Positions 1 to 51,865 of a stretch of DNA of 51,865 nt are shown here, one piece after another. The translations under genes were made by a program, and so were the position numbers. Position 1 is the first letter of the stretch. Each line of letters opens with the position of its first letter. The notes below the pieces were generated by a model. It was not told the origin of the DNA, did no database searches, and saw nothing but the letters and a program-made list of their open reading frames with translations. The stretch covers positions 1 to 51,865 of IMG/VR virus record IMGVR_UViG_3300034175_000023; one strand, written 5' to 3'. This stretch comes from a virus.

Positions 1-127
1 CCCGAACCAACCTTAGCAATCACGTAGTCACAAGTGGCTACCCGAGTACCAGTAGTGTTAGTTGGAGGAGTCAGGGCATACAGCGCTCCTGAGAAGAATC
101 CTTCACCATCCACTTGAAGCTTATGGC
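1..127. repeat. Left copy of 127-bp exact end repeat
   Basis: The first 127 bases are identical to the last 127 (51739-51865). The repeat lies inside a coding sequence that reads straight through when the ends are joined, so it marks a circular contig cut at an arbitrary place. A length of exactly 127 matches a common assembler k-mer overlap. It is therefore better read as an assembly overlap than as a biological terminal repeat. The true physical ends of the packaged DNA cannot be located from it. Confidence 0.93.
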
Positions 128-2366
128 TACCAATACTTGTAGCATAGCCCAGAAGGAATCTACCATTGATGTCAAAAGAGCCTTGGTTAGCCCCAGCAGT
201 GCCAGACTGGAACGTAAGGTTCCTACCACTGATTGCCATGTCTTTGTACGTATTAGTACCTCGATCATATGCAAGCAGATATCCGGAGGAAAAGTTAGGA
301 TCATAGCTAATCTCAGTTCCAGTTCCGGTAGTCGGGAAGGTTTTGTTAGTCGCCCTAAAAGTGCTTGGGGTGTTAATAGGAACCGTAGTCGTTGCAATGG
401 CATTGACGATGTCCGTACCAGTAAGAGTAACAGCGCCACTGCGAGTGTTGAACGAACTCACACCAGAACCAGTTCCTCCGGTACTTCCCGAGTGGGCGTC
501 GCTGTAAGTACCAGTGCCGAACACTTGGAACAGAGGGGCCGAATTAGGCTCTTCCAGAGCTACGTTAGCAGCAAACACCTTAACACCATTACCAACCGAG
601 ATTGCAGGAGCACCAGTACCAGCCAGATTGAAGGTACGGATAACTACGTTACTCAGGTTAACTACTCCCGGCACGTCAAACCGCATACATTCGAGAGCCG
701 ATCCTTGGAAGTCTCCATTGACCAAGTTCATACTAATTGGTACGTATCCGCCACCAAGAACACCTGCATTGTGAATACAACGACTGGTGCTGTTAAACGA
801 CTCAGTGGGGTCATTGCGACACAGTACATAGAAGTTGGCAAGAGACAGCCTAATAGCATCTGATGCGTAGAAGCCCACATTACACAGATCGATACCGAGG
901 TTGGTAATCTGTAGTCGCTGGGTTACACCCCCTTCAAAGCCTCCTGTAGGCGTCGTATCCGTATAGAACTTCATAGCGATACGAGCGTAGAAGATGAAGA
1001 TGTTGGACCACACAGGGTTGTCTACACGCCCAAATGTAATACCAACAGAGTTGGCCCCGAGGTACTTAATCACTTCTGAATTACCAGAGTAGAACGGAAA
1101 GTTGATGTGTACGTTGTTAATACGAACCACATCGTAGTTGGCAGTGATGTCAACGAAGTTATGGAAGCATTCACCAAACAGACCATCAATGGTGGCACGA
1201 GCAGCGCCAATCATCTTAATACCGTTCTTGTAATTACGGATCATGATGTTACGCAGGAGCAGACCATTACCGCCCTGTTCAGCGTATTCGCCACGGAAGC
1301 ACCAAATTGCGGTAGGGGTGTTATTACAAGTCCATCCCGGTCCCGGCAATGGCTGCAACGTCTCAAACTCCATATCCTCAATGATGCAGCTATTACCTTC
1401 GATGTAGAAAGTAACTGCCGTATCTGGACCAGTATCTACATAGTCGGAATAGATGATGGTGCCGTATACTTTGCTCTGTGCCCAGTTACGAGTGTTGTAC
1501 CCTGTGATGTCTCGGATGTCTTTCCACCCATCTCCATACAGAGAACAGTTGTCAGCGATGTTAATACGCTTGGTGATACGATAGCGCCCGCCTGGAATGT
1601 ATCCCTTGTAGCCACCAGTGCCAAGGAAGTTAACAAAGCGCTGTAGGGCAACTGTGTCATCTGCTCCGGGGCTGGACAGGGTGCTATTACCTCGTGCACC
1701 AAACTGACGTGCACTGTAAGCCACTCCCTTAGCAAGCTTCCATCGTCCACCATCACTTGCTACGATGACGTCACCACCATTGTCTGGTGAGGTAGTATCC
1801 GTAGTATCGAGGTAGTAAGTGGCTGCTCCACCATCCCTAGCCGTGTAATAGCCTCGGGTCATGATCTGAGTGCCACCTACTGATGGAGCTGTCCTGAGGG
1901 CTGCTACATTCAATACGCTATTGGCAGATGTTGAACCTCCCCCTCCTCCTGCTGATGGTGTAAAGCCCAGAGCTGTAACCACATCCCCACTAGTAAGAAG
2001 GACATCCCCTGTACGGCTATTAAAGGTGAACACACCAGATGGCGTACCACCAGTACCCCCTCCTTCAATGATGCGGGCATTAATCTGCTCCATTGCATCT
2101 TGTACGTTAGTAGCAGTGATGGGACCAAATGGGAAGGAGCTGGTAGATTCTGCTGTACCTCCTACCAGTGTGCCTCCCTGCATATTACCTACATTGATGA
2201 TGGAGTGATTGTTCATGTCTAGAACACCTTCCATCGTATTAGGTTCCCCTACTGGATTATTCCGATATAGCACCTTAGTCTGCAACTCCTGTTCAATCTT
2301 AGTGAAGTTGCTATTAATGCTGCTAATGTCGTAACCGCCTGCGGTATCTGTTAAATCAAGTTTCAT
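1..2366 (-). CDS. Tail fibre/tailspike with S74 chaperone, N-terminal part (joins 51738..50997)
   Basis: This is the receptor-binding fibre. Joined across the circle the gene runs 2366 to 1, then 51738 to 50997, in one open frame of 1035 codons. This part holds residues 1 to about 788. The N-terminus (about residues 1-50, including VLYRNNPVGEPNTMEG) closely resembles that of the 650-residue tailspike at 29231-31183, which suggests a shared virion-attachment domain. A Gly-rich linker and a fibre repeat of the F-N-x-R-x-G-x-V-x-L-T type follow, then a long stretch typical of a right-handed beta-helix. Near the C-terminal end of this part begins the first copy of a module of about 125 residues whose second copy lies past the junction. 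The start at 2366 is preceded by TAGGAACTAA, the usual ribosome site of this phage. It is the first gene of the minus-strand late block. Confidence 0.9.
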   Translation of the reverse strand, partial: MKLDLTDTAGGYDISSINSNFTKIEQELQTKVLYRNNPVGEPNTMEGVLDMNNHSIINVGNMQGGTLVGGTAESTSSFPFGPITATNVQDAMEQINARIIEGGGTGGTPSGVFTFNSRTGDVLLTSGDVVTALGFTPSAGGGGGSTSANSVLNVAALRTAPSVGGTQIMTRGYYTARDGGAATYYLDTTDTTSPDNGGDVIVASDGGRWKLAKGVAYSARQFGARGNSTLSSPGADDTVALQRFVNFLGTGGYKGYIPGGRYRITKRINIADNCSLYGDGWKDIRDITGYNTRNWAQSKVYGTIIYSDYVDTGPDTAVTFYIEGNSCIIEDMEFETLQPLPGPGWTCNNTPTAIWCFRGEYAEQGGNGLLLRNIMIRNYKNGIKMIGAARATIDGLFGECFHNFVDITANYDVVRINNVHINFPFYSGNSEVIKYLGANSVGITFGRVDNPVWSNIFIFYARIAMKFYTDTTPTGGFEGGVTQRLQITNLGIDLCNVGFYASDAIRLSLANFYVLCRNDPTESFNSTSRCIHNAGVLGGGYVPISMNLVNGDFQGSALECMRFDVPGVVNLSNVVIRTFNLAGTGAPAISVGNGVKVFAANVALEEPNSAPLFQVFGTGTYSDAHSGSTGGTGSGVSSFNTRSGAVTLTGTDIVNAIATTTVPINTPSTFRATNKTFPTTGTGTEISYDPNFSSGYLLAYDRGTNTYKDMAISGRNLTFQSGTAGANQGSFDINGRFLLGYATSIGSHKLQVDGEGFFSGALYALTPPTNTTGTRVATCDYVIAKVGS

Positions 2367-2390
2367 TTAGTTCCTAGGTTTGTTATGTCG

Positions 2391-2400
2391 CCCTATACGT
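2391..2400 (-). promoter_or_regulatory. Candidate late promoter -10 element before the tail fibre
   Basis: Read on the minus strand this is ACGTATAGGG, 25 bp upstream of the fibre start codon. It shares GTATAG with the AAATGTATAG decamer found at 7.1, 45.7 and 50.8 kb. A start a few bases downstream would give a short leader containing the AGGAAC ribosome site. The position is right for driving the first late genes, but the match is only partial. Confidence 0.35.
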
Positions 2401-2925
2401 ACAGATACTACGTATATTCATTGTGTTACGTCCCTGCGGGACAATTGTCCTACTTACGTAAGACGTAATGCTCTTGTGTGCAAGCACACGTATAAGCATA
2501 TTTGTATCCATCCAAGCATATACCGAGGCATACCCTTGGATGTGCATAATTTTTGTGAGATATTTTTGAGGGGCAATGCACACAGTAGTACATCATCGAA
2601 CCCCCTGCCTACCCCTTGCTCGATCCTCCATCTACCCATATGAGCATTTGACATAATGCTGGTTATGCGAAGAGTGACATGGCATGCTTCTTGCTAATAG
2701 CACACAATATGCCATGCATTATGTAAGTGCATACTAACTTATATAGATCGGTGCAATGTACTTGCTCCCTAACATTCATCCATGCTCAATACATGCCAAG
2801 CATATGCTTTGTGTCACACCTGCTGTACCTACAGGCGCTATGCCTAGCATGCATGTCGCGCAGCGACGTTAACTATCTACTATGAACGCCTTCGGCAATA
2901 CCCCTTGTTAGCGCTATCATTACTA

Positions 2926-3009
2926 GTCTTATACAAGACCTACAACAACTCTTATATAAGACCCTGTTCCACTCTTCTATAAGACCAATGACATGTCTTC
3001 TATAAGACT
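2926..3009. repeat. Four 15-bp palindromic repeats at exact 23-bp period
   Basis: Copies start at 2926, 2949, 2972 and 2995: GTCTTATACAAGACC, CTCTTATATAAGACC, CTCTTCTATAAGACC and GTCTTCTATAAGACT. Each is a near-perfect inverted repeat of TCTTATA/TATAAGA, and the 8-bp spacers are unrelated to each other. A further half-site, GTCTTATAG, begins at 3028, 33 bp after the last copy. Constant spacing close to two helical turns suggests binding of a dimeric protein on one face of the DNA, as for iterons or operators. The protein is not identified. Confidence 0.85.
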
Positions 3010-3169
3010 TGATTAATAAATAGGCAGGTCTTATAGCTTATCTTGTCTAAATGTTCATCCAATTGGAAGGCTTCTAAGGGGTCTCCAAGCTCACCATTTA
3101 TTTCTAAGGTGCTGCTTCATCCTCGTCCTTGCGTGCCTTGTAGATGCCTCTAATGCCTTTTAAATGGCA

Positions 3170-3191
3170 TGTGGATAACCCTTGTGGATAA
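3170..3191 (-). other. Two perfect DnaA boxes in tandem
   Basis: TGTGGATAA occurs at 3170-3178 and 3183-3191, which on the minus strand is the full consensus DnaA box TTATCCACA twice, 13 bp apart. A small ATGCC/GGCAT hairpin (3153-3170) abuts them. Two perfect nonamers so close together are unlikely by chance. Known DnaA-dependent phage and plasmid origins combine such boxes with iterons, like those found 160 bp to the left. Whether host DnaA is used here is inference. Confidence 0.7.
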
Positions 3192-3208
3192 GTGTTGGAA
3201 GATATATG

Positions 3209-3236
3209 TTGACACTATCATGTGGGATGTGCTAAT
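3209..3236 (+). promoter_or_regulatory. Candidate sigma70 promoter
   Basis: A perfect -35 TTGACA (3209-3214) is followed after 16 bp by GCTAAT (3231-3236), a 4/6 match to the -10 consensus. It points toward the plus-strand early genes and lies just right of the DnaA boxes. Confidence 0.4.
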
Positions 3237-3291
3237 CGCGTATACATGCGTGCGCACATACATATAGAGATGAGGATGTGATGTGGCATCA

Positions 3292-3327
3292 TTGACACAG
3301 ATCAAAATAATGCTTGCGTCAGATCAA
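3292..3327. repeat. First pair of 14-bp dyads, 22 bp apart
   Basis: TTGAC-ACAG-ATCAA starts at 3292 and TTGCG-TCAG-ATCAA at 3314. The same arrangement recurs at 3479 and 3501. The half-sites resemble the TTGAT-N4-ATCAA sites of FNR/ANR-type regulators. Here they may instead be sites for a phage protein. The spacing of 22 bp in both pairs is the notable point. Confidence 0.65.
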
Positions 3328-3478
3328 ATACATAGGCACAATGGAATCTCTCACCGACACAACGCTTAGTGAGAAGAGGATAACCCCTCATGTTGAATGC
3401 TCCTTAAACTAGCCAACCTCTTATGTATATGTGAGGGCATGCTGTATGTGTCTGAGCTATCATCCTGTTGTATGTAGA

Positions 3479-3514
3479 TTGACTCAGGACAAATAAGGGG
3501 TTGACAAGGATCAA
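3479..3514. repeat. Second pair of 14-bp dyads, 22 bp apart
   Basis: TTGAC-TCAG-GACAA starts at 3479 and TTGAC-AAGG-ATCAA at 3501. The second dyad coincides with the -35 element of the promoter at 3501-3530, so a bound protein would be placed to block or recruit polymerase. All four dyads share the pattern TTGAC-N4-ATCAA followed by an A-rich stretch. Confidence 0.65.
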
Positions 3515-3530
3515 AAGAGTATGCGATACT
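3501..3530 (+). promoter_or_regulatory. Candidate early sigma70 promoter
   Basis: TTGACA at 3501-3506 and GATACT at 3525-3530 are separated by 18 bp. The -35 is perfect and the -10 matches at 4/6. The next gene begins at 4284, so this promoter would give a leader of about 750 nt containing the boxA-like sites and the tRNA-like fold. Confidence 0.45.
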
Positions 3531-3677
3531 GGCATCTATGGTTAGGCAAGTAAGTGTTTAGTCCCAAGGGGCAGACAGATGAACGTAAGCCAGAACAGCT
3601 ATCACGTAATACCGGAAGCCTAACAGAGCATGGTTAGGACCAAACATAAGCGACACAACGTCGTGATGTGTGAACTA

Positions 3678-3689
3678 CCTCTTTAACAA
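3678..3689 (+). promoter_or_regulatory. boxA-like antitermination site 1
   Basis: CCTCTTTAACAA closely matches the boxA of bacterial rRNA leaders (TGCTCTTTAACA), to which NusB/S10 bind in RNA. It lies in the expected untranslated leader. The octamer ATGGTTAG occurs about 50 bases upstream (3630). Confidence 0.45.
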
Positions 3690-3923
3690 TTTAGATATCA
3701 AGTGAGCTATCAGTAGCCAAACCTTGATACACACTAGCCTTACATCAATACATGATGTGTCGTGCTGGTAGTGATGGAATAACATAAGCCTTGTCTTATG
3801 CCATCGCATGCCAGTCTCCATCATGTGGCATGGTGTTTGAGTGTGTGTATGTGACACAAGGGGAAGCGATGGTTAGCGGACACATGTCTACAACTGACAT
3901 GGATAATTACAGCTTGGTATCAA

Positions 3924-3935
3924 ATTCTTTAACAA
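3924..3935 (+). promoter_or_regulatory. boxA-like antitermination site 2
   Basis: ATTCTTTAACAA repeats the TCTTTAACAA core of the site at 3678. It is again preceded by ATGGTTAG (3869), here opening a 23-codon frame (3869-3940) that ends over the boxA-like site. Two such sites in one leader suggest read-through control of early transcription. This is inference. Confidence 0.4.
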
Positions 3936-4180
3936 CCTAAACTGCATCCTGTTCTTCGATCATACGTATCCCGTCGAGTACAAATCCTAATAGCAAACCA
4001 GCTCCCTTTGTGTGAACAAGGCAGCACACATACAGCTAGCGAGCTATCACGATTTGTCAGTACCTTGGATGTAGAAGACTAATAGGATGCGGTATTCACA
4101 AGGGTAATTAGCTTGTAAGTCAAGGCGGTAACCAACCTCGCTTCCAGCATAGCTAGTGCCCTTCTGAATACCCAGTCAAC

Positions 4181-4268
4181 GGGCTAGAGATAGTAGTGTC
4201 AGACACGTAATTCTTCTGGGGATAAAGCAGCCGCCCCACTGCCGGTGCGAATCCGGTCTAGTCCACCA
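4181..4268 (+). ncRNA. tRNA-like fold, probably degenerate
   Basis: The 5' GGGCTAG pairs with CTAGTCC over seven positions with one G-T pair, and is followed by ACCA, as at a tRNA acceptor end. Directly inside is a plausible T-arm: stem GCCGG/CCGGT around the 7-nt loop TGCGAAT. The 53 nt between acceptor and T-arm do not give a clear 7-nt anticodon loop, though a GGGG/CCCC stem is possible. It could be a decayed long-arm tRNA or a tRNA mimic. It ends 15 nt before the first early gene. Confidence 0.45.
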
Positions 4269-4283
4269 ATCAAGGAGAGCTTA

Positions 4284-4409
4284 ATGTTCACTTGTATGCA
4301 GTACACCTATGCCTTACTTGAGCTTTATGACATGTATAGCAAAGGTGCAATCAACCGGGAAGAATGGCATACCGCCAGAACCCTTCTCTCTTACATCCAC
4401 TACATCTAA
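4284..4409 (+). CDS. Small early protein, 41 residues
   Basis: The product is not recognised. The frame runs from ATG at 4284 to TAA at 4409 and starts eight bases after AAGGAGAG, a strong ribosome site. The protein is rich in Tyr and Leu near its N-terminus and looks like one amphipathic helical unit with no membrane segment. It is the first gene after the control region and is followed 11 bp later by the 187-residue gene, so the two are probably co-transcribed. As an immediate-early small protein it may act on the host, but nothing in the sequence shows how. Confidence 0.65.
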   Translation: MFTCMQYTYALLELYDMYSKGAINREEWHTARTLLSYIHYI

Positions 4410-4420
4410 CGGAGTACATC

Positions 4421-4984
4421 ATGTCCTTTAACAAACAAGAGTTCAACAAATCATTCGACGCCGCTATCATCAAGCTGCAAGACGCTGAGAAGATCACCAA
4501 GGCCGTCCTGCTGACCCTCAGCCGGGAAGTGCTGGCTGCACACCATGAAACACAAGACATCGGCTACATCAACCGTGTGGTTGCCGTGCTCACTCCGGTG
4601 AACCGCAAGGTTGCCATCCTGTTCTTCCAAGCCTTCAGCGGCTTCAAGCTGGGCAAGGATGGGGTGTTTGCCACCAAGGACAAGAAGAACTACGACAAGG
4701 CGTTGGAAGCCTCCTTGGCCTTCCTCGAAGACGTCAATAATAACATCTGGAGCTGGGCAGCGCGAGAAGTAGAAATCGAACCTAAAGAATTCGATCTGGC
4801 TCGCCTCAAGAAGAATCTGGAAGCCACCCTCAAGAAGGCAACTGATAACCAAATTGACCAGCTTACGGTTTTGGAAACCATGATGGAAGCTGGCCTCAAG
4901 CTGGATACCTTGTTGGCCTTGATGGACAAGGTATCAGGCAAGGAAACAGCGGCTGAAAAGCCTTTCATCCCAGCGCTGGTTTAA
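4421..4984 (+). CDS. Early protein of unknown function, 187 residues
   Basis: Not recognised. The ATG at 4421 is chosen over one at 4364 because it follows AACGGAGTACATC and the earlier start would overlap the upstream gene. The product is rich in Lys, Leu and Ala and looks wholly alpha-helical. Its C-terminal half has heptad-like Leu spacing that could form a coiled coil. There is no signal peptide or membrane segment. Codon use is GC-richer than in the neighbouring non-coding DNA, which supports a real gene. Its place as the first sizeable early gene suggests abundant production soon after infection. Confidence 0.82.
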   Translation: MSFNKQEFNKSFDAAIIKLQDAEKITKAVLLTLSREVLAAHHETQDIGYINRVVAVLTPVNRKVAILFFQAFSGFKLGKDGVFATKDKKNYDKALEASLAFLEDVNNNIWSWAAREVEIEPKEFDLARLKKNLEATLKKATDNQIDQLTVLETMMEAGLKLDTLLALMDKVSGKETAAEKPFIPALV

Positions 4985-4994
4985 TACGATCAAC

Positions 4995-5072
4995 GGGGGT
5001 GTAGCACATCTACTAATAGGCTAGACACCATGGCTTATTGCGGGTAACTATGTAGTCCCGTCACCTCCACCA
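4995..5072 (+). ncRNA. Second tRNA-like acceptor fold, weak
   Basis: GGGGGTG pairs with CACCTCC over seven positions (one G-T), followed by ACCA. Inside, TAGC/GCTA could form a D-arm-like stem and GCGGG/CCCGT a stem with a 12-nt loop, too long for a T-loop. No anticodon arm is found. Its 3' end (CCACCAAT, then a ribosome site) matches that of the fold at 4181-4268. It may be a relic of a tRNA or a structured leader for the next gene. Confidence 0.3.
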
Positions 5073-5085
5073 ATTAGGAGCTATC

Positions 5086-5220
5086 ATGGCACACAGCACT
5101 ATGGCAAAGAAGATTCAAAGACAATACGGAACCAAACCAGCAGCTAAATACTTGCTCGGTAAGGGATTCCCTCTCTATCTGGCTATGTTTGTACTCACTG
5201 GTAAGTGGGTGGAGGCATGA
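5086..5220 (+). CDS. Small basic early protein, 44 residues
   Basis: Not recognised. ATG at 5086 follows TTAGGAGCTATC, one of four near-identical start cassettes in the early region. The product is basic at its N-terminus (several Lys/Arg) with a hydrophobic stretch near the C-terminus (FPLYLAMFVLTG), so it might associate with membrane. Its stop overlaps the start of the next gene in ATGA, which implies coupled translation. Confidence 0.65.
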   Translation: MAHSTMAKKIQRQYGTKPAAKYLLGKGFPLYLAMFVLTGKWVEA

Positions 5221-5390
5221 GCGGATTGGAGATGTGGGTTGGTATTGCCATCACTCTTACCACATTGTCGCTGTTGCTGATGGTAGGAGGCGGTTTAGTA
5301 TTATTCTTGGATTGGCTGGTGCGGAAACGCCATTGGGTCGATTCAACGAAGAAGGGGAAGCGTGAGCGTATGAACCAGCAAACGCAGTAG
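5217..5390 (+). CDS. Small single-pass membrane protein, 57 residues
   Basis: The start at 5217 overlaps the previous stop (ATGA); an in-frame ATG at 5205 is less likely. Residues of about 7-35 form a strongly hydrophobic segment (WVGIAITLTTLSLLLM and onward). The C-terminal tail of about 20 residues is very basic, so an N-out, C-in inner-membrane protein is expected. The family is not recognised. Small early membrane proteins of phages often alter the host envelope or exclude other phages, but that is only a possibility here. Confidence 0.65.
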   Translation: MSGLEMWVGIAITLTTLSLLLMVGGGLVLFLDWLVRKRHWVDSTKKGKRERMNQQTQ

Positions 5391-5569
5391 TGGTCAACCA
5401 GAAGACAGTTACATCGTCTACGTAGACAAAGTTTCAGGGATAGGGAATAGAACTGAGCTATTACCCTACCTCGGACACTTTGATCCGGCAACGAGGCATC
5501 TTTCGATGGATCGCACTTTGATGCGAAGGATCGGGGACGTAAGCCCTCACCAACACTAAAGGAACTATC
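5391..5569 (+). other. Non-coding spacer with structured repeats
   Basis: No gene is seen. CACTTTGAT occurs twice (5476-5484 and 5514-5522), the second copy within a CGCA/TGCG hairpin (5512-5525). The segment ends with CCCTCACCAA just before a ribosome site, resembling the ACCAAT ends of the two tRNA-like folds upstream. It may encode a structured RNA. Confidence 0.35.
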
Positions 5570-5854
5570 ATGGCTAAGGCATCCCGCGCTAAATACATCT
5601 CCAAAGGCCAGCGTCGTAACAGCAAGCTGGTGAAGCGTCATGCTGCACCAATCGGTGGCTCGACGGACAACGCCATGCGGACGGCATTCCTGTCCACCTC
5701 CTTCCCTGATGCTGTTCGCTTCTCCCGTATGGGCAGCGCTATCATCAAGGCAGCACAGAACGCACCGAAGCTGACGCATGACCAAGCAAAAGGCTGGTCG
5801 GCCCATCTGTCGTTCCGTACGTTCAAAGACCTCCAAGCACAAGGTGTGATGTAA
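5570..5854 (+). CDS. Small basic protein, 94 residues
   Basis: Not recognised. ATG at 5570 follows AAAGGAACTATC, the typical start cassette. The first 25 residues are highly basic (MAKASRAKYISKGQRRNSKL), as in nucleic-acid-binding or ribosome-associated small proteins. The rest is mixed helical with no membrane segment. It is followed almost at once by a 36-residue frame. Confidence 0.75.
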   Translation: MAKASRAKYISKGQRRNSKLVKRHAAPIGGSTDNAMRTAFLSTSFPDAVRFSRMGSAIIKAAQNAPKLTHDQAKGWSAHLSFRTFKDLQAQGVM

Positions 5855-5855
5855 C

Positions 5856-5966
5856 ATGGTGTACGAACTCATTCACCTGTTTTACCCGAAATACGAAACA
5901 CGAATCAAAGTGATGGCACTGCGTGCCAAATACTGGATGGAACATAGCAAACTGTCCCTCGCATAA
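5856..5966 (+). CDS. Small protein, 36 residues
   Basis: The frame runs from ATG at 5856 to TAA at 5966, one base after the previous stop, which suggests translational coupling; there is no strong ribosome site of its own. The product is aromatic and basic and would form a single amphipathic helix. It ends inside the A-rich tract of the minus-strand terminator. The function is unknown. Confidence 0.45.
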   Translation: MVYELIHLFYPKYETRIKVMALRAKYWMEHSKLSLA

Positions 5967-5993
5967 TAAAAAAGGGCACTCGAAAGCGCCCTT
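5966..5993 (-). terminator. Rho-independent terminator of the minus-strand gene at 6013
   Basis: On the minus strand the sequence AAGGGCGCTTTCGAGTGCCC continues into a run of T. The AAGGGC/GCCCTT stem spans 5972-5993 and the U tract 5968-5973. It lies 20 bp past the stop of the minus-strand gene. On the plus strand no U tract follows, so early transcription may read through. Confidence 0.85.
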
Positions 5994-6012
5994 GATATTA
6001 TGTGGGAAGAGG

Positions 6013-6489
6013 TTAGGCCAGTGTGTCCATGAATTTCTTCCAGTCTTTCAGTTGTTTCTCTAATACATCATACTTCTTTTCGATCCCTTCAAGGGTCGAT
6101 GCGACAGCATCAATGTCTTCCGCTTTATTGAAGAATTCAACTTGCGCTTTGCTGAGCGTTTCGTAGCTGTCTTCAAGTTCGGTGCGGTAGATGATGTTCC
6201 CGAAGATGTCGAAGAAGACAGGTCGATACACCCTCCCTGACTCCTTGGAAGGCCCCTTCTGCACGCTTTCGACAAAGCCTAGTACCAACCCCTCATTGAG
6301 AACGTAGACACTGTGTATCGTGGCTACGAACGCTTTGAGGGAGCTGTCGTTAACGTATTCGGTGCGGCCTTCAAGGTTACGTTGTGCTTGATTTAATGGC
6401 AAGCCCGAGCGCTGGTGAAACAGCTCCACGCCTTGCTTCTTCAACACGGACAACAGGGTGTCTTGATCAACAACTGGTTTCTTAGCCAT
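6013..6489 (-). CDS. Isolated minus-strand gene, 158 residues, own promoter and terminator
   Basis: The product is not recognised. It begins MAKKPVVDQDTLLSVLKKQG, has a central part rich in beta-forming residues, and ends in a probable coiled coil (about residues 115-158, charged with Leu/Val heptads). No membrane or signal segment is present. ATG at 6489 follows CGGAGATTGTT. It is the only minus-strand gene within the plus-strand half of the genome. It carries its own sigma70-like promoter, an operator-like dyad at the start site and a strong terminator, so it is a self-contained unit like the moron genes of other phages. Expression is likely early or constant, under host polymerase and a repressor-like regulator. 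Confidence 0.85.
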   Translation of the reverse strand: MAKKPVVDQDTLLSVLKKQGVELFHQRSGLPLNQAQRNLEGRTEYVNDSSLKAFVATIHSVYVLNEGLVLGFVESVQKGPSKESGRVYRPVFFDIFGNIIYRTELEDSYETLSKAQVEFFNKAEDIDAVASTLEGIEKKYDVLEKQLKDWKKFMDTLA

Positions 6490-6510
6490 AACAATCTCCG
6501 ATTAGGTGAC

Positions 6511-6524
6511 ACAGCACATGCTGT
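6511..6524. promoter_or_regulatory. Operator-like dyad ACAGCA-N2-TGCTGT
   Basis: A perfect 6+6 inverted repeat lies between the -10 element and the start codon of the minus-strand gene, about where transcription should begin. A dimer bound here would block initiation. The binding protein is unknown. Confidence 0.5.
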
Positions 6525-6530
6525 ACGTCT

Positions 6531-6559
6531 AATGTAGGAGATTTCAATACAGGTGTCAA
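6531..6559 (-). promoter_or_regulatory. Sigma70-type promoter for the minus-strand gene
   Basis: Read on the minus strand: TTGACA (6559-6554), 17-bp spacer, TACATT (6536-6531). The -35 is perfect, the spacer ideal and the -10 matches 4/6. It points at the gene starting at 6489. Confidence 0.75.
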
Positions 6560-6578
6560 CCTCCAAAGGAGAGCTATC

Positions 6579-6827
6579 ATGACCCGCCTCAAAGCAACAC
6601 CAGTAAAGCAAAGCGATCTGTACAAGGATGTAGTTGAACGTGTCCGTGACAAGATCACCCCAAGTCAACTTCTAAAAGAGTTGAACAGGGTGTATCGGGA
6701 AATAGGACCAGAAGTTATGGTTCTTGATAATGGGGTCTCCAAGATTACCTTGAAAGGTTCTTTTGTGTGGCAAGACAGCCCACAGGGTTTTGATTTCTGG
6801 TGCAAGTTGTACAATCATGGCTATTGA
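6579..6827 (+). CDS. Small early protein, 82 residues
   Basis: Not recognised. ATG at 6579 follows AAAGGAGAGCTATC. The first half is charged and helical; the second half is beta-rich with aromatic residues (GSFVWQDSPQGFDFWCKLYN). Its end overlaps the start of the next gene by 11 bp. The two small proteins may act together. There is no membrane segment. Confidence 0.7.
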   Translation: MTRLKATPVKQSDLYKDVVERVRDKITPSQLLKELNRVYREIGPEVMVLDNGVSKITLKGSFVWQDSPQGFDFWCKLYNHGY

Positions 6828-6999
6828 CGCTGTCTTCCTGCATGATGATGGATACCGATTCAATCTGGTCTACTCATCGAAACGCAGGTTCCTCACTTCA
6901 ATCAAACGAGAGCGTAACGCTACGTTCGTCGAAGCTGTTGACTTCGAACTCCAATATATCATCCGTCCTTCTAACCTTCCTGAATACAGGAGGTTGTAA
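6817..6999 (+). CDS. Small early protein, 60 residues
   Basis: The start at 6817 overlaps the end of the previous gene, which suggests coupled translation; a start at 6763 would lie deep inside that gene. The product is a short basic and aromatic protein with alternating beta-like residues. The family is not recognised. It is followed by an AT-rich regulatory gap of 143 bp. Confidence 0.65.
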   Translation: MAIDAVFLHDDGYRFNLVYSSKRRFLTSIKRERNATFVEAVDFELQYIIRPSNLPEYRRL

Positions 7000-7142
7000 T
7001 AGTATATTAGGAGTAAGTTAGTATATTGTAGTTAGTATATAGATAGTTATTCATACTATGTGCTGCGCCCGCTTACGCTTACATAGCTTAGTATCGGAAT
7101 TTAAGCCAAAACTATACATTTATTTGATAAATAGGAGTAGAA
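6998..7142. promoter_or_regulatory. AT-rich regulatory gap with bipartite element shared with 45.7 kb
   Basis: The left part repeats (T)TAGTATAT three times. At 7092-7121 lies a 30-bp element, TATCGGAA then AAACTATACATTT, which matches 45723-45752 with identical spacing. Read on the minus strand its core is AAATGTATAG, a candidate -10 for the phage sigma factor. Read on the plus strand it sits 22 bp before the start codon of the 397-residue gene and has a GGAA-containing -35-like part, as ECF promoters do. The direction is therefore unresolved. Confidence 0.5.
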
Positions 7143-8336
7143 ATGTTTAAAGTGGGGGATAAGGTACGTTGCACTGACCCGTACGCAGATGTTGTTGCTA
7201 AGGGGGAGATTGTTACTGTTGTAAAAATTAGTGATGGTAAGTATTTGAAGTTCAGAACAGATAAGGACCGCTATTATTACTGGAGAACAGAGCGATTTGA
7301 GCCTTTGGCTCTCGAATTTGCCATTGGTGCAGTGGTTCGGTGCACGGATGCAAAGGGGGTCGCCTTAGCGTTGGGGCGAGACTATGTGGTGCGTCGTATC
7401 ACAGGTCACCTTCTGTGTGTTGAAGGTGTAACAGGTGGCCTCAGTAAGAAGCGCTTTGAAGTTGTTAAAGCTGCTCCTGATGTGCCTGTTCCTCCACCAG
7501 AGAAAGCAGCTATCACGGCTGAACAACTGCGAATGGCCCTTCATGAGAAGGCAGCCAAGACCAGCGGAAATGGGGCAGTTACTCAATTCGCAGTTGTTCG
7601 TAAGGGTCGTGTTGATCCCGATTTCTACATGTCCCCTCCATGCTACGCTTCTTTTAACGATCCCCTCATCCCTCGAATGCAATTTGCCATAAGCTCTCGT
7701 GGTTACCAGAAACAGCATGAGGGTCAGGAAGAGCAGGCGAAACCGTATATTAACTGGCTGATCAATGAATCGCCATATGCCCCCTGCTTCATCACAAAGG
7801 ACGTAGAAGACGCCTGGAAGCATGGCCTGTCCCTTGACTGCAACAAGACTCCGGGACAGCTTATCGGGGCTGCTACGGTGTTCCGTGAAGGCACTGAGTA
7901 TCGACAACAATTAGAGATGTTCAACTGGGCATTGGACCAAGGGTATGACGGCAATGTGGCTTACCTTCTTTGCTGCACTGTTACCAAGGGCGTCCACCAT
8001 TTTATCAGGAAGCATATGTCCTCTGGTCATCGTGCTTTGTCAGAGAACATTGGAAGCGACGATCTGCTGTCTTTCTTCGCTAACGGATTCTCGGATAAAG
8101 GGAAGAAACCATCAAACGAATCCACTGAGCGCTATGAAGTGACTGCTGCGGTAGGTGCGGGGGATGGTTACGGGAGAAATCTCCCAAAAGGTCTTGAATT
8201 TACCACATTCATTGACGCGAATTTGCCGGGCACTCAAACTGGTACGGGGTGGAATGCATCATTAAAATCCACTGAAGAAGACATCAAGAAGTATGCACAA
8301 TCCCTTCAACAAGCAATTAAGGAGCACAAGAAATGA
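7143..8336 (+). CDS. Unrecognised 397-residue protein with two SH3-like repeats
   Basis: The N-terminal part has two related units of about 50 residues (about 1-54 and 57-108). Each has the pattern hydrophobic-G-x-x-V-R-C-T-D and then short beta strands, like SH3 or KOW barrels that bind peptides, cell wall or RNA. A short linker rich in Pro and Ala leads to a C-terminal domain of about 270 residues that I do not recognise. It contains several Cys (LLCCTV) and conserved-looking His and Trp residues. ATG at 7143 follows ATAGGAGTAGAA. It opens the amidoligase/ATP-grasp cluster and overlaps the next gene in ATGA, so it probably belongs to that pathway, perhaps binding or being its substrate. Confidence 0.85.
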   Translation: MFKVGDKVRCTDPYADVVAKGEIVTVVKISDGKYLKFRTDKDRYYYWRTERFEPLALEFAIGAVVRCTDAKGVALALGRDYVVRRITGHLLCVEGVTGGLSKKRFEVVKAAPDVPVPPPEKAAITAEQLRMALHEKAAKTSGNGAVTQFAVVRKGRVDPDFYMSPPCYASFNDPLIPRMQFAISSRGYQKQHEGQEEQAKPYINWLINESPYAPCFITKDVEDAWKHGLSLDCNKTPGQLIGAATVFREGTEYRQQLEMFNWALDQGYDGNVAYLLCCTVTKGVHHFIRKHMSSGHRALSENIGSDDLLSFFANGFSDKGKKPSNESTERYEVTAAVGAGDGYGRNLPKGLEFTTFIDANLPGTQTGTGWNASLKSTEEDIKKYAQSLQQAIKEHKK

Positions 8337-8950
8337 ACGTATTCATCGTCAATGGCAGTAACCAGTATTACGAATTGTTTGCAAGCCTCGGTCACACTAT
8401 CACGAGCAAGCTCGAAGAAGCGGACCTGATGATCTTCACCGGGGGTGCAGACGTCAGCCCAGAGCTGTATGGTGACTTCATGCATGCCCTCACCGGCAAC
8501 AGCCCGGAACGTGACAAAGAAGAGGTGAAATATTACAACTTCGCTGTCAAGAACGACATCCCAATGGTCGGCATTTGCCGGGGTGCTCAGTTCCTCAATG
8601 TAATGTCTGGTGGTCGTATGTACCAGCATGTCACCCGCCATACCCGTGCTCACGTCATTACAGACGTTTTGAGCGGCGAAACGGTGTACGTCAGCAGTAC
8701 CCACCACCAGATGATGATGCCGTCTCCTGAGGCCCTTCTGGTGGCTACAGCAGCCCTTGGTGGTGAACGGGAATGGTTTGACATCGGTGTTGCTCGCAAA
8801 GACATCAGCAAGGAAGACATCGAAGTGGTGTACTACAAGCATACCAATTGCTTGTGCTTCCAGCCGCACCCGGAATTCGACTCCCCTGAATATCAGGGCA
8901 TGCGGATCTATTTCAAAGGCCTTCTGCAACGTTTCCTTGGGGTGCAATAA
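8333..8950 (+). CDS. Class I glutamine amidotransferase / gamma-glutamyl hydrolase-like protein
   Basis: Class I GATase domains hydrolyse glutamine or gamma-glutamyl bonds. The protein has 205 residues. The nucleophile elbow is GICRGAQ with Cys82, and the catalytic pair is in QPHPEF with His179 and Glu181, so the triad is complete. An N-terminal Rossmann-like region has FTGGADVSPELYG, typical of peptidase C26 / PuuD-type hydrolases that act on gamma-glutamyl compounds. It overlaps the previous stop by 4 bp and its own stop overlaps the next start. In the cluster it may release ammonia for amide formation or trim a gamma-linked product. The exact substrate is unknown. Confidence 0.85.
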   Translation: MNVFIVNGSNQYYELFASLGHTITSKLEEADLMIFTGGADVSPELYGDFMHALTGNSPERDKEEVKYYNFAVKNDIPMVGICRGAQFLNVMSGGRMYQHVTRHTRAHVITDVLSGETVYVSSTHHQMMMPSPEALLVATAALGGEREWFDIGVARKDISKEDIEVVYYKHTNCLCFQPHPEFDSPEYQGMRIYFKGLLQRFLGVQ

Positions 8951-9321
8951 TGAAACTCCATGAATTTCTCAAAGCAGTAAAAAAAGATTGGTGGGACTTG
9001 AAGAGAAGCAGCGATCACCTACCTTGTTTTGCCAATCGCTTTAGCGTGTTCGATACAATGAACACCCCCGAACTGATTACTGCATACATCAAACATGCCA
9101 GTGATAAATGCGATAATGATGTTCTGGTGTTTAGTGTTACGGCTGAAGAGGAGTGCTGGGATGCATGGAAAGCCTATGCCAAGGCAAACCCTCGCACATT
9201 CAAAGTGGTAGAAGGCGGCTCGATTCATGACATGTACATGTGCCGTATGTACATCTACACCAAGCCTAAGGCGCAGCGTAAGTTCCATCCGGATAACATC
9301 AAGAGTTTCCGGCCTCGTTAG
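8950..9321 (+). CDS. Unrecognised 123-residue cluster protein
   Basis: No family is recognised. It is a mixed alpha/beta soluble protein with a central hydrophobic strand (DVLVFSVTAEEE) and a basic C-terminus. The start overlaps the stop of the GATase gene (TAATG), and the next gene follows after 8 bp with its own AGGAACTATC site. Its conserved position between a GATase and an ATP-grasp ligase suggests a role in the same pathway. This is inferred from context only. Confidence 0.75.
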   Translation: MKLHEFLKAVKKDWWDLKRSSDHLPCFANRFSVFDTMNTPELITAYIKHASDKCDNDVLVFSVTAEEECWDAWKAYAKANPRTFKVVEGGSIHDMYMCRMYIYTKPKAQRKFHPDNIKSFRPR

Positions 9322-9329
9322 GAACTATC

Positions 9330-10028
9330 ATGGCTAACATTTGTGTAATTCACCCCACCATCTCAAAAGAAAGTGCTGAATACCTCGCACAAGAGATGGG
9401 TTGGGATGTCTGCAACCCCTTCAAAGAGAACAAGAGAGACTTCAGTGAATACCTTGGCGTATTTAACTACGGTTGCAATCGAAAGATTGTTGCTAAAAAT
9501 GTCATTAACAAGAGCAAATCCGTGGCGACGTGCATCAATAAAGTGGCTACGTACGAGGTATTCAAGAAGGCTGGTGTGCCCACGGTAGCTTACGTAACTA
9601 ACAAGCGTCTCATTCCTAAGGATTGGGAGACTGTTGTGGTCCGCAAGGAAGTGGATGGTGCGCAAGCTAAGGACTTGGATTACTGGTATCCAAAAGATGG
9701 TTCGGGCAACCCTTGTCCAGAAGGTGCCTTGTTCACAGAATACTTTCCACATGTGAGAGAGCTTCGTGTGGTTGTATTCTGCGAAAAAGTAGTGGCGGTC
9801 TATAAGAAGGTGGACCAGTTAGGCTCTTGGGAATTTGTTCCCATCACCTTCTCGGTCTGCAAAGGACAAGTGGCAGCAGACGCTATCACGGCCGCTAAGG
9901 CTCTCGACATCGACTATGTAGGGTTTGATGTCCTTGTGGCAGAAGATGGATCCTACCGCTTCCTAGAGGCTAATACGGGGGCTATTTTGACTCACGGTGT
10001 CTTGAAGAAGATTAAGCAATACCTGTAA
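9330..10028 (+). CDS. ATP-grasp ligase, RimK-like (first of two)
   Basis: ATP-grasp enzymes join a carboxylate to an amine through an acylphosphate. The protein has 232 residues. The central region has the strand and lysine pattern of the ATP-binding fold (VVVRKEVDGAQA, then VRELRVVVFCEKVVAVYKKV). Near the C-terminus is the metal-binding pattern FDVLVAEDGSYRFLEANTG, where Asp, Glu and Asn coordinate Mg-ATP. The N-terminal pre-grasp domain is short. The start follows TTAGGAACTATC. A second, divergent ATP-grasp gene lies at 14023-14760, so two ligation steps are likely. Two tRNA genes follow immediately. Confidence 0.85.
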   Translation: MANICVIHPTISKESAEYLAQEMGWDVCNPFKENKRDFSEYLGVFNYGCNRKIVAKNVINKSKSVATCINKVATYEVFKKAGVPTVAYVTNKRLIPKDWETVVVRKEVDGAQAKDLDYWYPKDGSGNPCPEGALFTEYFPHVRELRVVVFCEKVVAVYKKVDQLGSWEFVPITFSVCKGQVAADAITAAKALDIDYVGFDVLVAEDGSYRFLEANTGAILTHGVLKKIKQYL

Positions 10029-10037
10029 TACAAATTC

Positions 10038-10114
10038 CTCACCTTAGCTCAGATGGATAGAGCAACAGCCTTCTAAGCTGTGGGTCACTGGTTCAAATCC
10101 AGTAGGTGAGACCA
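10038..10114 (+). tRNA. tRNA-Arg (anticodon TCT)
   Basis: The cloverleaf is complete: acceptor CTCACCT/AGGTGAG (7 bp), a D-arm, anticodon stem ACAGC/GCTGT with loop CTTCTAA, and a T-arm with TTCAAAT. CCA is encoded (ACCA at 10111-10114). It reads AGA codons, which are common in this phage but rare in many GC-rich hosts. It lies between two genes of the amidoligase cluster. Confidence 0.95.
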
Positions 10115-10120
10115 ATCAAA

Positions 10121-10196
10121 GCTAGTGTGGCCGAACAGGTAGAGGCTCTGGCCTAAAAGACCGGGAAATGTGTGAGTTCGATTCTCACCACTAGCA
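10121..10196 (+). tRNA. tRNA with unusual anticodon loop (AAA or TAA; isotype uncertain)
   Basis: The acceptor GCTAGTG/CACTAGC and the T-arm GTGAG-TTCGATT-CTCAC are perfect. The anticodon arm is CTGGC-CTAAAAG-ACCGG, with a C-A mismatch at its closing pair. Taken literally the loop gives anticodon AAA (Phe), almost unknown in bacteria. A one-base shift gives TAA (Leu). The variable loop is 7 nt. CCA is not exactly encoded (ACCCA follows). It may be a modified, recoding or decaying tRNA. Confidence 0.8.
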
Positions 10197-10223
10197 CCCA
10201 AATCTAGATAACAAGGACTCAAT

Positions 10224-11564
10224 ATGTGCGGTATCGTCGGTATGGCAGGTGAAGTAACAGCGCAGCATGAAAAAGTGTTGCGTACGTTGTTGGTGTTGGA
10301 CTGCATTCGTGGTGAAGACAGCACAGGTATCGCTGTCGTGCCTCGGGCTACGAACAATGTGAAGATTGCCAAGCAAGTCGGCGATCCTTTCCAACTGTTC
10401 GACCACAAGAGCTATGACAAGGCTCTGCAAGGAACCCACCGCTGCATCATCGGTCACAATCGATACGCCACCTCGGGGGCGGTAAGCCGTGTTACGGCAC
10501 ACCCTTTCGAGAACGACAGCTTCGTAGGCGTGCACAATGGCACCCTTAAGAACAAATGGAAGCTGGCCGATGCCAATCAGTTCACGGTGGACAGCGAGAA
10601 CCTGTATCACCACATGCATTTGCACGGTCTCCATGACCTGCTGGCGACCATGGACGGTGCATGGGCACTGGTGTGGTGGGACAAGCAAATGGAGAGCTTG
10701 AACCTCCTGCGTAATAAGGAACGCACCCTCTTCTACGCAATGAGCAAAGATGAGAAAGTGATCTTCTGGGCATCCGAATACTGGATGTTGCATGCAGCAT
10801 TGGGCCGTGCTGGGATCGACTACACGAATGTCGAAATCCTCCCAGAAGACACCCATGTAACTATCAGCATTGGCAAAGATGGAAAGCTTTCCAAGCCAAT
10901 TGCTCGTAAAGCTCCAGGTACGTATGTTTTGCCTCCAGCACCTCCTGTGAACAATAACACCTACTGGGACCCTCAGAAGAAGGTGCATGTCACTCGTCCT
11001 GCTGCTAACAATGTCTGCGCTATCACCTTGAAGAAGGAGGAACCGGCGGTAGCCACACAAAAAAAGCTCGAACCAAGCATCGCCGGGGCGCGCCCTTGTT
11101 ACGATGCTTCGTACATTAACGCCAAAGACCGTACTCTGGAGCTTCTGAGCGCTAACAAAGACCACATGAAATACTCCTACATCTCCTGTTTCGATGCTTC
11201 GAATGAAGCCTTCGAGATTCGTCTGTATGCCGAAGATAAGAGCATGTTGTGGGAAATGATTGGCGAAGAGATTACCGCCGATATCTGTGGTTGGAATGCT
11301 GGCAACTCCATTGCAGGTCGCGGCTACTATGTGGTCAATCCCTCCAAGGTGGCCCTCATCTTGCCTGAGCTGGATGAAACTATCATGGGGCCTGCTGGCA
11401 AGCTGATTACGGAATCTGAGTTCCATAAGCAGTATTCGACCTGTGATTATTGCAGCCAGCCTTTGGAATTCGCTGGTGGCAATCGCTGGACAACTGGTGG
11501 GGAGTGCATTTGCCCTTCCTGCTCTAAAGATGAAGAAGTTTTGAAATACGTTAATCTTTGCTAA
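10224..11564 (+). CDS. Class II (Ntn-type) glutamine amidotransferase with C-terminal zinc ribbon
   Basis: The protein has 446 residues. It starts MCGIVGMAG, so Cys2 becomes the N-terminal nucleophile after Met removal. The glutamine-site motifs GHNRYATSGA and VHNGTLKN follow, as in GlmS/PurF/AsnB GATase domains. The domain ends near residue 230. The middle is a Pro-rich linker and a region I do not recognise. The last 40 residues carry two Cys pairs (CDYC and CPSC) forming a probable zinc ribbon. No synthetase domain is fused, so ammonia would pass to a partner such as the amidoligases encoded next. It lies 24 bp after the tRNA pair. Confidence 0.88.
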   Translation: MCGIVGMAGEVTAQHEKVLRTLLVLDCIRGEDSTGIAVVPRATNNVKIAKQVGDPFQLFDHKSYDKALQGTHRCIIGHNRYATSGAVSRVTAHPFENDSFVGVHNGTLKNKWKLADANQFTVDSENLYHHMHLHGLHDLLATMDGAWALVWWDKQMESLNLLRNKERTLFYAMSKDEKVIFWASEYWMLHAALGRAGIDYTNVEILPEDTHVTISIGKDGKLSKPIARKAPGTYVLPPAPPVNNNTYWDPQKKVHVTRPAANNVCAITLKKEEPAVATQKKLEPSIAGARPCYDASYINAKDRTLELLSANKDHMKYSYISCFDASNEAFEIRLYAEDKSMLWEMIGEEITADICGWNAGNSIAGRGYYVVNPSKVALILPELDETIMGPAGKLITESEFHKQYSTCDYCSQPLEFAGGNRWTTGGECICPSCSKDEEVLKYVNLC

Positions 11565-11582
11565 CTAACTAGGAGAATTACA

Positions 11583-12374
11583 ATGTCTATCCTTATCGGC
11601 TGTGACCCTGAAGTGTTCGTCAAACAGAACGGTATCTTCCGCTCTGCCCATAATCTTATCCAAGGGGATAAGAAGAACCCTCAGAAAGTATCTCGTGGCG
11701 CTGTCCAAGTGGACGGTATGGCGCTTGAATTCAACATCGACCCTGCTGCAACGGAAGCTGAATTCCTGTTGAATGTGCAGACGGTGTACGACATCATGTG
11801 CTCCATGGTGCCAACCTATGAAGTTGTTGCTACTCCGGTGGCCGACTTCTCGTTGGAGTATTTGCAAAGCCAACCTAAGGAAGCATTGGAATTGGGCTGT
11901 GAGCCAGACTTCAACGCTTACACGCTCGATATTAACCCTCGCCCGGATGGTGAGCGACCGATGCGTACGGCAAGCGGCCACGTACATATCGGCTGGACGA
12001 ACGGAGAAGACCCCAGCGACGTCAATCACATCAATCGTGCATCAGCAGTGGTCAAGCAGATGGACTTCTTCCTGGGGCTTCCTAGCCTCGTTTACGACCA
12101 AGACACCCGCCGCCGTGAGATGTATGGACGTGCCGGTGCATGCCGTTACAAGAGCTATGGTGTGGAATATCGCACCCTCAGTAACGCATGGTTGAATAGC
12201 CCTGAGTTGATTAAGTGGGTGTTTCGTGTAGCAAAGCGTGGCGTCGAGCGTCTGATGGAAGGTGAATCTCTGGCCGCCAAGTATGGCGACATCCAAAACA
12301 TCATCAACACAAGCGATCTGAAAGCCGCTATGGCTATCATCAAAAAAGAAAAACTGGAGCTGCCAAATGCCTAA
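11583..12374 (+). CDS. Amidoligase of the phiEco32 type-2 (COOH-NH2 ligase) family
   Basis: These enzymes share the glutamine-synthetase fold and are predicted to form amide bonds using ATP. The protein has 263 residues. Signature parts are IGCDPEVFVKQNG at the start, GAVQVDGMALEFNIDPA (about residues 40-56) with metal-binding Glu, SGHVHIGW with paired His, and YKSYGVEYRTLSNAW near the C-terminus. The name comes from phage phiEco32, whose genome has a similar set with ATP-grasp and GATase genes. The start follows TAGGAGAATTACA. It overlaps the next gene by 8 bp. The substrate is not known for the family. Confidence 0.85.
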   Translation: MSILIGCDPEVFVKQNGIFRSAHNLIQGDKKNPQKVSRGAVQVDGMALEFNIDPAATEAEFLLNVQTVYDIMCSMVPTYEVVATPVADFSLEYLQSQPKEALELGCEPDFNAYTLDINPRPDGERPMRTASGHVHIGWTNGEDPSDVNHINRASAVVKQMDFFLGLPSLVYDQDTRRREMYGRAGACRYKSYGVEYRTLSNAWLNSPELIKWVFRVAKRGVERLMEGESLAAKYGDIQNIINTSDLKAAMAIIKKEKLELPNA

Positions 12375-12987
12375 AGCATCGCATGATGACCTGTGCCAGA
12401 TGTTCGACAACACGGTGAGCATGTACAAGAACAAGCCGTACAACATCATCCACATCAGCCGGGATTGCACGGCCTTGGTAAGGAACCTGCTTACTCAGCG
12501 GGAATCACGCATCAAGATCGATGAAGACAACTGGACCGCCCCAATGCAGCGTCTGGGCTTCATTAATATTCAAGGCTCTTGCCTTTACCTGACTCGTAAC
12601 CCAATTCGGCGCTATAAGACAGGTTTGAGCAAGGAAAACTTAAATGTTGCAACTCTCCCCGAGCTGCCATATCCTCGTGGGGCCATGCAAGCCATGACCA
12701 AGGTTAAAGAGCTGGATTGCATCGAACTTGGCGACTGCATCATGGGAAAATACCCAAGCTTCGAAGAAGCACTGCAAGAAGTACAATCTGGTGTGTCTGC
12801 TATGGCTTTTGATCGGCAGTTCGCAGTGGACAACCGTGGCAATGTGTTTTACAAAACTCAGCATGTCGGTATGGTTAAGCTTAACGCAAAAAGCCCAGAT
12901 GCCATTGAGTTCCACCCCGCCTTTACCCACCTCACAACCCTTCTGATGAACAACTATGAAAAAATTCTTCCAATTAGCGGGTCTTAA
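12367..12987 (+). CDS. Unrecognised 206-residue protein between two amidoligases
   Basis: No family is recognised. It is a soluble protein with mixed helices and strands. The middle contains DCIELGDCIMG, and a beta-rich C-terminal half follows. There is no signal or membrane segment. Overlaps of 8 bp with the upstream amidoligase and 32 bp with the downstream one show tight translational coupling. A fixed partner or substrate of the two ligases is therefore plausible. It should be compared with proteins next to amidoligases in other phages. Confidence 0.8.
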   Translation: MPKASHDDLCQMFDNTVSMYKNKPYNIIHISRDCTALVRNLLTQRESRIKIDEDNWTAPMQRLGFINIQGSCLYLTRNPIRRYKTGLSKENLNVATLPELPYPRGAMQAMTKVKELDCIELGDCIMGKYPSFEEALQEVQSGVSAMAFDRQFAVDNRGNVFYKTQHVGMVKLNAKSPDAIEFHPAFTHLTTLLMNNYEKILPISGS

Positions 12988-14026
12988 TAACCCAATCCCC
13001 GGCCTGTTCGGCATCGAAATCGAAGCCGAAGGTCAAGGGATGAAAAAGGTTACTAATCAGTATTGGCGTACTGAAGATGATGGGAGTCTTCGTGGTGAGT
13101 TCCCTACGAGCCGTGCTGAATTCGTCATGAAGGCCCCAGTGATGGAAGAAGAGGTGCTCCCTGCCCTCCAAATGCTTGTCAAAAGCCTTCCTAATGCGGA
13201 ATTCGATTTCAGCTACCGTACCAGTGTTCATGTCCATGTGAATGTACAAGAGCTGACGATGCCCCAAATCCTCAACATGGTATACACCTACTTGTTGTTG
13301 GAAGAGCCGCTGATGACCTATTGCGGCAAGGCTCGTAAGGGCAATCGTTTCTGCCTGCGCCTTCGTGATGCAGAAGGTATGTTGCAGGTATTGGGCGAGA
13401 TGTTCAAGAATGAATACGGCTATCAAAACGCTGGTGACAACATGCGGTATTCGGCAATCAACATGGCCGCCCTTAACAAGTACGGAAGTATTGAATTCCG
13501 TGGAATGCGGGGCAACATGGATGTAGAGGTGCTTCACACTTGGACTAAAATCCTTGGTAAGATTCGCACCTTCGCAATGCAACAACCATCTCCAAAGCAT
13601 GTCTTGGCTATCATCGAAGCTAAGGGCGCTGTTGGTTTCATGCGCCATGTTCTCGAAGAGCTTGCAGAGCCTCTGATGTATCCTAAGGTGGCTAAGGATA
13701 TCACCAGCAGTTACTCCATCTCTCTGGACCTTCCCCATTCCTATCGGACTCCTGAAGAGGTGAAACCGCTAGTGCTCAAGCCCATCATTGATGGGGACAT
13801 TCCTAAAAATCCAAAGCACGGACAGATTATTCGTCATGAAACGCGATGGTATCAATGGGAACAAGGACATGGATGGCAAGGGCGTCGTAAAGATTCAGCG
13901 CTGATTCAGCAAGTGATGATGGATGCGGGCCTTTTGCCTAAACCTCCTAATCGTCCTTTTAGGCACCCTGTGGGTGAGAATCCAATTCCCCAATGGATCG
14001 TAAATAATGAGCCACAGCAATTATGA
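12956..14026 (+). CDS. Amidoligase_2-type ligase (glutamine-synthetase fold)
   Basis: The protein has 356 residues and belongs to the broader amidoligase family, distinct from the type-2 protein at 11583. Motifs include FGIEIEAEGQG (metal-binding Glu pair, about residue 20), a DDGSLRGE strand, SVHVHVNVQ (about residues 85-95) and GSIEFRGMRG (about residue 180). The last 80 residues are basic and Pro-rich, outside the usual fold. The start lies inside the end of the previous gene, and its stop overlaps the next ATP-grasp gene in ATGA. Having two different amidoligases in one cluster suggests two different acceptor groups. Confidence 0.8.
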   Translation: MKKFFQLAGLNNPIPGLFGIEIEAEGQGMKKVTNQYWRTEDDGSLRGEFPTSRAEFVMKAPVMEEEVLPALQMLVKSLPNAEFDFSYRTSVHVHVNVQELTMPQILNMVYTYLLLEEPLMTYCGKARKGNRFCLRLRDAEGMLQVLGEMFKNEYGYQNAGDNMRYSAINMAALNKYGSIEFRGMRGNMDVEVLHTWTKILGKIRTFAMQQPSPKHVLAIIEAKGAVGFMRHVLEELAEPLMYPKVAKDITSSYSISLDLPHSYRTPEEVKPLVLKPIIDGDIPKNPKHGQIIRHETRWYQWEQGHGWQGRRKDSALIQQVMMDAGLLPKPPNRPFRHPVGENPIPQWIVNNEPQQL

Positions 14027-14760
14027 AAATCTATCCTTATAACATGCACAGCGCCTCTGCAAGGGCGCTTGCTGATGGCTTGAGGGTAAAGCTTCTCAAG
14101 ACGGAAGGTAAATTCCTAATAACTGATATTCTGATTAACTGGGGTTGTTCCCAAATTAATAGGAGGATTGGTTACGAAGTTCTTCTCAACCGACCAGATG
14201 CGATTCGAAATGCGGTTAATAAGCTCACTGCTTTTGAGATGATGGACGACGCAGGGGTTAATATCCCCGTGTTTACGGAATTGAGAGCCGGGGCCCAAGT
14301 GATATTAGACAAGGGCCCTGTGGTATGCCGCACTAAGCTTAATGGTCACAGCGGGGAGGGAATTGTAATTGCCAACACTGTCGAAGAGCTGGTTAATGCC
14401 CCCCTCTACACCCAATACATCAAGAAAACCCAGGAGTATCGTGTCCATGTTATGCATAACGAAGTGTTCTTCGTACAACGGAAGGCGCGTAAGATGGAAG
14501 TGCCAGATGAAGAAGTCAACTGGCAAGTACGTAACCTTGCTGGTGGTTTCATTTACGCCAATCAAAACATCGAAATTGACGAGGAAGCCAAGCAGCAATC
14601 AATTGCCGCTATCAATGCTCTAGGGCTCGATTTTGGGGCTGTAGACATCATCTATGGCACCGACCATCAGTATTACGTATTAGAAGTGAACACCGCCTGT
14701 GGTCTCGCAGGTACAACGCTGGACAAATACGTGGAACAATTTAAACTCTATGAGCTTTGA
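14023..14760 (+). CDS. ATP-grasp ligase (second of two)
   Basis: The protein has 245 residues. A short N-terminal region is followed by the ATP-grasp core, with VVCRTKLNGHSGEG as the nucleotide-binding loop and EYRVHVMHNEVFFVQRKARK as the strand pair. FGAVDIIYGTDHQYYVLEVN carries the Mg-binding Asp, Glu and Asn. It is similar in plan to the protein at 9330-10028 but clearly diverged, so it probably uses another substrate. It closes the biosynthetic cluster and overlaps genes on both sides by 4-11 bp. Confidence 0.85.
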   Translation: MKIYPYNMHSASARALADGLRVKLLKTEGKFLITDILINWGCSQINRRIGYEVLLNRPDAIRNAVNKLTAFEMMDDAGVNIPVFTELRAGAQVILDKGPVVCRTKLNGHSGEGIVIANTVEELVNAPLYTQYIKKTQEYRVHVMHNEVFFVQRKARKMEVPDEEVNWQVRNLAGGFIYANQNIEIDEEAKQQSIAAINALGLDFGAVDIIYGTDHQYYVLEVNTACGLAGTTLDKYVEQFKLYEL

Positions 14761-14950
14761 ACCAACTGGTTTCCTCAAGCGCACTCGTACTAAAGAGTAT
14801 GAAGCATACTGTCAAGGCATTGAAGATGTAATGGAAATCGTGGGACAGAACGCCAAGTTCGGCAATATCGTATGGGGCTCCATGGAGCTTCGAGAACTTG
14901 TTCTCAATCTTGTAGTGGAGGCAGCAGATGATTTCACAAACGGACATTGA
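14750..14950 (+). CDS. Small acidic protein, 66 residues
   Basis: The start at 14750 overlaps the end of the ATP-grasp gene by 11 bp. The product is helical with many Glu residues (ELRELVLNLVVEAADDF) and resembles short unnamed phage proteins found near replication genes. It has no recognised motif. It may belong to either the ligase cluster or the replication block that follows. Confidence 0.65.
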   Translation: MSFEPTGFLKRTRTKEYEAYCQGIEDVMEIVGQNAKFGNIVWGSMELRELVLNLVVEAADDFTNGH

Positions 14951-15161
14951 TGATTGGGATGCTACGCAGCCTGAGCGTCTTAAGGCTGTTAATCATCTGG
15001 GATGGGGTGTTGAGGTTTTTCAGTATCCTGTAGGTTGGAGGTGGTGCAGTAGGATGTTCCCAACCAAAGACGAAGCTTTAGAAGAATTGATGTCTTATTG
15101 GAAGCCTTTCTGGCCCCAATACGAATTTCGTGTTTACGAACAATTGAAAGATAAAGAATGA
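14928..15161 (+). CDS. Small protein, 77 residues, aromatic-rich
   Basis: Not recognised. The start at 14928 is inside the previous gene, next to the ribosome-like GTGGAGGCAGCAG. It is rich in Trp and Tyr and acidic, with a small alpha/beta appearance. The stop overlaps the next start (ATGA), so it is co-translated with the 84-residue gene that precedes the primase. Confidence 0.65.
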   Translation: MISQTDIDDWDATQPERLKAVNHLGWGVEVFQYPVGWRWCSRMFPTKDEALEELMSYWKPFWPQYEFRVYEQLKDKE

Positions 15162-15412
15162 AAACTAAACCTCTGTATGTCTTGATCTGCAATGCTGGTG
15201 ACGGTAGTAATTATCTTCAATTCAGCATGAGCAGTGAATGGATCGCTAAACAACAAGAGCGTGATAATAACGGGGAACTCGACTACGACTCGGTAGGGGT
15301 GGATGGGGACGGGTTCAGCTACACCACTCTCAATATCCCAGAAGAGGCAACTCCCGAATCATTAGGTATTGGGGAGCTGTTGGAGGATCAAGAAGAAGAT
15401 GAGGAGGAATAA
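15158..15412 (+). CDS. Small acidic-tailed protein, 84 residues
   Basis: Not recognised. The last dozen residues are almost all Glu and Asp (LLEDQEEDEEE), a feature of some DNA mimics and of proteins binding basic partners. The codons for this tail (GAGGAGGAA) also create the ribosome site for the primase-helicase, so the two genes are physically linked. A -1 frameshift fusion to the primase was considered but there is no slippery site. Confidence 0.65.
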   Translation: MKTKPLYVLICNAGDGSNYLQFSMSSEWIAKQQERDNNGELDYDSVGVDGDGFSYTTLNIPEEATPESLGIGELLEDQEEDEEE

Positions 15413-15414
15413 CC

Positions 15415-17043
15415 ATAGGCGTTTGCGTAGAGAAGATTGGTTCAATTCAGGTATTTCTTAAGGACGATGGTACGTACGATGGGTTTGACTTCGCCACAGG
15501 CAAGTACATTCCCGATCCCTATCACGACAAGCCCAAGGACTACAAACCTGTACCAATCAGGAAAAGTAAGGCTCAGATTGAGCAAGAGATTGCTGAAATC
15601 AATGACTACCAAGCTGTAGCCCTGCCAGACAGAAAGCTGCGTAAGGATTCGTTGGAATACTTCGGTGTCAAGATTGGCGTCTCAGAAGTAGATGGTGAAA
15701 CACCCTCTCTCCATTATTACCCCTATTATCGGGAAGGTGCGCTTGTTGGGTATAAGGTTAGGCTTATCGAAAACAAGCGGATGTGGTCTGTTGGTGACCA
15801 GAAGGACGTAGATTTGTTCGGCTGGCAGCAGGCTATTGAGGCGGGTGGTAAGAAGCTGTTCATCACAGAAGGGGAGATTGATGCTATCTCTCTTTACCAA
15901 ATCTTCAAAGATCATAACAAAGGAACACAATATGCGGATTTTAACCCTGCTGTTGTATCCCTGCCTCATGGTGCTGGCAGTGCTTCTCGTGATCTTACTA
16001 AGCATCTTAAATCCATAAGGGCACACTTCAAAGAGGTTGTGCTGGTATTTGATATGGATAAGGCTGGTAAGAAAGCAGCAGAAGAAGTGATGCTTGTCAT
16101 CCCTGACGCTGTCGTAGCTGCATTACCTGCTAAGGATGTGAATGAATGTCTCATGGAAGGGCGAAGTAAGGCAGCTTACAACGCAATTCAGTTCAATGCT
16201 AAGAAGCCTAAGAACAGCCGTATCGTGTCTGGGAACGATTTGCATGAACAGGCTAAGGTTCCGGCTGTCTATGGCGTTTCATGGCCTTGGCGGCACGTTA
16301 CAGAGGCTACACGAGGCATCCGCTTAGGTGAGACCATCTACATTGGTGCTGGGCAGAAGCAAGGGAAGAGTGAGGTGGTTAATACCTTAGCCGCTCACTT
16401 CATTAAGGAGCATGGTTGGAAGGTTTTCTTGGCTAAGCCAGAAGAATCTAACAACAAAACGTACAAGCTGGTGGCTGGTAAGCTCACTGGTAAGTTCTTC
16501 CATGATCCAACCAAAGAGTTTGATGTTGATGCGTATGACGCTGCTGGTGAAGTTCTTCAGGACCACCTCTTCATGCTTAACCTGTACCAGCATATGGGTT
16601 GGGAGAGTTTGAAGACAGACATCCGAGAGGCTGCACTGGATGGATGTAAGGCTATCATCATTGACCCAATCACCAACCTCACTAACGGGATGAATGCAGC
16701 AGATGCGAATACAAAGCTTCAAGAGATTGCGCAGGAGTTGGCGGCTATGGCCCTTGATCTTAACGTGGTCATATTCATCTTTTGCCATCTTCGCAATCCC
16801 GATGGTGGTCCACCCCACGAGCGTGGCGGAGAAGTTCTTAGTAGTCAGTTTGCTGGCAGTCGTGCTATGGCTCGATCTTGTAATTACATGCTTGGTTTGG
16901 AAGGAAATCGAGATTCAAATCTCACTCCCGAAGAGCGTAACATGCGAACCCTCGTGCTGCTCGAAGACCGAGAGTTCGGAGAAGTAGGTCGATACAAGCT
17001 GTATTGGGACAATAAGACAGGTTTGTTTAACGAAATTGTATAG
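15415..17043 (+). CDS. T7-like primase-helicase with degenerate zinc domain and non-standard start
   Basis: A replicative helicase unwinds the fork and its primase part makes RNA primers. The clear core (from TTG at 15652, 463 residues) has the TOPRIM motifs FITEGEIDA and VFDMDKAG, a RecA-type Walker A GAGQKQGKS and Walker B AIIIDPI. The frame stays open upstream to 15403 and encodes GSIQVFLKDDGTYDGFDFAT. This resembles the zinc-binding domain of related primases but lacks the four Cys. No ATG, GTG or TTG lies in that extension. ATA at 15415 sits 7 bp after GAGGAGG and is the best start (542 residues). The TTG form would correspond to the short, zinc-free gp4B of T7. Confidence 0.85.
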   Translation: MGVCVEKIGSIQVFLKDDGTYDGFDFATGKYIPDPYHDKPKDYKPVPIRKSKAQIEQEIAEINDYQAVALPDRKLRKDSLEYFGVKIGVSEVDGETPSLHYYPYYREGALVGYKVRLIENKRMWSVGDQKDVDLFGWQQAIEAGGKKLFITEGEIDAISLYQIFKDHNKGTQYADFNPAVVSLPHGAGSASRDLTKHLKSIRAHFKEVVLVFDMDKAGKKAAEEVMLVIPDAVVAALPAKDVNECLMEGRSKAAYNAIQFNAKKPKNSRIVSGNDLHEQAKVPAVYGVSWPWRHVTEATRGIRLGETIYIGAGQKQGKSEVVNTLAAHFIKEHGWKVFLAKPEESNNKTYKLVAGKLTGKFFHDPTKEFDVDAYDAAGEVLQDHLFMLNLYQHMGWESLKTDIREAALDGCKAIIIDPITNLTNGMNAADANTKLQEIAQELAAMALDLNVVIFIFCHLRNPDGGPPHERGGEVLSSQFAGSRAMARSCNYMLGLEGNRDSNLTPEERNMRTLVLLEDREFGEVGRYKLYWDNKTGLFNEIV

Positions 17044-17089
17044 AAATGGTGACTTTCTAGATATTAGGGAGTCCCTCTAGGAGATATGT

Positions 17090-17242
17090 ATGTGGGATGT
17101 GTGGTATTTGGATCATAATGACTTTGTGAAAATTGAAGAAGTTATGGCGGAGGATTCCTATGGGGCGCTGAACTACTTTCGGGATGCCTTTGAATTGAGA
17201 TACAACCGAATTACCAAAGTGGAGCGCAAGCAATGGTATTAA
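17090..17242 (+). CDS. Small protein, 50 residues
   Basis: The frame from ATG at 17090 to TAA at 17242 is chosen over an out-of-frame ATG at 17086 that stops after ten codons. CTAGGAGATAT supplies the ribosome site. The product is Trp/Tyr-rich and acidic, begins MWDVWYLDHND, and has no membrane segment. It overlaps the start of the sigma-factor gene by 10 bp, so it may be linked to sigma expression or activity. The family is unknown. Confidence 0.6.
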   Translation: MWDVWYLDHNDFVKIEEVMAEDSYGALNYFRDAFELRYNRITKVERKQWY

Positions 17243-17703
17243 TTGAAGAGCATTACCGTAAGAATCATTTTAATCTGGTCAAGCGCATGTCATTTCGTGC
17301 TGGGGATGCGGCTGAGGATGTGGTTCAGGAAGCATATGCTCGTGCTCTTAAATATTATAAGAGCTATGATCCTAAATTCCCCTTTGATGTTTGGTTGAAG
17401 CGCATCCTCAACAACTGTCTCAAAGAGCAGAAGAACTTGGAGAAGGGGCATATTGCGGTCTCCTTCGAAGAAGAGGAGCAAGAGGGAACCATTTGCAATC
17501 AGTTTAGTGAGCAGATGGTCGCAGAGATTGGTGTGTTGATTGACACTAAAAGCCCTGTCTCCAAGGATGTTCTGCACTATCATTTCAACCAAGGATACAC
17601 AGCTAAGGAGGTGTCAGAGCTTACGGAATATACGTATTCCAACTGCCACCAAATCATTCGTAGGTTTCGTGAGGAATTGAAGGAGATTTATGGAACAGAT
17701 TAA
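17233..17703 (+). CDS. ECF-like RNA polymerase sigma factor
   Basis: The protein has 156 residues, the usual size for an extracytoplasmic-function sigma factor. Residues of about 8-65 match sigma region 2: a helix bundle with AEDVVQEAYARALKYY, then DPKFPFDVWLKRILNNCLK, which binds core polymerase and the -10 element. Residues of about 105-150 match region 4, a helix-turn-helix (YTAKEVSELT and IIRRFREEL) for the -35. Regions 1 and 3 are absent. Phage phiEco32 also encodes such a sigma for its middle and late genes. No phage RNA polymerase is present here, so this protein most likely redirects host polymerase to late promoters, perhaps those with AAATGTATAG on the minus strand. Confidence 0.85.
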   Translation: MVLIEEHYRKNHFNLVKRMSFRAGDAAEDVVQEAYARALKYYKSYDPKFPFDVWLKRILNNCLKEQKNLEKGHIAVSFEEEEQEGTICNQFSEQMVAEIGVLIDTKSPVSKDVLHYHFNQGYTAKEVSELTEYTYSNCHQIIRRFREELKEIYGTD

Positions 17704-17911
17704 GCGGTATCGTTTTCAACCCCCTCCTGTTAATGAGGAAGAGAGGGTTGTTATTCAAGGGGGGAAACATCCTTATGGTGGATTTGTTCTTTATGAAGAC
17801 CATGAGCGTATTGTCAAAGAGCTAGAAGCTCGATGTGAACGCCTCAATCGGGAATGCCAAAGCAAGGCACTAACAATTCTTGAGATGATTAGAGAGTATC
17901 CCGAAGAATGA
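17690..17911 (+). CDS. Small coiled-coil protein, 73 residues
   Basis: Overlaps the end of the sigma gene by 14 bp and the start of the polymerase gene by 4 bp. The N-terminal third is Pro-rich. The rest (from about residue 38) is a charged helix with two Cys, likely a coiled coil. Small proteins of this kind are common before phage DNA polymerases. No function is known. An anti-sigma role cannot be excluded, given the neighbour. Confidence 0.65.
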   Translation: MEQIKRYRFQPPPVNEEERVVIQGGKHPYGGFVLYEDHERIVKELEARCERLNRECQSKALTILEMIREYPEE

Positions 17912-19788
17912 GGGTGTGCTTCGCAGACTTGGAGGCTAATGGATTTCTACACAACGCAACCAAGGCACATTGCGGAGTGTTCAAAGACAAAGACACCAAG
18001 GAAATCACTAAGTTTCGCCCTCACCAAATGAAGGAAATGCTAGAGTTTATGGATACGGTGGATGTTCTCATCATGCACAATGCTCTTGGCTATGACCTCC
18101 CTCTTTTAAAGAAGCTCTATGGATATACCTATCCCGGAAAAAAGGTTGACACGCTTGTTATGTCGAGGCTGGTCAATCCGAAGCGTATCTCCCCTTTTAA
18201 TTGTCCTAACAAGAAAGCGCCGCACTCGATTGAGGCATGGGGTTATCGGGTGGGAAGAGGTAAACCTGAGCATGACGACTGGGAAAACTTCTCAGACGAT
18301 ATGCTTCATAGGTGCACTGAAGACGTAGAAATCCTTGAGCTTGTCTATGAGGAGCTTCTAAAGGAAAGCAAAGGAGGTAAGTGGAAAGATGCATTTCTGC
18401 TGTCCTTTAAGCTGTTTGAAAACCTCCAAAAGCAAGAAGCATATGGTTGGCTTGTAGATCAAGACCATATGAAGTTTTGTATTTCCCAACTCACCAACTG
18501 GATTAGACGGATTGATTCTGTAATCACTCCTCGACTTCCTCTTATCTTAGAAATCAATGAACAGAAAACCGCCGGACAATACAAACACGTATCGAAACCG
18601 TTCCTCAAGAGCGGAAAGTATTCTCAAAGTGTTCTCGATTGGTATGCTATTACTGGTCTCGACCCTGATCGCCATCCCGTTGTTGGCCCTTTTAGTCGGA
18701 TTGATTTCCGGTACACAGACCTAAACAGCGGGGAAGAGACTAAGGATTACCTTCTTAAACAAGGCTGGGAACCCGCAGAATGGAACTACAATGATGATGG
18801 AGACCGTACAAGCCCGAAACTTAGCAAGGATGATCCGTTTGAGGGTGTCGATGGTAAGATGGGAAAGCTCGTCGCTAAACGTGTACAGTGCAGACATCGT
18901 AGAAGCGTTATCGAAGGACTTGAAAAGCTTGTACGACCAGACGGAAGAATTGCATCGTCGGTTAACACTCTTGCGGTTACAGGGAGAGCAACCCACAGAA
19001 ACATAGTAAACATCCCGCAAGCTAAAAGCTTCTATGGTAAGCAGATGAGGAAAATCTTCATCGCTAAACCGGGCTTTGTTCTTGTAGGAACTGACTCTGA
19101 TGCATGTCAGGTTAGGATGTTATGTGGACGTATGAACGATCCTGTTTATACTGACAACGTACTGAACGGAAAGAAAGAAGATGGAACAGACATCCATAGC
19201 GTCAATATGCGAGCGGCTGGACTTGATAACAGAGATGATGCGAAGACATTCTTCTACGGATTCTTGTTCGGCGCAGGAGATGCTAAGGTTGGCAAAATCG
19301 TTAAAGGAACTGCACAACGAGGGAAGAAACTTAAAGCTGACTTCCTTGATGGCTTACCGGCTCTCAAAGCGCTCCTCGACTTCCTAACCAAGGAATGGCG
19401 TAAGACAGCTAAACAGCGTTACAACAAGAAGTTTAACCGCATGGAATATTACGATGGCACGATCACTGGACTAGACGGACGTCCAATTAAAGTGGGAAGT
19501 GAACATCAAATCTTGGTATACCTCCTTCAATCTGATGAAGCTATTATGATGACGGCAGCTTACAACAAGTTCTGCAAAGACATGGATCGTAAGTATGTGT
19601 GGGGAGAAGACTACGGAATCGTGTGTTGGTATCACGATGAATATACCTGCGAATGCAGAGAGGAAATTGCAGAAGATGTTCGAACCATTGCTGAAAACGC
19701 TATTGCTTGGGCTGGGAACTATTACAAAATCTCTTGTCCCCACCTTGGACAAGGAAAAATCGGAAGGGATTGGTATGCAATTCACTGA
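17908..19788 (+). CDS. T7-like family A DNA polymerase
   Basis: Replicates the phage genome. The protein has 626 residues, somewhat shorter than T7 gp5 (704). The N-terminal 3'-5' exonuclease has Asp7 and Glu9 (DLEANG) and IMHNALGYDLPLL. The polymerase part has motif A with Asp396 (VGTDSDACQVR), motif B in DDAKTFFYGFLFGAGD with the Tyr that selects dideoxy- over dNTPs in T7, and motif C HDEY with Asp577. All catalytic carboxylates are present. The region matching the T7 thioredoxin-binding loop seems short, so processivity may come from elsewhere. The start overlaps the previous gene in ATGA. Confidence 0.95.
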   Translation: MRVCFADLEANGFLHNATKAHCGVFKDKDTKEITKFRPHQMKEMLEFMDTVDVLIMHNALGYDLPLLKKLYGYTYPGKKVDTLVMSRLVNPKRISPFNCPNKKAPHSIEAWGYRVGRGKPEHDDWENFSDDMLHRCTEDVEILELVYEELLKESKGGKWKDAFLLSFKLFENLQKQEAYGWLVDQDHMKFCISQLTNWIRRIDSVITPRLPLILEINEQKTAGQYKHVSKPFLKSGKYSQSVLDWYAITGLDPDRHPVVGPFSRIDFRYTDLNSGEETKDYLLKQGWEPAEWNYNDDGDRTSPKLSKDDPFEGVDGKMGKLVAKRVQCRHRRSVIEGLEKLVRPDGRIASSVNTLAVTGRATHRNIVNIPQAKSFYGKQMRKIFIAKPGFVLVGTDSDACQVRMLCGRMNDPVYTDNVLNGKKEDGTDIHSVNMRAAGLDNRDDAKTFFYGFLFGAGDAKVGKIVKGTAQRGKKLKADFLDGLPALKALLDFLTKEWRKTAKQRYNKKFNRMEYYDGTITGLDGRPIKVGSEHQILVYLLQSDEAIMMTAAYNKFCKDMDRKYVWGEDYGIVCWYHDEYTCECREEIAEDVRTIAENAIAWAGNYYKISCPHLGQGKIGRDWYAIH

Positions 19789-19954
19789 TGCACAAATTAG
19801 TAAACAAGAGGACTTTGTGAATGTTCTCGCGTTTAAGCAAGAAGCTTCCTTTTATGCCGCATCTGAGGCCCGTCGCACATTTGACGAGGACACCCTGAAG
19901 CTGCGTGAAGCTAAAGCTTTGCTGGAAATTATGTTGTCTGATAAATCTAAATAA
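19775..19954 (+). CDS. Small helical protein, 59 residues
   Basis: The start at 19775 lies 14 bp inside the end of the polymerase gene, after CGGAAGGGATTGGT. The product is wholly helical, with a charged pattern of Ala, Glu, Lys and Leu, and has no recognised motif. It leads a string of three short genes between polymerase and SSB. Confidence 0.6.
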   Translation: MQFTDAQISKQEDFVNVLAFKQEASFYAASEARRTFDEDTLKLREAKALLEIMLSDKSK

Positions 19955-19961
19955 GGAAGTC

Positions 19962-20168
19962 ATGTTTAAATCTAAAACAGTAGAATCTATTATGGCAACG
20001 TTCACTAAAACCATCTCTGATCTTGAGGAGGTTATGAACGAGCGACAAAAAGAGATTGATACGAATACCAAAATCATTCAAACACTTGAGGCGACTAACG
20101 GCGAGAATCAGCAAGAAATTGATAATGCTGCCTCCATCTCGGTTAAGCTTAAATCCCTTCTTAGCTAA
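19962..20168 (+). CDS. Small coiled-coil protein, 68 residues
   Basis: ATG at 19962 follows TAAGGAAGTC. Residues of about 15-55 have regular heptads (ISDLEEVMNERQKEIDTN and onward), so a dimeric coiled coil is expected. The family is unknown. An internal ATG at 19992 is possible but has no ribosome site. Confidence 0.65.
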   Translation: MFKSKTVESIMATFTKTISDLEEVMNERQKEIDTNTKIIQTLEATNGENQQEIDNAASISVKLKSLLS

Positions 20169-20182
20169 TATAAGGCAAGCAT

Positions 20183-20362
20183 ATGTATAACACATTCAAT
20201 GGTTGGAAACGACTTGGTCGAGTAGTTGAACAGGGTCAGTTCTCTGGCATTCGTAACGAGTACGGAGATAAAATGTTCCATGTCAACCAAACTGTACCGC
20301 GTGGTGCCCCACCGGGATATCAAATGGTTCCGGTTGTGACCTACGTTCGTAAATATTACTAA
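20183..20362 (+). CDS. Small protein, 59 residues, beta-rich
   Basis: The frame runs from ATG at 20183 to TAA at 20362, after TAAGGCAAGC. The product begins MYNTFNGWKRLGRVVEQGQF, is basic with alternating strand-like residues, and may be a small OB- or SH3-like fold. It has no recognised family. It directly precedes the putative single-strand binding protein, which suggests a role in DNA metabolism. Confidence 0.6.
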   Translation: MYNTFNGWKRLGRVVEQGQFSGIRNEYGDKMFHVNQTVPRGAPPGYQMVPVVTYVRKYY

Positions 20363-20382
20363 TCTAAAAGGAAATCAAATAC

Positions 20383-21090
20383 ATGGGTATTAACGCTAAA
20401 AAAGTACAAGGCAATGGTGGTGGCAATCGTGTTGAACAACCGAACATCGAACCGGGTGTATATCCCGCTCGTCTGGTCCAATTGCTGGACATGGGTCTCC
20501 AAGCCCAAAGAGCTTTCCAAGGTAAAGACAAACCGCCAGCACAGGAAATCATGCTGACGTACGAGCTTGTTGACGAATTCATGAAAGACGAAGAGGGTAA
20601 TGATGTGGAGGATAAGCCGCGTTGGGTTAGCGAAACCTTCCCCCTTCATAACCTGAAGGCCGATCTGGCTAAGAGCACTAAACGATATCTCGCATTCGAT
20701 CCTACGGAAGCCTTTGATGGGGATTGGAGTAAATGTGTAGACATGCCAATTAACATCACGATGGTTCAGAACAAGGTTGGAGACAAGGTATACGACAATG
20801 TGGCTAACATTGGTGCCATGCGCCCTAAAGATGCTGCTGCATGCCCCCCTCTCCAGAATGGTTCTAAGGTGTTCGACTTAGACAATCCAGACATGGAAGT
20901 GTTTAATTCTCTGCCTGAATGGATTCGTAAGAAAATTATGGGTAATCTAAACTACGCTGGCTCGCCTCTGGAAGCTTTGATTGAGAAAGCTCCTAAAGAA
21001 GATAAGAAAGAGAAGCCAGTCAAGAAGGATCGTAAGCCCGTTGAACCTGCTGACGATACGGATGATTCGGATGATGACAATCCGTATTAA
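20383..21090 (+). CDS. Putative single-stranded DNA-binding protein
   Basis: The protein has 235 residues. A beta-rich core (about residues 20-180) is followed by a Lys-rich linker and an extremely acidic tail (DDTDDSDDDNPY) ending in an aromatic residue. This is the layout of T7 gp2.5 and of other SSBs, whose tails contact polymerase and helicase. The sequence core is not clearly homologous by eye, so the call rests on architecture and on its place between DNA polymerase and the exonuclease. It overlaps the next gene at TAATG. Confidence 0.65.
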   Translation: MGINAKKVQGNGGGNRVEQPNIEPGVYPARLVQLLDMGLQAQRAFQGKDKPPAQEIMLTYELVDEFMKDEEGNDVEDKPRWVSETFPLHNLKADLAKSTKRYLAFDPTEAFDGDWSKCVDMPINITMVQNKVGDKVYDNVANIGAMRPKDAAACPPLQNGSKVFDLDNPDMEVFNSLPEWIRKKIMGNLNYAGSPLEALIEKAPKEDKKEKPVKKDRKPVEPADDTDDSDDDNPY

Positions 21091-21914
21091 TGCAGCCACT
21101 AATTGACGCCGACGTCTTAGTATATGAATGTGGCTTCGCAGCGGAAACTGCGTGGAAGGGGGAGAACCATGGCATCGATGTTGACGCCTTTCCTCCTCCT
21201 TTCGATAGGGTTGCCGATCTTCTTGACAATCGTATTGCTAATACGTGTGCTATTGTCGACGCTACTATGCCTCCAATCCTATTTCTTACCGGGAAAACAA
21301 ACTTCCGATATGGACTAGCAAAGAGGCAGCCCTACAAGGATGGGCGTGGCAAGAAGCCATATCATTATAAGAATGTCCTAGCTTACATCAAAGGAAAATA
21401 TGATTATCGGCTCACCGAAGGGCTGGAGGCTGACGACCTCATGGCAATTGAACAAACAAAAGCGACTGATCAAACCATTATCTGCACAAGAGATAAAGAC
21501 CTCCGACAGGTGGCTGGCTGGCACTATGGATGGGAACTTGGAAATCAGCCGCAATTTGGGCCACTGTACGTTGAAGCGCCTGGACGGATCACATTATCTG
21601 CTAACCGTAAGAAAGTCGAAGGTTATGGTCCACTCTTCTTCTTTAGCCAATGTCTTACAGGTGACCGGGTTGACTCTATTCCGGGACTCGAAGGATGTGG
21701 ACCAGTTAAAGCGTATCAAATACTTGAAGGATCGAAGACTGAGGAGGAAGCATTCAAATCAGTGCTTGCGGCTTATAAGGTTGCATTCGGAGATCGTGCA
21801 GAGGAAGAGCTTCTTGAACAAGGAAGATTATTACACATGACAAGAGGGCTGAATGAAGATGGCTCTCCAATCTTATGGGAACTGCCTATGATTGAAGGTA
21901 TCGGTGGGGCGTGA
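21090..21914 (+). CDS. 5'-3' exonuclease (FEN / T7 gp6-like)
   Basis: Removes RNA primers and degrades 5' ends during replication and recombination. The protein has 274 residues. Metal-binding motifs are IDAD (residue 5 on), EADDLMA, and CTRDKDLRQV. The helix-3-turn-helix motif GDRVDSIPGLEGCGPVKA binds the DNA backbone. The layout is that of PIN/FEN nucleases such as the 5' nuclease domain of Pol I. It starts at the stop of the SSB-like gene and ends overlapping the HNH gene, as part of the replication operon. Confidence 0.88.
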   Translation: MQPLIDADVLVYECGFAAETAWKGENHGIDVDAFPPPFDRVADLLDNRIANTCAIVDATMPPILFLTGKTNFRYGLAKRQPYKDGRGKKPYHYKNVLAYIKGKYDYRLTEGLEADDLMAIEQTKATDQTIICTRDKDLRQVAGWHYGWELGNQPQFGPLYVEAPGRITLSANRKKVEGYGPLFFFSQCLTGDRVDSIPGLEGCGPVKAYQILEGSKTEEEAFKSVLAAYKVAFGDRAEEELLEQGRLLHMTRGLNEDGSPILWELPMIEGIGGA

Positions 21915-22296
21915 GTTTAATGGAGGGGATTGGACCCAAGCGAGGTTCAATTCCTTCGTCAAGAGTGCTCTGAGGGCTGCTAGTAGGCGCTGGCCCCCTA
22001 AGTTCCGAGCATTGAACGAAGCCTGTGTTGGACAGCGTACGAATATTAAGACAGGAAGGCTTGCCAAGCATTATACATGCAGCGCTTGCCTAGTTCCACA
22101 TCCCGCCAAGGATGTTCAAGTAGATCACTATGAAGCAGTCATTGACCCCTCTGTGGGCTTTGTCTCTTGGGACAGCTTCATTGACAACCTGTTTTGTGAA
22201 CAAGAGAATCTGCAAGTGCTGTGTAAGCCTTGCCATGAAATTAAATCCACTGCTGAGAAGCAGATTGCGAAAGAAAGAAAAGCTAATGCTAAATAA
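21904..22296 (+). CDS. HNH endonuclease
   Basis: The protein has 130 residues from GTG at 21904, which follows GAAGGTATCG; TTG at 21892 is an alternative. It has a zinc-binding CSAC pair, the HNH core VDHYEAVID, the Asn in NLFCEQENLQVLC, and the last His in CKPCHEIKS. HNH proteins at this spot in T7-like genomes nick or cut DNA for recombination, repair or packaging. Homing activity is another possibility, but it is not inserted within a gene here. Confidence 0.82.
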   Translation: MGREFNGGDWTQARFNSFVKSALRAASRRWPPKFRALNEACVGQRTNIKTGRLAKHYTCSACLVPHPAKDVQVDHYEAVIDPSVGFVSWDSFIDNLFCEQENLQVLCKPCHEIKSTAEKQIAKERKANAK

Positions 22297-22534
22297 AGAC
22301 ATGTTCAAGGGTTTCTCACTGTTTAACGATATCAAAGACAAGGAGCTGCGTACTCGTAATCGTGCTGTAGTCCTGTGTAATATTGCTGAAGACAACACTC
22401 GCAACAAAGCTATCACGGCCAAAGGATCGGGCATCATCCTAGGCTACTTCGGCCTTATTCCAGAGGATGAACGGAACGATGTAAAGGAAGCATTCAAGCT
22501 GGGCATGCAACAACGTGGCTTTGCCCTAAGCTGA
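22286..22534 (+). CDS. Conserved small T7-group protein, 82 residues
   Basis: The product contains MFKGFSLFNDIKDKELRTRN and ends GMQQRGFALS. I recall short proteins of this type from other phages with T7-like replication genes, where their role is unknown. ATG at 22286 overlaps the HNH gene; an internal ATG at 22301 may be the true start. It is soluble, helical and basic. Confidence 0.7.
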   Translation: MLNKDMFKGFSLFNDIKDKELRTRNRAVVLCNIAEDNTRNKAITAKGSGIILGYFGLIPEDERNDVKEAFKLGMQQRGFALS

Positions 22535-22803
22535 TGGAGTTTGATAACCAACCTAAGCCTGTACACAACACGCTCCCTGCGGTATGGGAGCTTGTTAAGC
22601 AGGACATGACAAAGCGTAATGAGTTCGGTACTAACAAGTACGGAACCCCCTTACAACCCTTTAATGGACGAGATGTCCTACAAGACGCCTATGAGGAAGC
22701 TCTTGACCTCTGTGTCTACCTTCGACAGGCAATCTATGAACGTAATTCCAAAGCTGTTACTCACGATACCTCTAGTTACACTGACCCCCATTTCCCTTGC
22801 TAA
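22534..22803 (+). CDS. Small MazG/dNTP-hydrolase-like protein, 89 residues
   Basis: Residues of about 28-68 (NKYGTPLQPFNGRDVLQDAY, then EEALDLCVYLRQAI) resemble the helical Glu/Asp-bearing core of small phage all-alpha NTP pyrophosphohydrolases. The match is partial, with no full EExxE plus ExxD pair, so the activity is doubtful. The start overlaps the previous stop. The last 67 bp overlap the signal-peptide protein gene in another frame. Confidence 0.6.
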   Translation: MEFDNQPKPVHNTLPAVWELVKQDMTKRNEFGTNKYGTPLQPFNGRDVLQDAYEEALDLCVYLRQAIYERNSKAVTHDTSSYTDPHFPC

Positions 22804-23104
22804 TGATTGGACCACAAATGACACAATTCGACAAGCTGCTGTCCTCGGTACGTTCTACCTTGACCAAGCTCAAACAAAAGACATCAAAAATCACCCGTGG
22901 GCACACGAAACAAATCCTCTACTCGGTCGTAGCCCTAGTGATCCTCGCATTCGTAATTACTTCCTGTCGGCAGGGCTAATTCATACGGCTATTGCTTACA
23001 AGCTCCCTCCAGAGTATCGGAGGGGGTTTCAATATACAACCCTTGCATTGCAGCTTGCTGTAATTGCACATAACAAAAAGATCGGACTACGTTTTGAATT
23101 CTGA
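22736..23104 (+). CDS. Exported or membrane-anchored protein, 122 residues
   Basis: ATG at 22736 gives a typical signal peptide (MNVIPKLLLTIPLVTLTPIS, then LAND), with cleavage likely after LA at about residue 22. The mature part contains a TFYLDQAQTKDI helix, an ETNPLLG segment and two hydrophobic stretches near the C-terminus. Similar unnamed proteins occur in other podoviruses. The location is probably periplasm or envelope. It overlaps the previous gene by 68 bp, unusually far. A role in changing the host envelope is possible. Confidence 0.7.
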   Translation: MNVIPKLLLTIPLVTLTPISLANDWTTNDTIRQAAVLGTFYLDQAQTKDIKNHPWAHETNPLLGRSPSDPRIRNYFLSAGLIHTAIAYKLPPEYRRGFQYTTLALQLAVIAHNKKIGLRFEF

Positions 23105-23111
23105 AGATACC

Positions 23112-23267
23112 GTGACAATTACAAGAGAAGAGTATTTAGATCTTCTTGAAGACAGTAGTTTCCTTCTCTGCTTGGCAGCATGTGGGGTAGATAATTGGAT
23201 TGGTTATGATGACGCCAGAGAGATGTTTAATCAGGAAAATGCTGAAATGGGTGATGTGTACGAATGA
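23112..23267 (+). CDS. Small protein, 51 residues
   Basis: GTG at 23112 is preferred because MTITREEYLDLLEDSSFL matches the usual beginning of a class of short phage proteins with a following GVDNW motif, seen here as AACGVDNWIGYD. In-frame starts upstream fall inside the previous gene. It is acidic, helical and of unknown function. It overlaps thyX by 4 bp. Confidence 0.6.
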   Translation: MTITREEYLDLLEDSSFLLCLAACGVDNWIGYDDAREMFNQENAEMGDVYE

Positions 23268-23938
23268 GGACAGCCCATATTCAAGCAACCTTGATTGGTC
23301 ATTACGGTGACGATCTGACTGTGGTAAATGCAGCACGAGTGAGCTTTGAGAAGGAGAGCGGGTATGTACAATTCTCAGATGATCCTGAAGATAAGATGCT
23401 CTCTACACCAGATGCAAAGCTAATCACCTACCTTGCCAAGCATAAACACTTCTCCCCATTCAACCATGCCTTCCTGAGCTTCCGTGTCAAAGCTCCCATC
23501 TTCGTCGCTAGGCAGCTTGTTAAGCACAAGTTTATGCCTTGGAATGAAGTGAGTAGGCGCTATGTAGATTCTGAGCCTGAGTTCTTTATCCCCGATGTAT
23601 TTAGGGCTAAAGCGGATAATGTAAAGCAAGGAAGTTCAGACGAACCTTTCCCTGACTATTACAGCCACGACATGAAGGCCCATTGCCGAGCATCCCTTAA
23701 TCTATATCATTGGTATCTAGAACATAAGATGTGCCCTGAACAGGCACGTATGGTACTCCCTGCCAACATGATGACCGAATGGATTTGGTCTGGTACTTTA
23801 GGGGCCTTTGCTGACATGCTTAAGCTGCGACTTGATCCTCACACACAGAAGGAGAGCAGGGATGTAGCTAATCTAATCTACGCTCAAGCTCTCCCTCTGT
23901 TCCCCGTATCCCTTGCTGCACTATTGGAAAATAAATGA
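23264..23938 (+). CDS. thyX: Flavin-dependent thymidylate synthase ThyX
   Basis: Makes dTMP from dUMP using FAD, NADPH and methylene-tetrahydrofolate. The protein has 224 residues, the normal ThyX size. The signature RHR-x7-S appears as KHKFMPWNEVSRRY, with Lys in place of both Arg, followed by YVDSEPEFF. PANMMTEWIWSGTLGAFADMLKLR contains the C-terminal substrate-binding part. Phage ThyX proteins vary at the RHR positions, so the enzyme is probably active. It sits with the RNR and MazG genes in a nucleotide-supply block. Confidence 0.92.
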   Translation: MRTAHIQATLIGHYGDDLTVVNAARVSFEKESGYVQFSDDPEDKMLSTPDAKLITYLAKHKHFSPFNHAFLSFRVKAPIFVARQLVKHKFMPWNEVSRRYVDSEPEFFIPDVFRAKADNVKQGSSDEPFPDYYSHDMKAHCRASLNLYHWYLEHKMCPEQARMVLPANMMTEWIWSGTLGAFADMLKLRLDPHTQKESRDVANLIYAQALPLFPVSLAALLENK

Positions 23939-24063
23939 AGAAGACCAAATATTACATTATAGAGCATGATCGATATGTTGAAGTTGTCGATCAAGATGGA
24001 AACCATGTAAATAGTTTCTGGACTTTTTATGATGCATATGCCAATTATCTTATTGAAAAATAA
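23935..24063 (+). CDS. Small protein, 42 residues, first of two tandem paralogues
   Basis: ATG at 23935 overlaps the thyX stop (ATGA); TAA is at 24063. The product is beta-rich at its start (YYIIEHDRYVEVVDQDG) and ends in FYDAYANYLIEK. The next gene has the same plan and a similar end (DALLFANYLNER), so the two look like a tandem duplication. The function is unknown. Confidence 0.65.
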   Translation: MKKTKYYIIEHDRYVEVVDQDGNHVNSFWTFYDAYANYLIEK

Positions 24064-24216
24064 ATGAAGCCATTCCATGTAATGCCGAATGGAATTAGGT
24101 TTGGAGTTTTCGATGCTGTCGGTGTCTTCGTAGATGATTTTATGACGGAAAAAGATGCCCTGTTGTTTGCCAATTATCTTAATGAAAGACGTAATGACCA
24201 AAATCCTAATTCTTGA
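24064..24216 (+). CDS. Small protein, 50 residues, second tandem paralogue
   Basis: ATG at 24064 directly follows the previous stop. The product has strands (FHVMPNGIRFGVFDAVGVFV), then the ANYL helix shared with its upstream neighbour. It overlaps the exonuclease gene by 23 bp. Both proteins may form one small alpha/beta unit. Confidence 0.65.
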   Translation: MKPFHVMPNGIRFGVFDAVGVFVDDFMTEKDALLFANYLNERRNDQNPNS

Positions 24217-24937
24217 CATCGAAACAGCTCCTACCTCTGCTTACGTATGGGGTGTGTGGGATCAGAATGTAGCAATGAATCAAATCATCAAGCCGGGATA
24301 TATTCTGTCCTATGCGGCTAAGTGGGCAGGGGGAGTTGCTGTGGTGTGCCAATCTCTGAACACCAACACCAAAGAAGAGATGCTGTATGGTGTTTATAAC
24401 CTTCTTACGGAAGCGGATATTGTAGTTCATTACAATGGTAAGAAATTTGATATTCCTACTTTGAACCGGGAATTCATTCTAATGGGCTGGAAACCACCAG
24501 CAGGATATAAGCAGATTGACTTGCTTCCAATTGTACGACAGCAATTCAAGTTCCCACATAATAAGCTTGATTATGTCGCCCGAGCTTTGGGTTGTGGAGG
24601 AAAGCTGAAACATGCAGGCTTTGATATGTGGATTGGCTGTATGCAGAACGATCCTGCAAGCTGGGAGATGATGGAGGAATACAATGTGGAAGATGTTATC
24701 GTCACAGAACGTCTGTATGACAAAATTCTTCCTTGGATTCCTAATCACCCTAACGTTGGCCTGTTCAATGGGGTGCCGGACGGCTGTCCTAATTGCGGTG
24801 GCCTTCATCTGGAAAGGCGGGGCTTCTCTTTCACTGCCGTAGGTAAGTATCAGCGCTATCAGTGCAAAGACTGTGGCACATGGAGTCGTGGTAAGCAGAA
24901 CGTAGCTGTTAAGAACAACATTGTGAGGGCCAACTAA
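24194..24937 (+). CDS. DEDD-type 3'-5' exonuclease (RNase H fold) with C-terminal zinc ribbon
   Basis: The protein has 247 residues from ATG at 24194. The nuclease part starts KILILDIETAP (Asp8, Glu10), has VVHYNGKKFDIPTLNREF with the second-motif Asp, and VEDVIVTERLYDKI with the last Asp. This layout is that of DnaQ-like exonucleases. Residues from about 198 carry two Cys pairs, CPNC and CKDC, as in a zinc ribbon that may hold DNA or RNA. Because the polymerase already has a proofreading domain, this enzyme may serve recombination, repair or RNA decay. Confidence 0.82.
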   Translation: MTKILILDIETAPTSAYVWGVWDQNVAMNQIIKPGYILSYAAKWAGGVAVVCQSLNTNTKEEMLYGVYNLLTEADIVVHYNGKKFDIPTLNREFILMGWKPPAGYKQIDLLPIVRQQFKFPHNKLDYVARALGCGGKLKHAGFDMWIGCMQNDPASWEMMEEYNVEDVIVTERLYDKILPWIPNHPNVGLFNGVPDGCPNCGGLHLERRGFSFTAVGKYQRYQCKDCGTWSRGKQNVAVKNNIVRAN

Positions 24938-25269
24938 TGCATTACGATCTGGATGACTACCAAGTAGAAGCAGAGATGTTTGCTATTTATCCCGAAGTGG
25001 CAACGGGAAGTAATTCAGAACTCTCCTATCTCTCCCTTGGCCTCTGTGGAGAGGCTGGGGAGGTGGCTGAGAAGATTAAGAAGAAGATTCGTGATGGGAA
25101 GTTTGACAGACATGAAACTGCTAAAGAGTTGGGGGATGTACTGTGGTATGTCGCTAATATGGCAGCAGCATTGGACTATAGTCTGGCTGACATTGCTTAT
25201 GACAATATTAAGAAACTCACCGACCGGAAACAACGGAATGTAATCGCTGGTAGTGGCGACAATCGATAA
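24937..25269 (+). CDS. MazG-like nucleotide pyrophosphohydrolase
   Basis: Hydrolyses non-canonical or excess NTPs to monophosphates. The protein has 110 residues. GEAGEVAEKIKKKIRDG and KELGDVLWYVANMA are the metal-binding EExxE and ExxD helices of the MazG fold. The start coincides with the previous stop (TAATG). It precedes the ribonucleotide reductase gene by a few bases, in keeping with balancing nucleotide pools during phage replication. Confidence 0.85.
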   Translation: MHYDLDDYQVEAEMFAIYPEVATGSNSELSYLSLGLCGEAGEVAEKIKKKIRDGKFDRHETAKELGDVLWYVANMAAALDYSLADIAYDNIKKLTDRKQRNVIAGSGDNR

Positions 25270-25276
25270 GGAACTA

Positions 25277-27250
25277 ATGACAAAACAACCATCGCTGCGC
25301 AGTCAGCTTATTACTCGTCGTACTTACAATCGCCCTCTTGACGAGCAGGGTAAGGTGTTTGAAACCTTTGAACAAACTGTTGATCGTGTAATCGGACATC
25401 AAGAGTGGCTGTGGGATCGAGCAGAAACTAAGGTACAGAAATATGACGACATCGCCATTCGAGAACAAGAATTGGCAGAGCTTAGAAAGCTCATGTTGGA
25501 ACGTAAGGTACTTATGTCCGGTCGTACTCTCTGGCTCGGAGGTACAGAGGTTGCTAAGCGTCGAGAAGCTTCGCAATTCAATTGTTCATTCACCAATGTC
25601 GAAACTATCCATGATGTTGTGGATGTCCTGTGGTTGCTCATGCAAGGATGTGGAGTGGGCTTCCGTCCAATTGTGGGGCAGCTCACTGGATTCCAAAAGC
25701 CCATCCAAGAAATTGAAATCATTCGTTCAGAAAGAACAGACAAGAATGGAAAGCAAGATAATACCGAAACCTTTGTCGATGGTGTCTGGACTATTCAGGT
25801 CGGAGACAGTGCAGAAGCATGGTCAAAGAGCATTGGTAAACTGGTCTCTCATAAGTTTCCCGCCCATAAACTTGTACTCGATTTCTCCCAGATTAGACCA
25901 GCAGGTGAAAGGTTAAAAGGATATGGTTGGATTAGTTCTGGTGATGCTAGCCTTGCTACTGCTTATACTAACATCATTCAAATCCTTAATCGTCGTTCTG
26001 GTAGCCTCCTTACTCGGATCGATATTCTTGATCTTGTTAACTGGCTTGGGACTGTCCTTAGCTCTCGTCGTAGTGCTGAAATTGCACTCTTTGAGTATGG
26101 AGAAGATGAATGGGAAGAATTCGCAGTAGCCAAACGAAACTGGTGGGAAGATAATGTACAACGAGCACAAAGTAATAATTCCCTCCTCTTTAAGCAGAAG
26201 CCAAGCAGAGATGCTCTTAAAGCTATATTCGACCTTATGGTGGAGTCTGGAGGATCAGAACCCGGCTTCATCAATGGACAGGCGGCCACGAAAAGAGCCC
26301 CATGGTTTAAGGGAGTCAATCCTTGCGCTGAAATCCTTCTTGGCAACAAATCATTCTGTAACCTAACGGAGGTAGACGTTGCAAAGTTCAAAGGTGATTC
26401 CGCAGGGTTGCGAAGAGCTATTCACATTGCTGCAAGGGCTAACTACAGACAAACCTGTGTTAATCTCATTGATGGTGTCTTGCAAGAGGCATGGCACCTT
26501 AACAACAGCTTCCTGCGTCTGTGTGGGGTGGGACTTACTGGTATTGTCCGACGGCCGGATTTGGGCGCATACGATTACTCCGAGTTGCAACGAACTGCTA
26601 CCAGCGGAGCTTATTCAATGGCTGACGAACTTGGGCTTCCTCGTCCAAAGAACGTTACTACTATCAAGCCCTCAGGAACCCTATCAAAGGTCATGGACAC
26701 TACGGAGGGAGTACACAAGCCCCTCGGTCGATACATCTTCAACAATGTCAACTTCGGTAAACATGACCCCCTTGTTCCTCTTTGTAGAGCAGCAGGATAT
26801 AAGGTTATCGACAACCCAAGTGACCCCGAAGCGGTCCTCATTACTTTCCCGGTTTGCTGGGCGGATGTTCCCTTCGAAAAAGTAAATGGGATGGATGTCA
26901 ACCTTGAGAGCGCAGTTAGTCAGCTTGAGCGCTACAAGATGTTGATGATTAACTGGTGTCAGCAAAATGTCTCTGCGACTATCAGCTATAGCGTTGATGA
27001 AGTGCCAGCTATCATTGATTGGCTGCTTGATAATTGGGATAATTATGTCGGGGTATCTTTCCTGTTCCGTACTGATCCAACTAAGACGGCTAAGGATTTG
27101 GGATATCTCTACCTCCCACAGGAAGTAGTGACTAAGGAAGCATACGATGCTTATATGGCGATCATTCAGCCTATTGAGCTTAACAAGGCTAATGACATTA
27201 ATGCAGAATTGGAGGATGAATGTGCAGGAGGAGCTTGCCCAATCCGGTGA
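25277..27250 (+). CDS. Class II (adenosylcobalamin-dependent) ribonucleoside-triphosphate reductase
   Basis: Reduces ribonucleotides to deoxyribonucleotides, using coenzyme B12 to make a thiyl radical. The protein has 657 residues from ATG at 25277, after AAGGAACTA. The active-site pair is Cys103 (NCSFTNVE) and Cys416 (RLCGVGLTG), and the probable thiyl radical Cys350 is in NPCAEILL. The C-terminal shuttle pair CAGGACPIR (Cys649, Cys654) passes electrons from thioredoxin. The layout is that of the monomeric Lactobacillus-type enzyme, so it works on triphosphates and needs host B12. The phage would thus depend on a host that makes or imports cobalamin. With thyX and mazG it forms a nucleotide-supply block. 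Confidence 0.93.
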   Translation: MTKQPSLRSQLITRRTYNRPLDEQGKVFETFEQTVDRVIGHQEWLWDRAETKVQKYDDIAIREQELAELRKLMLERKVLMSGRTLWLGGTEVAKRREASQFNCSFTNVETIHDVVDVLWLLMQGCGVGFRPIVGQLTGFQKPIQEIEIIRSERTDKNGKQDNTETFVDGVWTIQVGDSAEAWSKSIGKLVSHKFPAHKLVLDFSQIRPAGERLKGYGWISSGDASLATAYTNIIQILNRRSGSLLTRIDILDLVNWLGTVLSSRRSAEIALFEYGEDEWEEFAVAKRNWWEDNVQRAQSNNSLLFKQKPSRDALKAIFDLMVESGGSEPGFINGQAATKRAPWFKGVNPCAEILLGNKSFCNLTEVDVAKFKGDSAGLRRAIHIAARANYRQTCVNLIDGVLQEAWHLNNSFLRLCGVGLTGIVRRPDLGAYDYSELQRTATSGAYSMADELGLPRPKNVTTIKPSGTLSKVMDTTEGVHKPLGRYIFNNVNFGKHDPLVPLCRAAGYKVIDNPSDPEAVLITFPVCWADVPFEKVNGMDVNLESAVSQLERYKMLMINWCQQNVSATISYSVDEVPAIIDWLLDNWDNYVGVSFLFRTDPTKTAKDLGYLYLPQEVVTKEAYDAYMAIIQPIELNKANDINAELEDECAGGACPIR

Positions 27251-27318
27251 TTAGGATGCTAAAGAAGGGGATCACTAAGGTGGTCCCTAAAATGTACAGA
27301 TGCCGATGAAAGGAACTA

Positions 27319-27534
27319 ATGGCAATTTCAATTGAAGCAGGGTGTGCTAAAATCCCAGGAACTACCAACTCCTACCTCTACCGATATTCAGACAATGCTG
27401 GAAATCACGTAGTGGTGTTCTTAGCCAATAAGATTCCCGAGATTGGGGATAGCATTGAGAATGGCGTACTAGTCCCGCTAGTAGGCTACAAGATTAACAA
27501 TGATCCGGGCTTCCAAGCTAAGCGCTGCGATTAA
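27319..27534 (+). CDS. Small protein, 71 residues, last of the plus-strand genes
   Basis: ATG at 27319 follows AAAGGAACTA. The product is beta-rich (NHVVVFLANKIPEIGDSIEN) and soluble with no recognised motif. It is followed 10 bp later by the terminator that divides the two transcription blocks. A possible 17-codon frame at 27256-27309, between RNR and this gene, is too short to assess. Confidence 0.7.
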   Translation: MAISIEAGCAKIPGTTNSYLYRYSDNAGNHVVVFLANKIPEIGDSIENGVLVPLVGYKINNDPGFQAKRCD

Positions 27535-27544
27535 ACAAAAAAAA

Positions 27545-27572
27545 AGCCACTAGGGATTTCTCCTTAGTGGCT
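27545..27572. terminator. Bidirectional terminator between early and late blocks
   Basis: AGCCACTA (27545-27552) pairs perfectly with TAGTGGCT (27565-27572). On the minus strand the hairpin is followed by a run of nine T, so it strongly ends late transcription after the gene at 27600. On the plus strand the following CTCTCCTT is a weaker tail. A CACTC/GAGTG hairpin just to the right may help. Confidence 0.9.
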
Positions 27573-27599
27573 CTCTCCTTACTCACTCTATTCTGAGTG

Positions 27600-29219
27600 T
27601 TACAATCCAAACCTAGTTTTAAAGATGTTAATTAATTGCGGTGTCAAGACGGTTTCAATAGCCAACTCGTTAGGGTGCACACCGTCGGTTGCATAGTTAA
27701 GGGCAGGAATCCATCTCTCAGGGTTTGCCCCGTCCCCCATACCGCCTAAGAAAATACACTTAACACTGTACGAATTAGCCAAATCAGAAATCTGCTGTTC
27801 CTGTTTAAGCTTTGCGGCATACTGTGCAGTGTTAAGCGAATTTGAAGGCATACGATTGGTAAAAATAACTTCTGGGATACCATATTTCTGTGCTGTTGCC
27901 ATCACGTCAGTTGCAAGAGCAAATGCATTCTGGACAGTAGCATCCGTAACCCCACCATCATTTACACTATCCACCCCAACAATCAAAATCGAAGGAGGAG
28001 GTACACCAGCAGCCAGAGCATTCTTAGCCTGTGCCCAATAGGTAGCAGAAGTTTGCGAGGAAGCCCCAAAATTGCAAGGAATAACAGGTCTTTGAGGGGT
28101 TGATACCGACATGCATGCTCTATACACCCACGAAGAAACCTTATCTGTTACCAGCCCATCGTTCTGATGGGTTGAATCCCCCACATCCCAAACACTTAAT
28201 ACTGGAACGTTGTAAGAGACAATTGGGAATACATCCATAAGGACATTGTCGAGGCCAAAGTTCCATCCAAAGTTTCCAACACCATCCTCTAGTGCGGCGC
28301 CTACCTGAATAGTGCGGCCCCTCATAGCATCCGTAGGAAGCCTTGTAGCGCCCTGTAGGCCCACGAAAGGAAATCCGGCAGCCGTACCATCCTGATAGAA
28401 GCGATAGACCAACAGCGGCCTTGTACCACCGTCTAAACGGCTTTCTCTGCTCTTCAGAGCCACCTTGTTAGAGATGACGTAAGTCTGGTCCACATTAGTC
28501 TTGTCCACTCCAGTTGCGTTAGCGGAATAGGAACCAAGAGTTTTAACAGCGGTTGCGGGATCACTAGCAATGGGGAATGTGAAACTAAGGCTATCCACCA
28601 AGGTAATAGCAGCCGCAGTAACATTGAACACAGTAACATCAGTACCTCGAATGGTAATAGTGTTTCCTGTTACAAGTCCATGAGGTTTCTTAGTCACCAT
28701 AGTGGCTACAGTACCAGTGTTGGCTAGGGATACAATTTCTACACCCGGCCAAGACACTGGTTGGAATCCATTAACCGTTCCGGCAGGTGCCAGCTGATTG
28801 TAAGCAGTGGGTGTGCCCCCTACACTATACACAGGCAAGGAGAGATTCTGGCTGAGGGTAAGTCCGTTGGCAATTGCGAAATCATTAGACTCAGTGACCC
28901 CAACTAGTGCCCTCGATCCGTTAAGAATGCTGGTAGCTGATCGATTAATGCGCAACAGTCTTACTGCATTAAAGGGGGCTTCCATTTCCATCTTAACACT
29001 CATAGTCCATTTAGAACTTGAATGACCAGTGGTTTGTAAGATTCCTCCTGTACCACTAACCCCATAGAATCTACTTAAAGCCTCTGTACGGAGACTAGAA
29101 GTGGAGAACGGAGTACCCCCCGGACCCCCACTTGCAAAGAGCTGTCGCAGCTTGTCCTGATTAGCCCCAGTGAATCCAGTTTGGGAGAGGTATTGCTTTT
29201 CTAAATCTTGAATTGCCAT
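27600..29219 (-). CDS. Tail-associated SGNH hydrolase (esterase/deacetylase)
   Basis: The protein has 539 residues. The first 80 are Gly/Ser-rich, like a structural anchor. The C-terminal domain has the SGNH blocks: WDVGDSTHQNDG (nucleophile Ser near 347), ILIVGVDSVNDGG (Asn near 419) and TDGVHPNE (catalytic Asp and His near 514). Enzymes of this group remove O-acetyl or acyl groups from surface polysaccharide. Placed after two tailspike-like genes, it is probably a virion enzyme that trims the receptor. It is the last late gene, and its ATG follows TAGGAACATA. Confidence 0.82.
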   Translation of the reverse strand: MAIQDLEKQYLSQTGFTGANQDKLRQLFASGGPGGTPFSTSSLRTEALSRFYGVSGTGGILQTTGHSSSKWTMSVKMEMEAPFNAVRLLRINRSATSILNGSRALVGVTESNDFAIANGLTLSQNLSLPVYSVGGTPTAYNQLAPAGTVNGFQPVSWPGVEIVSLANTGTVATMVTKKPHGLVTGNTITIRGTDVTVFNVTAAAITLVDSLSFTFPIASDPATAVKTLGSYSANATGVDKTNVDQTYVISNKVALKSRESRLDGGTRPLLVYRFYQDGTAAGFPFVGLQGATRLPTDAMRGRTIQVGAALEDGVGNFGWNFGLDNVLMDVFPIVSYNVPVLSVWDVGDSTHQNDGLVTDKVSSWVYRACMSVSTPQRPVIPCNFGASSQTSATYWAQAKNALAAGVPPPSILIVGVDSVNDGGVTDATVQNAFALATDVMATAQKYGIPEVIFTNRMPSNSLNTAQYAAKLKQEQQISDLANSYSVKCIFLGGMGDGANPERWIPALNYATDGVHPNELAIETVLTPQLINIFKTRFGL

Positions 29220-29230
29220 TATGTTCCTAT

Positions 29231-31183
29231 TTAGTTATTACTACGGGAGGTCTCAATCCAGTTAGCACCGTCGCTAATCAGGGTGATTGTATCCGTGAAG
29301 GTGGTAATGAAATCCCCTGCCATCCTCAGATTATTACCCTCAACAACAGTTAGGGGATCAGAGAATTGCATAGTCACTCTTCGGTCTGGCCATGAAGGAG
29401 TGATGGAAGTGATGTTGGTAGTTCCTGTTACGAAGAAGTATTCTCCATCCACAGGGAGGGTGAGAGTGGCATTTGAAACAATGGTCCTAGTAAGTCCAGT
29501 ACGATTACCCTGAATTCGTGTGAATACGTTCATAGCTTCAATCTGCCCAAGGGTGTTTCCTGTGACTAGGTTGTTTACCACCATGTTACGTGCTTCCGTA
29601 CCACCACCTCGAATCCCCCAGCCGGTATTGAGCGAAGAGTTGTTACCCATAATAACACTGTCGGTGACGTTATTAAAGATCATCCCTGACACAGCATTAC
29701 CAGTCATGACGTTAGTACCGAAAGTCATGAAGCTACTAGCAGTCTCGTTCTTATATCCCGACTGCGTATTGTCCTTGCCAATATTACCGGCAAATGCAGC
29801 AAAGGTGCAACTGTCCGTGGTAAATCCGTGTCCGACATTCCCTTGGGAAGTATTGCCAGTAACGGTTAAGTTAACACAGGAATCAAACCAGTATCCACTC
29901 AGCCCATTCCCGTAGCTTCCATTACCAGTCACAGTACAGGCATTGCACACACCAGTATTAGGACGAACAACAATCCCATGCTTAGAGGCCCCATAAATAT
30001 TGTTACCAGTGACGGTGAGTCGGGAGCCTCCTACGTGCAATCCATTATTACCGCCTCCGTAGCAGTTGTTGCCACTAAAGGTGAGATTGTCATGTTGAGC
30101 AGTGTAGGCAGTGATGTTATCTGCGTTAGGGTCGCCTTGGCCGTTGTTCCAACAAGTGTTGTTATTAATGGTTCCGTTATTAGCAGTTCCGATAATACCA
30201 ACTCCATGGGTTCCATTGTTCCAAGACATATTGTCATTGAAGGCGAACTCAGTAATCAGATTGTCAGCAGTGATTCCCGAAGTGGCATTGTTGTATGTGT
30301 AGTTGTTTTTACACATGATGCCAGTTAGCGTGGAACCCCCGAAATAGATTCCGCTAGAACCAGTATTGAATACCATACAATCCATAACACGGGAATTAGT
30401 AAGGCCAGTCCCACCACTAGCAATTCCATGCCCGCCAGTGTTGTTAGCCTTGTTACCGTCCAACTTCAACCCTCTAATCTCTGCGTCATCAGCACCATTA
30501 GCAAATCGAAGCATATGGTTATTGACACCATTAGCTAGCGTAAGCAAAGCGCCATCTGAATACAGCCTCGCTCCTGATGGAATGAATACGGTAGAACCGA
30601 TTCTATATTTCCAACCAAGCCCTTTAGGAATGAATACAGGCTTGCCAGTGGCAAGAGCCGCAGTAAGCGCAGTGTCGATGCTAACAAGAGCAGTTCCCGC
30701 AACCACATCGTTCTTCATTGCCGTAGTCATGAAGTCTTGAATGGTCACTCGTTCTTTAAGCTTCTCTTGCGCTTGAACAGTTACAGCGCCTGTACCAGTT
30801 TGCGTGAAGGTATCAACACCCGCTGGTCCTTGTGGGCCTGCTGGACCCTGTGCACCAGCCGCGCCGGGTGCTCCTGCGGCCCCTGCTGGTCCTGGGCTGC
30901 CTTGTGGTCCCGTAGTACCGGGGTCTCCTTTATCTCCTTTGAACAAGACCTGAATATTAATCAGGTCTAGTAGCCGCAATGGCTCTTGTTGACTAAGAGG
31001 GGCAGGGAGATTCAAGATTCGATTGCTATTCATATCAATAGCATTCTCCATCGAATTAGGTTCTCCGGTAGGATTCTGACGGTACAACACCTTATTCTGG
31101 AACTCCTCTTGAATCCTGTCAAAGTTGTTGTTAATCAGAGTGGTGTTATATTTACTCTGAATGTCATTAAGTGGAATCTTCAT
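29231..31183 (-). CDS. Tailspike with collagen-like segment and beta-helix
   Basis: The protein has 650 residues. The N-terminus (KVLYRQNPTGEPNSMENAID) matches that of the fibre at 1-2366, so both should attach at the same virion site. Residues of about 82-120 are Gly-x-y triplets (GDKGDPGTTGPQGSPGPAG and onward), a collagen-like trimeric stem. The remainder has many short repeats of the N-N-x-x-x-G/N type, as in right-handed parallel beta-helices that bind or cut polysaccharide. No obvious catalytic pair can be assigned. The start overlaps the previous stop (ATGA). Confidence 0.85.
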   Translation of the reverse strand: MKIPLNDIQSKYNTTLINNNFDRIQEEFQNKVLYRQNPTGEPNSMENAIDMNSNRILNLPAPLSQQEPLRLLDLINIQVLFKGDKGDPGTTGPQGSPGPAGAAGAPGAAGAQGPAGPQGPAGVDTFTQTGTGAVTVQAQEKLKERVTIQDFMTTAMKNDVVAGTALVSIDTALTAALATGKPVFIPKGLGWKYRIGSTVFIPSGARLYSDGALLTLANGVNNHMLRFANGADDAEIRGLKLDGNKANNTGGHGIASGGTGLTNSRVMDCMVFNTGSSGIYFGGSTLTGIMCKNNYTYNNATSGITADNLITEFAFNDNMSWNNGTHGVGIIGTANNGTINNNTCWNNGQGDPNADNITAYTAQHDNLTFSGNNCYGGGNNGLHVGGSRLTVTGNNIYGASKHGIVVRPNTGVCNACTVTGNGSYGNGLSGYWFDSCVNLTVTGNTSQGNVGHGFTTDSCTFAAFAGNIGKDNTQSGYKNETASSFMTFGTNVMTGNAVSGMIFNNVTDSVIMGNNSSLNTGWGIRGGGTEARNMVVNNLVTGNTLGQIEAMNVFTRIQGNRTGLTRTIVSNATLTLPVDGEYFFVTGTTNITSITPSWPDRRVTMQFSDPLTVVEGNNLRMAGDFITTFTDTITLISDGANWIETSRSNN

Positions 31184-31452
31184 TTCTTTCCTTTGAGGTG
31201 TGGTTTGTTCTTAGCTCTATTAGCCGACTTGGACATAACCTGAAGATTCTTAGTTGAGTTGTTAGCCGTATTCATATTCTTATGATCTACGTCTTTACCG
31301 TCCCCCTTGTGTACCTTCCCAGCCTTAGCCATCTTACTGCGTGCTGCATTACGCTGAGCACGTCTTGTCTTCTGTTCCTCCGAGGAGTTATACTTCCGCT
31401 GTCGAATCGAATCAGCGGTAGCTCCCTTCTTGAACTCTCCCTTTTTAGGCAT
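31180..31452 (-). CDS. Small basic HNH-like protein, 90 residues
   Basis: It is very basic and Lys-rich. It contains KDVDHKNMNTANNSTKNLQV, which resembles the core of HNH nucleases (Asp-His, Asn, Asn), but lacks the usual Cys pairs. Similar proteins occur among late genes of other podoviruses. It may be a nuclease or a DNA-binding virion component. The start and stop overlap the genes on both sides (TAATG and ATGA). Confidence 0.7.
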   Translation of the reverse strand: MPKKGEFKKGATADSIRQRKYNSSEEQKTRRAQRNAARSKMAKAGKVHKGDGKDVDHKNMNTANNSTKNLQVMSKSANRAKNKPHLKGKK

Positions 31453-31880
31453 TACGCACCCTTCTTAATAGTTTGCTCTACACGGCCAATCTCTCGGGTA
31501 ATCCGCTCTCTGTTCGTCTTATCAGATTCTTTAGAGAGTTCTGCCCTCAGGGTGTCAAGCTGTACCTGATCCCTGTTGGCTTGTCCTGCTTTATACTTGG
31601 CATTCACACTCGCCCACCCCTCACTTGGAACCACATCCACAGGCTTGCTAGGAGCGGCTACAGGGCTTCGTTTAGCCACTTGTGGGGGAGCGGCCCAAGA
31701 TCGCTCCCAAGGGCCTCCTGAGGCCTTCTGAGGGGCTTGTACAGGCTCTTCTTGTTTAGGAGTGGGAGCTGGTGCTTCATTCCAGCTCTTGGTCCATGGT
31801 TCACTTGTCTTGTCGCTGCCAGTTGCTTCGGTCGCCATATGCGCCTCCTGTGTATTTGTATCCGTCCACCACGTCTCCAA
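31452..31880 (-). CDS. Pro/Ala-rich virion-region protein, 142 residues
   Basis: Not recognised. The first two thirds are low-complexity Pro, Ala, Lys and Trp (repeats like PW-x-R/K-SW), probably disordered. The last third is a charged helix. It starts 80 bp inside the end of the 600-residue gene, in another frame, an unusually long overlap. It may be a small internal virion or assembly protein. Confidence 0.65.
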   Translation of the reverse strand: METWWTDTNTQEAHMATEATGSDKTSEPWTKSWNEAPAPTPKQEEPVQAPQKASGGPWERSWAAPPQVAKRSPVAAPSKPVDVVPSEGWASVNAKYKAGQANRDQVQLDTLRAELSKESDKTNRERITREIGRVEQTIKKGA

Positions 31881-33603
31881 CCTTAAGTTTCTTGGGGTCA
31901 GGGAAAACAGCAGGAAGAAGCAAATGCTTATTAGACTCCCAATATTTACCGTAATCTGTAGTTCCTTCCATATGCGCCCCCATGTGAACTAGGGTGTTAA
32001 GACCTGCTGCTGCCGCATCAAGACCACTGCGCGTAAAGCTGCTTCCAATTGTTTGGCTAGAGCCGGGCTTATCTTTGAAGGACACTTGGCTACCTGAGAA
32101 TACGATATCAACAGTGTCAATCATCTTCTGTTGTGGCTGTCCTCTGTTGCCACCATCACGTCCTACACTTCTCGTGATTGGCTCTTCTAGACGCTGCATG
32201 ATAGCCGTCTTCACAGATGGTTCATAAGACACTTGGAATACCTGCTTTGCATTCTGCATGGTAGGCATGTCCACTTTTCCCGAAGCTGCTAGTGTACCAA
32301 ACTCCGTAGAGCTATAGAAAGAGCTAAGTTCTTTAAGAGCAGCAGGGCTAATGCTTCCGTCCATCTTACTAGTCTGCCGCATCACCTCGTTGGTAGCGTT
32401 AATAGCCTCCTGAGTGGCTTTGGCCTTATCGGTCACCTTGCCATTATTAAGATTGCTAATAGCTCCTTTAAGACCCTTTAGCGCACCCTTCTCATCCGGG
32501 GTGCCGACAATAGGAGCAGCAGGGGTTGAGGTTCCTCCCAGACCTGCCTGTGCTAACCAAGAGATGATCTTAGGAGAGGCAGTGAGCTGAATGAGAGCAG
32601 GGTCTTTGAAGAGGTCTGTTCCCACGACAGCGGTTCGCAATGCGGGATCAGCTACAGCAGAAATCTTAGCTCGATACATAATAGAATCGAATTCAGCTTT
32701 CAGCCTAGAAGCCTCCCCTTCAACCTTGGCTTTAGGGTCCATCATCTTAACTGCATTAGCATGGATGTCATCAACCAGACGTTGCCAAGGGGCGGCCATC
32801 TCGGGATTAGCAGCAGCTACAGCTTGAAGCCCTTGCTTAATACGATTGGCATTGGCATCAATGAGCATAACCTTCTGTTCGAAAGGCATTGTGGTATTGC
32901 CCATCAGGTCTGTGACCTGTGAACCTAAAGCATCAAAGTTCTTATCTGCGATGGTTACCAATCCCTGCTTAGCATCTTCCTTCCTCTGGTAGTCCGTGAC
33001 CGATTGAACATGATTGGTCTGAGCACGCTGTTCTGCATTCTGAGCACGTTCTTGTTCGTCGCGTTTATAACCTGCTTCCGTTTCTTGTTTGAGGCGCTTG
33101 GCATAGTTGTAGGCATCCAAGGTTTTATCCTCAGCATCCTTTCCCATCCCCGAATAGAACACGTAGCCTTCATCGGAAGCATTCTTCTTAGCGCTTTCTC
33201 TAAGAGCAATGTCCCGATCTACTTGTTTCTGTGCCTCTCCCACTTCCGTACCGTCATACACTGCCTTCTTGGCCTCAACCAGTTCAGTCGCATATTCTGG
33301 ATAGGAAGCCAAGAGTTTAGTGTAGTTGGCACGAGAAGCTGTTCCCACTTGAGCAGCATTCCACTGACCGCTAGTTAGCGCATCAGTGTATACCTTCTCA
33401 TTATTGATGTATTCCCCCACAACTGCATTCCTACGTGCCGCAGCATCGTCCTTACTCTTATCCCTGAAAGCTTTACCAATAAGATCAACAGCTCGGTTAA
33501 GCCCATCAAAGTTCATAGGACCAGCAGTTTGTTGCTGAACAGGGGCAACTGTTTCTGCCCCTGCTGCCTGTGGCCCCGAAAGATTGACATTGAAATCAGC
33601 CAA
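31801..33603 (-). CDS. Internal virion protein, 600 residues
   Basis: The product is long, Ala- and Lys-rich and mainly helical, with Gln-rich N-terminal residues (VAPVQQQTAGPMNFDGLNRA). Its size and place beside the 1794-residue protein correspond to T7 gp15, one of the ejected core proteins that build the DNA channel through the cell envelope. There is no catalytic motif. Three bp separate it from the larger gene upstream. Confidence 0.75.
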   Translation of the reverse strand: MADFNVNLSGPQAAGAETVAPVQQQTAGPMNFDGLNRAVDLIGKAFRDKSKDDAAARRNAVVGEYINNEKVYTDALTSGQWNAAQVGTASRANYTKLLASYPEYATELVEAKKAVYDGTEVGEAQKQVDRDIALRESAKKNASDEGYVFYSGMGKDAEDKTLDAYNYAKRLKQETEAGYKRDEQERAQNAEQRAQTNHVQSVTDYQRKEDAKQGLVTIADKNFDALGSQVTDLMGNTTMPFEQKVMLIDANANRIKQGLQAVAAANPEMAAPWQRLVDDIHANAVKMMDPKAKVEGEASRLKAEFDSIMYRAKISAVADPALRTAVVGTDLFKDPALIQLTASPKIISWLAQAGLGGTSTPAAPIVGTPDEKGALKGLKGAISNLNNGKVTDKAKATQEAINATNEVMRQTSKMDGSISPAALKELSSFYSSTEFGTLAASGKVDMPTMQNAKQVFQVSYEPSVKTAIMQRLEEPITRSVGRDGGNRGQPQQKMIDTVDIVFSGSQVSFKDKPGSSQTIGSSFTRSGLDAAAAGLNTLVHMGAHMEGTTDYGKYWESNKHLLLPAVFPDPKKLKVGDVVDGYKYTGGAYGDRSNWQRQDK

Positions 33604-33605
33604 AA

Positions 33606-36600
33606 TTATTCCTCTTCTTTATTGTTTTCTCGAATCTGATTAACGCTTCTGTAACGTTCCATCATCTGGTTCTTTACATTGTCGCTGACAGGCATCTTGC
33701 GGATGTCATCTTCCATGCTCTTACGGCTTGGCATGGTAGTGTGCTTGAACATCATCTCCAACAGTGCTTGTTCTTTGCCTTCCAGATCACGTTTCCATTG
33801 TTGTTGAACAAGGTTACGATCATACGGTTCGTCAAAGGTACGCATAAGCATGCTGGTAACTTTCTGGATGTGTTCCACATCTGGATTGTCTTTCCCCAGC
33901 TCTTGCTTGTAATAAGAGACAATGTCACGATACTTACGCATCACTTCCTCGTCATGCTGTTTCTTAGCAGCGGTGCGGCTCTTGCTAATCTCATAGAGTT
34001 CCTTGGTGCTCTTAGTACCAAAGCCCAAGAAGGCGGCTGCAATCTCAGGAGTGGTAACACTAGAATCCACTGTAACCCCTTGACCGTCCATCTTCTTACG
34101 AGTTTCAAGCATGATTAGTGCATTGTCAGCAGCAGTCCATCCAGAGGTAATCTTGGCTACATCATTCAAGACCGTACCGAACTCTGTTGGATTGTTAGGA
34201 TCAATCTCATCAATCACATTGAAATAGCGCCCCATGGTTTTCATGGCCGTGGGGATACGACCGTTTCTCCGACTGTTATTGGTCCCATCCACTGCGAACA
34301 ACTGACCAGCAGGAGAAGCAGCAACCATGCCCATGAAACCATCATCAAGGAGCGCCGTGTACATTCTCGCCCATCCATCCATAGCATTAGGAGCCAAAGC
34401 ACTAAAGTCAATACGAGTTTCTTCATCGCTGTCGTCCAAATCGTTGATTGCTTTATTAAGTGCCCATGCTTCCATTCCGTCTACAAACATCTCACGATGT
34501 TCTGGATCATCAGGAAGAATGTCACCTCCGTCAGCACCCGCAGCAGTCATCATAGAAGACACAACACCTACAGGGGCACCCCACATCAGCATATCCCAGC
34601 CCATCAAACGCATACGTACACTCAAAGGGAGCTTGCGATTGGTAGCTTGAAGAATAGCCTTGTGTGGCATCTGCAAGAACTGAACAGCCATTGCCATGGT
34701 TGATTGCGTGTAAGTGAGTTCTCCAGCTTTATTCAAGTCATAGCTGAGTGCACGAGCTTCGGTGTATGCAAGGTCACGATTGGTTTTATTCATAAGGTCA
34801 ATACCCTTGCGAGTATATTTCTCATGGACAGCAGCCAAGTGTCCCATCATATTAACCTTCTCACCAATATCAAAGCCGATAGTTTGTGGAACAGACATCA
34901 CACTACCAGCCGCTCGTTTAACTCCCGAAGAACTATCCGCCATAGACAATCCAAGTCCACGAACCAAGCTGTTACGGTCAACACCAGCAACCATTCCGCT
35001 GTCGGTTACAAACTTATGGAAGTCTTTAGCAGCCTTGCTTGGCTGACCAATACCCGCACTCACTTGCAAATAACCAGACATACGAGAAGCCCAGCCGCCA
35101 TTCAGAACACCTTTAGGGTTGTAAGCAACCATGCGGCCTGCTTGGTGGCTCTGCACAATCCATTGACGAATTGGATTAGACATCGCAATGTATGCTTGGA
35201 ATACAGTGGCCTTGCCCACGTTAGTAGGAGCAAGATCACCTACAGCACGAGCAGCACGCTCTCCGGTAGACAGATGGAACTTACCAAGCGTGTCAGCAAT
35301 AACATTCATACCTGCCTTGAATGCCTCATCTGCCATGTTGATATAGCCATTCTCTAAGAACTCGATGTATCCGTAAGTGGTACGAGCATCAGCTACTTGG
35401 CTGCTAGTATGACTTACGTGGTCAACAATCTCAGAAATGTTCTTAGGATAGTCTTTACCACCCATACCGTTAGGAGGAAGCATATCTCCATATTGCTCCA
35501 TGAAGCGCTTCTTGGCTGTCTCCAACACAGGACGGCTAACAGAACGGCCAGCAAGGCTCTTAGCAGCCCTCACAGCACTTTCCATAGGATTTTCTACAAA
35601 GCTACCACCACCAAGCTGATTAACACCTGTAGCCTCTGTAAGGGGTTTCCCACGACGTCTCTGGGCAATACGACCACTGGCTTCATTCAAATCCCAATAG
35701 CCATCTCCATCCTTCTTAAATCCTCTAGTGTCTTCACGAATCTCATGACGAATACCAGATGCTTGGGTTTGACTCTTAACGAACATATCTGCGTCTGCGG
35801 TATTGCCAGCCACTGCTACAGTCTTACGAGTAACCTTGCCACTCGCATCTGTATGTAGTTCGTCAATGAACTTAGGAGCTTTGTAATTAACCGTGTAGTA
35901 GCCTTCACGATAGTTGAGAACAGCATCCGTATCCCTAACCTTACGAAGATATTCCGTAGGGGTGTTACGAACAATCATGTGTTCAACCATAGTGCCATTG
36001 ATGTCAACCGGTCTACGAAGAACAGCATAGCTGCCTCCTTTGTTGTAGAGGTCATCCATCTCAGATTTAGTCAGGACAGCAACATCATCAATCGCAGGGT
36101 CATAAACCTTTCCGATATTCTGATTCTTGCTTACGTTACGGCCAAACATCTTAGTCCCATTAGCCTCCAACACTTGGAACCCTTGAGAATTCAGAGTGCG
36201 AACCAAGTCATAGTTTTCCAGATAGTAGTGACCATCCCAGATGTCATTCCACTTCTTCAAGCTCTGAATCTCTTGAGGATTGAATCCACGAGCGGCCAGT
36301 TGTAAAGGATCATGCTTCATTCCTTTTACGTTTGCCTCAACAATGTATTCATTCAGCTTGGTCATTCTTTCACTGCCAAAGGAAGCAAACTCAGTACGCA
36401 GTTCCTTAATAGGCTTGAGAAGAACGTTCTCAAAATTAATAGCTTGGTCTGTAGCAGTAGAGGCGCTGCCTGTCAGAGTAGGGTGTAGCATGCTACCCGG
36501 ATCAAAAAGATTACCGGACATACTTCCGTACTTCTCACTGGTCAGTTGTCCAATACGATCTACAAAGTTTCTCTTGACACTGAGAGGATTCCATTCTTCA

Positions 36601-38990
36601 ACCTGACCGTCTGTGATAGCATGGTTAGTCTTAACCTTGACAATGTAGTCCCCAGGCTCAGACACACCATATTCTTTAAACCCTTTAGCGAGTTCCTCAT
36701 CAACCTCAAAAGAGTTATAGGGAGCCTTTACACTGGTTCCGGAATCATCAAAAGCTTTAGTAAGCTTAGAATGGCCTTCTGGAATGTCAACATAATGTAC
36801 TGCACTTCCTGATTTCTCAGCATACTCTTTAGCATATTTAAAGTCAGGAGAAACAAATCTTGCACCATCGGGCTTTGCACCACCATGGTACATTCTCACA
36901 AATCCTGGAGCAGGTCCATCATTGTAAGGAACGTAGTCCAATCCTTTCTTCTTCATAATGACAATCTCATCATCACGAATGCCATAGCCTCGGAGGGCAT
37001 ATTTAGCCTGCTCTCGTGCCGCTGTTGCATTATCAAAAGAACCTCCAGCCGTAGAATAGTGAGCATCAATAGCAATATGATCCCCATTCACTCGGAACGT
37101 GGTCATAGAATCGTTAATCTCTAATCCTGTGGCATTACGAAAATCCCTCTTCGTATTAGCAACTGTCTGCTCAAACTCTTGGGCCGTATATCGAGTGGCC
37201 CCAGTATTTTGCAAAGCCTCAACCACTTCCTGATTAACTTTGTTAAGAACATTTCCGCTTTCCGCACCAACCTGCGGATAGATGTTATTAGCCAGTGCTT
37301 GTTCCCGATTCATCCCGGTGAGGGCTTCTGCCACTTCATCCGATCCCGACAAGATAGCCTGATGCATAGAACGGGCCTGAGCAGGATTCACCTGTTCCAC
37401 AATGCTGTAAGGGGAAGCAGGATGCTCCCTACGTACAACAGAGTTAAGCTTGATACGCTCAAGGGATTCAGCAATTGGATTCTTCAACCCCGGAGAGGCA
37501 ACAGCACCTTTCTTAAGATTTTCAATCTGCTTGTCCAACACGTCCAGTCTTTGGCTTACAGTAGCTGAAGTACGGTTAACACTAATTTGCTGAGTAATAT
37601 GACCAACCCTACCCTCGAACTCCACAACTTGATCTTGGATTTGTCGGCTGGCTTCTTTTTTAGCATCCTGATATTTCAACTTCTTAGAAGCCTGTAGTTC
37701 TTTAGCCAAGGCGTTAATAGCTGCCTCGCTAGAGTCTGGCCTATTAGCATTGAGCGCTTTAAGCTCATCACTCATAGATGCCACATCTCCCTTACCAGCT
37801 AAATTACCTGCATCCCCTAATAGGCTAGCCCTCTCTGCTTCCAGCTTTGAAATCTGTTTTTGTACATTAGCTGCTTCCTTAGAAGGCATTGGGGATTTAG
37901 CGCTACGGCTGATAATCTCGTCGAGAGCATCCTTACCTGCTGCTGGTGCCTTAGCAGACGCAGGGGCATCATATCCAAGACGAAGCATTTCAGATTGCTT
38001 AGCGCTCTGTGTAGCATTAGCAAATTCGGCTGCCTTAAGACCACCACCAATACCGATCTTGGCTGCTCGGATTTCACTACCAACCCAGAAAGCATCCAAG
38101 ACAGTCATCATATTTTCTGTCCAGATTTGCCCATTGCTGTGTTGTGGCTGATCCAAGATGTTCACTGCTGTCGAATACTGAGCGTAGTAATTCTCGTTAT
38201 GGAACACACTGGCGCTGTCTTTAATACCGCCAAGCAGGCTCTTAGTATATTCAGCTCTCTTCTCAGGAGGAATAGACAACAGCTTTGCCTGAAGGTCTGC
38301 CTTGGTCGATCCCGGCAGTAGGAAGTTTTTAATCCAAGAACCCAAGCCTGTAGGAGTACCTGCCTTCTCATTAACACTCTTAGCGACATTAGCCGCAATA
38401 GCATTACGTCCGAAGGGCAGTACCTCCGCAGCAGCCATATCTCCAATCAAACCTGCATTAGCACTAGGAAGAGTGGCCATGAAGCCATTCATCAGCTTCT
38501 GACGATTCTCACGCTCCTCTTGCATCTCTCCCATTACATCCGCAGTGCTAATACGAGCGGCTTCCCCCCGGAAGTCTTCCCCTTTATTATCAGCAGCAAG
38601 GGCTTGGGATTGGAGAACAACGGCTGGTTCGGCTTTGAAATCCGTAGTCTGTACGAAGTTCATCAGCTTACGCTTTTGGTCCAAGGGGATGTTCTGGTCC
38701 CCAAGGATTCCAATTACGTGTTTCATACTGCCTGATTTATTGCGATCTGCAATTGCTTGCATTGCTTGTTGATGCGTTACATCCTGTCCTTCACTAGCTT
38801 CCTGCATCATCAGGCGGTATCTTTCTACCATTTCCTCTGGCTCACTCGTCAAGATGGCAGTGGTGGCAGCTCTGTTGCGAACGGAATTAGGAGGGAAGCC
38901 AGAGGTAGGAGCAGGACGAACCTCCACCATATTCTCTAGGGACTCAACAGGTTCCATAGTTGTCCCAAAGCTTTCTTCAAGAATGTCCAT
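33606..38990 (-). CDS. Giant internal virion (ejection) protein, 1794 residues
   Basis: By position and size this matches T7 gp16, the largest core protein, which is injected with the DNA. Much of it is Ala/Glu/Lys-rich helix. Near residues 690-780 there is a distinct alpha/beta part: FVRMYHGG (Arg near 698), then FVSPDFKYAKEYAEKSG and a SFEVDEEL segment. This resembles the R-...-ST-...-E order of ADP-ribosyltransferase folds that occur in other injected phage proteins. The T7-type lytic transglycosylase is not evident. If the ART-like part is active, it could modify host targets at the moment of entry. Confidence 0.8.
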   Translation of the reverse strand: MDILEESFGTTMEPVESLENMVEVRPAPTSGFPPNSVRNRAATTAILTSEPEEMVERYRLMMQEASEGQDVTHQQAMQAIADRNKSGSMKHVIGILGDQNIPLDQKRKLMNFVQTTDFKAEPAVVLQSQALAADNKGEDFRGEAARISTADVMGEMQEERENRQKLMNGFMATLPSANAGLIGDMAAAEVLPFGRNAIAANVAKSVNEKAGTPTGLGSWIKNFLLPGSTKADLQAKLLSIPPEKRAEYTKSLLGGIKDSASVFHNENYYAQYSTAVNILDQPQHSNGQIWTENMMTVLDAFWVGSEIRAAKIGIGGGLKAAEFANATQSAKQSEMLRLGYDAPASAKAPAAGKDALDEIISRSAKSPMPSKEAANVQKQISKLEAERASLLGDAGNLAGKGDVASMSDELKALNANRPDSSEAAINALAKELQASKKLKYQDAKKEASRQIQDQVVEFEGRVGHITQQISVNRTSATVSQRLDVLDKQIENLKKGAVASPGLKNPIAESLERIKLNSVVRREHPASPYSIVEQVNPAQARSMHQAILSGSDEVAEALTGMNREQALANNIYPQVGAESGNVLNKVNQEVVEALQNTGATRYTAQEFEQTVANTKRDFRNATGLEINDSMTTFRVNGDHIAIDAHYSTAGGSFDNATAAREQAKYALRGYGIRDDEIVIMKKKGLDYVPYNDGPAPGFVRMYHGGAKPDGARFVSPDFKYAKEYAEKSGSAVHYVDIPEGHSKLTKAFDDSGTSVKAPYNSFEVDEELAKGFKEYGVSEPGDYIVKVKTNHAITDGQVEEWNPLSVKRNFVDRIGQLTSEKYGSMSGNLFDPGSMLHPTLTGSASTATDQAINFENVLLKPIKELRTEFASFGSERMTKLNEYIVEANVKGMKHDPLQLAARGFNPQEIQSLKKWNDIWDGHYYLENYDLVRTLNSQGFQVLEANGTKMFGRNVSKNQNIGKVYDPAIDDVAVLTKSEMDDLYNKGGSYAVLRRPVDINGTMVEHMIVRNTPTEYLRKVRDTDAVLNYREGYYTVNYKAPKFIDELHTDASGKVTRKTVAVAGNTADADMFVKSQTQASGIRHEIREDTRGFKKDGDGYWDLNEASGRIAQRRRGKPLTEATGVNQLGGGSFVENPMESAVRAAKSLAGRSVSRPVLETAKKRFMEQYGDMLPPNGMGGKDYPKNISEIVDHVSHTSSQVADARTTYGYIEFLENGYINMADEAFKAGMNVIADTLGKFHLSTGERAARAVGDLAPTNVGKATVFQAYIAMSNPIRQWIVQSHQAGRMVAYNPKGVLNGGWASRMSGYLQVSAGIGQPSKAAKDFHKFVTDSGMVAGVDRNSLVRGLGLSMADSSSGVKRAAGSVMSVPQTIGFDIGEKVNMMGHLAAVHEKYTRKGIDLMNKTNRDLAYTEARALSYDLNKAGELTYTQSTMAMAVQFLQMPHKAILQATNRKLPLSVRMRLMGWDMLMWGAPVGVVSSMMTAAGADGGDILPDDPEHREMFVDGMEAWALNKAINDLDDSDEETRIDFSALAPNAMDGWARMYTALLDDGFMGMVAASPAGQLFAVDGTNNSRRNGRIPTAMKTMGRYFNVIDEIDPNNPTEFGTVLNDVAKITSGWTAADNALIMLETRKKMDGQGVTVDSSVTTPEIAAAFLGFGTKSTKELYEISKSRTAAKKQHDEEVMRKYRDIVSYYKQELGKDNPDVEHIQKVTSMLMRTFDEPYDRNLVQQQWKRDLEGKEQALLEMMFKHTTMPSRKSMEDDIRKMPVSDNVKNQMMERYRSVNQIRENNKEEE

Positions 38991-39005
38991 GTGTTTCCTT
39001 TTATG

Positions 39006-39494
39006 TTATTTACCACCACCAGAGCCAGCAGCGGACCCCATGCTACTAAAGATGTTACTGGCTAGCGTAAAGCCACCAGACACGCCCTGAGCATGAGACA
39101 ATGCTTTCTGTGCAGCGAAGTTGTAATCCGCAGCGTTTTGCATGTTCTGGCTCATACGTCCAGCACCTGCAATCTGTCCTAGATTAAATCCAATGTTAGC
39201 TCCTAGCTGTGTAGCCAAACCTGCCACTGCACCCGACTCTCCCGAACTACTCTCTACACCGTTGTTCTCTGCCTGTTGCATCAACCTACCACGCATTATG
39301 CGTTCTTCTCTGGCCTGTCTACGGCGTTCCTGTGCCGCCTTCTGAGCATTAAGGGCTTGATCCTCTGCTCTCGCCTGTCTAGCCTCATTAGCGGCCGAAG
39401 CATAAGCCTTGTCAGCCTTCTTTCGCCCCCTCTCGCTTGAGACATAGGAAGCTACGGCACCGACAGCAGCAATGATTGCGCTTGCAATACCCAT
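39006..39494 (-). CDS. Small internal virion protein (T7 gp14-like), 162 residues
   Basis: The N-terminus is a hydrophobic helix (MGIASAIIAAVGAVASYV). A long Ala/Gln/Arg-rich helix follows, then a Gly-rich, weakly hydrophobic C-terminal half. The layout is that of T7 gp14, the ejected protein placed in the outer membrane. Its position between tail-tube genes and the giant core protein supports this. Confidence 0.75.
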   Translation of the reverse strand: MGIASAIIAAVGAVASYVSSERGRKKADKAYASAANEARQARAEDQALNAQKAAQERRRQAREERIMRGRLMQQAENNGVESSSGESGAVAGLATQLGANIGFNLGQIAGAGRMSQNMQNAADYNFAAQKALSHAQGVSGGFTLASNIFSSMGSAAGSGGGK

Positions 39495-39965
39495 TTAAAT
39501 TACCCCATTCTGTTTTCTAAAATTGAACTCGCAGAGCTGAAATCCTCTCTTCTCAAGAGTTTGAATCTTCACAGGGCTTGAATGAAGGAGGCAGAACATC
39601 GTTTCATCTGCTACTTCCTCTCCGAGCTCCATGAATTCTTTAAGAAGGAGAAGCCCTACCCTTGTATTTCTATACTCAGGTAGGACATACCAGATAACCT
39701 CTGTAAGAGTTGTGAAGTTGTAATTGAACACATTAGGCCCAAGAAAACCACCAACAACTCCGGCACGCACTCCATCAACTTTAGCAATCAATGCTGTGCC
39801 AGTCGAGATGACTGTTGAAGTAATTAGGTCCAGATTGTCGTAATTAACAAGTTCAGGACGTCCTACTTCTTCAGCAATCATGCGAGCAGCCGCTACTCTG
39901 GCTGCCCACTCTGCATCTTCCTCCGTTAGTAGTTCTACTGTAATCTTAGGCAAGTGCGTTCCCAT
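39495..39965 (-). CDS. GNAT-fold protein in the virion gene block
   Basis: The protein has 156 residues. LTEVIWYVLPEYRNTRVGLLLLKEF matches GNAT motif A: a strand, then R-x-x-x-G-V-G-type acetyl-CoA loop and helix. TLEKRGFQLCEFNF matches motif B. Other T7-like phages have GNAT-like proteins at this place, where they may act structurally in the core rather than as enzymes. It overlaps the tail-tube gene by 20 bp. Confidence 0.78.
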   Translation of the reverse strand: MGTHLPKITVELLTEEDAEWAARVAAARMIAEEVGRPELVNYDNLDLITSTVISTGTALIAKVDGVRAGVVGGFLGPNVFNYNFTTLTEVIWYVLPEYRNTRVGLLLLKEFMELGEEVADETMFCLLHSSPVKIQTLEKRGFQLCEFNFRKQNGVI

Positions 39966-42165
39966 TGATGGTTAAGTTCCAACCCAAGATATTACAATCC
40001 TTCAAGGGTTCTGTTTCGAGATAGAGAGCAAAGGAACGTCCTCTCCCTCTGATCTTATTCTTGCTTGTTACGGTCTCAAAGCCATTGTCGTATTTGGTAT
40101 TAGGCAAATCAGCATGATACATACGACGATACTTATAGGCTTGAGAGAGAGCGCTGAATTTATTACTCTGCTCCCCAGTAGCCCAATCCCACTGAGTTCT
40201 GAACAGACATCCCGATTGATTCTTAGGAACACCTTTATCATCAGTCTCAAACTCTGTCTTCCTAAAGTGCATAACCAGATATGGAATCTGTTTAACCACT
40301 GCGGAATCAGCAGCAATCTGTGAGCCGGTTAGCATGTACGCTTTCGCATCCACACCTGCACCATCAATCTTCTCCCAATCCTTGAACCTAGGATTGTTAT
40401 AAGTGGCAAATGTTAGGGCCCCCGGATGATCCAGATAGCTAGGATTTGTGATAGCTAAATAGTAAATCTCAGTATTACGATAAAAAGGAAGAATGGCTTC
40501 TGCTTTGTCTGTGTTGTAAATTTTCTTCACATAGAAGCATCCGATAGTGGTATCGAAGACGAGTTCTTTAGTGGTTGATCCAGGAGTGAATGAATTACCC
40601 TCCTTATACAGCCACACAACCCGCTTGTTATCTTCATCGTAAACACCCTCAGCGGATTCCTTACTCTCGAAAGGAATTTGATCATAGAAGCGCTGGATGG
40701 TAACTTGCGTCATACTCTCCACCTTGAGAACTGCAAACTTATCAGGGTCAACCCTATAAATAGCATCCTCTCCCCAATACATCATAACACCACCATAGTT
40801 AACAATGCTACGATGACTAACAGCCCCATAAGAACTGATCTTGGTTACTTTGTAGTTGGTAGCAGTGAATCCATATTCAGAGCCTCCACTAACTGCCCAT
40901 ACCCCATTGTCTGCAAAGACAACAAGATTACTTCCCATGTTCTCAAGCCCGATGATCTTCTGTGCTCCTGAGATACGAAGATAACCGCCATCGCTATCTA
41001 CGATGTCAGAGCCTTCTCGGGAGGTTGGATCTCCTTCCTGATAACACTTGTTGATATCGTTTACATTCCTTACCAGACGAGAAAAGAGAATGTAATTGGA
41101 CATATTAGGACTATGAGAATCGCCATTACCTACCTCCCCACCAAAACCCGCATAGAATGCACGGCCTGCAAATTCAGCTACAAGAGCTACGCCACCAAAA
41201 GTGGTATCGTCCCTTAGCCTATCTGCTTGATCTGGGAATTTGAGATTGACAATAGGAAGGCTATTCGCATCATTTTTGTCCATCTCTTCTCGTCTTGACG
41301 AACCTCGATTCAGAGCGTCAATGATAAAGAACCCTTTAGGGGCGTATGCAGAGGCATCAAGGTATTGAGCGTAAAGCTCTACATAGATACGCTCGTAGGG
41401 GGTTTCATTGGCTTGCACTGGCTGATATTGCATGGCAGTCCAAACCACTTCTGCATTAGATGGATATTTACCATAGAATGCAAAGTAAGACTTGAGGGGA
41501 TCATCTGTACCATCATAGAAAATCTTAGGTCTGGCCCATCCCTGATTACGAAGATTGTATAGCTGTTCACCAGCAATCAGTCCTCGGTAGTGGGGATCAG
41601 TTTCATACTTAGTGAAATCAGGCCCGAATGTTTTGACCTCAACACCCCAGAAATCTCTCACCAAGAGAGGCAATACCTTTTGAGAGAATGTGTTACTGGC
41701 GGCAAGATATTGAAGAATTCCGATGAACATGGCACCAAACGTAACAACCAGATTGCCTTCCAGAGATGCGAAATTACATTTACCATTAAGAGCTGGTCCA
41801 AATCCTCCCCAAGCCCCTTTAAACGAATTTCCCATGCTCTCTTCAGAATTCAAATCATAGAAATAGAGGATTCCATTGAACTGGATTACTAGAAACTCTC
41901 TATTAGGATCACCCGCCACAGCTTCCCATTTGAATACTGCACGTCCTTTAGTTTTTAAATCCTCAGCGTCTTCAATACCGGTGCTGAGATAAATAGCATC
42001 CTTTTCTAGGTCTAAACCTAGCCTACGCTTCCTTGTTCCATCCCGGAACAATTCAAAGTTCTCTTCATCCTTGGAAGCATTAGGTGGAAAATTAAGAGGG
42101 CTCGCTTCTGTAATTAGTCCTTGGATGAAGGTATTAATCTCTGCCCGAGAGCCTTCTTTCGCCAT
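39946..42165 (-). CDS. Tail tubular protein B (T7 gp12-like)
   Basis: Forms the nozzle of the short tail. The protein has 739 residues (T7 gp12 has 794). It starts with a typical N-terminus (INTFIQGLITEASPLNFPPN, then the frequent NFELFRDGTRKRRLG). The rest is beta-propeller-like, with DNGVWAVSGG and Asp/Gly turns. The gene order with the gp11-like gene just upstream supports the call. Confidence 0.88.
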   Translation of the reverse strand: MAKEGSRAEINTFIQGLITEASPLNFPPNASKDEENFELFRDGTRKRRLGLDLEKDAIYLSTGIEDAEDLKTKGRAVFKWEAVAGDPNREFLVIQFNGILYFYDLNSEESMGNSFKGAWGGFGPALNGKCNFASLEGNLVVTFGAMFIGILQYLAASNTFSQKVLPLLVRDFWGVEVKTFGPDFTKYETDPHYRGLIAGEQLYNLRNQGWARPKIFYDGTDDPLKSYFAFYGKYPSNAEVVWTAMQYQPVQANETPYERIYVELYAQYLDASAYAPKGFFIIDALNRGSSRREEMDKNDANSLPIVNLKFPDQADRLRDDTTFGGVALVAEFAGRAFYAGFGGEVGNGDSHSPNMSNYILFSRLVRNVNDINKCYQEGDPTSREGSDIVDSDGGYLRISGAQKIIGLENMGSNLVVFADNGVWAVSGGSEYGFTATNYKVTKISSYGAVSHRSIVNYGGVMMYWGEDAIYRVDPDKFAVLKVESMTQVTIQRFYDQIPFESKESAEGVYDEDNKRVVWLYKEGNSFTPGSTTKELVFDTTIGCFYVKKIYNTDKAEAILPFYRNTEIYYLAITNPSYLDHPGALTFATYNNPRFKDWEKIDGAGVDAKAYMLTGSQIAADSAVVKQIPYLVMHFRKTEFETDDKGVPKNQSGCLFRTQWDWATGEQSNKFSALSQAYKYRRMYHADLPNTKYDNGFETVTSKNKIRGRGRSFALYLETEPLKDCNILGWNLTINGNALA

Positions 42166-42350
42166 TATTCTTCCTTCTTCGGCTTAGTCTCTAGATACTT
42201 GTCTACAGCTTCTTTAGCGTAAGTGGGTGTGGTGTACAGACCAGACAGGATATTAGGAATCTTCCCTCCCTTGCCTGACGTTACAATGATGTAACTGGTT
42301 GGTACTTCTCGTGCTGGCTTAATATCGTAGCCGTTATAACTTACAATCAT
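42165..42350 (-). CDS. Small protein between tail-tube genes, 61 residues
   Basis: Not recognised. It is basic at the C-terminus, with a short beta-rich core (YIIVTSGKGGKIPNIL). It overlaps both neighbours by 1-4 bp. It may be a minor tail or assembly component. Confidence 0.65.
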   Translation of the reverse strand: MIVSYNGYDIKPAREVPTSYIIVTSGKGGKIPNILSGLYTTPTYAKEAVDKYLETKPKKEE

Positions 42351-43102
42351 CGTCTTCCCTTACGTCCGTAGTTTTCATATTGGATGCCACCCTTAACTGT
42401 CCATGCCTTCCTCGACAGCCATCTCGATTGCCTAGCGGCCTTTTGTTCTGCCTTCTGGTTAGCCATCTGCTTCAATACAAGAAAGGCGGTACTCTTAGCC
42501 TCTTCCAGCAATCCGGGGAACGCCTCATCAGGCAGATCAGGAATAGCACTGTCCATATGAACCCATTTCGGCTCAATGTATGCCATGCACTGTGTCTTAC
42601 TTTTCTGTAGCGTATCGTCTACCCCAGCATCATAAGAATCAGTGACAATGTGCTTGTCATCGAACGAGGTCCAATAGTTAGGAGCACGATCATTACGGAT
42701 GTGGAGGATGGAACCACTAAAGTCTCTCACCTGAATAATGTCAGGGCTATTAATGGTTCGACCATATCCGTTACGAAGGAAGGCCTCTGGCTCTTTGTAT
42801 TTCAATTCATTCATCCGATAAGAGAGCTGATCTACGTCATGCACATCATAGCGCAGAGAGATTAGTTCTTTCATCCCCTTAGGAATCTTGAGGTAGTTAG
42901 GCTTTGTTACGTCTCCCAAGCTCTCAAGCTGAATAAGCTTACGGAGATGGGGCCAGTTTCTATTAGCGATTTGTTCATAGAAGCTGGTCTTGATAATCTG
43001 TGCAACCTGTTGGCTTTCAACAGTGTCGTTGATGCTGTTCACCTCATCTGAATCTAAATCATTGAGAATGTCCTGCACCATTTCTAGCAAGGTGTACTTC
43101 AT
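42347..43102 (-). CDS. Tail tubular protein A (T7 gp11-like)
   Basis: The protein has 251 residues. It forms the ring joining portal and nozzle. The N-terminal helix pair (LLEMVQDILNDLDSDEVNSI, then QIIKTSFYEQIANRNWPHL) is the hallmark of this family. A beta-rich middle has DIIQVRDFSGSILHIRN. It is the first gene after the terminator at 43124-43160, with TAGGAATACAC as ribosome site. Confidence 0.88.
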   Translation of the reverse strand: MKYTLLEMVQDILNDLDSDEVNSINDTVESQQVAQIIKTSFYEQIANRNWPHLRKLIQLESLGDVTKPNYLKIPKGMKELISLRYDVHDVDQLSYRMNELKYKEPEAFLRNGYGRTINSPDIIQVRDFSGSILHIRNDRAPNYWTSFDDKHIVTDSYDAGVDDTLQKSKTQCMAYIEPKWVHMDSAIPDLPDEAFPGLLEEAKSTAFLVLKQMANQKAEQKAARQSRWLSRKAWTVKGGIQYENYGRKGRR

Positions 43103-43123
43103 GTGTATTCCTAAATTTTAAAT

Positions 43124-43160
43124 AAAAAAAGGGAAGGGACATTTTACAATCCCCTCCCTT
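43124..43160 (-). terminator. Rho-independent terminator after the capsid gene group
   Basis: On the minus strand, AAGGGAGGGGA (43160-43150) pairs with TCCCTTCCCTT (43139-43129) and a run of seven T follows. It lies between the capsid-region gene at 43168 and tail tubular A. T7 has its main late terminator at the same place, which lowers tail-gene relative to capsid-gene expression. Confidence 0.9.
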
Positions 43161-43167
43161 TAAGAAA

Positions 43168-43653
43168 TTACACTTTAGTTTTGTAGAAGAACTCAAGAAT
43201 CAGAGTTGCTTTTCCTTGGCCCTTAACAACAACTGGAGTAGTACCACCAAGAACACGCCCCACCTTCGCATTGGCGAGAACACCAGTCGAAGAGGTTTGC
43301 GCCCAAGTACCAACACCTACCGAAGCAGGAGTTTTAGTGCCTACAGTTTCCAGCTCAGCTTCCGACAGCACAAAGCCATTGGTAGCTTCCGAACCCGTCG
43401 ATCCGAAGATGATGGTTGGATTAGTACCGGTAATATTGAATGCCTCATCCACTCGAAGAACAGCACGCTTAAACAGCGCACCCTTCAGAATGAAGTATGG
43501 GGGCATATAGGCATCTTGCAGCGAGTCACCAGTGAAGGCAATCGAGAGCTGATGGATACCATCCGAGGATTGTTCAACTCCTACACTAGTGCCCACATCT
43601 CGGGCACCGTAGAAGTTGTTAACACCAAGACCTGCTTGATTTTGAAACGGCAT
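43168..43653 (-). CDS. Capsid-associated (decoration-like) protein, 161 residues
   Basis: The product is Gly-, Thr- and Val-rich and beta-sheet-like, with no Cys. It lies 13 bp after the major capsid gene and before the terminator, so it is expected in high amounts. Similar small beta proteins next to the capsid gene are head decoration or stabilising proteins. The family is not identified by sequence. Confidence 0.7.
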   Translation of the reverse strand: MPFQNQAGLGVNNFYGARDVGTSVGVEQSSDGIHQLSIAFTGDSLQDAYMPPYFILKGALFKRAVLRVDEAFNITGTNPTIIFGSTGSEATNGFVLSEAELETVGTKTPASVGVGTWAQTSSTGVLANAKVGRVLGGTTPVVVKGQGKATLILEFFYKTKV

Positions 43654-43666
43654 ATTCTATTCCTTA

Positions 43667-44608
43667 TTAAGAGTTGACAGCGGAGGTAATGACAACACCC
43701 AGGGTGTCAACACGTTGCGTACCAAAGCCCCAGCGAGCCGAAGTAACGAATTCGTCACGACGCAGGTCTTTATTACGTTCGCCCTCTACTTTAGGCATAC
43801 GACGCCATGCAGCCATGATTGGCTTGGTGTTATCGTCAGCTACGCTCATGAAGATGTTAGCCACACCATTAGTAACAGTGGTGGTGCCATCCGAGAACGT
43901 GCCAGTAGGCAGACGGTTCGAGGTGATGATAGTCCAGCCATAGAAGTTCATCAGGAACTGGTGATCGCGGTCAAAGCCGTTCTCCAGAATCTTCTGACCG
44001 AATGGGGTTACATCACGACCAATCGATACCAGACCGTCCAGAGTGGCAGCAGCAACAGGATCGAGAATTGCGATACGGCCAGCCATAGGTACATTGGCCT
44101 TGTCAAACGCCAGCTTCATCTTAATCAGAAGATCAAGGGTGAAGACATTGTTTGGTGCAGTCGATGCAATCCGGTGTGGGAAGCCATTAACCGTGTTAGG
44201 GTTGGCATTGATCTGCGAGCTATTAGCCTTACGCAGGAAGCGCGATTCAAAGGTCTCTTGAATAGCACGAGTCGATTCGCTTGCACGAGCAGACATCAGA
44301 GCTTCAATTTGAGTACCATCCTCACGCAGTTCGTCAGTGACGTACCAAGCATCGCCAACATAGTCAGTGATGGTCAGGGTAACTTCACCCGATTCAATTG
44401 GCGTGTAATCGAATGGAACTTCTTCAGCACCATCCTGAATGGTTACAGTGCCAATGGTTTTGATGTGCAGCGTATTACCCGAACCGAAGTCCGATACGTT
44501 ACGGAACATTGCTCCTGGAAGCATACCATCATGCAGGTTACGGAGAATGAACGAAGAATACTGCTCGCTTTCGATGAAAGCAGAGGTATTAGGGCGGTTT
44601 TGTGCCAT
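43667..44608 (-). CDS. Major capsid protein
   Basis: The protein has 313 residues. HK97-fold features are an N-terminal helix (FIESEQYSSFILRNLHDGML), a beta-hairpin E-loop (TLHIKTIGTVTIQDG and onward), a spine helix (SARASESTRAIQETFESRFL) and the P-domain. It is followed by a decoration-like gene and a strong terminator and preceded by the scaffold, the usual capsid order. The start overlaps the scaffold stop. Confidence 0.88.
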   Translation of the reverse strand: MAQNRPNTSAFIESEQYSSFILRNLHDGMLPGAMFRNVSDFGSGNTLHIKTIGTVTIQDGAEEVPFDYTPIESGEVTLTITDYVGDAWYVTDELREDGTQIEALMSARASESTRAIQETFESRFLRKANSSQINANPNTVNGFPHRIASTAPNNVFTLDLLIKMKLAFDKANVPMAGRIAILDPVAAATLDGLVSIGRDVTPFGQKILENGFDRDHQFLMNFYGWTIITSNRLPTGTFSDGTTTVTNGVANIFMSVADDNTKPIMAAWRRMPKVEGERNKDLRRDEFVTSARWGFGTQRVDTLGVVITSAVNS

Positions 44609-45438
44609 TATTTGTTATTCCTGAAATGTTTGAAGTAGACTTTAGGGTCTGTAAGATCGTATACACTCATACCTTGTGCGTGGAGTTCATCAACCATCTT
44701 CTTAGCCAATTGGCTTTCTTGATGAAGGTCTTGGCTCGTAGCCCCGATTAGGGTGGGATTTGGATTACGTCCTACATAACTCTCTGGTTGTGGCTGAAAA
44801 GCCGATGTGTTGACAGAGCTTTGGGTGGCAAAGGTAGTCTGCTTAGGAGCAGGTTGCCCAGATACGCCAAGCATCGAAAGAACCGCCTTAGGGGATTTAG
44901 AAGCAAGAGTGTTCATCTCTTCCATCGTCATTCCTAATTCTTGCGCTTTAGCGTTGTACTTCTTCTCTGCATCAGCACCGAAAGATTGCTGGAGGGAAGA
45001 GACAACGGTTTGAATGTTAGTCTGTTGTACAGTTTCACGTTCTTTTTGCGTAAGAGTACGATTCACTAGTTCAGCAATTTGACCTTCAGTCAAGCCTACT
45101 GCTGGTGGTGTTCCAGGAGCTTCTGGCTGCCTTTGGCTGAGAGCCGCTACCGTTTCCTCAATCGTACGCAAACGAGACACTTCTTCACGTAGCCTTTGAG
45201 CTTCCGCCTTCTCTGTCTCATATTGAGACTTCAGGCTAGGGATAAACTCTTGAGACGCTTGAAGGGCTCGTAGGGCCGTATTAAGGTCACTATACTTAGG
45301 CTCTCCTCGCTCATTCTTAATGGCGCTTAGCAGGGTAGCTACGTCATCTTGAGGAGCAGGTGCTGGATTGCTACCAGCGGGATTTGGATTGGTATCCGTA
45401 TTAGGGGTATTACCGAAAATACTAGGCTGGTCTGCCAT
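44608..45438 (-). CDS. Scaffolding protein
   Basis: The protein has 276 residues. The N-terminus is Asn/Pro-rich and disordered (NTDTNPNPAGSNPAPAPQ). A long Glu/Gln-rich coiled coil (about residues 65-100) follows, and the C-terminus is short and basic (YFKHFRNNK). This layout and its place between portal and capsid genes are typical of phage scaffolds. ATG at 45438 follows AAAGGATACTA. Confidence 0.85.
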   Translation of the reverse strand: MADQPSIFGNTPNTDTNPNPAGSNPAPAPQDDVATLLSAIKNERGEPKYSDLNTALRALQASQEFIPSLKSQYETEKAEAQRLREEVSRLRTIEETVAALSQRQPEAPGTPPAVGLTEGQIAELVNRTLTQKERETVQQTNIQTVVSSLQQSFGADAEKKYNAKAQELGMTMEEMNTLASKSPKAVLSMLGVSGQPAPKQTTFATQSSVNTSAFQPQPESYVGRNPNPTLIGATSQDLHQESQLAKKMVDELHAQGMSVYDLTDPKVYFKHFRNNK

Positions 45439-45458
45439 TAGTATCCTTTATATGAATT

Positions 45459-45482
45459 GAACGTAACGAACGTATTGAACGT
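45459..45482. repeat. Three GAACGT copies at 9-bp period
   Basis: GAACGT starts at 45459, 45468 and 45477, giving a short tandem 9-bp repeat just upstream of the scaffold ribosome site. On the minus strand these are ACGTTC units in the leader of the capsid transcript. It could be an RNA or DNA binding site. Confidence 0.6.
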
Positions 45483-45518
45483 TCCCCAATTAAGGGATTT
45501 CCCTGTATTACGTATTAG

Positions 45519-45592
45519 AAGAGCGTACCGAGAGAATCGAACTCTCACCACCTACTTGGAAGGAAGGGGTTCTACCATTAAACTAGGAACGC
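45519..45592 (-). tRNA. tRNA-Gly (anticodon TCC)
   Basis: The mature body is 45592-45523 on the minus strand. Acceptor GCGTTCC/GGTACGC has one T-T mismatch. The anticodon arm CCTTC-CTTCCAA-GTAGG also has one T-T mismatch. The T-arm GAGAG-TTCGATT-CTCTC is perfect. The last four bases TCTT replace an encoded CCA. It lies in the leader between the candidate late promoter and the scaffold gene, so it would be made with the capsid mRNA. GGA is the codon read. Confidence 0.88.
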
Positions 45593-45742
45593 ATGAAGGT
45601 CAAAGACTATCTCTATATAATTATAAATATAGGAATAGTCAGTATTAGTATTTGTATTTGTTAGTAGTATTATAGTTAGTTAGTAATTCTTATATACTTA
45701 CTATATCCTTAGTATATACTAATATCGGAAATTTCGTCTAAA
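45593..45742. other. AT-rich non-coding tract before the tRNA-Gly
   Basis: No gene is seen. The tract has many TTAGTAT-type repeats and resembles the AT-rich gap at 6998-7090, which precedes the same 30-bp element. Low GC could ease DNA melting or bend the DNA. Confidence 0.6.
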
Positions 45743-45752
45743 CTATACATTT
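45723..45752 (-). promoter_or_regulatory. Candidate late promoter for tRNA-Gly, scaffold and capsid
   Basis: On the minus strand this is AAATGTATAG-TTT then TTCCGATA. It is a near copy of 7092-7121 (same 30-bp length, both ends identical). AAATGTATAG resembles the -10 sequence I recall for phiEco32 sigma-dependent promoters (AATGTATAA). Transcription to the left from here would cover the scaffold and capsid genes. The element overlaps the last codons of the 83-residue gene. Confidence 0.55.
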
Positions 45753-45994
45753 TCTTGTGAAATAAGTGAAATTACCTCATATAGGGCCTTTTCGTACCCA
45801 ATAGCGTCTGCTTGTACAAGAGCCCAATTAGGATTATCATAGGCGTTTCCACTACGGGTAGCCTTTCTTTTCTCGTTAGCTTTAGCTTCCAGAAGCGTTG
45901 TTAGACGGTCCCGGAAGGGTGCTGCTCCTACGAAGTCCCCACGACAAGCAAGGGCCTGTTGTGGGGTAAGTCCTTTAGTCCATACTGTTTTCAT
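45743..45994 (-). CDS. Small protein after the portal gene, 83 residues
   Basis: Not recognised. It is soluble, helical and basic (LLEAKANEKRKATRSGNAYD). The start overlaps the portal stop by one base. It is the last gene before the candidate late promoter. A head-assembly role is likely from place alone. Confidence 0.7.
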   Translation of the reverse strand: MKTVWTKGLTPQQALACRGDFVGAAPFRDRLTTLLEAKANEKRKATRSGNAYDNPNWALVQADAIGYEKALYEVISLISQENV

Positions 45995-47745
45995 TAGATA
46001 GGGTCTTGTGTCATACTTTGTTCAACAGTCAAATCCTCTTGTGCTTGATTGACCATACGCTGAGTCTCCTGCTGTTCCGAGATAGAGGCATTAGGGGCAA
46101 ACAACGAATACCGACCAAGGCCCATGACGTCTTCCAAGAGTTTAGCCAGATTCTTACCGCTGAGGTGCGGAGATACAACTTGAAGAATAGGAGAGTTAAA
46201 GATTCCTGTCAGATTCTGCAAGAGCTGGGATTGAGCGGCAAAGTGGCGTGCTCCAATAGGACGGAGCTTACCAGAAGCCGTGATGTCCTCTTTAGTAATC
46301 GACATAAACTGTTGAACACCCAAGTCATCATCAATCACACGAATCACATCGTCCCTGTCCATGTTACGCTTAGCAACTTCAAACATAGCATTCAGGGTCT
46401 TCTCAAGCATCTCAATCTCAAACGTAGACACTTTCTCTTGGAAGATACGTCCAGCAGCATTCTGAAGTTGTTGAACCTCAAATGCTGTCTTCTCACCAGC
46501 AGATCGAATACCCATTGCTTCCCGAGGAGCACCAGCATACATCTCCATACGTTGCTCAAGGATGTTGATTGCGTTATCGCTCTGGATAACCCATTGAACA
46601 TTCTTAGCAAGTTCTACGACATCTCCGTTCTCATCGATGTGAATCTCCACACCGGGTCCATACTTAAACTCTTCCACTTCCCCTTTGATAAGCAGAGGCG
46701 GCAAGACAGCCAAGTCCATTGCATCTGCCTTAAGATTCTCAAGGTGGTCAATTCGATACTGCATGCCCACAAGGTTCTCCAGAGGCCCCATAGCCCACAG
46801 ATTGTCAGGGCGGGTACGCCACCCACAGTGAAAGATTGGAGCGCTCCCAGACCAGCTAGGAATAGGCTTATTGCGGATTACATACATCCTGTCGATGATA
46901 GTAACTACACGTCCACAATCTACAGTTCCTTTATCCTGATCGCTAATGTCGCCCCAGAACTCCAACACCTCGACATATCCCGATTGCAGATACTCGCTGT
47001 AGTTTCCAAAGCCATCCAGCATCAGCCCTTCGCTCTTGTCACTCTCCTCAAGACCATAGGCATTCATATGCGCAATCATTGTGTCACGCTTCTTAAGGGC
47101 CTTCTCTAGATAAGCATTCTCTGGCTCATTCTGTGCCATGATTCGGAGTTCACCAATAGTCTTCAGGCTACGAATAATCTTGAAGCTATCCTTAAAACTA
47201 TTAGCCAGAGGATTAAATACAATATCCAGAGGGCTGATACGACGCTCACGAGGGCCAATGAAGTCAACTACTTTCTCTCCTTTGTCATTCTCGATGTAGG
47301 AAGCCTCAAAATCGACCGTAGAGAAGCAATTACCATAATCAATATAGTCATACAGCAGTTTGCTAGTTTCGGTCCTGAAGTGGCCTTCTCGTGTCTTGTT
47401 GGACATGTAGGCTTCAATAGCTTTCTTCTTCTGCTTCGTAGAGTCATTCTGGGAGTAGCCTTCCCACTTAAGCCAATCATCATTAGGGAACAATGCGCTA
47501 ATGTAGTTGGAATGGAGGTTATCCCTAATCTGACATAGCTTAGGAAGGGTAGTAGAGTTCTTCCAAGGGAGGGACCGATTGGTGGTCGTAGTCGTATCAG
47601 TAGCGAAGATGTAGTTACGAAGTTCTTTCCACTGTGCGATCTGTTGGAATCGCTGACTGTTATAGTTGTGCCATGTGATTGCAATGTACTTAGCCAGCCC
47701 ATCACGTCCGAATGCAGCACCTACTTCTAAAGGCTTCTTTGCCAT
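45994..47745 (-). CDS. Portal protein (head-tail connector)
   Basis: Forms the dodecameric DNA channel at one capsid vertex. The protein has 583 residues, near the T7 gp8 length of 536. The N-terminus has the QIAQWKELRNYIFATDTTTT segment. The middle is beta-rich (wing), with EFWGDISDQD. A long C-terminal helix region follows, with GIRSAGEKTAFEVQQLQNAA, typical of podovirus portals. It lies 11 bp after the large terminase. Confidence 0.9.
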   Translation of the reverse strand: MAKKPLEVGAAFGRDGLAKYIAITWHNYNSQRFQQIAQWKELRNYIFATDTTTTTNRSLPWKNSTTLPKLCQIRDNLHSNYISALFPNDDWLKWEGYSQNDSTKQKKKAIEAYMSNKTREGHFRTETSKLLYDYIDYGNCFSTVDFEASYIENDKGEKVVDFIGPRERRISPLDIVFNPLANSFKDSFKIIRSLKTIGELRIMAQNEPENAYLEKALKKRDTMIAHMNAYGLEESDKSEGLMLDGFGNYSEYLQSGYVEVLEFWGDISDQDKGTVDCGRVVTIIDRMYVIRNKPIPSWSGSAPIFHCGWRTRPDNLWAMGPLENLVGMQYRIDHLENLKADAMDLAVLPPLLIKGEVEEFKYGPGVEIHIDENGDVVELAKNVQWVIQSDNAINILEQRMEMYAGAPREAMGIRSAGEKTAFEVQQLQNAAGRIFQEKVSTFEIEMLEKTLNAMFEVAKRNMDRDDVIRVIDDDLGVQQFMSITKEDITASGKLRPIGARHFAAQSQLLQNLTGIFNSPILQVVSPHLSGKNLAKLLEDVMGLGRYSLFAPNASISEQQETQRMVNQAQEDLTVEQSMTQDPI

Positions 47746-47756
47746 GTGTTTCCTTA

Positions 47757-49364
47757 TTAGTTTCTAAAAGCTACCCCGCCAAAGCGGGAAGAGTATTGGA
47801 CAGGATCAGCATTGAATCCCTTGAAGCTTCTGTTGGTCTTAGGCTTAATAGCAATTTCAACAACAGATGCCAGTGCATCCTTTAAGTCGTCATGGGCAGG
47901 ACGTGCTTGAATGAGTTCTTCTTCCAAGATGTCTGTGTATCCGCCCTTGTAATGCCAGATAGTCATGTTGTCGTATTTGTGCTCCAATGCAGCCGCAATA
48001 CGCTCTTGTTTGTTACCCTCGCTCTTGTTAGGGCGATATTCGTCAATAGACAGGCTTAGACCCTCTCTACGCATCTGATCCTTAAGGTCACGTACAATTA
48101 GGCCCTGAGCAACAGAAACCTCAGCACGGAGCTTCTTGAACTCCCATTTACTATGCATAGCAGAGACACGATTGAAGTATTCCCCAATCTTGTCAGTCTT
48201 AAACCAGTCCATGTCTAGTACATAAATAAACCCATCAGAGCAAATACCAACAACAACAATAGCACTGCTGTCTGATTTGCGAGAGAGCGTAAACGCAAAA
48301 TCCATGGCAGCGTAGACGTTGAGTTTACTTTTCTTGTAATACCAATTACCGTTTTCTTGAACCAGCCATTTTTTGTCATAATATTGGAACTTATTCCTAT
48401 CAATTCGGTTACTTCCTGGGTCATTAGGATCGTTGTAGTATTGGGCAAAGAACTGGGTACGGTCTCCGTACTGTGCTCTAATCTTGGCTAAAACCTGCTG
48501 GTCAAACCCAAAGAATTTCTTGTCACTAGGGCGCATAGTCTTGGGCCAGATGAAGTTGCCATCCTTCTCCACTGCGTATTCTCTAATCTCCCACACGGGC
48601 ACTCGGTCAATAACATCCCCTTCATCGTTGTACAGGTCATATTCTTGAACCTTCCAATCGGCATAGATGTCTGACGGATGATAGCGAGTGCCACAAGCCA
48701 TTGTGAAACCACCAGCATTCAAGATAGAGGTGAACTGAGAACTCTTCTTCATGACACTGTCTCGTCCATCCTCTGTGTATGCATTTTCTGGTACTACCAA
48801 GTCATCTGGGATGAGAATATCTGCGTGCCATCCGGTAGTGTTTGTAGTGAGGCCAGCAGTTGCAATCGTAGCATCTCGAACGCCCTCTTTCTTTCTGTTG
48901 GGATGATCGATACTAATGGCATCTTGAGACCACTTCTCACGCTTTCCCTCTTGAGGGTGGACATATTCTGGGAAATATCGTGAATATGCAGCGCTGGTGA
49001 GGATGTTTTTAATCGCGTAAAGCTGAGCGATTGACAGCGATGCTGTGGCCGATACATAGAGAATTGTTACCTCAGGGTGGCGAGTGATAATCCAAGTGGC
49101 CCAAGTTGCCACCATGTGACTCTTTAGGTGTGCTCGTGGCAGCATAATGAGTTTGTTACTAATTTGGGAATTACCTTGACCAAACAAGGCATATTCCTCC
49201 ATCCATTTAAAGATTTCTTTATGGATGTCTCCATACATGTAGCCGGGATTGACTAGTTTTGCAAACAAGTAGAGATCATTCTTCGCTGCTTCTCTGAGTT
49301 GCTTAGCCTCTTCGGGCATCTTCTCTAGTTTCTTCCTCGCTTCAACTAGCCATTGGTCTTCCAT
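47757..49364 (-). CDS. Large terminase subunit
   Basis: Packages DNA into heads. The protein has 535 residues. The ATPase part has LPRAHLKSHMVATWATW (Walker A variant, as in T7 gp19-like enzymes) and DILIPDDLVV (Walker B). The RNase H-like nuclease starts near residue 350 with AAMDFAFTLSRKSDSSAIVV, where the Asp binds metal. SIAQLYAIKNIL and TNTTGWHADI also match the family. The small subunit lies directly upstream. Confidence 0.93.
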   Translation of the reverse strand: MEDQWLVEARKKLEKMPEEAKQLREAAKNDLYLFAKLVNPGYMYGDIHKEIFKWMEEYALFGQGNSQISNKLIMLPRAHLKSHMVATWATWIITRHPEVTILYVSATASLSIAQLYAIKNILTSAAYSRYFPEYVHPQEGKREKWSQDAISIDHPNRKKEGVRDATIATAGLTTNTTGWHADILIPDDLVVPENAYTEDGRDSVMKKSSQFTSILNAGGFTMACGTRYHPSDIYADWKVQEYDLYNDEGDVIDRVPVWEIREYAVEKDGNFIWPKTMRPSDKKFFGFDQQVLAKIRAQYGDRTQFFAQYYNDPNDPGSNRIDRNKFQYYDKKWLVQENGNWYYKKSKLNVYAAMDFAFTLSRKSDSSAIVVVGICSDGFIYVLDMDWFKTDKIGEYFNRVSAMHSKWEFKKLRAEVSVAQGLIVRDLKDQMRREGLSLSIDEYRPNKSEGNKQERIAAALEHKYDNMTIWHYKGGYTDILEEELIQARPAHDDLKDALASVVEIAIKPKTNRSFKGFNADPVQYSSRFGGVAFRN

Positions 49365-49880
49365 TTATCCTTCTTTCTTTACAAGACGCAGAATGTCAGC
49401 ATCATACTCGCCAACCATACCTGCTTGAATCTTCTTCTCACGCTCTACATCCGCCTTAGATGGCCTTCCAGCGCCCCTAACAGCCCAACCCCTATCTGCC
49501 ACCCACTTAGCCGATTGGACATTAGCCATGGGCCCGGTAGACGTTTCTAGGATGTGTTTGATGGCTGCTGAACGAAGTTTAATCTCAAGCTCATCACGCC
49601 ATTCATCAATGTGGGCCCTTAGCATCTTATTCTCACATAGACGAAGCCAATGTTTCCAACCTAAGAGATAGGTGGTTGCAAATTCATACTCCGTTGGATC
49701 AGCACATTCAAGATAAAGACGCTTAAGGGATAGGTAGCGCTTGTCATTAAGCTCGTGATCCTGTTCCTTAAGCGTATAGACAGCCGACTCTCCGTATCCC
49801 ACTTCGAGAAACAGCCCCTGTGTCAGAGGCCGTCCCGTGGAATCCTGCATTTGTGCTCTAGTGGGAATTCGAATATTCAT
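49365..49880 (-). CDS. Small terminase subunit (putative)
   Basis: The protein has 171 residues. The N-terminal half is helical. The C-terminal part AKWVADRGWAVRGAGRPSKA, then a charged tail, is typical of phage small terminases. The gene ends at the base before the large terminase starts. It would recognise the packaging site, which is not identified here. Confidence 0.8.
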   Translation of the reverse strand: MNIRIPTRAQMQDSTGRPLTQGLFLEVGYGESAVYTLKEQDHELNDKRYLSLKRLYLECADPTEYEFATTYLLGWKHWLRLCENKMLRAHIDEWRDELEIKLRSAAIKHILETSTGPMANVQSAKWVADRGWAVRGAGRPSKADVEREKKIQAGMVGEYDADILRLVKKEG

Positions 49881-50349
49881 TTAACATCTTCCTAGCTTCT
49901 TCATACTGTTGATAGTAGTAATCGCGTTCAATGATTACTTTGTCCCCTCTGGCAGCTTCCCTTGCAAGAAACTGTCCATCCTCTTTAAAAAGCTGGGTTC
50001 CTGTGCAGGAGGCTGTAACTGAGGTAACCTGGGTAGGGTTTGGGGTACTGGCACGGGAGGGGCGCTTGTGCAACTCACTAAGAGCAGTAGCAAGCTGAGT
50101 GTTAAGAGTTTTAAGTTGGCCATCTTTGAGAGCATCCCTTTTCTTGAATTGTATTTCAATCTCTTGCTCTTTCTTACGAGAGTTAATAGAGGCAGCCAGA
50201 AGTTCATCCTGATGTAATACCCTCATAGTTGTTTGAGCGCTTGTCACTGCTTTATTTACTTCCACCTTCACAATGCCTCTGTGGACCACGTAATTGATCA
50301 CCAGAGCGATTAGAATGAATAGTAAGGGGTATGGGTTCACTTTAGTCAT
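49858..50349 (-). CDS. Rz-like inner-membrane spanin
   Basis: The protein has 163 residues. The N-terminal signal anchor (LLFILIALVINYVVHRGIV) is followed by a periplasmic coiled coil rich in Lys, Glu and Gln. It acts with the embedded Rz1 to fuse inner and outer membranes in the last step of lysis. The start overlaps the endolysin stop by 4 bp and its end overlaps the small terminase by 23 bp. Confidence 0.88.
   Translation of the reverse strand: MTKVNPYPLLFILIALVINYVVHRGIVKVEVNKAVTSAQTTMRVLHQDELLAASINSRKKEQEIEIQFKKRDALKDGQLKTLNTQLATALSELHKRPSRASTPNPTQVTSVTASCTGTQLFKEDGQFLAREAARGDKVIIERDYYYQQYEEARKMLNEYSNSH
49935..50123 (-). CDS. Rz1-like outer-membrane spanin lipoprotein
   Basis: Wholly embedded in the Rz gene in another frame, as in lambda. 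The product, from ATG at 50123, has 62 residues: a lipoprotein signal with lipobox LLLVSC, then the Pro-rich mature part (SAPPVPVPQTLPRLPQLQPP) that is the mark of Rz1. An in-frame ATG at 50135 is possible, but AAAAGGG fits the later start better. Confidence 0.85.
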   Translation of the reverse strand: MANLKLLTLSLLLLLVSCTSAPPVPVPQTLPRLPQLQPPAQEPSFLKRMDSFLQGKLPEGTK

Positions 50350-50810
50350 TTAAGCTGTCCTAGGCACATCTGACGCTCATAGAGACGCCTGTTGTTCAGT
50401 CCTCGTACATACTTACCACCGGCATATGACCAAGCTTTAAGCCCATCACATGCTCCGTAGTAGTCCCCTTTGTTAAGTTTCTTTACTAGGCTGGAATTAC
50501 AGTATGCAGTTGTTCCCACGTTGTAGGTAAACAGTGTGAAAGCGTCAAACTGATTCTGTGATAGCGGGACATGGGTGCACCTGATCACAGCCGTTTGGCT
50601 GACAATAAGCTCTTTCTTAAGGAGCGAATCACATTCTGCTTTCGTATAAGTCTTGTTGCGTACAATGTCCTTACCTGTGTATCCGTAACACACTGTGAGA
50701 ACCCCTACGATATCCTCGTAAGGGTCTCTCTTGTCACCTTCCCACAATGCAGCGCCTCCAATTACACCGGCAGACAGGACACCAAGCAATACTTTATTCG
50801 CTGGGTGCAT
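50346..50810 (-). CDS. SAR endolysin (lysozyme, GH24 family)
   Basis: Degrades peptidoglycan. The protein has 154 residues. The catalytic triad spacing is exact for phage lysozymes: Glu24, Asp33, Thr39. Residues 7-22 (VLLGVLSAGVIGGAAL) are a Gly/Ala-rich signal-arrest-release segment, so the enzyme is held inactive in the membrane until holin triggering. Several Cys may allow disulphide isomerisation upon release. The start overlaps the holin gene by 17 bp. Confidence 0.92.
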   Translation of the reverse strand: MHPANKVLLGVLSAGVIGGAALWEGDKRDPYEDIVGVLTVCYGYTGKDIVRNKTYTKAECDSLLKKELIVSQTAVIRCTHVPLSQNQFDAFTLFTYNVGTTAYCNSSLVKKLNKGDYYGACDGLKAWSYAGGKYVRGLNNRRLYERQMCLGQLK

Positions 50811-51000
50811 TAGTTTTCCATTCTCTATACATTTGCCATGCCTTGTGCGAGCTAGCCAGCACTAGATAGATGACAGTTACCACGTTTACGATTAAGGGCA
50901 AATTAGCCACCACAATGTTAGCGGTTGATACAGCCAAACCCGTAGTTACTACCGGGCTTGGGCTGCTGAATTGCTCTGCAATTTCGTTTGCAATACTCAT
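50794..51000 (-). CDS. Holin (class II, pinholin-like)
   Basis: The protein has 68 residues. Two hydrophobic segments (about residues 16-32 and 34-50) are joined by a short turn. The charged C-terminal tail is KAWQMYREWKTNAPSE. Size, topology and pairing with an SAR endolysin point to a pinholin that depolarises the membrane to release the endolysin. The start overlaps the fibre stop (ATGA). Confidence 0.85.
   Translation of the reverse strand: MSIANEIAEQFSSPSPVVTTGLAVSTANIVVANLPLIVNVVTVIYLVLASSHKAWQMYREWKTNAPSE
50825..50834 (-). promoter_or_regulatory. Third copy of the late-promoter-like decamer, inside the holin gene
   Basis: AAATGTATAG on the minus strand, identical to the cores at 7112-7121 and 45743-45752. 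The flanking TATCGGAA part is missing. It is 15 bp upstream of the endolysin start, near the end of the holin gene, so it could boost lysis and packaging genes. It is also a coding sequence, and chance is possible. Confidence 0.35.
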
Positions 51001-51865
51001 GGGTGAAGTTTTACATAAGCCTCAAATTTATCGTTAAGCTCTTGCAGGGCGCGTACCAGCAAAGGAACAAGTTTAACCTCTGCCAAGCCCTTGAGGCCAT
51101 CATCATTGGAGGCTACAATACCATCCTTGTAACCTTCTTTAGCTAATAGCTTCTCAATATCTTGTGCGATAAATCCGACTTGTGTACCTTTAGGGAAGTT
51201 GTGAACCTTATGTTCTACGAACGTATAGGTCACAGGTTTTAGTTTCATCACCTCCTTCAGTCCAGACTTCAGTGGAGAGATGTTCTCTTTTACGCTACGG
51301 TCCGAAGTAGCAATGGATGCCGACGTCGCATAGATTTGGCTATTAACTTGAAGCTTGTAGCCACTTCCATTAGTGCTAGGATAACCAATGAGCAAAGAGC
51401 CATTCTGATCAAACGATGCCGCATTAGCCCCGTTACCAGATTGGAAGGTTACATTCCTACCTGCGATCCCCAAGTCTCGATATTGACCAGCGCTTCGGTC
51501 ATAGCAAGTAAGGAACCCCACTACAAGGCTGGAGTTGTAACTAATCTCGATGCCAGTACCAGACGATGGAATGCTAGTATTGGTTGATCTAATAGTTCCA
51601 AATCCCTCAATGCTTGTTTGAATAGCCGGATATCCAGTAAAAGTGGGCTGTGCTCCATAAGCGGCATTAACGTCTGTATTGGTAAGAGTTACTGCACCAG
51701 CTCTTCCATTAAACGAAGTAACACCCCCTCCCCCACCTCCCGAACCAACCTTAGCAATCACGTAGTCACAAGTGGCTACCCGAGTACCAGTAGTGTTAGT
51801 TGGAGGAGTCAGGGCATACAGCGCTCCTGAGAAGAATCCTTCACCATCCACTTGAAGCTTATGGC
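50997..51865 (-). CDS. Tail fibre with S74 chaperone, C-terminal part (continues from position 1)
   Basis: Continues the gene at 2366-1; bases 51739-51865 repeat 1-127. This part begins in the first copy of a duplicated module and holds the second copy (TSFNGRAGAVTLTNTDV to GSGYKLQVNSQIY). It ends in a peptidase S74 intramolecular chaperone: SDRSVKENI holds the Ser-x4-Lys dyad, and FIAQDIEKLL with a final coiled coil (LVRALQELNDKFEAYVK) follows. Such domains help the trimer fold and then cut themselves off. The stop overlaps the holin start. Confidence 0.92.
   Translation of the reverse strand, partial: HKLQVDGEGFFSGALYALTPPTNTTGTRVATCDYVIAKVGSGGGGGGVTSFNGRAGAVTLTNTDVNAAYGAQPTFTGYPAIQTSIEGFGTIRSTNTSIPSSGTGIEISYNSSLVVGFLTCYDRSAGQYRDLGIAGRNVTFQSGNGANAASFDQNGSLLIGYPSTNGSGYKLQVNSQIYATSASIATSDRSVKENISPLKSGLKEVMKLKPVTYTFVEHKVHNFPKGTQVGFIAQDIEKLLAKEGYKDGIVASNDDGLKGLAEVKLVPLLVRALQELNDKFEAYVKLHP
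51739..51865. repeat. Right copy of 127-bp exact end repeat
   Basis: Identical to 1-127. Joining the ends keeps the fibre gene in frame (3108 nt in total, 1036 codons with stop), which proves the circular reading of the contig. Confidence 0.93.

Follow-up and report, generated by a model that had tools for sequence, protein, structure and literature searches.

Gene Organization of the Locus

The window analyzed here is the whole 51,865-nucleotide stretch of the IMG/VR virus record IMGVR_UViG_3300034175_000023. As listed in Table 1, nine ORFs, all on one strand, occupy positions 7143–14760. A sequence-only reading had described an eight-protein cluster of mostly overlapping genes at this place. 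Pfam and PHROG matches confirmed its location and its GATases, ATP-grasp proteins, and amidoligases, but the number of proteins is nine. Five of the eight gene junctions overlap (by 4, 1, 8, 32, and 4 nt), while three have gaps of 8, 195, and 18 nt. It was found that the 195-nt gap between P5 and P6 contains two tRNA genes which were absent from that reading. The block belongs to the early-middle region and is adjacent to a primase/helicase gene. Scans for promoters and terminators gave nothing above the chance level.

Table 1. Genes and neighboring features of the amide-ligation locus in the window.
Feature	Position	Strand	Description
P2	7143..8336	+	397 aa; N-terminal part and C-terminal domain P2C (aa 141–397)
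P3	8333..8950	+	Class I GATase/Peptidase C26 (PuuD-like)
P4	8950..9321	+	123 aa; closest relatives only
P5	9330..10028	+	Second ATP-grasp protein, in a clade apart from P10
tRNA-Arg (TCT)	10038..10114	+	Between P5 and P6; ARAGORN, Rfam
tRNA-Phe (AAA)	10121..10198	+	Between P5 and P6; ARAGORN, Rfam
P6	10224..11564	+	Class II GATase with a PurF/GlmS-type glutaminase domain; ATG start
P7	11583..12374	+	COOH.NH2 ligase type 2, phiEco32-type
P8	12367..12987	+	206 aa core protein; predicted small SH3/KOW-like barrels
P9	12956..14026	+	Amidoligase_2
P10	14023..14760	+	RimK-like ATP-grasp ligase with complete motifs
Toprim/DnaB-type primase-helicase	15652..17043	+	Neighbor, not part of the cassette; follows the cassette in relatives too

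Glutaminases and Ligases

P3 matches Peptidase_C26 (E = 2e-21) and phrog_7218 (E = 4e-54), and its closest solved relatives are PuuD/C26 proteins. The triad C82-H179-E181 and an HHQ motif are present, and these residues are kept in 80 of 80 relatives. P6 matches GATase_6 (E = 2e-17) and phrog_18128 (E = 2e-73) and has the Cys2 and HNGT residues of class II glutamine amidotransferases. The closest solved relatives of P6 are the glutaminase domains of PurF and GlmS; neither an SIS domain nor a synthetase domain was found in P6, and its C-terminal CxxC..CxxC pattern is zinc-ribbon-like.

Both amidoligases scored above the Pfam cut-offs: P7 with COOH-NH2_lig (PF14395, E = 9e-10; phrog_3815, E = 2e-87) and P9 with Amidoligase_2 (PF12224, E = 5e-9; phrog_7469, E = 6e-61). 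In P7, 20 of the 21 inspected positions are identical in at least 90 of 91 sequences. The fold of P7 is presumably glutamine-synthetase-like (GS-like). Sequence profiles of P7 and P9 gave only chance matches in the PDB, with no solved relative detectable, and no GshA/GCS or GshB Pfam match was found for P7, P9, or P10.

The two ATP-grasp proteins both match phrog_2599 (E = 1e-17 for P5 and E = 6e-86 for P10). P10 scored above the Pfam cut-off with the RimK model, and its closest solved relative is the alpha-L-glutamate ligase RimK. The R2K_2 score of P10 (16.7 bits) is below the cut-off of 26.2, and P10 was not assigned to the R2K clade (CDC123-like). P5 belongs to a separate clade of 21 sequences with a support of 1.0, and this type occurs in only one INPHARED record. 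P5 retains the E/R/K and D/E/N residues, but the glycine-rich HSGxG loop is replaced by GAQAKDL. Thus, the earlier statement that all key catalytic residues are visible holds for P3, P6, P7, P9, and P10 but not for P5. Among cassette loci, the two ATP-grasp clades alternate or coexist.

P2, P8, and P4

Three proteins could not be placed from the sequence alone. The two larger ones, P2 (through its P2C domain) and P8, are now assigned to the core of the cassette, whereas P4 is limited to close relatives; it was found in eight loci, the window included, and has no match among Pfam and PHROG families.

The only matches of P2 and P8 are to PHROG families without an assigned function. The N-terminal part of P2 seems, by eye, to contain two SH3/KOW-like copies. 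P2C is confidently modeled (AF2; pLDDT of 92.9 and pTM of 0.91). P2C has four near-invariant residues, C167, R248, E252, and H296. Its fold has no match in the PDB (best E = 0.62), and none of 65 family members matched Pfam. In BFVD, 13 phage proteins matched P2C at E ≤ 0.001, and all the named ones are from cassette-type phages. P2C is a core domain of the cassette and constitutes a new family. The positions of phiEco32 gp87 and PaP3 ORF49 are suggestive of P2C, but hhalign gave only 13% and 7%, and homology is not claimed.

The model of P8 has a pLDDT of 93.5 and a pTM of 0.88. No PDB fold matched P8 at E ≤ 0.001, and the top-ranked structures were SH3/eIF5A/EF-P/KOW-like. P8 has near-invariant residues (G64, R77, R81, and G86) with no obvious catalytic set. 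Its remote homologues are phiEco32 gp85 and PaP3 ORF47 (hhalign 88–90%). Weak matches of P8 to DUF4007 and SspB (E of about 0.002–0.009) were attributed to chance, DUF4007 being found in only one of 76 family members.

Distribution and Co-conservation

Is this gene set inherited together? The viral loci were retrieved via P7, so that the following co-occurrence figures are conditioned on P7: P3, P6, P8, P9, and an ATP-grasp protein are present in all 49 viral loci with enough flanking sequence, and P2 in 48 of the 49. Eight annotated phages share the gene order, which is slightly altered in phiEco32 and PaP3. The sequence-only reading had named loss of active-site residues in relatives and a lack of co-conservation as grounds against its proposal. 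Neither was seen; the catalytic residues are near-invariant across 72–94 relatives, and the set is co-conserved in related phages. With these results, what had been a loosely grouped set of ligases becomes a core with seven defined parts, in which P2C is the best entry point and two interchangeable ligase types can be compared.

P7 and/or P9 were found in all 20 of the nearest relatives by terminase whose contigs are 39 kb or longer. One relative whose terminase is 68% identical has neither P7 nor P9, indicating that the cassette is dispensable for such phages. Relatives of P7 numbered 11 in about 85,000 species genomes, all on MAG contigs, versus 568 in IMG/VR; by this sequence census, the COOH.NH2 ligase is nearly exclusive to phages. 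Phages with at least the amidoligase infect Pseudomonas, E. coli, Rhizobium, and Bacillus hosts. A gene for the gamma-glutamyl enzyme GGCT was found in 11 of 57 cassette records and is optional rather than defining; none was found in the record of the window.

Relation to the Published Cassette

The sequence-only reading had ranked this locus as the best candidate for an undescribed system. That ranking was not borne out, as the cassette is already catalogued in many phages and is in print as a predicted "peptidoglycan modification cassette" of phiEco32, LUZ24/PaP3, PA11, CW02, and RIO-1 (PMC5498523, PMC11945000, PMC10580990). Its idea of cell wall modification is likewise the published guess, with the target only inferred; the peptidoglycan target was proposed in PMC5498523 and PMC11945000, where the prediction is attributed to Iyer et al. 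and Hardies et al. The suggestion of an amide- or peptide-bond-forming cluster, related to the phiEco32 set and with an unproven product, is supported.

The window resembles the published cassette in its protein families, in the block adjacent to the primase/helicase gene, in the position of P8, and in P2C, which Zobellviridae members also have. In contrast to the published cassette, it has a second ATP-grasp clade (P5), a private P4, and two internal tRNA genes, and it lacks GGCT. The cassette and the guess about its purpose are in print, while the core roles of P2C and P8, the exchange of ligase types, and the start-codon habit of P6 appear not to be. The cassette is widespread, with hundreds of carriers among the phages that infect E. 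coli, Pseudomonas, Klebsiella, Vibrio, and other hosts, some of them studied for therapy, and its product is still a guess.

Proposed Mechanism and Target

It is likely that the window carries a complete, probably functional amide-ligation cassette of Zobellviridae-, Kuravirus-, and LUZ24-type podoviruses, working as follows. I infer the chemistry and the order of every step. P6 would hydrolyze glutamine and supply ammonia. P7 and P9, as GS-fold ligases, would phosphorylate carboxyl groups and couple them to ammonia or an amine. P10, or P5 as a second type, may then attach an amino acid, probably glutamate. P3 may split gamma-glutamyl amides, and GGCT may do a similar job in other phages; such cleavage beside the ligases suggests that gamma-glutamyl bonds are both made and trimmed by this enzyme line. 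P2C may be an unrecognized enzyme, because its Cys, Arg, Glu, and His residues are near-invariant, and P8 may be a scaffold or a substrate-binding adaptor. The cassette would be active during the middle phase of infection, with the cytoplasm as its site of action. The transcription of the PaP3 cassette (ORFs 42–48) peaks at 10–30 min, in the middle phase (PMC4707531), and an ATP-grasp protein, a GATase, and a YtfP/GGCT-type protein of SU10 were detected by mass spectrometry (PMC4281155).

As the target, cytosolic peptidoglycan precursors are a tentative first choice, held with low confidence and only slightly preferred to a soluble metabolite of the gamma-glutamyl kind. Against a peptidoglycan target, the cassette was found to contain no enzyme of the Mur type. 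Among 57 cassette records, which cover cassette carriers only and in which the matched protein is possibly not the endolysin, 38 have a glycan-cleaving lysin family, at least 10 have M15, none has Amidase_2, and nine have no family assigned. The M15 peptidases, in part or in full, may be endolysins with stem peptides as their substrate, in which case simple protection of these bonds would not explain the modification.

Alternative Explanations

The cassette may instead make a soluble glutathione-like compound or gamma-glutamyl amine acting on host physiology or defense, which is possible but doubtful. Ligation by a GS-fold enzyme and then by an ATP-grasp enzyme, with recycling by the C26 protein and GGCT, fits the enzyme types of gamma-glutamyl peptide metabolism, and all cassette enzymes appear cytosolic. 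The occurrence of GGCT and the diversity of hosts described above are also in favor. The glutathione pathway (GshA, GshB, and ChaC/GGCT) is a working analogy, with a GS-fold ligase, an ATP-grasp ligase, and a gamma-glutamyl breaker. However, the window proteins are outside those families, and P2C, P8, a second ligase, and extra glutaminases are present in addition; such a pathway would not require a pair of glutaminases together with two distinct GS-fold ligases. Similarly, among solved structures P3 is nearest to the PuuD-type C26 hydrolases of the PuuA-PuuD gamma-glutamyl-polyamine pathway, but P7 and P9 are outside the PuuA family, no PuuA-type glutamine synthetase match exists in the cassette, and an ATP-grasp ligase and a class II GATase are present besides.

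Tagging of host or phage proteins with amino acids or amide groups in the manner of RimK, with P8 as a substrate-binding adaptor, seems rather improbable. P10 shares sequence similarity and motifs with RimK, the ribosomal protein S6 glutamate ligase, and S6 glutamate ligases are the nearest solved relatives of the ATP-grasp protein; the predicted fold of P8 resembles SH3/EF-P-type binding modules. On the other hand, the N-terminal part of P10 is shorter and different, and P10 is embedded in a cassette. A conserved substrate protein was looked for in the cassette and was not found, and enzymes of the C26 and GGCT families are generally known to work on small gamma-glutamyl compounds.

A role in feeding phage translation with glutamine or amino acids, in line with the term "glutamine synthesis genes" (PMC10747016), would agree with the glutamine-handling domains and the tRNA genes inside the cassette, but it is very unlikely: P6 and P3 would consume glutamine rather than produce it, P7 and P9 are not glutamine synthetases by family, and such a role would not account for a dedicated gene set that is nearly confined to phages. 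Hypermodification of phage DNA with an amide-linked group is highly unlikely despite the adjoining primase/helicase, polymerase, and nucleotide genes, since no base-activating enzyme was recognized in the cassette and 11 of 16 restriction enzymes cleaved the DNA of the LUZ24-like phage U17, which has the module (PMC11945000).

Start Codons of the P6 Gene

The P6 gene starts with AUU or AUC in 22 of 85 loci scattered across the P6 tree, while the window copy has ATG. It is conceivable, though unlikely, that the cassette performs an undescribed chemistry, in which P2C, as a new catalytic fold with Cys, Arg, Glu, and His, would act on a gamma-glutamyl intermediate, P6 would be kept at a low dose by the AUU/AUC starts in many relatives, and the product would be a phage-specific metabolite or protein tag, not peptidoglycan. 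Automatic annotation can drop the catalytic Cys of P6 from genes with such starts. The Klyazma GATase II seemed to be missing its N-terminus, but this was rejected; the true start is ATC, which restores an intact catalytic Cys. Likewise, a P6 cloned as annotated from a phage with an AUU or AUC start, such as O4, would probably be a dead enzyme.

The cassette and its relatives

The sequence-only reading had described a cluster of amide-bond-forming genes in the window and proposed it as the best candidate for an undescribed system. The nine genes (P2 to P10) do exist and lie densely packed along a single strand, and Pfam and PHROGs confirmed the class I GATase P3, the class II GATase P6, the ATP-grasp proteins P5 and P10, and the two amidoligases of different families (P7, COOH.NH2 ligase; P9, Amidoligase_2). 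The novelty was not borne out. Annotations of CVT22, Klyazma, PA11, Pecta, phiM6, Phriendly, CW02, and an oyster-associated phage show the same block adjoining primase/helicase, while phiEco32 and PaP3 have a slightly changed order; the block was named the peptidoglycan modification cassette, with a superinfection block as the proposed effect (PMC5498523). A tblastn search with P9 gave matches in 337 phage records. Since the block is annotated in other phages and its function is a published prediction only, the window cassette is a copy of an already known, predicted-function module.

The window is an IMG/VR virus record, and its terminase shares up to 69% identity with Zobellviridae phage terminases. 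The window also encodes a primase-helicase, a sigma-70 region 2 protein, a family A polymerase, ThyX, a ribonucleotide reductase, and a phage lysozyme. Upstream of the cassette, 27 viral loci have a gene for a protein of about 190-206 residues that belongs to no Pfam family, and a window ORF is its likely equivalent, judged by position and size only. phiM6 also has two gamma-glutamyl cyclotransferase (GGCT) genes.

Features of the cassette, its neighborhood, and the P6 genes
Feature	Sequence	Position	Remark
P2-P10	window	7143-14760	nine-gene cassette
tRNA-Arg(TCT), tRNA-Phe(AAA)	window	10038-10198	inside cassette, between P5 and P6
Upstream protein (example)	L023 (viral locus)	5258-5839	
Likely equivalent ORF	window	4364-4984	
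Second, diverged class II GATase	phiM6 (L005)	6916-8022	beside cassette
P6 genes with AUU/AUC start	L002, L009, L014, L016, L021, L024, L026, L029, L031, L034-L036, L041, L042, L044, L054, L072, L077-L079, L084, L089		22 of 85 scorable genes

Are these genes kept together? A P7 search of IMG/VR gave 568 relatives, of which 80 were fetched; 49 loci with at least 5.5 kb on each flank were counted. P3, P6, P8, P9, and an ATP-grasp protein were present in all 49 and P2 in 48, figures that measure the company kept by P7 because the sample was retrieved via P7. A second sample, retrieved via the terminase, concurs, with P7 and/or P9 in 20/20 records of at least 39 kb. Thus, the co-conservation in related phages held when checked, and a search for loss of active-site residues found catalytic and other key residues near-invariant instead. 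The complete phage 468E53-1 has neither P7 nor P9. Only 11 P7 relatives were found in about 85,000 species genomes, every one in MAG contigs.

The P5 clade (21 sequences) is split from the P10 clade with a support of 1.0. Both types occur in 12 cassettes including the window and L015, a locus counted manually as its P10-P9 overlap exceeded the limit of the automatic count. The P5 type alone was found in seven cassettes with at least 6.9 kb readable beyond P9 (in one more, the contig ends too early after P9) and the non-P5 type alone in about 68. Thus, the ATP-grasp slot can be filled by either type, and the window holds a variant of the known cassette with two.

A new family and unusual start codons

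The comparison exposed two things, a new protein family at the cassette core and an unusual start-codon pattern of P6. The C-terminal domain of P2 (P2C, residues 141-397) has a confidently predicted structure (pLDDT 92.9, pTM 0.91). No P2C member matched a Pfam family, and a PDB fold search with the model gave no match. Of the BFVD hits, 13 had E values no higher than 0.001, all from phages where named (CW02, CVT22, RIO-1, GAP52, and an Aeromonas phage); an amidoligase is likewise found in GAP52, RIO-1, CW02, and CVT22. Four residues are near-invariant in an alignment of 65 sequences (C167, R248, E252, and H296, each found in 63 or more), which suggests that P2C is an enzyme. P8 is predicted to form SH3/KOW-like barrels, with no close match to its model in the PDB, and its profile comparison extends to phiEco32 gp85 and PaP3 ORF47. 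P2C and P8 are newly recognized core parts.

The start position of P6 is chemically fixed because the catalytic Cys must directly follow the initiator. Among 85 scorable genes, the start is ATG in 55 (including one ATG-Cys-Cys gene), ATT in 15, ATC in 7, TTG in 6, and GTG in 2; that of the window is ATG. In all 22 AUU/AUC genes, this codon lies immediately 5′ of the Cys codon, with a Shine-Dalgarno-like tetramer 4-9 nt upstream. An ATG is within reach at 323/332 neighbor genes (P3, P7, P9, and ATP-grasps; Fisher p about 1e-15 versus P6), a lenient comparison because neighbor starts are not tied to one codon; the chance of an ATG in a random 18-codon stretch is only 25%. Mapped onto the P6 tree, AUU/AUC starts require 18 changes, at least 13 of them forced by well supported branches, and cluster no more than with shuffled labels. 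PA11 has TTG whereas O4 has ATC, their proteins being nearly identical, and kuraviruses retain ATT at 68% protein identity. The simplest reading is that weak initiation, either selected for or tolerated, may hold the glutaminase dose low. The open-licence literature on AUU starts in phages yielded nothing on the P6 gene. Automatic annotation can choose a later ATG and drop the nucleophile; the annotated start of the O4 gene (O4_56) lies downstream of the real one, so that the catalytic Cys is missing.

Possible target and expression

The enzyme classes point to a chemistry in which carboxylates are amidated with ammonia or an amine, along with trimming of gamma-glutamyl bonds. Cytosolic peptidoglycan precursors are narrowly preferred as the target, since the published proposal is consistent with the present data and contradicted by none of them. 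That idea was taken up again (PMC11945000, PMC10580990), and a literature search found no experiment testing it. A soluble gamma-glutamyl metabolite or a protein tag as the product follows closely. DNA modification is unlikely because DNA of a LUZ24-like phage carrying the module is cut by 11/16 enzymes (PMC11945000). Among 57 records surveyed for lysins, all cassette-bearing, 38 have a glycan-cleaving family (GH24-type lysozyme in 36), 10 an M15 peptidase, 9 none assigned, and none an Amidase_2 lysin. The cassette ORFs 42-48 of PaP3 are transcribed in the middle phase (PMC4707531), and SU10 produces at least the ATP-grasp, GATase, and YtfP/GGCT-type proteins (PMC4281155).
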